Positions 1 through 35,701 of a stretch of DNA of 35,701 nt are shown here, one piece after another. Each line of letters begins with the position of its first letter. The first letter of the stretch is position 1. The position numbers and the translations under genes were made by a program. Source of the DNA: Bacteroidota bacterium (lineage in GTDB: Bacteria; Bacteroidota; Bacteroidia; 2-12-FULL-35-15); the NCBI GenBank assembly GCA_023251835.1, contig JAHEXZ010000054.1:1-35701 (forward strand). Reading direction: 5' to 3'. The notes beneath the pieces were generated by a model, which made no database searches, was not told where the DNA came from, and saw only the letters and a program-made list of their open reading frames with translations.

Positions 1-1
1 T

Positions 2-1861
2 ACTGCTGTTGGGGCCTACGCTCTTTATGAAAATACAGGCGACTACAATACTGCTACCGGTGCATATTCCCTTAATGAAAATACTTCCGGTCTCTATAAT
101 ACTGCCAATGGTATATGGGCGCTTGCAAGTAATACAACCGGTGGTTATAATACTGCTATTGGAAGTTTTGCTCTTTTTCCGAATACGTCCGGAATTTTTA
201 ATACTGCAACCGGTGTTTTTGCTCTCGCTTCCAATACGAATGGCACTTGTAATACAGCAGATGGAATGTCTGCACTCACTGGCAACATTTCAGGAAGTTA
301 TAATACTGCTGGTGGGTATAATGCGCTGTATTCTAATACTGCTGATTATATTACGGCATACGGGGCATATTCACTGTATTCTAATACTACCGGTGGCTAT
401 AATACTGCTTATGGATTTTATTCTCTTTATGAGAATACAACTGGTATACAAAATACAGGAATTGGAATGAATGCACTGCGTTATAATACTACCGGAAATT
501 ATAATACTGCTATAGGTATACAAGCGCTTTATAAGAATACAACAGCCAAGTGGAATACGGCCTCCGGAGCCCATGCTCTTTACTCTAATGATACAGGAAT
601 AGCAAATACAGCAAATGGTGCATTTGCATTGTATTCCAATACCTTTGGTAATTATAATACTGCACTTGGTGAAGAAGCACTTTATAATAATACTACCGGA
701 GCTTATGGTACTGCCGTTGGTATGCATGCGCTTTTTTCTAATACTACAGGAATTTATAATACAGCACTCGGACAGGGTGCACTTTATACCAGTACCACAG
801 GAAATAGAAATACTGCTATCGGAATGCAGGCTCTGTATTCTAATACTACAGGAAATTATAATACTGCCAGTGGTATGAGTAGCCTTAAAAATAATATTAC
901 AGGAAGTTATAACACCGGAACCGGAGTTGAATCACTTTATAATAATTCTACGGGTAATAATAATACGGCAAGTGGAGCCCAGGCTCTCTTTAATAATACT
1001 TCTGGTATTGATAATACAGCTATAGGAACCACTACTCTTTACAATAACATTACCGGAGGAAATAATACGGCTGTGGGCAGAAATGCTTTATATAGCAACA
1101 CTTTTGGGGCTGGTAATACAGCAACCGGAAGAAGCGCATTGTATTCAAATACCATCGGAAACAGCAACAGTGCTTATGGTATACTGGCACTTTATTCAAA
1201 CACCACAGGTAATTATAATACAGCTATTGGAGATAGTTCCCTTTCTCTCAATACCTCTGGCACTATTAATACCGCTACCGGCACCCATTCACTTTATTCT
1301 AACTCTACCGGTAACTATAATACTGCAACCGGTGGCTATTCACTTTATTCTAATACTTCAGGCTCATACAATACAGCCGTTGGAGAGGACGCGCTTAAAG
1401 CCAATCTTACAGGTACATACAATACAGCCATTGGTTATCAGGCTTATGATGCCGGTACTGCTTATACTAATTCAACAGCTATAGGTTATAAAGCCCAGAT
1501 TACAGCAAGCAATACCATTCAGTTGGGTAATAACAATATTACCGATGTTAAAACTTCGGGCGCTATGACCGCTAATGGTTATACAACAGCTTTTAGTGCT
1601 CAGAGTGGAAATTATACACTAACAGCATTAGATGACATTGTTGCAGTAATCGGTACTGCAACTATTTCTCTCCCTACCGCAGTTGGAATCGCAGGAAGAA
1701 AATACACCATAAAAAATATTGATCCTGTACAAACCATAACGGTAGCTGCTTCTATTCCAGAAACCATTGATGGGGCTCCAATAAAAACATTAACCGCACA
1801 GTATCAATATATTACAATTGTAAGTGACGGATCTGATTGGTTGATTATCGCTAACAATTAG
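2..1861 (+). CDS. Beta-roll repeat surface protein (NTAxG 17-residue repeats), 5' end outside window
   Basis: The reading frame is open from the left edge, so the start lies outside the window and about 620 residues are visible. Residues 1 to about 475 are some 29 tandem units of 17 residues (51 bp; two units have 16) with the pattern NTTGxYNTAxGxxALYS. This resembles the left-handed beta-roll repeats of YadA-like trimeric heads. After the repeats come STAIGYKAQ and QLGNNNITDVKTSG, a motif often seen at the end of such repeats in tail-fibre-like proteins. A final beta-rich domain of about 100 residues ends in DWLIIANN. No T9SS sorting domain is visible at the C terminus, and there is no S74 chaperone domain, unlike the related protein at 26136-31250. 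A role as an extracellular, probably trimeric fibre or adhesin is inferred from repeat type; the ligand is unknown. Confidence 0.8.
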   Translation, partial: TAVGAYALYENTGDYNTATGAYSLNENTSGLYNTANGIWALASNTTGGYNTAIGSFALFPNTSGIFNTATGVFALASNTNGTCNTADGMSALTGNISGSYNTAGGYNALYSNTADYITAYGAYSLYSNTTGGYNTAYGFYSLYENTTGIQNTGIGMNALRYNTTGNYNTAIGIQALYKNTTAKWNTASGAHALYSNDTGIANTANGAFALYSNTFGNYNTALGEEALYNNTTGAYGTAVGMHALFSNTTGIYNTALGQGALYTSTTGNRNTAIGMQALYSNTTGNYNTASGMSSLKNNITGSYNTGTGVESLYNNSTGNNNTASGAQALFNNTSGIDNTAIGTTTLYNNITGGNNTAVGRNALYSNTFGAGNTATGRSALYSNTIGNSNSAYGILALYSNTTGNYNTAIGDSSLSLNTSGTINTATGTHSLYSNSTGNYNTATGGYSLYSNTSGSYNTAVGEDALKANLTGTYNTAIGYQAYDAGTAYTNSTAIGYKAQITASNTIQLGNNNITDVKTSGAMTANGYTTAFSAQSGNYTLTALDDIVAVIGTATISLPTAVGIAGRKYTIKNIDPVQTITVAASIPETIDGAPIKTLTAQYQYITIVSDGSDWLIIANN

Positions 1862-1908
1862 AAAGTATACTAATAATATAGACTTCTAAAGTTAATAATT
1901 ACTTACTC

Positions 1909-2178
1909 ATGTTACGCAAAGAAAAAGATTTAAAAATGATAGCCTTTTATACTTGTAATGGACAAGAAAATTAATAAAGAGGGAAGGGTAATTTTCTCAA
2001 AAAGACAATAAAAGTGACAGCTTTAAATAATTCATAATCACTATCATTGTCATTTCGAATCCTGCTGAAAGCAGGATTCGAAATCTTTGCAATTGATTGA
2101 CAAGATTTCTCACTGCGTTCGAAATGACAGGTGGAAATATAGAGATATTCTGAATTAGATATAAATTTTGCGTAACAT
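1909..2178. mobile_element. MITE-like element with nested inverted repeats
   Basis: This is the main content of the 405-bp gap between two genes; no coding sequence was seen. The outer terminal inverted repeats are 12 bp and perfect: ATGTTACGCAAA at 1909-1920 and TTTGCGTAACAT at 2167-2178. Inside, TGTCATTTCGAA (2049-2060) is inverted at 2118-2129, and a tight hairpin lies at about 2054-2083. The 10-bp sequence TAATTACTTA occurs outside both ends (1896-1905 and 2179-2188), abutting on the right and 3 bp away on the left, so it may be a target-site duplication. The TCATTTCGA core also occurs in the inner repeats around the GIY-YIG gene at 4019. That it is mobile is inferred. Confidence 0.55.
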
Positions 2179-2232
2179 TAATTACTTAATAAAAAGAATA
2201 AGATAAAACCTTCACTTCCCTTTAAAAAAGTG

Positions 2233-2240
2233 TAAATTTG
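2233..2240 (+). promoter_or_regulatory. Bacteroidota -7 box (TAAATTTG)
   Basis: TAAATTTG matches the Bacteroidota -7 consensus TAnnTTTG and is followed by C. It lies 26 bp before the GTG at 2267, which would give a leader of about 20 nt and so supports that start. No good -33 TTG is visible. Confidence 0.5.
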
Positions 2241-2266
2241 CAGTCTGAATAACAAATACTATTATA

Positions 2267-3853
2267 GTGTTTCTTTTAACGGGAAGTTTCAAACTGAACA
2301 TTAAAATTTTAAAGAAGGCGGCAGTAGCCTGTTTTTTTCTTTTATTCTCTGTATCATATTCAAAAGCCCAATTAATTATTAATGAAGTTTCTCAGGGGCC
2401 AACTGGTTCTCAGGAGTATGTTGAACTATTGGTTGTTGGAACCTCATCCTGCACTTCTGTTTCATGCCTGGATTTAAGAGGATATTATATTGATGATAAT
2501 AATGGAAGCTATGCAACAGGAACCGGAACTGGAATAGCTCAGGGGTGTATCCGTTTTAAAAATACCTCCCTTTGGTCTTGTATCCCTGTAGGTACTTTAA
2601 TTGTAATATACAATGATGCTGACCCGAATCCCACTATTCCTGCACAGGATTTATCCCTGGCTGATGGTAATGCCCGTCTGATTATTCCGGTTAGCAATTG
2701 CACTTTGCTGGAAGTAAATATTGATTATCCAAGTATTAGTTCGTCTGCATATCCAACCACCGGATTTAACTCATGTGGCGATTGGGCTACGCTGGCCATG
2801 GCAAATGGAGATGATTCTTTTCAAACTATTGATCCTTCAGGAAATACTGTTTTTTCCGTTAGTTGGGGCAATAATACAACTAATACTATGATTTATTTTA
2901 GTGGTTCTTCATCAGCAATGGTTGCCTATATGGCAAATACAATTGATGATACCCCTAATAGCCAGGGAAATTGGGAAAGAATACCTGCTGTGGGTAACGA
3001 AACTCCCGGTAATCCTAACAATGCTGCTAATGCAGCATGGATAAATTCTATGAATAATCTATTAAATGCCTCATTTAATGCTGATATTTTATCGGGTTGT
3101 GAACCTTTTTGCTCCAATTTTACAGATGCTTCTGTTTCAGTTGGAAGCAATATTGTTGAATGGTACTGGGATTTTGGAGATAGTAGCTTCTCTGACGTGC
3201 AGCATCCACAACATTGTTTTAATAATCAGGGGACATATTCTGTTACACTTACCGTTACTTCCGGTGATGGTTGTACCTCATCCGTTACAAATACCAATAT
3301 GATTATTTTAGATAGCGAACCTGTGGCAGATTTTATACTTCCGGATATACGAAATATTTTTGAATCCGAAATTTCATTTACAGACAACTCCACCGGTGCC
3401 ACTTCCTGGAACTGGAATTTTGGAGATGCTTCTGATTTAATAAATAATACAAGCAGTTTAACCAATCCAACACATACATATACTGAACCGGGATATTACT
3501 GTGTAACGCTTGCAATTGCTAATAATGCAGGATGTAAAGATACTAATCAGCAATGTTTTGAAATAAATTCTCAATATACTTTTTATATTCCCAATGCCTT
3601 CTCGCCCAATGGCGATGGCAAAAATGATGAATTTTATGGTAAAGGTGAAGGTATTCTTGAGTTTGAGATAACAATTTATGACCGTTGGGGAAATGTTGTT
3701 TTTGCTTCAAAGGATATCAATGAGCACTGGAATGGCAAATCAAAAAAGGGAAACAACCTTTTGCAGCAGGATAGTTACGTATATAATGTGGTAATAAAAG
3801 ATAAGAATAAAGACAGGCATCAGTATACGGGTAATATTATTGTTGCAAGATAA
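2267..3853 (+). CDS. Secreted PKD-domain protein with T9SS type B (gliding motility-associated) C-terminal domain
   Basis: The protein has 528 residues. It begins with a signal peptide (KKAAVACFFLLF, then SKAQ near residue 35) and then LIINEVSQGPTGSQEYVELL, which resembles the start of a lamin-tail domain. Two PKD domains follow, marked by WYWDFGDSSFS near residue 300 and WNWNFGDAS near 385, each ending in a GTYSVTLTV or GYYCVTLAI strand. The last 90 residues (FYIPNAFSPNGDGKNDEF, IYDRWGNVVF, YTGNIIVAR) are a classic CHU_C/T9SS type B sorting domain. It is therefore exported across the outer membrane by T9SS and probably held at the cell surface; its ligand is unknown. The start is GTG, since no ATG precedes the signal peptide and the -7 box at 2233 fits. 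It stands alone, between two repeat elements. Confidence 0.82.
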   Translation: MFLLTGSFKLNIKILKKAAVACFFLLFSVSYSKAQLIINEVSQGPTGSQEYVELLVVGTSSCTSVSCLDLRGYYIDDNNGSYATGTGTGIAQGCIRFKNTSLWSCIPVGTLIVIYNDADPNPTIPAQDLSLADGNARLIIPVSNCTLLEVNIDYPSISSSAYPTTGFNSCGDWATLAMANGDDSFQTIDPSGNTVFSVSWGNNTTNTMIYFSGSSSAMVAYMANTIDDTPNSQGNWERIPAVGNETPGNPNNAANAAWINSMNNLLNASFNADILSGCEPFCSNFTDASVSVGSNIVEWYWDFGDSSFSDVQHPQHCFNNQGTYSVTLTVTSGDGCTSSVTNTNMIILDSEPVADFILPDIRNIFESEISFTDNSTGATSWNWNFGDASDLINNTSSLTNPTHTYTEPGYYCVTLAIANNAGCKDTNQQCFEINSQYTFYIPNAFSPNGDGKNDEFYGKGEGILEFEITIYDRWGNVVFASKDINEHWNGKSKKGNNLLQQDSYVYNVVIKDKNKDRHQYTGNIIVAR

Positions 3854-3917
3854 AACCAAAAATCTGCTATATTTACCTGCAAATTCCCTGTCTGCCAACA
3901 GGTAGGTATCTGACAAA

Positions 3918-4437
3918 AATTAATAATGCGAATTAGGGTTTGAATGAAAGACCCATTGTGGGTGGGTCATTTCGAGTTTATCGAGAAATCAGGGTAGCAA
4001 ATAAATTACGAAATTAAAATGAATTATTATGTTTATATATTAAAATGTGCTGACAGTAAATATTATACAGGCATTACCAATAATATAGAAAGGCGTTTAG
4101 AAGAACATAAACAGGGAATAAATAAAAACTGTTATACATACGCCAGAAGGCCACTGGAATTAGTATATAAAATAAGCTTTACAAAACCTAATGAAGCGAT
4201 AATATGGGAAAAGAAAATAAAAAACTGGAGCAGAAAAAAGAAAGAAGCATTAATGACTGAAAATTGGGACGACTTAATTAAATTTTCAAAAAAAGTAGTT
4301 AAATCAATAGGCCAGTATCATCAAATGCCTCACGCACGTTTCTCGATAAACTCGAAATGACCACAGCACAGAATTTTTTTTTTAGCTTATTCTCCTTTGA
4401 AAAAATAATTTTCAACCCCTAATTCGCATTAATAATT
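3918..4437. mobile_element. GIY-YIG cassette bounded by nested inverted repeats
   Basis: A 520-bp unit is enclosed by outer inverted repeats of 27 bp, matching at 25 of 27 positions (3918-3944 against 4411-4437; core AATGCGAATTAGGG). Inside these are perfect 24-bp inverted repeats (3965-3988 against 4339-4362; core TCATTTCGAGTTTATCGAG). The only gene within is the GIY-YIG nuclease at 4019-4360, whose last codons and stop lie in the right inner repeat. No clear target duplication is visible. I read it as a mobile or formerly mobile cassette; this is inferred from structure only. Confidence 0.6.
4019..4360 (+). CDS. Single-domain GIY-YIG nuclease family protein
   Basis: The protein has 113 residues, usual for the small stand-alone GIY-YIG family (YhbQ/UvrC-N-like). 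The signature tyrosines are in YYVYILKCADSKYYTGITNN (residues 3-22), the catalytic arginine is in NIERRLEEH, and the metal-binding glutamate is probably in AIIWEKKIK. A basic stretch (KNWSRKKKEAL) follows. The family cuts DNA with a metal-dependent single active site; the substrate of these small members is unclear. The C-terminal tail (PHARFSINSK) and the TGA are encoded by the right inner inverted repeat of the surrounding cassette, so gene and repeat have evolved as one unit. The ATG directly follows the left inner repeat and a short AT-rich leader. Nuclease assignment is firm; the link to mobility is inferred. Confidence 0.85.
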   Translation: MNYYVYILKCADSKYYTGITNNIERRLEEHKQGINKNCYTYARRPLELVYKISFTKPNEAIIWEKKIKNWSRKKKEALMTENWDDLIKFSKKVVKSIGQYHQMPHARFSINSK

Positions 4438-4450
4438 AAAAAACAAACGG

Positions 4451-7400
4451 ATGAAATTAAGACTATTTGCATTTGCTTTACTATTAACTTTTTCATCCGA
4501 TACATTCGCTCAATTCCCACCCAATACATATCAAAGCGCTTCCAATCCCTATTACTGGAAAAACCGTAAACCATTTGAAGGCTATTGGCAACAGGATGTG
4601 CACTATAAAATTACAGCTTCCTTAGATGATAAGTCTGATATTATTGATGGTTCAATAGAGTTAATATACACTAATAATTCACCCGATCAATTGCCTTTTG
4701 TTTATTTTCATCTATACAGCAATGCGCAGGTTAAAGGCTCTTATCTGACAGATTTATATGAAAATAACGGGTATAAAGTTTATTATGGAAAATACCAGTC
4801 AGAGGGTTTAGGAACAAATGTCTCAAAAGTTACGCTTAATGGAACTGAATTAAAAACAGAACAGGATAATACTATTTTAAAAGTATTTCTACCTCAACCC
4901 ATAAAATCAGGTGAAAGCATTACTTTTAAAATTGATTTTAAAACATATTTTGATAATGGTTCTATCCGCAACCGGATGAAATTATTTAATGCCTGGGGAA
5001 ATAAACATTATGATGTAGTGCACTGGTATCCGCGTATTTCAGTATATGACCGTAAAATGGGATGGGACACCGATCAGCACATGGATCATGAATTTTATGG
5101 CGATTTTGGAACGTATGATGTATCATTTACTTTTCCTAATAATTATATTCTTGATGCAACAGGAATTCTGGTTAATAGAAATGAGGTACTTCCTGCTGAC
5201 CTTCTTGCCAAATTAGATATTAAAAATTTCAAAAATAAACCCTGGAATGAGGCTCCGTCTGTTGTTATTCAGCCTGATGGTACACAAAAAATATGGAAAT
5301 TCCATGCCGAAAACGTTCATGATTTTGCGCTTACAGCCGATCCCACCTATCGTATTGGAGAAGCAGAATGGAACGGAGTAAAATGTATTGCACTGGCACA
5401 GGAGCCTCATGCTTCCCGATGGCAGAATGCAGCCGAATATGCTGCTAAGGTTATTAAAGTAAACTCGGAAGATTTTGGAATGTACGCCTATCCTAAAATG
5501 ATTGTTGCTGATGCCCAGGATGGAATGGAATATCCAATGCTTACGCTTGATGGAGGCTATGACCCTGATTATCGCGATTTATTTGCCCATGAAATAAGCC
5601 ACAACTGGTTCTTCGGCATGGTTGGTTCTAATGAAACATACAGGGCAGCTCTGGATGAAGGATTTACACAATTTTTAACCGACTGGACATACGAACGTAT
5701 TGATGGCCCTTTGCGCGTTAAATATGCTCCTCGTTCAAACTACATACAGCGTTTTACCGAGCCTGATTATGTACGCAATGGTGAAATATTTACAGGCTAT
5801 ATGACGGATGCCGCAAGAGGTAAGGAAACGAATATTAATACTCATTCTGACGGATATAATGGTGCTATACGCCATGGAGGCGGGTACAGTCAGGTGTATA
5901 TGAAAACTGCCACTATGCTTTACAATTTACAGTATGTGCTTGGCGATTCCCTTTTTTTACATGCCATGCAACACTATTTTAATCAATGGAAATTCGCACA
6001 TCCATATATTGAGAATTTTCGTAATTCAATTATTCAATATACAAAAGTAGATTTAAATTGGTTTTTTGACCAATGGATTGAAACATCTAAAACTATTGAT
6101 TATGGCGTAAAATCAGTAAAACATGGAGAACGTGATGGTGAGTATAAAATTATTTTTAAACGTAAAGGCATGCAAATGCCGGTTGATTTTGTTGTAGTTG
6201 CCAAAAATGATAGTGTTTATAATTTTCATATCCCCAACAACTGGTTTGTTAAAAAAACAGATGCTACTGTGCTTCCCCGTTGGATAGGATGGGACAAAGT
6301 AAAGCCTGAATATACAGCTACTGTTGTTATACCGGTAGGTATAGAAGATGTGATTATTGACCCAAGCACTCGCCTGGCTGATGTAAATATGCTTGATAAC
6401 AATAAAAAAATTTCAATAAAATACCGTTTTGATTCTAAAATTTATAACCCTCCTAACTGGATGCGTTATGAGCTGTTTGCCCGCCCTGATATATGGTGGA
6501 ATGCCTATGATGGAATAAAAGCAGGATTAAACCTTAATGGCAATTATATGAACTACCGGCATATTGTTGATGCCACTGTGTGGTTTAATACTGGTATTGG
6601 GCAGAATTTAACGGAAGGAACTTACTCAAAAGATAAATATGATAATGTCAATTTCAGGATAAGTTACCGTACGGCAACAGATAAATTTATGCAGGGTTCC
6701 GCATTTTATATGTCAGCAAAAGCATTGGATGGCCTAAATGCCTATACTATTGGTTTTGACAGAAAAGATAAAGCAGAGAAAAACAGGGTATTCATGTATT
6801 TCAAATCAATGTACCGTAAGGATTTGAATGATTTAACCTATCTGTTGCTTCCTAATGAATGGCTTGCCAACCAGTTAAATAATACACTTAATATAGGGGT
6901 TGAACATACGTATAGTTATCCAAAAGGTACGGGTAATATTAATTTGGGAATGCGTTCATCCGCTCTGTTAAGTGATTATGATTTTAAAACGATAAGTTTA
7001 AATGTAGTCAACCGCAACCGGTTAGGAAAATTTAATTTTAATACCCGTTTAGTTGGCCAATATGGAACAGGAAAATACTGGGCAAACGAATCTTCATTAT
7101 TTCTTGCAGGAGCTAACCCTGAAGAAATGATGGATAATAAGTACACGCGTTCACAAGGTTTCTTTGCTCCTTCCCAGGCAGCAATAGGAGCTGGAACCAA
7201 CCATTTTCAGTATGGAGGAGGACTTAATTTGCGTGGTTATTCAGGATACCTGGCACCACAATTGTTAAGCGATGGAATTACCACTGTATATACTTATAAA
7301 GGACAAACAGGTGCTGCTGTAAATGCAGAGTTAGAATTTGATGGCATTATAAGAATGAAAAAACAAAACTGGCTGACACGAACATTTAAATTAACTACCT

Positions 7401-7645
7401 ATTTATTTGGAGATGTTGGTATTATTAATTACAATACTATAAATGATAACATATTAAAGATTAGCGATGTGCGTGCTGATGCAGGTCTTGGTGTTGCGCT
7501 TACAATTAAAAAGTTCGGAGTACTACAAACAGTTAATCCACTGACTATTCGTTTTGATATGCCATTCTTCCTCAATAAAGCTCCTGCTGCCGACAAAAAT
7601 TTTGTCCAATATCGTTATGTAATTGCTATAAGCAGGGCTTTTTGA
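4451..7645 (+). CDS. Exported M1-family (gluzincin) metallopeptidase with long C-terminal domain
   Basis: The protein has 1064 residues with a signal peptide (MKLRLFAFALLLTF, then TFAQ at 18-21). The zinc site is complete: HEISH at residues 380-384 and E403 in ALDEGF, the HExxH-x18-E pattern of M1 aminopeptidases. The substrate-anchoring motif is DGMEYPMLTLDGG (about 356-368), replacing canonical GAMEN. A candidate catalytic tyrosine lies in GGYSQVYMK (479-485). The catalytic part ends near residue 560. The remaining 400 or more residues are beta-rich, with repeated aromatic strands and a terminal phenylalanine (YVIAISRAF), which suggests an outer-membrane barrel-like domain. That would make a membrane-tethered peptidase. 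Well-known M1 enzymes are often 600-900 residues, so the extension is notable. Single gene, directly after the GIY-YIG cassette. Confidence 0.88.
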   Translation: MKLRLFAFALLLTFSSDTFAQFPPNTYQSASNPYYWKNRKPFEGYWQQDVHYKITASLDDKSDIIDGSIELIYTNNSPDQLPFVYFHLYSNAQVKGSYLTDLYENNGYKVYYGKYQSEGLGTNVSKVTLNGTELKTEQDNTILKVFLPQPIKSGESITFKIDFKTYFDNGSIRNRMKLFNAWGNKHYDVVHWYPRISVYDRKMGWDTDQHMDHEFYGDFGTYDVSFTFPNNYILDATGILVNRNEVLPADLLAKLDIKNFKNKPWNEAPSVVIQPDGTQKIWKFHAENVHDFALTADPTYRIGEAEWNGVKCIALAQEPHASRWQNAAEYAAKVIKVNSEDFGMYAYPKMIVADAQDGMEYPMLTLDGGYDPDYRDLFAHEISHNWFFGMVGSNETYRAALDEGFTQFLTDWTYERIDGPLRVKYAPRSNYIQRFTEPDYVRNGEIFTGYMTDAARGKETNINTHSDGYNGAIRHGGGYSQVYMKTATMLYNLQYVLGDSLFLHAMQHYFNQWKFAHPYIENFRNSIIQYTKVDLNWFFDQWIETSKTIDYGVKSVKHGERDGEYKIIFKRKGMQMPVDFVVVAKNDSVYNFHIPNNWFVKKTDATVLPRWIGWDKVKPEYTATVVIPVGIEDVIIDPSTRLADVNMLDNNKKISIKYRFDSKIYNPPNWMRYELFARPDIWWNAYDGIKAGLNLNGNYMNYRHIVDATVWFNTGIGQNLTEGTYSKDKYDNVNFRISYRTATDKFMQGSAFYMSAKALDGLNAYTIGFDRKDKAEKNRVFMYFKSMYRKDLNDLTYLLLPNEWLANQLNNTLNIGVEHTYSYPKGTGNINLGMRSSALLSDYDFKTISLNVVNRNRLGKFNFNTRLVGQYGTGKYWANESSLFLAGANPEEMMDNKYTRSQGFFAPSQAAIGAGTNHFQYGGGLNLRGYSGYLAPQLLSDGITTVYTYKGQTGAAVNAELEFDGIIRMKKQNWLTRTFKLTTYLFGDVGIINYNTINDNILKISDVRADAGLGVALTIKKFGVLQTVNPLTIRFDMPFFLNKAPAADKNFVQYRYVIAISRAF

Positions 7646-7670
7646 TTTCGGATTGGTAATTCCGGATTTT

Positions 7671-7809
7671 TACTGAATCATAGTGAATTTAGCAAAGGCG
7701 GTTAGATTCAGTAATACTGAGCGAATGAGTTTGCAATGGTTAGTGAGCTTGTCGAACTATTGCAAACGGTTCGGCTGAGCTCACCGAAGCCTCATTCAGC
7801 TGAAGTATT
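7671..7809. repeat. Dispersed intergenic repeat, copy A
   Basis: A structured repeat lies after the M1 peptidase gene. TACTGAATC (7671-7679) is inverted as GATTCAGTA (7705-7713), TTGCAAT (7731) pairs with ATTGCAA (7759), and GAATGAG (7723) pairs with CTCATTC (7791). A shorter relative with the same order of motifs lies at 12419-12530; only the first 13 bp recur at 8659. It fills most of the gap before the next gene. Confidence 0.55.
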
Positions 7810-7819
7810 GAATTTCAGA

Positions 7820-7848
7820 TTTGGGAATTAAAATTTGTTGTATTTTGC
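7820..7848 (+). promoter_or_regulatory. Candidate promoter of the TPR gene
   Basis: TTTG at 7820-7823 is followed after 17 bp by TATTTTGC at 7841-7848. This resembles the Bacteroidota -33/-7 pair, with one base fewer than TAnnTTTG. It lies about 50 bp before the ATG at 7900. Confidence 0.35.
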
Positions 7849-7899
7849 ATAGAATTTTGAAATACATAAAAATAGATCACTAACAAATAAACATAAACA

Positions 7900-8655
7900 A
7901 TGAAAAAGTTATTTATTGCCGTTTGTACCGTTATTGCAAGTATTGCCGTTGTTGCTCAAACTAATGACGAACAATATGATAAAGCATATAAACTAAAAAT
8001 CGAATTCAAATATAAAGAAGCACTTCCTCTTTTTCAGAGTTTGTTAAAAAGTGATTCAAACAATGTAAATTACCTGGCACATGCAAGTTATATTTATTCA
8101 AAATATGGTTTTTTCTATGCTCCGGAAGCTGAAAAGATGAAGTATTACCATACGGCCGAATACCTTTCTAAAAAAGCTATTAAACTGAATGAAAAATCAG
8201 CCGATGCTCATTTTGCATATGCAATGGCGTTGGGACGTATCAATGAAAATGCAAGTTCCAAACAAAAAATAGCCAATGCAAAATTAATCAAATCAGAAGT
8301 AGACAGAGCTATTGCATTAAACCCTAAGTTAGCTGGTGCCCACCATATATTAGGACGTTGGCACAGGACCATTGCAGGTTTTAATAGTGTAGAAAAAATG
8401 ATGATTAACTCTTTCTTTGGCGGAGTACCTCCCGGAGGTTCCTATGACGATGCTGTAAAAGCTTTTATGACGGCTATTAGTATAGAACCGAAATATATGA
8501 ATCATCAGTATGAGCTGGCTCAAACTTATTATGATATGGGTAAACCGGTAGAAGCAAAACTATGGGCAAAGAAGGCTTTAGAAATTATTCCTGTAAGTGA
8601 TGATGATAGAAAAGCAAAAACGGAGTGTGAAACATTGCTAAAAAAACTTAACTAA
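7900..8655 (+). CDS. Exported TPR protein with RMDN-like (regulator of microtubule dynamics) region
   Basis: The protein has 251 residues with a signal peptide (MKKLFIAVCTVIASIAVVAQ), so it is probably periplasmic. TPR-type helical pairs run through the chain: YKEALPLFQSLL (about 37-48), AEYLSKKAIKLN (about 87-98), EVDRAIALNPKLAGAHHILG (about 131-150) and DAVKAFMTAISIEPKYMNHQ (about 184-203). The stretch LGRWHRTIAGFNSVEKM, then FFGGVPPGGSYDDAVKAF, resembles the RMDN/FAM82 TPR family, in which a short insert separates two TPRs. Its role in bacteria is not known and it carries no catalytic motif. It is a single gene between two intergenic repeats. The TPR call is secure; the RMDN resemblance is from memory of the family pattern. 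Confidence 0.75.
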   Translation: MKKLFIAVCTVIASIAVVAQTNDEQYDKAYKLKIEFKYKEALPLFQSLLKSDSNNVNYLAHASYIYSKYGFFYAPEAEKMKYYHTAEYLSKKAIKLNEKSADAHFAYAMALGRINENASSKQKIANAKLIKSEVDRAIALNPKLAGAHHILGRWHRTIAGFNSVEKMMINSFFGGVPPGGSYDDAVKAFMTAISIEPKYMNHQYELAQTYYDMGKPVEAKLWAKKALEIIPVSDDDRKAKTECETLLKKLN

Positions 8656-8658
8656 TTA

Positions 8659-8670
8659 TACTGAATCATA
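8659..8670. repeat. Fragment of the TACTGAATCATA repeat
   Basis: TACTGAATCATA begins 3 bp after the stop of the TPR gene, the same sequence that opens the repeats at 7671 and 12419. The bases that follow do not match well, so this is a fragment or diverged copy. Confidence 0.35.
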
Positions 8671-8824
8671 GCAACCCAATAGCTATCGGGTTTAAGAACG
8701 TCAGTGCATTTGATCCGCTTGCGCTGAGCTTTGTCCTGATAGATACCAGGTCATTAAACTCAATAGCCCGGAATATATAACAGATTATGATACTTTAAAT
8801 AACCGAATTTATCTCTATTTGTAT

Positions 8825-9868
8825 ATGAAATTTCATTTAGTATCAGGTGCCTGCGGATTTGTAGGCCGAAATATGGTGAAACGTTTGTTAAGCACCACCA
8901 ATGACAAAATTTTTATTGTGGATGATCTTTCTGTTGGAACGCATCCTTCAACCTGGTTAGAAAATTGCTCATCAGTATTTTATAAGGATATTGAAATCAT
9001 CGGAAAAAATCAACGGCTTTATTTCTGGAAGGGGGATTTCAGAAAACTTTTAAATAAATTAATTGATACGCCAGATTATCTTCAAAAAGAATACAATCTG
9101 GATTTTGAAAAATTTGCTGATGTGTTTCACTTTGCCGCCATTGTTGGTGGCAGAGCAATGATAGAAGGACATCCTATGATTGTTGCCTTGGACCTTGCAA
9201 TCGATGCTGAGTTTTTTTACTGGATATGTCAGCATAAGCCTGCAAGAGTGATGTATCCAAGTTCCAGCGCAGCCTACCCGATAAGTTTGCAGTCTACTAC
9301 AAATGCCATAGCATTATCTGAAGGCGATATTGATTTCAAAAAAAATCTTGGAACTCCGGATATGACTTATGGCTGGTCGAAACTTACAGGTGAATTTTTG
9401 GCACAGATAGCTGCTAAGCACTACGGTGTTTCTGTTGCCTGCATCCGTCCTTTTTCAGGATACGGAGAAGATCAGGATTTAACTTATCCTGTGCCTGCCA
9501 TAGCAGCAAGAGCAGCAAAAAAAGAAACCCCCTTTGAAGTATGGGGCAGTGGCAAGCAGGGGAGAGACTTTGTTCATATTGATGATGTGATTGATTGTAT
9601 TATGCTCGCCATGGATAATATTCATGATGGAACAGCAATAAATATTGGCTCAGGAAAATTAACTTCATTTTTAGAGCTGATAGAAGTGTTTTGCAAAATA
9701 GCAGGTTATAATCCAACCATAAAGCCTTTATTAGATAAACCTGTTGGGGTTCACTCCCGCTATGCTAATATGGATTATGTTAATAATACTTTTGGCTGGA
9801 AACCTAAAATTTCAATTGAAGAGGGCATGAAAAGGGTTTATGAAAAACAGAAGAGCAATCTGAAATAA
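8825..9868 (+). CDS. NAD(P)-dependent sugar-nucleotide epimerase/dehydratase (extended SDR)
   Basis: The protein has 347 residues, the normal length for extended short-chain dehydrogenases acting on nucleotide sugars. The Rossmann motif is GACGFVG (residues 8-14), an acidic pair follows strand 2 (IVDDLS, 31-36), the catalytic serine region is YPSSSAAYP (144-152), and Y182xxxK186 lies in TYGWSKLTGE. HFAAIVGGR recalls GDP-fucose synthase and GDP-mannose 3,5-epimerase, but the exact substrate cannot be assigned. An in-frame TTG at 8819 is possible; the ATG at 8825 is preferred because MKFHLVSGACG is a normal SDR start. Its stop overlaps the start of the following glycosyltransferase (TAATG), so the two are translationally coupled. 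It presumably makes a sugar donor for surface polysaccharide. Confidence 0.85.
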   Translation: MKFHLVSGACGFVGRNMVKRLLSTTNDKIFIVDDLSVGTHPSTWLENCSSVFYKDIEIIGKNQRLYFWKGDFRKLLNKLIDTPDYLQKEYNLDFEKFADVFHFAAIVGGRAMIEGHPMIVALDLAIDAEFFYWICQHKPARVMYPSSSAAYPISLQSTTNAIALSEGDIDFKKNLGTPDMTYGWSKLTGEFLAQIAAKHYGVSVACIRPFSGYGEDQDLTYPVPAIAARAAKKETPFEVWGSGKQGRDFVHIDDVIDCIMLAMDNIHDGTAINIGSGKLTSFLELIEVFCKIAGYNPTIKPLLDKPVGVHSRYANMDYVNNTFGWKPKISIEEGMKRVYEKQKSNLK

Positions 9869-11160
9869 TGAATAACAGAGTTGTAGTATTTGGGCCCGGC
9901 CCGATGTTTAAGGGTGGCATTGCCAATTATAATACTTCATTAGCGAAAGCCTTTGATAAACCGGGTGATATAGAAGTATATATTGTTTCCTGGACTCAGC
10001 AATACCCCGCCATTATACCTCGCGATTTTATTGATAAAAGCAGCAAAGTAGATCAGCTGGCCGGAACAAAAATTAAAGTTCACTATATCACCAATTATAA
10101 CAACCCTGCAAGTTGGAATAAAACCTATAAACTTATTAAAACTATAAATCCCAGAATGGTGATCTTCCAATGGTCAATTGCTGTTCAGGGTTTGCCATTG
10201 GGCTATATTGCCAATAAGTTAAGTAAAAATACGGCTATAGAAGTTGTTTTTGACCTGCACTTTGTGAAGCAAAAGGAGGGGAGTGGGATTGATAAAACCT
10301 TTACTAAGTACGGAATTAAAAATGCGCATACGTATGTTGTTCACTCCTATCAAACGGCAAAAGAATTAGAGGAACTTTTTCCAGCCACAAAATTCAATAT
10401 TGTTGCGGGTAATGAAAGTGCAGTTTTAACACAACCTAAAAATACTGGTGTTAAAACGGTGTTAAAGCTATACCACCCGATTTATGATATGTTCAAAGTG
10501 GATGAACATTTTGATATAGAAGCGCAAAAGAAAAAACTGAAATTAAAAAAACATGTTTTTCTGTTCTTTGGATTTATCAGAAAATATAAAGGTTTGCATA
10601 ATGTAATACCGGCTTTTGCTGAAGTGGCTGAGCAAAGAAATGATGTTTCCCTGCTTGTTGTTGGGGAATCTTTCTGGCATACATTGGATACTAAAAAGCT
10701 ATCTACCAAACTAAAACAGGGTGTTTTTGGTTTTGCAAAGAAGCTCTTGCTGAAAAAGCAGGATGATGAAACCAATTACCGGCCTTTGGAATTAATTGAA
10801 CAGTTGGGTATTCAGGATTCTGTTACTGTAATAAATGAGTTTGTTCCTAATGAAGCAGTACACACTTATTTCCAGGTAAGTGATAGCATTGTGTTATATT
10901 ACCTTACAGCTACTCCATCAGGTGTGGAGTCTATTTCTTATAATTTCAAACTGCCGGTTTTAGCTACTAAAGTGGGTCATTTCCCTGAAACAATAAAAGA
11001 TGGATACAATGGTTATCTGGCAGAACCTGAAAATATCAGTTCTATGGCTGCTGCTATGATTAAATCAATTGAAAAACCAATCAACAGAGAAAATGTTGCA
11101 ACATCTTCTAAAGATATGAGCTGGGAAAATTATGCGAAAGCAATCTGGAACAGAAAATAA
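9868..11160 (+). CDS. GT-B fold glycosyltransferase (GT4-like)
   Basis: The protein has 430 residues. The N-terminal half has a glycine-rich loop FKGGIANYNTSL (14-25), typical of the acceptor side of GT-B enzymes. The C-terminal half has FFGFIRKYKGLHNVI (233-247), with the basic residues that bind the donor phosphate, then INEFVPNEAVHTYF (322-335) and PSGVESISYNFKLPVLAT (350-367), the GT4 donor-site region with the glutamate. It has no membrane segment and probably works at the inner face of the membrane in polysaccharide or glycan assembly. It starts inside the stop codon of the upstream epimerase gene, so the pair is one operon. Donor and acceptor are not predictable. Confidence 0.85.
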   Translation: MNNRVVVFGPGPMFKGGIANYNTSLAKAFDKPGDIEVYIVSWTQQYPAIIPRDFIDKSSKVDQLAGTKIKVHYITNYNNPASWNKTYKLIKTINPRMVIFQWSIAVQGLPLGYIANKLSKNTAIEVVFDLHFVKQKEGSGIDKTFTKYGIKNAHTYVVHSYQTAKELEELFPATKFNIVAGNESAVLTQPKNTGVKTVLKLYHPIYDMFKVDEHFDIEAQKKKLKLKKHVFLFFGFIRKYKGLHNVIPAFAEVAEQRNDVSLLVVGESFWHTLDTKKLSTKLKQGVFGFAKKLLLKKQDDETNYRPLELIEQLGIQDSVTVINEFVPNEAVHTYFQVSDSIVLYYLTATPSGVESISYNFKLPVLATKVGHFPETIKDGYNGYLAEPENISSMAAAMIKSIEKPINRENVATSSKDMSWENYAKAIWNRK

Positions 11161-11269
11161 AAAGTATTTGAAATGTCTATAAGAATTATCATACCAACCA
11201 ACAGCTATTATTTATGGGCATTCCATCCGACAACAATTAAAAAAATAAAAATAAACGGACGAAATAAGT

Positions 11270-12424
11270 ATGCAATCTAAAAGAAGATTAACCATAATTA
11301 ACCGTCACTATCCGCCTAACCTGAACATTACAGGTGAAAATGCCTGGGACCTGGCCAGCTATTTAATCAACAAACACAATATAGAAGTTACTGTTGTTCA
11401 TATTGATCGTAAATATGAAGGAGGAGGAACTAAAAGAGAGCCTGTTGGCAATGTATACCCTGTAAAAACAATTTATGAAGGTAATAACCGTATTTTACGT
11501 TACCTGAGTGGTACTTTAGATGGTTATAACCTTATTCGTAAAGCTGCTAAACTAAATCATGGACCTCTTATTGTAATGACCAGCCCTCCCTTGCTTTCTA
11601 TGTGGGCATCTATTATCCTGGGCAGAAAAAAAATGGAATGGATTTTATGGAGTATGGATTTGTTTCCGGAAGGGTTTGCTGCTACAAATGAAATCAGTTC
11701 ATCTAATTTTTTATATAAGCTTGCATATAAACAAACCTATAAAAATGCTCCTCAAAAGCTCATCGCGCTTGGTCCTCAGCAAAGAAAAGTATTGGAAGAA
11801 AAGTATGGAAAAAAAATGGAGAGCGTACTCTTACCTTGTGGTGTATTTTTAGAACAGAACAACTCTCCTGTTTTACCTGCCTGGAAAAAAGAACCCAACA
11901 AAATATATCTTGGATATTGCGGAAACTGTGGCAACCCTCATTCTGCTGAGTTTGTAAAAGAAGTTATTGATGCCATTAATCCGGAAACCCAGCATTTGAT
12001 AATAGCCGTTTATGGAGTAAAAGCCGACCAGGTAAAAGCCCATACAAAAGGAAAGCCCGGAATAACTCTTCTGCCAAGTGTTCCAAGAAATGAATTACAT
12101 CATATTGATGTTCATCTGGTAACACTGGTAAATTCATGGACGCATGTGGCTGTGCCTTCAAAAGCTGTCAGTAGTATCTGTTCCGGTTCTACTATTTTAT
12201 TTTGCGGTAATAAGGAAAGCGACAACTGGGTTTTATTGCAGGATGCCGGCTGGCTGGTAGAAGAGAATGAAAATTTAAGGCAAAATGTTCGAAAAGCACT
12301 ATCTTCATTGATCCGGGAAGATATAAAACGTAAAAAGGAGAATGCGCATACTATAGCAGCCCGGCTTAATAAACTTATACAGGAAAGTTACGCTACAATT
12401 GCTTCCTGGGCGAAGATATACTGA
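11270..12424 (+). CDS. Glycosyltransferase (GT4, WbuB-like)
   Basis: The protein has 384 residues. The N terminus RLTIINRHYPPNLNITGENAWDLASYL (split here: HYPPN at 13-17, then TGENAWDLA at 21-29) matches GT4 enzymes of the WbuB type, in which a tyrosine-proline-proline start is followed by a glycine-containing acceptor loop. WILWSMDLFPEGF (124-136) is the usual strand before the domain linker. The C-terminal half has LGYCGNCGNPHS (214-225) and VPSKAVSSICSGSTILFCG, the donor-binding region in a weakened form. The gap to the previous glycosyltransferase is 109 bp, so co-transcription is possible. The stop codon (TGA, 12422-12424) lies within the dispersed repeat TACTGAATCATA. Role in surface polysaccharide synthesis is inferred from family and neighbours. 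Confidence 0.8.
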   Translation: MQSKRRLTIINRHYPPNLNITGENAWDLASYLINKHNIEVTVVHIDRKYEGGGTKREPVGNVYPVKTIYEGNNRILRYLSGTLDGYNLIRKAAKLNHGPLIVMTSPPLLSMWASIILGRKKMEWILWSMDLFPEGFAATNEISSSNFLYKLAYKQTYKNAPQKLIALGPQQRKVLEEKYGKKMESVLLPCGVFLEQNNSPVLPAWKKEPNKIYLGYCGNCGNPHSAEFVKEVIDAINPETQHLIIAVYGVKADQVKAHTKGKPGITLLPSVPRNELHHIDVHLVTLVNSWTHVAVPSKAVSSICSGSTILFCGNKESDNWVLLQDAGWLVEENENLRQNVRKALSSLIREDIKRKKENAHTIAARLNKLIQESYATIASWAKIY

Positions 12425-12530
12425 ATCATAACGGATTTGCGATTAGCGAAGCCGGTTAGAGTCAGTAATCTGCGCGAGTGAGTTTGTAATGGTTAGTGAG
12501 CTTATCGCAAAGTCATTCAGCCGAAGTATA
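12419..12530. repeat. Dispersed intergenic repeat, copy C
   Basis: This copy shares with 7671-7809 the blocks TACTGAATCATA, GGTTAGA, TCAGTAAT, GAGTTTG, AATGGTTAGTGAGCTT and the end CATTCAGC/CGAAGTAT, but lacks about 24 bp in the middle. TACTGA (12419) is inverted as TCAGTA (12462). It begins inside the stop of the preceding gene. Confidence 0.5.
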
Positions 12531-12581
12531 ATGACACTGAAGTTAAGCCGTTTGCCAGAAGTGAATACAAACTTTATTATC

Positions 12582-12589
12582 TATATTTG
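12582..12589 (+). promoter_or_regulatory. -7 box (TATATTTG) of the following epimerase gene
   Basis: TATATTTG matches TAnnTTTG. It lies 19 bp before the ATG at 12609, giving a very short leader, which supports that ATG against the in-frame start 120 bp upstream. No convincing -33 TTG was found. Confidence 0.5.
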
Positions 12590-12608
12590 TATTTCAAAAT
12601 TATTCAAC

Positions 12609-13676
12609 ATGAATATAGCAATTGTAACAGGTTCAGGTGGACTTATCGGAAGTGAATCAGTGTCTTTTTTTTCAAAGAAATTTGATAAAATAATAGGTAT
12701 TGATAATGATATGCGTAGTTATTTCTTTGGCAGGGAAGCATCTACAAATTGGAATGTAAACCGTATCAAAGAAACTATTTCCAACTATGAGCATTATAAC
12801 ATTGATATTCGGGATTTGTCTAAACTTGAGGAATTGTTTAATAAATATAACAATGATATTAAGCTGGTTATACATACTGCTGCACAGCCCAGCCATGACT
12901 GGGCTGCCAAAGAGCCGCTTACTGATTTTGGCGTAAATGCTACAGGCACACTTCACCTGCTCGAATTAACCCGTAAATACAGCAACAAAGCTGTTTTTAT
13001 TTTTACTTCTACCAATAAAGTATATGGCGATAATCCTAATTTTTTACCATTGGTGGAAAAAGAAAAAAGATGGGAAATTGCAGAAAGTCACCCTTGTTTT
13101 AAAAATGGAATTGATGAAAGCATGAGCGTTGATAATACCAAACATTCTGTGTTTGGTGCTTCAAAGGTGGCTGCTGATGTGATGGCTCAGGAATATGGAA
13201 AGTATTTTGATATGAATATAGGCATATTCCGTGGTGGGTGCTTAACAGGACCTAATCATAGCGGTGCGCAGCTTCATGGTTTTTTATCTTATCTGATGAG
13301 GTGTACGTTGACAGGTAATCCATATACTATTTTCGGTTATAAAGGTAAGCAGGTACGTGATAATATTCACAGTTATGACCTTGTAAACATGTTCTGGCAT
13401 TTTTATCAAAAGCCTAAACAGGGCGAAGCATATAATGCCGGTGGAGGCAGGTTTGCTAATTGTTCCATGCTGGAAGCTATTGAGATGTGTGAGAAAATAA
13501 GTGGTAAAAAGTTGAACTACACGTATAGCGAGCAAGCACGCAGTGGCGATCATATATGGTACATCAGTGATGTTTCCAAATTCCAGAAGGATTATCCGGA
13601 GTGGTCATACAAGTGGAATTTACAGGATACACTTGTTGATATTTATAATTCTATGAGTAAAGCGGTGCTTGTCTAA
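12609..13676 (+). CDS. NAD-dependent epimerase/dehydratase, CDP-paratose/tyvelose 2-epimerase-like SDR
   Basis: The protein has 355 residues. The Rossmann loop is [10 protein letters not shown] (about 7-16), followed by [11 protein letters not shown], a stretch seen in CDP-paratose 2-epimerase-like members. [11 protein letters not shown] and the strand [12 protein letters not shown] are typical of extended SDRs. The expected YxxxK reads F182-GAS-K186, so the usual catalytic tyrosine is replaced by phenylalanine. I recall the same motif from related proteins, but cannot verify that here. Later landmarks are [13 protein letters not shown] and [18 protein letters not shown]. The start at 12609 is chosen because [11 protein letters not shown] is the natural first beta strand and a -7 box lies 19 bp upstream. 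Its last 26 bp overlap the convergent FkbM gene. The substrate is inferred only as a nucleotide sugar. Confidence 0.82.
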
Positions 13677-14394
13677 AAAATATCCCATTACATTGTAATA
13701 CTACTCCTGTTTCATTATTAGTGAATGCAGGGACAATGCTGTTTAATTGAAATCCTTTCTGTGTCATATAGTCCAATACCTGTGGCAATAACCAGTTCTG
13801 ATTTTCGTATAGTGGAACTAAGGAAATTTCCATCTCTATTCCTTTTGCTTTATCAATAATATGCTGAGCACCTTTTAATACCTCTTGTTCGAAGCCTTGT
13901 ACATCTATTTTCAGAAAGATATTTTTTGCAGATTTACAATATTCCATTCCTATTTCATCAAGAGGATATACCTGCACTTTTTCTTTACCAATGATTTTTG
14001 AGTCAGGTGCTCCCTGGTAATGTTCATCCAGCATGTTTAACAATGTGCTGCTAACCGAGTTAGCTGAAATATTGATTTCGATTTCTTCTTTTTTGCCGCC
14101 AATAGCGCAGCGGGGAGCAACTGTCCAGTTGCTATATTTTTTACTTTCAGCCTCAATTAATTTATGTACAGATGATAGAGGTTCAAATGACACTATTTTG
14201 TGGGTATAGCCGGCATCAATAATTCCGGTGGCATATTGCCCTTTATTAGCACCAATATCAAAAACAAGGTCAATATTATAGTGGTTAAACAGCTTGATAC
14301 GTCTTAATTCTTCGCTGGTAGCTGCATTGTATTTACGGATAAGGATTCCGAAATTTTGAAATATTTTTTTTGTAATGCGTTCAAACTTATTCAT
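13651..14394 (-). CDS. FkbM family SAM-dependent methyltransferase
   Basis: The protein has 247 residues. Motif I is DIGANKG (46-52), FEP (70-72) is the acidic motif after strand 2, and the FkbM signature [16 protein letters not shown] lies at 161-176. FkbM enzymes O-methylate hydroxyl groups, often on sugars, and here probably act on the surface glycan made by neighbouring genes. An upstream in-frame ATG would overlap the preceding gene by about 60 bp. The ATG at 14394 lies 4 bp after that gene's stop and starts the conserved part, so it is preferred. It forms a two-gene operon with 14399-15094, and its 3' end overlaps the convergent epimerase gene by 26 bp. Confidence 0.85.
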
Positions 14395-14398
14395 AATG

Positions 14399-15094
14399 CT
14401 ATGCTTTTGCAACCCTGATGATGTCGTCAACAATTGAAACGGTGTAATCCGGTGCAACTTTTTTTACATAGTTAGTCAGATCCGGAATAGTTGGATAATC
14501 ACGTTTACCAACGAACATTCGTGCATCGTCAATAAGAATTAAGTGATTTTTATTGTTTTTAAAAATGGTATCCAGCTCAGCATATATAGGGCATTCAATA
14601 GCACTTTGTGCAGTTGAGCCTCCGCAATAATGACCGTCTAACCAAAATAATGCAGGTTGATCAAGTGTTGGCACCAGTTTTGGAAGCACTTCTCCACTAT
14701 CGCCCTGAAGCAGGGTTATATGAGAATCATTTTTGAACCGTTTTTTTGCAGCTTCCCAAAAATCAGTACTCAATTCAATAGAATATAATTTATCGAAATT
14801 ATTTTTTTGGGCTTCCAGCATATCGCCTCTGAATGTGCCGGTTTCTACCAATATTTTACAGCCATACTTTTTACCAAATTCTGTTATGGTAAACTGCTTT
14901 ATTTTGTGAGGTGGAGGCGTAGGAGCCTTGTGAAAATGCCAGTCCAATACTATACTATCAATTTCAGCATCATTGATATATCCTTTTTTTATCCAGTCGG
15001 CAACGGTGGGATTCTTTTTCCATCGGTTTCTCAAAACAGGAATAACTACTTTTTTAGCTAAATTAACAATAGGTCTTGGCAGTTTACTTTTCAT
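14399..15094 (-). CDS. Class I SAM-dependent methyltransferase-like protein
   Basis: The protein has 231 residues. ILVETGTFRGDMLEA (81-95) is a variant SAM-binding loop, LYSIELS (103-109) carries the acidic residue after strand 2, and LLQGDSGEVLPKL (128-140) with ALFWLDGHYCGGST (148-161) completes the fold. The last part has HLILIDDARMF (184-194). This arrangement is common in hypothetical methyltransferases of polysaccharide clusters. The basic N terminus (KLPRPIVNLAKKVV) may contact membrane or partner. It is the first gene of an operon with the FkbM gene and has a candidate promoter just upstream. The target is unknown. Confidence 0.75.
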   Translation of the reverse strand: MKSKLPRPIVNLAKKVVIPVLRNRWKKNPTVADWIKKGYINDAEIDSIVLDWHFHKAPTPPPHKIKQFTITEFGKKYGCKILVETGTFRGDMLEAQKNNFDKLYSIELSTDFWEAAKKRFKNDSHITLLQGDSGEVLPKLVPTLDQPALFWLDGHYCGGSTAQSAIECPIYAELDTIFKNNKNHLILIDDARMFVGKRDYPTIPDLTNYVKKVAPDYTVSIVDDIIRVAKA

Positions 15095-15131
15095 TATATA
15101 TTTTAACTTTTTAGAATAACCTGTAAAGCAT

Positions 15132-15159
15132 CAAAATTAACAAAAAACAGCAATCACAA
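15132..15159 (-). promoter_or_regulatory. Promoter of the two-methyltransferase operon
   Basis: On the minus strand a TTG (15159-15157) is followed after 17 bp by TAATTTTG (15139-15132), matching the -7 consensus. It lies about 37 bp before the ATG at 15094 and overlaps the 3' end of the upstream alkyltransferase-like gene. Confidence 0.45.
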
Positions 15160-15495
15160 CTCCAGCTCCTTCATCGGATCCCAAAAATGTTTATTGAAAT
15201 TCTTTATTTTATCTTTCACCACTTTAATGCCCTCTTTCTCCAATAGCTCTTTCATCAAAAAAGGAGTTGAAAAGTGATGTTTACCGGTAAGTTCACCATT
15301 ACGGTTAACTACACGATGTGCCGGAACATCATTTTGGCGGGAGGAGTGTGCTGCATTCATGGCCCAACCCACCATACGGGAAGAGCGGGCGGTGCCTAAG
15401 TATTTAGCAATAGCGCCATAGCTGGTTACACGGCCTTTGGGGATAAGCCGTACAACATCATATACATTTTGAAAAAAATCTTCGTGATTTTTCAT
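15154..15495 (-). CDS. Alkyltransferase-like (ATL/MGMT-fold) DNA-binding protein
   Basis: The protein has 113 residues and consists only of the MGMT C-terminal domain. KGRVTSYGAIAKYLG (20-34) is the helix-turn-helix, and ARSSRMVGWAMNAAH (36-50) carries the arginine finger used for base flipping. The active-site motif PCHRVV reads PAHRVV (58-63), so the acceptor cysteine is alanine (A59). Proteins with this change are ATLs: they bind O6-alkylguanine without removing the alkyl group and hand the lesion to nucleotide excision repair. RNGELTGKHHF follows as usual. It stands between the methyltransferase operon and a MITE-like element on the same strand as TrmB. Confidence in the family is high. 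Confidence 0.88.
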   Translation of the reverse strand: MKNHEDFFQNVYDVVRLIPKGRVTSYGAIAKYLGTARSSRMVGWAMNAAHSSRQNDVPAHRVVNRNGELTGKHHFSTPFLMKELLEKEGIKVVKDKIKNFNKHFWDPMKELEL

Positions 15496-15546
15496 TTCTT
15501 GTCAGTCTATTGGTTCATTGGTTCCCTATCTATTGGAATTCTTAAC

Positions 15547-15699
15547 TATACATTAAACGGGATAAATTTCCGCAATCCCGCCCACACTCTTCGACAGGCT
15601 CAGAGTGACCCGTGTTCCAGTCATACTGAGCTTGTCGAAGTATCTGGGTTGGCCATTTTGAAATATAACAATGCGGAAATTTATCCCGTGCACAGTATA
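15547..15699. mobile_element. 153-bp MITE-like element, complete copy
   Basis: Perfect 18-bp inverted repeats ACGGGATAAATTTCCGCA (15557-15574) and its complement (15672-15689) bound the element; TATAC/GTATA extends the ends to 15547 and 15699. Inside are two inverted REP-like hairpins, one with TTCGACAGGCTCAG and one with CTGAGCTTGTCGAA. A second copy starts at 35583 and matches at 116 of 119 aligned bases. It lies between the ATL gene and TrmB. Confidence 0.75.
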
Positions 15700-15707
15700 A
15701 TTAAACC

Positions 15708-16379
15708 TTAAACTTTGAACTTAAGGTAGCATATTTTAAATCCCATCTCAGAAAATTTCTTTTCATAATATGTTTTAATGGCTGTTATTTCCTCATCCCA
15801 TTGGATAGTATCTGCATATAAATTGTTTGTAGCGTCCACCAGTTCCATCTTATTTTCTGTTACAATTTCACGTGTGAAATTATAAAAAGGTTCATTGTCC
15901 GTTTTCAGATGTATAGAACCGCCTTTTTTGAGAAATTTCTTGTAGCGGTCAATAAACATCATATTCGTTAACCTGTTACGTGCACGTGTTTTTTGTGGTT
16001 GGGGATCAGGAAAGGTGATCCATATCTCATCTACCTCATCAGTAGCAAAACATCTGTCAATGTAGTCGATACGTGTACGTATAAAAGCTACATTATTCAT
16101 TTTATTTTCAACAGCAGCTTTAGCACCTGTCCAGATACGATTTCCTTTGATATCCACTCCAACAAAATTTTTATCCGGATAACGTTGAGCAAGTCCAACG
16201 GTGTATTCTCCCTTACCACAGCCCAGTTCCAGTACAATAGGATTATTATTTTTAAAATAATTGTTATGCCATTTCCCTTTTAATGATAATCCCTCTGCTT
16301 TTGATGCTTCATACGACAGGAAAAAACAGTTGTCAAACGAGTTGACCTCCGCAAATTTTTTTAATTTTCTTTTAGCCAT
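15708..16379 (-). CDS. trmB: tRNA (guanine-N7-)-methyltransferase TrmB
   Basis: The protein has 223 residues, the usual size. It methylates G46 in the variable loop of tRNAs to m7G using SAM. Motif I is ELGCGKGEY (51-59), FVGVDIKGNR (72-81) follows strand 2, and the diagnostic signatures IWITFPDPQPQK (119-130) and LKTDNEPFYNF (158-168) are present. An upstream in-frame ATG would add ten residues; the ATG at 16379 gives the typical basic start MAKRKLKKF and is preferred. It lies downstream of a sensor kinase gene on the same strand, with 93 bp between them containing a short REP-like insertion. Confidence 0.93.
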   Translation of the reverse strand: MAKRKLKKFAEVNSFDNCFFLSYEASKAEGLSLKGKWHNNYFKNNNPIVLELGCGKGEYTVGLAQRYPDKNFVGVDIKGNRIWTGAKAAVENKMNNVAFIRTRIDYIDRCFATDEVDEIWITFPDPQPQKTRARNRLTNMMFIDRYKKFLKKGGSIHLKTDNEPFYNFTREIVTENKMELVDATNNLYADTIQWDEEITAIKTYYEKKFSEMGFKICYLKFKV

Positions 16380-16426
16380 ATATACAATTGGCAATTTAAC
16401 AATAGGCAATTATTACCCGGTTTCTT

Positions 16427-16468
16427 AATTCGTACCACCCTGAGCGAAGTCGAAGAGCGTAATTCGTA
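16427..16468. repeat. Short REP-like sequence between 8-bp direct repeats
   Basis: AATTCGTA occurs at 16427-16434 and 16461-16468. Between them are 26 bp containing CCCTGAGCGAAGTCGAAGAG, similar to REP-like repeats of other Bacteroidota. The direct repeats could be a target-site duplication. Confidence 0.35.
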
Positions 16469-16472
16469 GTAC

Positions 16473-17513
16473 TTATGCTTTTTTTAATGTAAATGAGAAT
16501 ACAGTACCCACTCCTTGGGTACTCATAACATTTATCGTTTGGTTATGTGCTTCAATAATATGTTTCACAATTGCCAGTCCAAGCCCTGTTCCTCCCTGTT
16601 CACGGGAGCGACTTTTATCTACCCGGTAAAAACGTTCAAACAAACGTGGCAGATGTTGCTTGGCAATGCCTATTCCATTATCGGATACTTCAATCGAAAT
16701 AGTGTCACCGGCATCATAGAAACGTATTTTTGTTTCACCATTTTGTTTACCATATTTAACAGAATTTACAACCAGATTAACCAGTACCTGGCGTATACGA
16801 AACCTGTCGCCATAAACAAAAACAGACTTGTTGTCGTTAGTCATGGTAAGTATGATGCCCCGTTCCATAGCTTTTATTTCCTGGGCATCTACCACATCTT
16901 TTATTAATGCTGTCAAATCAAAACGCTCTGGTTCTAATTGCAGTTCCCCGGTTTCTAACTGTGAAATAGCTTCCAGGTCATCAATAATGGTAATCATACG
17001 GTCTACACTTTTTTCAGCACGCACTAAGTAATTTCTGTTAATGGATGGATCTTCCAGACCTCCATCCAATAAAGTTAATATATAGCCCTGTATGTTGAAT
17101 ACAGGCGTTTTTAATTCATGTGACACATTACCGAGAAATTCTTTCCGGTATACTTCCAGTTTTTTCAGCCGCTCAATCTCGTTTTTCCGGTCATCAGCCC
17201 AGGCAAGTATTTCTGTATTTAAGTTATCAATCTCATTACTTCCATATTTAAGATATATAGCTGGTTTGTCGCTTTGTAAACGAAAATTTTTAACCATAAT
17301 TAATAACCTGTTTATCTTTCTGAATACAATAATGTTTACAAATAATAGTATTAATATTGAGGTAATAAATGATAGTGCAAACCCTCCTGTAACAAGGATT
17401 AATTTTTGCCCATTTAATGCTGGTGGAACAGCAATATAAATGGCTGCCGAAACCAGTATGGCAATTATTGACGCTACTATTAAAAGCATTAGTTTGTGAG
17501 AGAATTTCTTCAT
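16473..17513 (-). CDS. PhoR-like membrane sensor histidine kinase
   Basis: The protein has 346 residues. Two membrane segments lie at about 8-30 and 38-63 with almost no periplasmic loop, so it probably senses within the membrane or through partners. After a coiled linker comes the HisKA H-box FLGNVSHELKTPVFN with H132. The ATPase domain has an N-box around NLVVNSVKYG (246-255), DNGIG (278-282), LFERFYRVDKS (291-301) and GGTGLGLA (307-314). It is thus a complete kinase of the HPK1/PhoR-BaeS type. No response regulator is next to it; trmB follows downstream on the same strand. The input signal is unknown. Confidence 0.88.
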   Translation of the reverse strand: MKKFSHKLMLLIVASIIAILVSAAIYIAVPPALNGQKLILVTGGFALSFITSILILLFVNIIVFRKINRLLIMVKNFRLQSDKPAIYLKYGSNEIDNLNTEILAWADDRKNEIERLKKLEVYRKEFLGNVSHELKTPVFNIQGYILTLLDGGLEDPSINRNYLVRAEKSVDRMITIIDDLEAISQLETGELQLEPERFDLTALIKDVVDAQEIKAMERGIILTMTNDNKSVFVYGDRFRIRQVLVNLVVNSVKYGKQNGETKIRFYDAGDTISIEVSDNGIGIAKQHLPRLFERFYRVDKSRSREQGGTGLGLAIVKHIIEAHNQTINVMSTQGVGTVFSFTLKKA

Positions 17514-17594
17514 TGAAGGGTTACTTGGGTATGCGATGCGTTAAATACCTGTCAGCAAACAGATACATTATAGCTGATAGATAACTATTTTGTA

Positions 17595-17602
17595 CAAAAG
17601 TA
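17595..17602 (-). promoter_or_regulatory. Possible -7 box of the sensor kinase gene
   Basis: On the minus strand TACTTTTG (17602-17595) matches TAnnTTTG, about 80 bp before the kinase ATG. No -33 TTG is present at the right distance, so support is weak. Confidence 0.3.
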
Positions 17603-17688
17603 CATAAAATGTACGATATGAATAATGTCGTCAAATGATTGATATTCAAGCAAAGGTGCCCCCTAAAGACATTTTTTAAGAAATAATA

Positions 17689-17719
17689 TTTGTTAGAATT
17701 AAAAAAATACCTACTTTTG
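17689..17719 (+). promoter_or_regulatory. Promoter of tRNA-Asp
   Basis: TTTG at 17689-17692, a 19-bp spacer and TACTTTTG at 17712-17719 form an exact Bacteroidota consensus promoter. It lies about 30 bp before the tRNA. It is the clearest promoter in the window and supports the assignment of the phylum. Confidence 0.75.
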
Positions 17720-17750
17720 CAACCTGTTTGAATTCTGATAAAAGAATTTA

Positions 17751-17824
17751 GGTCCGGTAGTTCAGCTGGTTAGAATGCTGCCCTGTCACGGCAGAGGTCG
17801 CGGGTTCGAGTCCCGTCCGGACCG
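17751..17824 (+). tRNA. tRNA-Asp (GTC)
   Basis: A complete cloverleaf of 74 nt. The acceptor stem is GGTCCGG (17751-17757) with CCGGACC (17817-17823), and the discriminator base is G. The anticodon loop CTGTCAC holds GTC at 17785-17787, and the T arm is GCGGG-TTCGAGT-CCCGT. CCA is not encoded, so it must be added after transcription. A consensus promoter precedes it and a terminator follows. Confidence 0.96.
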
Positions 17825-17836
17825 CACTTTTAAAGT

Positions 17837-17877
17837 AAAACCCTTGTAAGACAAGTCCTTGCAAGGGTTTTGTTTTT
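17837..17877 (+). terminator. Rho-independent terminator after tRNA-Asp
   Basis: AAAACCCTTG (17837-17846) pairs perfectly with CAAGGGTTTT (17862-17871), and a T-run follows. It starts 12 bp after the tRNA. Confidence 0.8.
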
Positions 17878-17956
17878 GGTAGGTTTCGGCAGAGATTTTT
17901 ATAAATCTTTTTGAACACGTGTAATTAATTCCCTGCAAATTCAGTTCCTTTGTAAG

Positions 17957-18784
17957 ATGTCACTTCTTACCACTTCACTCAACTCCGGGAGCAATGGAAA
18001 CAGTTATTTTATTGGTAATGACACAGAAGCTGTTTTGGTGGATGTTGGTATCTCATGCCGTGAAGTGGAAAAGCGCATGGCACGTTTAAAGCTGCCTGTG
18101 AGTCATCTGAAAGCAATATTTGTATCCCATGAACACACCGATCATATTAGTGGAGTTGAAGTTCTTTCCAGAAAATATCGCTTACCTGTTTATATTACAC
18201 CTTCCACATTAAGAAACAGCCATCTTCAACTGGAGGCAGATCTTATAAGGCCTTTTATAGCGGATTATCCTGTAATCATCGGTAAACTTTCTGTTACGGC
18301 ATTTAAAAAATTTCACGATGCTTCAGAACCACATAGTTTTGTTATAGAAGGTAATGGTGTGAGGATTGGAGTGTTTACGGATATAGGTGTACCTTGCGAA
18401 CAGGTCATTTATTATTTTAAGCAATGCCACGCAGCTTTCTTGGAAACAAATTACGATGAAGAAATGCTGGAGAAAGGCAAATATCCCCATTACTTAAAAA
18501 TGCGTATCAGAAGCAATCAGGGACATTTATCCAATACTCAGGCCTTAGTGCTTTTTGTTAAACATAAACCTGATTTTATGAGCCACTTATTTTTATCACA
18601 TCTTTCCCGTGAAAATAACTCTCCCCACCTTGTTCAGGAATTGTTTTTAAAACATGCCGGAGATACTGCCATTATAGTGGCTTCACGGTATACAGAAACA
18701 GCCGTTCATACAATACGAATACAACAACATAATACCAACCCGTTTGCAATGAAGCGGGGGACATTGCAATTGTCGTTGTTTTAG
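17957..18784 (+). CDS. MBL-fold metallo-hydrolase, WalJ/YycJ-like
   Basis: The protein has 275 residues. The N terminus SLNSGSNGNSYFIG (7-20) is characteristic of the YycJ/WalJ branch. The metal site is HEHTDH at 58-63 in FVSHEHTDHISG, with further ligands likely in KFHDASEPHSF, FTDIGVP and LSHLSRENN. In Firmicutes WalJ is linked to the WalRK system and to coordinating replication with division; biochemically, relatives are nucleases. The function in Bacteroidota is not established. It is cytoplasmic, with no signal peptide. It follows the tRNA-Asp unit and converges on the SBBP gene with a gap of about 32 bp. Confidence 0.85.
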   Translation: MSLLTTSLNSGSNGNSYFIGNDTEAVLVDVGISCREVEKRMARLKLPVSHLKAIFVSHEHTDHISGVEVLSRKYRLPVYITPSTLRNSHLQLEADLIRPFIADYPVIIGKLSVTAFKKFHDASEPHSFVIEGNGVRIGVFTDIGVPCEQVIYYFKQCHAAFLETNYDEEMLEKGKYPHYLKMRIRSNQGHLSNTQALVLFVKHKPDFMSHLFLSHLSRENNSPHLVQELFLKHAGDTAIIVASRYTETAVHTIRIQQHNTNPFAMKRGTLQLSLF

Positions 18785-18816
18785 CTTCTGTGAATGTTTC
18801 TTAAATTACTCAGTAA

Positions 18817-21201
18817 TTACTTAAAAACCATTACAGTTCCCTGGTATTGATATGGATTGCCACCGCATAAACTCGATGCTTTTATTAAATAAACATACAC
18901 TCCATCATCAACAGGCTTACCTTTATAAGTACCATCCCACCCGCTTTCAGCATCTTTCCATGAATAGAGCTGTTCTCCCCAACGGTTAAAAATTAGTCCT
19001 TCAAAGTTTGTTAATGCAACGCCAGCTACTTTGAAAATTTCATTTTTATCGTTATGGTCGGGAGTAAATGCGTTAGGTATAAATAAAGTAGAACCTCCAA
19101 GTTCAGGTAACTTTGAAATGGTATCCTTGCAGCCCAGATTATTTGTGGTTATCAGTTCCACTGGTTGTACCTGGGATGTAGTATATAAATGGCTTGGTGT
19201 TGGGTTGGCAGATGTATCATCATCCCCAAAACTCCACAAATAAGAGGCAGCACCGGAAGATAAATTGGTAAAAAGTATTTCGCATCCGTTAGGTGTCATG
19301 CTGAAATCGGCAGTTGGTTTCGGATTTATAGTTACAGTTGCTGTAGCCGTATTTGAACACCCATTGAGAGTGCCTGTAACAGTATAGGTTGTTGTTGAGA
19401 CAGGACTTACGCTTGCCGAATCTGTTCCTATATTGGTTGCTCCCGCAGACCATGAATAGCTTGTTCCGCCATCTGCCGTTAATATGACTGTTAAGCCAGG
19501 GCAGACAGAAGGTGAATTTACTGTAATTGTTGGCTTTTCATTAACAGTTATATCAAAACATAAATCAGTACCTGTAAAAACCGGGTTAGATGAAGTAACC
19601 CTGATTCTGTAACTATTGCCACCTGGGGTTCCGGCAGGAATTGTGATATTGGCAGTTCCGGATGCCGTTGTAGATAATACCCCAATATTTACAGCATTTG
19701 CAAAACTCCCAGAAGCATCAGATAGCTGTATAGCAAAAACATTACCTGAGGTATAAGTACCGGAGGCAAAAAAAGGAACTGTATAAGAACTTCCTGCGCA
19801 ATAAGCACTATCCGGAACAGGAACAATAGTTCGATTAGGAATTGAGTCTAATCTGGCAATGAATATGTCACCTGTACCAGAAGAAGTGAGAGAAGCAGAG
19901 CCGAATAGCGCAGTGCCAGCAAAGCTTCCTGTAATATAGGCCCTCTTATTATTATCCACAGCTATTTGGTTTCCGCCATTATCTGTAGCACCAGATCCTT
20001 GCTGCACCCATTGCAAATTAACATAGCTGCATGGGCTGGAACAATCATTGGTTGCATTGGTAGTATATTTGGCAACAAAAAGTTCTGAATTTCCTGTTGC
20101 TGTAACGAAGTTATTTTCAAAATTGGCTGTATTCTGAAAATAACCAGTAATGTATACAGCTAAGTCATTGTCAATTGCAATTCCCAGCCCCTGATCATTA
20201 CCAGTGCCACCGGCACTCTTTACCCATTCCCATATTCCTGAGGCAGTATATTTTGCAACAAAAATATCATCACCTCCGGAACTCGTGACAGTTAATCCTC
20301 CGAAATTTGCAGTATTTTGAAAATGCCCGGTAACATATAAGTTTCCACAGGGGTCGATGGTGATTTCATTTTCTTCCCACCACGCCTGATCAGCTATACC
20401 TGCATTTGTTGCTGTTGCTACTGATAATACTGTTCCTGAAGGGTTATACTTGGCAATAAAAAGACTGGAATAAGTTCCTGCAGCAGACGGAGTTATTGAT
20501 CCAAAAGTTGGAACGCCTGTATATCCTCCGACTACATATATATTTCCCGATGCATCAATGGCTATGCCTTTTCCAGCATCATATCCGCTTCCTCCTGCCT
20601 TTACTACCCACTGTACTATACCCTGGTTATTGTATTTTGCTAAAAACATATCGTATGTTGAAGCAGTACAGGTAATTATATTGCTTCCTCCAAAATTAAG
20701 TGTTCCTGAGAAATACCCTGTTAAGTATACATTTCCGGCAGTATCAATCCCAATTCCATCACCACTTGAACTGCCTCCCGTAGCGATTGATGTCCAATCA
20801 ACCATTCCTGCACTATTACATTTAACAACACCACATCCTGACCCACTGCTTGAATTGATTCCAACATAAGTATTATCCTGGTCATCAAGTGTCATTGCAT
20901 ACGTATAATCGTAACTTCCGCTGCTATATACATTGGTGATCCATTGCACTGCACCAGAGCTATCCAATCTTGCAACGTAAATAGGGGTACCAGATCCGGG
21001 CGAGGGTGATACTCCTCCCATAGTCATTGTATTTGCAAAACGGCCAGTTGCAAAGATATCTCCGGTAGAACCAATTTTTACCCCATAACCATATTCATAA
21101 GAACCTGAACATTGTGCATTTATAGCCCAGTTCCATGCCGGGGCTTGAGCCATAACATTTATGCTTGTAATGATAAGAAGAAGTGTAACTAATTTTTTCA
21201 T
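18817..21201 (-). CDS. SBBP-repeat surface protein with PKD and T9SS type B C-terminal domain
   Basis: The protein has 794 residues with a signal peptide (MKKLVTLLLIITSINVMAQ). Residues about 25-450 are SBBP-type repeats with the recurring unit DxxGNxYVTGYF then FVAKYN, expected to form a beta-propeller. Next come a beta domain (about 460-555), an Ig-like stretch with TYTVTGTLNGCSNTATATVTI, and a PKD domain with YLWSFGDDDTS near residue 660. The last 85 residues (LFIPNAFTPDHNDKNEIF, IFNRWGEQLYSW, YQGTVMVFK) are a T9SS type B sorting domain. It is exported to the surface. Its promoter carries the 44-bp element shared with the receiver gene and the five-gene run at 24.8 kb, so it very likely belongs to the regulon of the adjacent LytTR regulator. 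Confidence 0.85.
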   Translation of the reverse strand: MKKLVTLLLIITSINVMAQAPAWNWAINAQCSGSYEYGYGVKIGSTGDIFATGRFANTMTMGGVSPSPGSGTPIYVARLDSSGAVQWITNVYSSGSYDYTYAMTLDDQDNTYVGINSSSGSGCGVVKCNSAGMVDWTSIATGGSSSGDGIGIDTAGNVYLTGYFSGTLNFGGSNIITCTASTYDMFLAKYNNQGIVQWVVKAGGSGYDAGKGIAIDASGNIYVVGGYTGVPTFGSITPSAAGTYSSLFIAKYNPSGTVLSVATATNAGIADQAWWEENEITIDPCGNLYVTGHFQNTANFGGLTVTSSGGDDIFVAKYTASGIWEWVKSAGGTGNDQGLGIAIDNDLAVYITGYFQNTANFENNFVTATGNSELFVAKYTTNATNDCSSPCSYVNLQWVQQGSGATDNGGNQIAVDNNKRAYITGSFAGTALFGSASLTSSGTGDIFIARLDSIPNRTIVPVPDSAYCAGSSYTVPFFASGTYTSGNVFAIQLSDASGSFANAVNIGVLSTTASGTANITIPAGTPGGNSYRIRVTSSNPVFTGTDLCFDITVNEKPTITVNSPSVCPGLTVILTADGGTSYSWSAGATNIGTDSASVSPVSTTTYTVTGTLNGCSNTATATVTINPKPTADFSMTPNGCEILFTNLSSGAASYLWSFGDDDTSANPTPSHLYTTSQVQPVELITTNNLGCKDTISKLPELGGSTLFIPNAFTPDHNDKNEIFKVAGVALTNFEGLIFNRWGEQLYSWKDAESGWDGTYKGKPVDDGVYVYLIKASSLCGGNPYQYQGTVMVFK

Positions 21202-21236
21202 ATTTATTTATTTGAGTTATTTTAACCTAACGGAAA

Positions 21237-21244
21237 CAAATTTA
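21237..21244 (-). promoter_or_regulatory. -7 box (TAAATTTG) of the SBBP gene
   Basis: TAAATTTG on the minus strand (21244-21237) is a consensus -7 box 35 bp before the ATG at 21201 and 42 bp after the 44-bp element at 21287-21330. No -33 TTG is visible, as expected for a promoter that needs an activator. Confidence 0.6.
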
Positions 21245-21286
21245 GATAGACGGAAATGATAAAAAAGGAGAGCTTGGTATTTGTTT

Positions 21287-21330
21287 GTTTTTGATGGATA
21301 TTCGCTTATAAAGAGTTGAAATTTGTTTTT
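21287..21330 (-). promoter_or_regulatory. 44-bp conserved operator, copy 1 (putative LytTR site)
   Basis: Read on the minus strand it starts AAAAACAAATTTCAACTCTT and, after 9 variable bases, ends in ATATCCATCAAAAAC. It matches copy 2 (24650-24693) at 36 of 44 positions and copy 3 (21799-21842) at 32 of 44. The halves AATTTC and AATATC are 21 bp apart, two helical turns, as in LytTR direct-repeat sites. The opposite strand reads AGAGTTGAA, close to the known LytTR half-site. It lies upstream of the SBBP gene. LytTR binding is inferred. Confidence 0.65.
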
Positions 21331-21341
21331 GGCAGAAATAG

Positions 21342-21731
21342 TTATATTAAGGCAATTTCGTTGACCAGATTTAAAGATTTTTCAGCTTTCCTGATAGCGG
21401 AAATAAGGTATTCAGGGGAAACAGGTTTTAGGATATAATCTATGGGATTGAATGCAGAAGCTTCAGGAATATATTCTTCGGAAGCAGAAATAAAAATTAT
21501 TTTGAAATCAATAGGATTAAATTTTTTTAAGAGTTCGAACCCGCAACCATCCTGCATTCTAATGTCAAGCATTACAATATCCGGTCTATAAAGAATTATT
21601 GCATATATCCCGTCTTCTATACTTTCTGCCTGGGCAACTACTTTTATATTATCACAGCAAATCCCCAGAAGCGTAGTAAGCAATTCACGGCCGCTTTTTT
21701 CATCATCTATAATTATTAGTTTTAGCATCAA
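21342..21731 (-). CDS. Stand-alone response-regulator receiver protein
   Basis: The protein has 129 residues, receiver domain only. D9 and D10 (IIIDDE), the phospho-acceptor D56 (MLDIRM), S82 in place of the usual threonine (FISASEE) and K102 (ILKPVSPE) are all present, so it can probably be phosphorylated. It is clearly a relative of the receiver half of the LytTR regulator upstream: both have IIIDDEK or VIIDDEK, RPDIVMLD or QPDIVMLD, and DYILKPVSPE. It lacks any output domain. It has its own promoter with a copy of the 44-bp element, so it may be activated by the regulator and act as a phosphate sink or adaptor in a feedback loop. Alternatively it is a truncated duplicate. An ATG 3 bp downstream is an equally possible start. 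Confidence 0.85.
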   Translation of the reverse strand: MMLKLIIIDDEKSGRELLTTLLGICCDNIKVVAQAESIEDGIYAIILYRPDIVMLDIRMQDGCGFELLKKFNPIDFKIIFISASEEYIPEASAFNPIDYILKPVSPEYLISAIRKAEKSLNLVNEIALI

Positions 21732-21749
21732 TTAAATTTTATTTCCAGG

Positions 21750-21757
21750 CAAAAGTA
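21750..21757 (-). promoter_or_regulatory. -7 box (TACTTTTG) of the receiver gene
   Basis: On the minus strand TACTTTTG (21757-21750) lies 18 bp before the start codon and 41 bp after the 44-bp element at 21799-21842. No -33 TTG is visible. Confidence 0.55.
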
Positions 21758-21798
21758 CCGTTAAAGAATAAAAATTAATGATGAATTGATAAGTGTTA

Positions 21799-21842
21799 CT
21801 TCTTAATATATATTTGCTGTAAAGTAATTGAAATTTGTTTTT
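21799..21842 (-). promoter_or_regulatory. 44-bp conserved operator, copy 3
   Basis: The first 15 bases on the minus strand are identical to copy 1 (AAAAACAAATTTCAA). The distal half reads AGCAAATATATATTAA where copy 1 has AGCGAATATCCATCAA. In total 32 of 44 bases match copy 1. It lies in the gap between the LytTR gene and the receiver gene, oriented toward the receiver gene. Confidence 0.55.
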
Positions 21843-21852
21843 GGCAAATTTG

Positions 21853-22599
21853 TTAAATGCCCTCTATTAACTTCAGGAGTGCTTCTTTTTTGCGTGTGGC
21901 AACAGGAATAGCCGATTTGTCCTTCATAACAGCCATGTCGTCAGTTTTTTCAAAATAATCAAAATGTTCAAAATTGATAAGATGTGATTGGTGAATACGA
22001 ATAAAAGACCCGCCATTAAGAATTTCATCAAATTCTTTTAGTTGCCGGGAAACGAGTATTTTTTTTCCATCAGTTAAATAAAATCGGGTATAACTCCCAT
22101 CGGATTCACACCTGATAATATCTCTGACATCTATAGCGTAAATCCGCTCTGCTGTTCTTAATACTATTTTTTTAATCTCTCTGGAAACACTATTTAGATT
22201 ACTGAGTAGTGCATTTACCTTTAAATTAGTCTGTTCCCCTTCAATAACATTTTCTGTTTTATTAACTGCCACAACAAGATGTTCTGGTGAAACAGGTTTT
22301 AAAATATAGTCAATAGCACTGTATTGAAAAGCTTTTATAGCATATTCTTCATAAGCAGTGATAAAAATTATTTTGAAATTAATTGTTCCCAGCTGTTTCA
22401 AAAGGTCAAAGCCCGTTCCATCAGGCATTTGAACATCAAGCATAACAATATCCGGTTGAAATTTACGAATAACTTCAATGCCGGCTTTGACACTATCGGC
22501 TTCGGCCACAACCTCTATGTTTTTACAGCACAGGGTAAGAAGATTGCAAATAACATCCCTTCCATTTTTTTCATCGTCTATTATTACTGTTTTCAGCAT
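21853..22599 (-). CDS. LytTR-family response regulator
   Basis: The protein has 248 residues. The receiver domain spans 1-120 with D8/D9, phospho-acceptor D55 (MLDVQMPDG), T81 and K101 (ILKPVSPE). The C-terminal LytTR DNA-binding domain spans about 145-245, with AERIYAIDVRDIIRCESDGSYT, then LVSRQLKEFDEIL and FIRIHQSHLINF as landmarks (each part typical of the family). It follows the TPR-LytS kinase with an 11-bp gap, so the two form a classic two-component operon. LytTR proteins bind pairs of 9-bp direct repeats about 21 bp apart, which fits the 44-bp elements found beside this operon. It is the likely direct regulator of the surrounding surface-protein genes. Confidence 0.93.
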   Translation of the reverse strand: MLKTVIIDDEKNGRDVICNLLTLCCKNIEVVAEADSVKAGIEVIRKFQPDIVMLDVQMPDGTGFDLLKQLGTINFKIIFITAYEEYAIKAFQYSAIDYILKPVSPEHLVVAVNKTENVIEGEQTNLKVNALLSNLNSVSREIKKIVLRTAERIYAIDVRDIIRCESDGSYTRFYLTDGKKILVSRQLKEFDEILNGGSFIRIHQSHLINFEHFDYFEKTDDMAVMKDKSAIPVATRKKEALLKLIEGI

Positions 22600-22610
22600 T
22601 TTTTTATGGT

Positions 22611-24473
22611 TTAAATTTCAACAAATGGAATAGTAAATATAACTTTTGTTCCCTGAGTAACATTATCAGAACTTTTTAAATCAGTAATGTTAAGTTCAAT
22701 TTTTTTACGGTGTCTTTTATTCAAAAGTGTTAAACGTTCTTTTGTGATCACTGTTGCAAGGGATACATGTTTTTTTTCCTGAAAATTTTTTAATTTGGCC
22801 GCTTCCTCTCTTCCTATACCATTATCTTCAACCTCAAACAAAAGGTAATTATTTTTCATCAGAAACCGGATAATAATTTTGCCCCCTTCCTTTTTTTGTA
22901 GTAATCCATGTTCGATAGCATTTTCAATAAATGGCTGGGCAAGCATGGGTGGGATTGCAATAGATTCACTATTTATTTCAGGATCCACTTCTATTGAGTA
23001 ATCAAATTTATTATCAAAACGAAGTGCCTGAAGATCTAAATACAGGTTCAATCCTTTTAACTCTTTCTCAAGCGATACCATTTCATGTCTTGAATTATCA
23101 AGTATCATCCGTATTAAACCGGCAAATTTTGAAAGAAAACTCCCCGCATTCTGCGGATCGTTTTTGTAAATATAACTTTGTATAGAATTTAATGAGTTAA
23201 AGATAAAGTGTGGATTCATTTGGGCCCTCAGCAGTTTCTGTTCTAACTCGGAAGTTTTTTGCATTGTTTGTAACCTGTTGTGCCTTATTAATATAAATGC
23301 AAATAATACAACAAATAACGTAGATCCAGATAAGCCATAAATAAAATAATTTTTTCGATTTAATTCATATTTTTGAATCTCATTCTTCTGAGCCAGTATT
23401 TTGTTTTCTTTGTTTCTTTCTTCACTTTCATATCTTGCATTTAATTCTGCTATTTGTTTTCTTGATTTTTCATTCAACAGCGTATCTTTAATTCCTGATG
23501 ATAATTCAAGGTATTCATACGCCTGTTTGTAATCTCCTTTGATTTTATATGTTTCAGCAAGCAAACGTGAACCATTTTTAAGTATTTCATAAGCCTTTAT
23601 TGTTTTTGCAATAGCTAATCCATTGGAAAGATACTTTATGGCATCGTTGGTATTGCTTTGCATGAATCGTATTTCTCCCATATTAACAAGCAAATTGGCC
23701 TGACGCTGCGAAATATCTGTTTTTGGATAAATTCTGAATACTTCTGAAAATTGTTCTTCTGCTTTCTCATAATATTCTGCATCATCTTTTTTTTTTGCCA
23801 ATTCCATATAAGTTTCCCCAATATTAATTCTGGCAATTTCAATCCCATTCGCATCTTTTTCTTTTATATACCCTTCAAGTGCTTGAAAATAAAAGTCTAA
23901 CGATTTTTCATGCTCTCCCAATCCACGATAAACAACACTTATATTGAGTAACGAATTGTTTAAAGAATTATAAGCTCCAACCTTTCTAAAAAGTTTAATA
24001 GCCTGAAAATGAAATTCTAATGCTTTTTCATAATCGGCTTTAGAGTCGGCTATCGCACCAATACTTGCATATTCATTGCCCAGATTATTATAACAATGGG
24101 CTATATTTATTATATCACCAGTTTCTTGAGCTAATTTCAATGATTTTAGGTAATACTCAATCGCTTTTTCATAATAAGCTTGATAATCATAAACGTTACC
24201 TAGCTTTCGCAAAGCAACTGCAATTCTATGTTTATCTTCTGTTTTTTCTGCTAATTTTAGTGCTTGTTCAGCATATTGAACACCATTTATAAAATTGTTG
24301 TTCAGAAGAGAACACCAGCTTAATTGATTTAAAACAGCAATCTTAATGGTGTCTTCTTTTACTGTATTTAGGATATTCTGGAGAGAATCAATTTGATAAT
24401 TGTTAATAGATTGAGCACCGGTAATAAGTGCAAAAAAATAAGTAAAAAAACTAATTTTTAATTTTTTTTCCAT
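22611..24473 (-). CDS. TPR-containing LytS-type sensor histidine kinase
   Basis: The protein has 620 residues. An N-terminal hydrophobic signal or anchor (about 6-19) leads to a periplasmic domain of about six or more TPR units (60-330), for example YYEKAIEYYLKSLKLAQETG (100-119) and HEKSLDFYFQALEGY (188-202). A coiled coil (335-372) and a membrane segment (YFIYGLSGSTLFVVLFAFIL, 376-395) follow. The cytoplasmic His_kinase domain has the NPHFIFNSLNSI motif with H422, an N-box with N518 in PFIENAIEHG, and DNGIG (550-554). The ATG at 24473 is preferred over an in-frame TTG 9 bp upstream. It is transcribed with the LytTR gene and away from the five-gene run. The TPR domain suggests sensing of a protein or peptide in the periplasm. 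Confidence 0.9.
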   Translation of the reverse strand: MEKKLKISFFTYFFALITGAQSINNYQIDSLQNILNTVKEDTIKIAVLNQLSWCSLLNNNFINGVQYAEQALKLAEKTEDKHRIAVALRKLGNVYDYQAYYEKAIEYYLKSLKLAQETGDIINIAHCYNNLGNEYASIGAIADSKADYEKALEFHFQAIKLFRKVGAYNSLNNSLLNISVVYRGLGEHEKSLDFYFQALEGYIKEKDANGIEIARINIGETYMELAKKKDDAEYYEKAEEQFSEVFRIYPKTDISQRQANLLVNMGEIRFMQSNTNDAIKYLSNGLAIAKTIKAYEILKNGSRLLAETYKIKGDYKQAYEYLELSSGIKDTLLNEKSRKQIAELNARYESEERNKENKILAQKNEIQKYELNRKNYFIYGLSGSTLFVVLFAFILIRHNRLQTMQKTSELEQKLLRAQMNPHFIFNSLNSIQSYIYKNDPQNAGSFLSKFAGLIRMILDNSRHEMVSLEKELKGLNLYLDLQALRFDNKFDYSIEVDPEINSESIAIPPMLAQPFIENAIEHGLLQKKEGGKIIIRFLMKNNYLLFEVEDNGIGREEAAKLKNFQEKKHVSLATVITKERLTLLNKRHRKKIELNITDLKSSDNVTQGTKVIFTIPFVEI

Positions 24474-24554
24474 TAGTTGCAAGATAATCCATTTTCCTCT
24501 GTTAAAACTAAGAAAAATTAAGTTTCCTCATAAAAAAATAAAAACAAAAGGACA

Positions 24555-24568
24555 CGGTTGATCAACCG
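24555..24568. promoter_or_regulatory. 14-bp perfect palindrome in the divergent regulatory region
   Basis: CGGTTGATCAACCG is a perfect palindrome in the 356-bp gap between the kinase start and the GTG of the divergent run. It is GC-rich against AT-rich surroundings and has no T-run, so an operator is more likely than a terminator. The binding protein is unknown. Confidence 0.45.
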
Positions 24569-24649
24569 ACAAAACAAAGTATTATTATCAAATCATTTAC
24601 ACATCATCTTGTAAAGTTTTATATATCCCATATAGCACAAATTTAAACT

Positions 24650-24693
24650 AAAAACAAATTCCAACTCTTCTCAGACAGATATCCATCAAAAAC
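24650..24693 (+). promoter_or_regulatory. 44-bp conserved operator, copy 2 (putative LytTR site)
   Basis: It starts AAAAACAAATTCCAACTCTT and ends ATATCCATCAAAAAC, with 9 variable bases between, identical to copy 1 at 36 of 44 positions and in the same orientation to its gene. The -7 box TAAATTTG follows after 43 bp. It stands upstream of the run of surface genes that starts near 24830. Confidence 0.65.
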
Positions 24694-24736
24694 CTGCAGA
24701 TATAAACTTTTCATTATTAGACAATTTCATTTCTTC

Positions 24737-24754
24737 TAAATTTGTCTAAATTTG
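24737..24754 (+). promoter_or_regulatory. Tandem -7 boxes (TAAATTTG twice)
   Basis: TAAATTTG occurs at 24737-24744 and again at 24747-24754. The first is 43 bp after the conserved operator, matching the 42- and 41-bp spacings at the two other promoters. No -33 TTG precedes it. Confidence 0.55.
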
Positions 24755-24762
24755 TTTTTTTG

Positions 24763-24792
24763 TTGGTATAATTGACAATCTTACTATTTTGC
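24763..24792 (+). promoter_or_regulatory. Second candidate promoter of the five-gene run
   Basis: TTG at 24763-24765, a 19-bp spacer and TATTTTGC at 24785-24791/2 resemble a constitutive promoter with a slightly short -7 box. It could give basal expression beside the operator-linked promoter. Confidence 0.3.
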
Positions 24793-24865
24793 TTCGTTTT
24801 CAATTATTAATTACACAATCTTACTTAACGTGAAAAGTGATAATTTATCAAAAAAAAAGGTAGTA

Positions 24866-25342
24866 ATGAGTTTGTTTAAAACCATTCTTATGGTATTTAT
24901 CTATTTCCCAACAGGGAATGCACAATCATTAATACGTGAATGTATTACAAGTACTGGTAACTATATCTCAGAAAATGGAACCACAGTTCAACAAACTATT
25001 GGACAGTCTTATGGAACAACCTCCAACTATAGTGATAACATAAGATATAACCCAGGATTTCAACAGCCTGTTTTTACCATCGAAACAATCAAATCCTCTA
25101 TTGATGTAACTGTATTTCCCAACCCCACTTCAAACCTGATAACTATTGAAACCTTAACAGAATTGAAAGAAATAACCCTTCAAATAACAAATATCGCTGG
25201 TCAAATTCTTTTTAATGAAAAAACAGGTGTCTTTAAAAGTCGTATTATTGATTGCTCTGATTGGGCCAATGGCACCTATTTAATTACCCTATCCGATCCT
25301 GAAAACAGTTTGTATTCGTCAAAACTAATTATATCAAAATAA
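24866..25342 (+). CDS. Small T9SS type A cargo protein
   Basis: The protein has 158 residues from the ATG at 24866; a GTG at 24830 would add 12 polar residues before the signal peptide and is less likely, since a GG-rich stretch precedes the ATG. The signal peptide is MSLFKTILMVFIYFPTGNAQ. The short mature part (SGNYISENGTTVQQTIGQSYG-like region, about 28-50, then IRYNPGFQQPVF) is the kind of pre-sorting segment seen in many Bacteroidota surface proteins. The last 80 residues (VTVFPNPTSNLITIET, LQITNIAGQILF, YLITLSDPENSLYSSKLIIS in parts) are a T9SS type A sorting domain. It is the first gene of a co-directional run; the next gene starts 2 bp after its stop. Confidence 0.78.
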   Translation: MSLFKTILMVFIYFPTGNAQSLIRECITSTGNYISENGTTVQQTIGQSYGTTSNYSDNIRYNPGFQQPVFTIETIKSSIDVTVFPNPTSNLITIETLTELKEITLQITNIAGQILFNEKTGVFKSRIIDCSDWANGTYLITLSDPENSLYSSKLIISK

Positions 25343-25344
25343 AC

Positions 25345-26061
25345 ATGAATAATCACTACTTAAAATGTATCTTTCTATTGCCAGTACTGCTTTTGCTGAA
25401 GCATTCTGTTGCACAGTCAAATGTAACTTACAGTCCAACAGATGAGCAGAACATAGTTTCTTCTGATCGTCTTAATAAAGACTCTATTCCTCCACAGCCA
25501 ATTGCACAATCAATCATAACTTTTGATGCAAGCCAGGTGTTTTCAACATTTAAATATATCGATAGCCAGGGCAATAAATTAAAAGACCTTGAAAGAAACG
25601 TTACAACAGCTACCAGTGTTGGTTATCATTACTTACTTCCAAATGGACTGTTTATCCGTGTAAATACCGGAACACGCAAAGCCGGTGCATCCTTTGTTTA
25701 CAATGAAACAATTGTTAGCTGGGACGTTCAATATATGGATGCGAATGTGGGTTTGGGATATATACATAACAAATGGAAATTTAAGCCTTATTTTTCTGCA
25801 TCACCTTATTTTGCATATATGTTAAAAGCTAATCAAACAATAGGGTTTGATAATTATGATATTAAAAAAGACAAATCCGTTAGTACCTCTGATTTTGGAA
25901 TCTTCCTTTCTCCGGGTGTAAGAATGGCCTTAGCTAAACGTATTTCACTTTATGCAGAATATAAATATATACTGGGATTACAGGATATAGAAAAATCCGC
26001 AACAGAAACATTATTCAACAGAGGTTTTTCATTTCATTTAGGACTCTCTCTGGCAATTTAA
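25345..26061 (+). CDS. Outer-membrane beta-barrel protein (OMP_b-brl/PorT-like)
   Basis: The protein has 238 residues with a signal peptide (CIFLLPVLLLLKHSVAQ). After a polar linker (about 25-60) the chain alternates aromatic and polar residues in barrel strands: VGYHYLLPNGLFIRVNTG, WDVQYMDANVGLGYI, FKPYFSASPYFAYML, FGIFLSPGVRMALA, ISLYAEYKYILGL. It ends in FSFHLGLSLAI, as membrane barrels do. The function is not recognised. Its place 2 bp after a T9SS cargo gene and 74 bp before the giant fibre gene suggests that it anchors or assembles those products at the outer membrane (inferred). Confidence 0.72.
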   Translation: MNNHYLKCIFLLPVLLLLKHSVAQSNVTYSPTDEQNIVSSDRLNKDSIPPQPIAQSIITFDASQVFSTFKYIDSQGNKLKDLERNVTTATSVGYHYLLPNGLFIRVNTGTRKAGASFVYNETIVSWDVQYMDANVGLGYIHNKWKFKPYFSASPYFAYMLKANQTIGFDNYDIKKDKSVSTSDFGIFLSPGVRMALAKRISLYAEYKYILGLQDIEKSATETLFNRGFSFHLGLSLAI

Positions 26062-26114
26062 AATAAACTTAAACTTTGAATTTAACAGGAAACATACTAA
26101 CAATAGCACTTTAA

Positions 26115-31250
<5,136 letters not shown>

Positions 31251-31258
31251 CCTCAAAA

Positions 31259-31987
31259 ATGAAAACACTCTGGCTACTTTTTGCATTGCCAGTTGTAACA
31301 ATAGTTGCAAATGCACAAGCCCCCAACTTCCTCTGGGCAAAAAGCACTGAAGGAATTTCTGAAGACCAGGTGCAAAGTATCGCTACCGATGCCAATGGAA
31401 ATGCTTATATCACAGGCTATTTTTATAGCCCTGCAATTACCTTTAGTACTACTACTTTAACAAATGCGGGAGGTCAGGATATTTTTATTGCCAAATTCGA
31501 CTCCGGTGGCAGTGTGCTTTGGGCAAAAAGCGAGGGAGGGATTAAATATGATTATGGACAAGGCATTGCTACCGATGCCAATGGCAATATTTATGTTTCC
31601 GGACAATTCAGTAGCCCCACAATTACCTTTGATACCATTACTTTGACAAATGCAGTTAATATCTATACGTATGATATTTTTATTGCCAAAATAGGTGGTG
31701 ATGCTACCAGCATAGCAGAAAAGCATTCTTTTGGCCAAAACAACCTCATACTTTATCCGAATCCTAATACCGGAAAATTTATTCTTGAAGTAAACACTAA
31801 CCAGAACCAGGAAACCGATATTGAAATTTTAAATTCATTGTCACAAACAGTAAGCCAACAGCACAAACAACTTACTTCCGGAAAAAATACCTTGTACCTG
31901 AATATCGGAGATCAGCCCAAAGGAATTTATTTTATCAAAATTAAAATTGAAAATACAAGCATCAATAAAAAGATTATTATTCAATAA
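31259..31987 (+). CDS. SBBP-repeat T9SS type A protein
   Basis: The protein has 242 residues. The signal peptide is MKTLWLLFALPVVTIVANAQ. Two SBBP repeats follow, with IATDANGNAYITGYF (about 40-54) and IATDANGNIYVSGQF (about 102-116) and the strands DIFIAKFDSGG and DIFIAKIGGD. The C-terminal 75 residues (LILYPNPNTGKFILEV, DIEILNSLSQTV, PKGIYFIKIKI) are a T9SS type A sorting domain. It is much shorter than the SBBP protein at 18817-21201 and looks like a reduced relative with a different sorting class. It starts 8 bp after the fibre gene and is clearly in the same operon. Confidence 0.83.
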   Translation: MKTLWLLFALPVVTIVANAQAPNFLWAKSTEGISEDQVQSIATDANGNAYITGYFYSPAITFSTTTLTNAGGQDIFIAKFDSGGSVLWAKSEGGIKYDYGQGIATDANGNIYVSGQFSSPTITFDTITLTNAVNIYTYDIFIAKIGGDATSIAEKHSFGQNNLILYPNPNTGKFILEVNTNQNQETDIEILNSLSQTVSQQHKQLTSGKNTLYLNIGDQPKGIYFIKIKIENTSINKKIIIQ

Positions 31988-32039
31988 TAAAGAAGATTTA
32001 CAAATACGCTTACAATTAACCCTTAAAAACCTAAAAAAA

Positions 32040-34148
32040 ATGAAAAAAATTTTTACTCCGCTTTCTTTTCTTTTACTCCTAAACAATTCCGGTTTTTCAC
32101 AAGCCGGCTCATTGGACAGTACCTTTGATGGTGATGGCATTGTAACTACTGCAATCGGAAACGGCACTGTTGATAACCCTTCCATGGCCATTCAACCCGA
32201 TGGAAAAATTGTGGTGGCGTGGTATGAGTATATTGGTTCAAGTGATGATTTTTTGGTGGTTAGGTATAACACTGATGGTAGTTTGGACACCACCTTTGAC
32301 AGCGATGGCATAGTCACTACGGATATCGGAAGCACTGACGATAAAGCATACTCAGTAGCCATCCAATCCGATGGCAAAATCCTGGCAGCAGGGTATTCTC
32401 ATAATGGTTCAAATTATGATTTTGCCGTGGTGAGGTATAACACTGATGGTAGTTTGGATACCACCTTTGATAACGATGGCATAGTCACCACGGATATCGG
32501 TGTCGGAACCATTGATGCTGGCCGATCCATAGCCCTTCAATCCGATGGCAAAATCGTGGTAGCGGGGGGGTCTTATAATGGTTCAAATTATGATTTTGCC
32601 GTGGTGAGGTATAACACGGATGGTGGTCTGGATAGCACCTTTGACAACAATGGAATAATAATCACGGTAATAGGAAGTGGTGATGATCTTGCTAAATCCG
32701 TAACTATTCAAGCCGATGGCAAAATCGTGGTGGCGGGGTATACTTATAATGGTCCGGGAATAGTCGTGAGGTATAATACCAATGGTAGTTTAGATACCAC
32801 CTTTGACAATGATGGAATAGTCACCACAGTAATCGGAAATGTTTCGGAAGTTTTTTCAGTAACCATTCAACTCAATGGCAAAATCGTGATAGCTGGAAAT
32901 TCTTATAATGGTTCAAATTTTGATATTGCTGTTGTGAGGTACAATACCGATGGTAATTTTGATACCACCTTTGATAACGATGGCATAGTCACCACGGATA
33001 TCGGGAGCAGTGTTGATGGAGGTTATTCTGTAACCATTCAACCCGATGGCAAAATTGTGGTAGCTGGGGACTCTCATAATGGTTTAAATTATGATTTTGC
33101 TGTTGTAAGATATAACACCAATGGAAGTTTAGACACCAATTTTGACAACGATGGCAAAGTAACTACCGCAATTGGAAGCGATCAAGATTATGGTACTTCT
33201 GTGGCCATTCAACCCGATGGCAAAATTGTGGTGGCGGGATTCTATCATAATGGTTCAAGTAATGATATTGCTGTGGTACGGTACTTAGCCTGTTCGAATA
33301 CATTCTCTTCCACAACTGCCAGCGCTTGCGGAAGTTACGTATGGCAATCGAATACCTATACCATTTCGGGAATTTATATGGATACCATCCCAAATACATC
33401 CGGATGTGACAGTGTGATGACGCTAAACCTTACCATAAATTCCTCACCAACCCTTGTTACCAGCCCTCAGACTGCTTGTGCCCCCGGATATGTTGATCTT
33501 ACTTTACCGGCAGTTACTGCTGGTTCTACACCAGGTTTAACATATTCTTATTTTACTAATGCAGGGGCAACAATGCCTTATGCAACCCCAACAAGCGCTT
33601 CCTCAGCTACCTATTATATTGTTGGTACTTCAGGCTTAAACTGCTCAGATACTACATCCGTAACTGTTACAATTAATCCACAACCTAATGCAACTACCAG
33701 CTTAAACGGGTCAACTGTCACCGCGAATCAAAGTGGTGCAGTATATCAATGGTTAGACTGCAACAACAGCTATTCCGCTATTTCTGGTGAAACAAACCAA
33801 AATTACACTGCTATCACAAATGGAGATTATGCAGTTATCATTACTTTGAATGGCTGTACTGATACTTCAGCCTGTGTAAACATAAACTCAACAGCAATTG
33901 GCACTATTGAAAAAAATAGTCGGTTTGTCGTGTATCCCAACCCAGGCAATAATATGATTACTATTAAATCTACAAGGGAAAGCACCTACTCCATAGTAAA
34001 TGAATTGGGACAAACCATTCAACAATTTACATTGAATAACAACAATAAATATACTATGAATATTGAGAATTTAAACAGTGGGGTGTATTTCATTATCGGC
34101 TATAATAATAATGAAATGAGCAAACAAAAAGTTGTGATAACAAAGTAA
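32040..34148 (+). CDS. Delta-60 repeat T9SS type A surface protein
   Basis: The protein has 702 residues from the ATG at 32040, chosen because MKKIFTPLSFLLLLNNSGFSQ is a normal signal peptide; an in-frame start 93 bp upstream would overlap the previous gene. Residues about 20-415 are seven to eight delta-60 repeats of roughly 50 residues, with QPDGKIVVAGY, AVVRYNTDGSLDTTFDNDG and IVTTDIG in each; one unit near residue 240 is shortened. The repeats probably form a beta-propeller. After CSNTFSSTTASACGSYVWQS come Ig-like domains and then a T9SS type A domain (FVVYPNPGNNMITIKS, SGVYFIIGYNN, KQKVVITK). It is the last gene of the co-directional run and is followed by a possible terminator hairpin. 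Confidence 0.85.
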   Translation: MKKIFTPLSFLLLLNNSGFSQAGSLDSTFDGDGIVTTAIGNGTVDNPSMAIQPDGKIVVAWYEYIGSSDDFLVVRYNTDGSLDTTFDSDGIVTTDIGSTDDKAYSVAIQSDGKILAAGYSHNGSNYDFAVVRYNTDGSLDTTFDNDGIVTTDIGVGTIDAGRSIALQSDGKIVVAGGSYNGSNYDFAVVRYNTDGGLDSTFDNNGIIITVIGSGDDLAKSVTIQADGKIVVAGYTYNGPGIVVRYNTNGSLDTTFDNDGIVTTVIGNVSEVFSVTIQLNGKIVIAGNSYNGSNFDIAVVRYNTDGNFDTTFDNDGIVTTDIGSSVDGGYSVTIQPDGKIVVAGDSHNGLNYDFAVVRYNTNGSLDTNFDNDGKVTTAIGSDQDYGTSVAIQPDGKIVVAGFYHNGSSNDIAVVRYLACSNTFSSTTASACGSYVWQSNTYTISGIYMDTIPNTSGCDSVMTLNLTINSSPTLVTSPQTACAPGYVDLTLPAVTAGSTPGLTYSYFTNAGATMPYATPTSASSATYYIVGTSGLNCSDTTSVTVTINPQPNATTSLNGSTVTANQSGAVYQWLDCNNSYSAISGETNQNYTAITNGDYAVIITLNGCTDTSACVNINSTAIGTIEKNSRFVVYPNPGNNMITIKSTRESTYSIVNELGQTIQQFTLNNNNKYTMNIENLNSGVYFIIGYNNNEMSKQKVVITK

Positions 34149-34163
34149 ACCATGACCATAATT

Positions 34164-34222
34164 AAAGTGGGGGGCAGAGGCAAATTTTAACGGTTTGTTT
34201 CTGCTGCCCTATACACCACTTT
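34164..34222 (+). terminator. Possible hairpin terminator of the surface-protein run
   Basis: AAAGTGG (34164-34170) pairs with CCACTTT (34216-34222), and inside it GGGCAG (34172-34177) pairs with CTGCCC (34204-34209). It starts 16 bp after the last stop. The loop is long and the T-run short, so termination is only suggested. From here to 34405 nothing else was recognised. Confidence 0.35.
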
Positions 34223-34405
34223 ACATCCGTAGAGGCACACAAAGGTTTCTCAGCGAAACGAGGCAGATTTTGCAGCCATAGTGGAGCAACTCTGGTTAAA
34301 AACCCAAAGAAGTTGAGCCAACCATAATAATAAAATCAATAAGTTTTAGAGAGCCTCATAAGGCCTCTTCTGAAATTTCAATTTCAAAGGCGGCCTAAAT
34401 CGTTT

Positions 34406-34697
34406 ATGAAAACATACAACCATATACTTTCTGATCTGGATGGAACACTTACTGATCCTCAGAAAGGCATTGTTAATTCTGTTCAATATGCGCTAAAACG
34501 TCTCGGTATAAAAAAGAAAATCATGAATTGCTCTATTTTATTGGTACTCCAATACACATAGTGATTGTATTATGATTGGCGATCGGAAATATGATGTGAT
34601 TGGGGCAGAGCATCATGGAATAGATACTATCTCAGTAACTTTTGGGTATGGTACGCGACAAATGCTGGAATATGAAGTAAATAGACATTGTTTTTAA
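34406..34697 (+). pseudogene. Broken HAD-family phosphatase (Gph-like)
   Basis: The ATG frame reads 51 codons with HILSDLDGTLTDPQKGIVNS, which is HAD motif I (DxDGT) and the following helix, and then stops at TAG (34559-34561). A shift of one base near 34515 restores NHELLYFIGTPIH, the usual continuation. A further shift gives SDCIMIGDRKYDVIGAEHHG, which is HAD motif IV, then ISVTFGYG and a stop at 34695-34697. The middle, about 130 residues including motifs II and III, is missing. It is thus the two ends of a phosphoglycolate phosphatase-like gene joined by a deletion plus frameshifts. It cannot make an active enzyme. Confidence 0.75.
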
Positions 34698-34829
34698 TAA
34701 GTAGGTGTTGTTTAAGTAGATAATATTAAATTTGACGCAAAAATTATCTATAAAAGGTCTGAGCAATTCATGCGAAAAAGTTCTGCCCATTTATAAGAGG
34801 ATATTTGCAATAAATAATAAAATAGGAGC

Positions 34830-35564
34830 ATGAAAAAAATTACAATTATTTTAGATTTATTCATTTGTTCACAGTTTATACATGCCCAGGGAGGCTGGCT
34901 GGAAGCCGGTCTGAAAGGAGGATATGGTGTGAACTTTCTTGTAAATAAAAATTTTTACAGTGACCACAACTTTTCTCCCAAGCTTTCTTTTGGATATATG
35001 TATGGAGGAAAAATTGGAATCAATTTTAATGAATTTCATTCTATAACAATAGATGTGACTTCTTCAGCATTTGAACAAAAATATAACTACAGCCTTCTTA
35101 ATCCGGATAGTACAAGGTCAATATACTTGCGTAGTATTGGTTTTAACACACTTGATTTTATATTGATGTATCGTAAAGCATCTGATGGTGGTTATATTGA
35201 AATAGGGCCTCAATACTCTATGTTAACCAAAACCAGCTGGAGCGATCAATCTGCTCAATCACAAAATATAGATGTTTCTACAAATCTTGTTAAATCTTAT
35301 TATGCTGCTGTATTCGGCTTTGGTGGATATCTTATCGGTACTGACAATTTCAGGGTAATCTTAGGATTTAGAGCCACGTATGCATTAAGTGACCTTATCA
35401 GCAGTACCGGGAAACAAAATAATTTTCCTTCTGTTACAAAATATGACACCTACAGAGCATCAAATCCGCTTACCGGTATACTGGTACTTGAGTTAAACTA
35501 TGATGTAGGGTATTTTGCCAGATCGAAATGTAAAAAAAGAAAATTACGGTTTTTGTTGTTCTAA
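34830..35564 (+). CDS. Outer-membrane beta-barrel protein (PorT-like)
   Basis: The protein has 244 residues with a short signal peptide (MKKITIILDLFICSQFIHAQ). GLKGGYGVNFLVN (about 28-40), FGYMYGGKIGINFNEFHSIT, YIEIGPQYSML and FGFGGYLIG are strands and turns of the PorT/OMP_b-brl_2 type, an eight-stranded barrel family with loops facing outward. The end VLELNYDVGYFARS is followed by a basic tail (KCKKRKLRFLLF), unusual after the last strand. The start has AGGAG 5 bp upstream, an unusually good Shine-Dalgarno for this window. A weak -7 box (GATATTTG) lies about 25 bp upstream. The function is unknown. It is separate from the five-gene run. Confidence 0.7.
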   Translation: MKKITIILDLFICSQFIHAQGGWLEAGLKGGYGVNFLVNKNFYSDHNFSPKLSFGYMYGGKIGINFNEFHSITIDVTSSAFEQKYNYSLLNPDSTRSIYLRSIGFNTLDFILMYRKASDGGYIEIGPQYSMLTKTSWSDQSAQSQNIDVSTNLVKSYYAAVFGFGGYLIGTDNFRVILGFRATYALSDLISSTGKQNNFPSVTKYDTYRASNPLTGILVLELNYDVGYFARSKCKKRKLRFLLF

Positions 35565-35582
35565 AATTTTCAGTCTTATTGT

Positions 35583-35701
35583 TATACATTAAACGGGATA
35601 AATTTCCGCAATCCAGCCCACACTCTTCGACAAGCTCAGAGTGACCCGTGTGCCAGTCATACTGAGCTTGTCGAAGTATCTGGGTTGGCCATTTTGAAAT
35701 A
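35583..35701. mobile_element. Second copy of the 153-bp MITE-like element, cut by window end
   Basis: The 119 bases up to the window end match 15547-15665 at 116 positions, including ACGGGATAAATTTCCGCA. The right terminal repeat lies outside the window. Confidence 0.75.

Follow-up and report, generated by a model that had tools for sequence, protein, structure and literature searches.

The three copies of a 44-bp element that surround a sensor kinase-LytTR operon in this DNA are probably operators of the operon's own response regulator, RR1. Each operator carries three half-sites, from which RR1 would activate a CHU_C gene, an operon of surface proteins and the truncated regulator RR2, which may in turn feed back on the system. 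That the copies are docking sites of RR1 is very probable on the evidence of sequence. The window, the whole stretch of DNA that was analysed (35,701 nt), comprises positions 1-35,701 of the forward strand of contig JAHEXZ010000054.1 from a Bacteroidota bacterium (GCA_023251835.1; GTDB lineage Bacteria; Bacteroidota; Bacteroidia; 2-12-FULL-35-15). The host genome is a 4.1-Mb draft in 171 contigs, and genome-wide statements are based on pattern searches.

The sensor kinase, RR1 and RR2 form one minus-strand operon (Table 1). The LytTR domain of RR1 matches PF04397 with 59.9 bits in Pfam; the solved structures nearest by sequence are receiver domains, and the alignments shown do not extend over the LytTR part. 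Copies 1 and 2 are directed at the CHU_C gene and at RR2, respectively, and copy 3 at a series of surface-protein genes, in keeping with the initial annotation, which had each copy pointing to a gene. Judged by ORF spacing and Pfam content, the Por_Secre_tail gene is probably the first gene of a surface operon, of which the collagen-like protein is possibly the main product. This protein has 1704 aa and a C-terminal endosialidase chaperone (Peptidase_S74) domain, and the G+C content of its gene is about 44%, compared with 31-32% just upstream.

Table 1. Positions of the features discussed; coordinates refer to the window unless a locus (L) of another contig or genome is named
Feature	Position	Strand	Description
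Sensor kinase	22611-24473	-	TPR repeats, His_kinase (LytS-type), HATPase_c; Pfam PF13424, PF06580, PF02518
RR1	21853-22599	-	Response regulator, REC and LytTR; Pfam PF00072, PF04397; proposed operator-binding protein
RR2	21342-21728	-	REC-only RR1 paralog, LytTR domain lost
Copy 1 target gene	18817-21201	-	SBBP/PKD protein with CHU_C type IX secretion signal; Pfam
Copy 3 target gene	24866-25342	+	Por_Secre_tail protein, divergent from sensor operon; Pfam
Genes downstream of 24866-25342	25345-26061; 26136-31250; 31259-31987		OMP_b-brl; collagen-like/Peptidase_S74; SBBP; Pfam
44-mer copy 1	21287-21330	-	
44-mer copy 2	21799-21842	-	
44-mer copy 3	24650-24693	+	
Operator copy 1	21271-21325	-	External matrix triple 15.1, rank 2 of 71,294
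Half-sites, copy 1	21313-21325; 21292-21304; 21271-21283		CAAATTTCAACTC; CGAATATCCATCA; CAAATACCAAGCT (weak)
Operator copy 2	21783-21837	-	External matrix triple 22.0, rank 1 of 71,294
Half-sites, copy 2	21825-21837; 21804-21816; 21783-21795		Scores 9.1, 7.4, 5.6; all good
Operator copy 3	24655-24709	+	External matrix triple 13.6, rank 3 of 71,294
Half-sites, copy 3	24655-24667; 24676-24688; 24697-24709		First half-site weak
-7 box, copy 1	21237-21244	-	TAAATTTG, 26 bp past third half-site; before CHU_C gene
-7 box, copy 2	21750-21757	-	TACTTTTG, 25 bp past third half-site; before RR2
-7 box, copy 3	24737-24744	+	TAAATTTG, 27 bp past third half-site
Second box, copy 3	24747-24754	+	TAAATTTG
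C11 paralog locus	L159 5681-6341; L159 9511-10621; L204 10744-10984		Same genome, contig C11; LytTR/TPR-kinase paralog with its three operators
LytTR-only regulator remnants	L187 7183-7668; L157 7685-8170; L188 5160-5639; L040 3606-4094		

Re-reading of the sequence returned the three 44-bp copies at exactly the coordinates and on the strands first reported, and reproduced their identities to copy 1 (36/44 for copy 3 and 32/44 for copy 2); copies 2 and 3 share 29/44. When the window was simulated 100 times with a Markov-1 model, copy 1 met a best match of 26.2 on average and of 29 at most. A 29/44 match at 4401 (+), where the 44-mer stops just short of a start codon, was rejected as an operator, as its score is the chance maximum and it has no phased triple. 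Across the whole 4.1-Mb genome, the first 20 bases of the element were matched with 0 mismatches at the three copies only, and a search for half-sites one and two as a joint pattern, with up to three mismatches allowed, found the three copies and no other place. Scatter through the genome without relation to promoters had been named as the outcome that would speak against a regulon; all three occurrences lie around the operon and before promoter boxes.

The repeat spacing of 21 bp, about two helical turns, stands out among spacings of 10-32 bp. In intergenic DNA near LytTR genes of other Bacteroidota, we counted 18 direct repeats at an offset of 21, mostly two to five at other offsets and, as the second highest value, 13 at an offset of 16; the best offset-21 repeats share a half-site near CGnATAnnnATnA. 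A half-site matrix was built from 25 half-sites, all from other LytTR loci and none from the window, and the window was scanned for three such half-sites in a row, each 21 bp from the next. The three copies took the first three ranks among 71,294 window positions (Table 1), in a test that is not wholly blind because the matrix sites were picked after the 21-bp-offset search and by their resemblance to the window element; the next non-overlapping place scored 6.8. With leave-one-locus-out matrices the worst rank of any copy was 6, and a weaker matrix from four further loci alone ranked copies 1, 2 and 3 at 1, 12 and 18. Triple similarity without a matrix was by itself weak at finding operators.

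These rankings indicate that each operator has three half-sites. The 44-mer holds the first two in each case, and a weaker third follows at +21. The third half-sites are weak overall and weakest in copy 1 (-1.9), and the first of copy 3 scores 1.0, so that the triple is clear in copy 2 and weaker in copies 1 and 3. Of the two halves 21 bp apart originally described as LytTR geometry, the spacing thus stands, and the number of halves becomes three by the matrix. The reading of one half as AGAGTTGAA on the other strand had to be given up, as it is lost in copy 2 and in relatives; the conserved half-site, read on the promoter strand, is CGnATAnnnATnA.

The promoter side of the arrays is equally regular. 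TAnnTTTG boxes 42, 41 and 43 bp past the 44-mers of copies 1, 2 and 3 were found again, as was the lack of a -33 TTG, there being no TTG in the 30 bp before any of the three boxes. Of the features of a Bacteroidota primary-sigma promoter, the TAnnTTTG sequence is therefore present at 3/3 promoters and the -33 TTG at 0/3. Over 23 operators of this and other genomes, a strict TAnnTTTG occurs within 80 bp nine times, and eight of these lie 25-27 bp past the proximal half-site, where about 0.06 would be expected from a frequency of 8.6e-4 per position. As the box of such promoters spans -12 to -5 (PMC9723704), the proximal half-site would cover about -51 to -39, and the half-sites would be centred near -45, -66 and -87.

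The missing -33 TTG suggests activator-dependent promoters, of which it is the expected mark, and together with the geometry of the arrays it points to activation through contact with RNA polymerase. It is from this geometry that we infer activation rather than repression. The opposite arrangement, in which the regulator blocks transcription until a signal releases it, has a precedent in the LytTR protein CoxC, which acts on three direct repeats and represses from sites overlapping -35 (PMC11347149). However, the arrays stop 25-27 bp short of the -7 box and stand in place of a -33 element instead of overlapping one, none of the boxes has a TTG in the 30 bp before it, and most LytTR regulators are stated to bind upstream of -35 and to activate (PMC11347149). 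We therefore regard repression as unlikely.

Conservation ties the arrays to LytTR genes. We compared 13 ortholog loci, most of them sharing 50% identity or more with RR1, and set an intergenic triple of at least 15 as the threshold. At a spacing of 21 bp, 7/13 loci carried such a triple and 6/13 fell below the threshold, and at 19 other spacings (13-32) the count was 0-1 of 13. Clear triples were found in L158, L187 and L196; L195 and L157 have sub-threshold 21-bp pairs in the expected gap, with TACTTTTG about 26 bp further on in L195. The gene order of L187 and L040/L196 (kinase, RR1, operator, truncated RR2, operator, large secreted protein) is as in the window, and a layout of sensor, LytTR gene, operator, truncated regulator, operator and surface protein recurs in other families. 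The distance from the proximal half-site to TAnnTTTG, 25-27 bp, is equal in the window and in other genomes. Absence of the element near orthologous LytTR genes had been put forward as a second adverse outcome; 21-bp-phased operators were present in other families, as part of the seven loci above. The initial proposal of a LytTR-centred regulon therefore holds in its core, with operators around RR1 and 21-bp phasing in relatives, and is corrected in its reach: this is a local regulon, whose three targets include RR1's own truncated paralog.

The link between RR1 and the element is drawn from sequence, which leaves room for the sites to belong to another regulator, with the LytTR genes adjacent by coincidence. 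Against this, the 21-bp phasing recurs beside LytTR genes in many families, and the host genome holds two LytTR paralogs, each accompanied by a separate operator set restricted to its vicinity, which makes such a coincidence highly improbable. The second paralog, on contig C11, is 48% identical and accompanied by a TPR kinase. Its operators have a different half-site, CCGAATTTTAAT, with phasing and box distance equal to those of the window; exactly three occur genome-wide, all on C11, and this supports a private, local operator set for each LytTR paralog. Each C11 operator precedes genes for small double-glycine-leader peptides (MKTLTTENAAIVTGG..., MKTLTTDNSKTITGGG...). A Peptidase_C39 transporter, the only one found in the genome, lies nearby on C11, as does a gene for a probable membrane-fusion (HlyD-like) protein, so that this Bacteroidota genome seems to carry a regulated locus for bacteriocins or signal peptides on C11.

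The receivers of RR1 and RR2 are identical at 67/116 positions, and RR2 retains the conserved receiver D-D, D, S and K. Operators begin 10 and 11 bp past the stops of RR1 and RR2. The repeat spacing is 871 from gene to gene and 512 from operator to operator, and the difference of 359 bp is about the size of one LytTR domain with its linker. On these grounds copies 1 and 2 most likely stem from a tandem duplication in which RR1 was copied together with its downstream operator. The start of both copies so close to the stops of two paralogous genes might mean that their similarity is a functionless by-product of that duplication, but copy 3 lies outside it, the flanks have diverged around conserved half-sites and a conserved box spacing, and operators persist at the same two places in independent genomes; this explanation is scarcely plausible. 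Hardly credible at all is a mobile or invertible segment that includes the operon, with copies 1 and 3 as its terminal inverted repeats (78-nt arms in inverted orientation, 71% complementary, 3.3 kb apart), a reading rejected because the scanned proteins in or beside the segment include no recombinase or transposase, a third copy lies inside, the similarity extends to the half-sites and the box, in register with the promoter, and in relatives such arrays lie before genes without inverted arrangement (L187 and L040, all on the same strand).

We thus favour operators bound by RR1. In the model that we propose, RR1 would receive a phosphate from the TPR sensor kinase and bind the three imperfect 13-bp half-sites (direct repeats in 21-bp steps, read toward the promoter) cooperatively, the strong middle site first. 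RR1 would then recruit RNA polymerase, the proximal half-site adjoining the place of the missing -33 element, and turn on the CHU_C gene from copy 1, RR2 from copy 2 and the T9SS/collagen-like surface operon from copy 3. RR2 consists of a receiver and lacks a domain for DNA binding, and we infer its feedback role from this domain content: once induced, it might drain phosphate from the kinase or hetero-dimerize with RR1, and so damp the switch. In L187, L040, L157 and L188, the LytTR-only regulators directly follow a full-length LytTR gene; here RR2 has kept its LytTR domain and lost most of its receiver, the opposite of RR2 in the window. We raise only tentatively the idea of a widespread Bacteroidota circuit, in which the private triple operator of a TPR-sensor/LytTR operon drives its own truncated regulator beside surface proteins, and in which opposite truncations might serve the same limiting or tuning purpose.

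By sequence, the closest known counterparts appear to be other LytTR operators, namely those of YpdB and AgrA and the triple repeats of RcoM and CoxC. The published LytTR half-site consensus is [TA][AC][CA]GTTN[AG][TG], and the window half-sites (CGnATAnnnATnA) resemble it only in part. The systems of AgrA, PlnC and VirR differ from the window in having another half-site, usually two half-sites, and a sigma-A promoter rather than TAnnTTTG. These Firmicutes regulators resemble it in having paired 9-11-bp repeats, 11-13 bp apart, upstream of promoters. A LytTR site in general is typically a pair with these repeat and spacer lengths, and the sites have no common consensus (PMC4847170). The yhjX operator of Escherichia coli has direct repeats of GGCATTTCAT, which YpdB occupies in order from high to low affinity (PMC4847170). 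YpdA/YpdB shares with the window a LytS-type kinase, a LytTR regulator and direct repeats, GGCATTTCAT resembling CGnATAnnnAT, but has two half-sites rather than three, a sigma-70 promoter and a different kind of target gene. The LytTR domains of RcoM-1 and CoxC sit on three direct repeats at steps of about two helical turns (PMC11347149), similar to those described here, although both are one-component CO sensors with the half-site TTCNNGCA, and CoxC represses. Within the Bacteroidota, FimS/FimR of Porphyromonas gingivalis likewise combines a TPR-containing sensor kinase with surface structures, but the window kinase matches the NCBIfam FimS model weakly (90 bits, against a cut-off of 600); falling so far below the family cut-off, it is not a FimS ortholog. 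A full-text search of open-licence papers found no description of LytTR operators in Bacteroidota, and a triple LytTR operator in this phylum is apparently undescribed.

LytTR regulators are abundant in Bacteroidota. The combination of half-site, 21-bp phasing and 25-27 bp to TAnnTTTG amounts to a target-prediction rule for each LytTR paralog, which could tie type IX-secreted surface proteins to their controlling sensor from sequence. The paralog beside the double-glycine-peptide genes offers an immediate second application.

A genus-wide search for the paired half-site pattern was set aside, since its matches were mostly scattered places and minisatellites with a 21-bp period (genomes G004, G013 and G012); half-sites from these matches were excluded from the final matrix. 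The minisatellites, for example CGAATAATCATTACTCGAGTC and CGCATATTGAAAACAAAAATT, are intergenic and occur in other genomes of the genus, at L167/L169 (G004, contigs C45 and C81) and at L163-L165 (G013 and G012), and their unit resembles the half-site.
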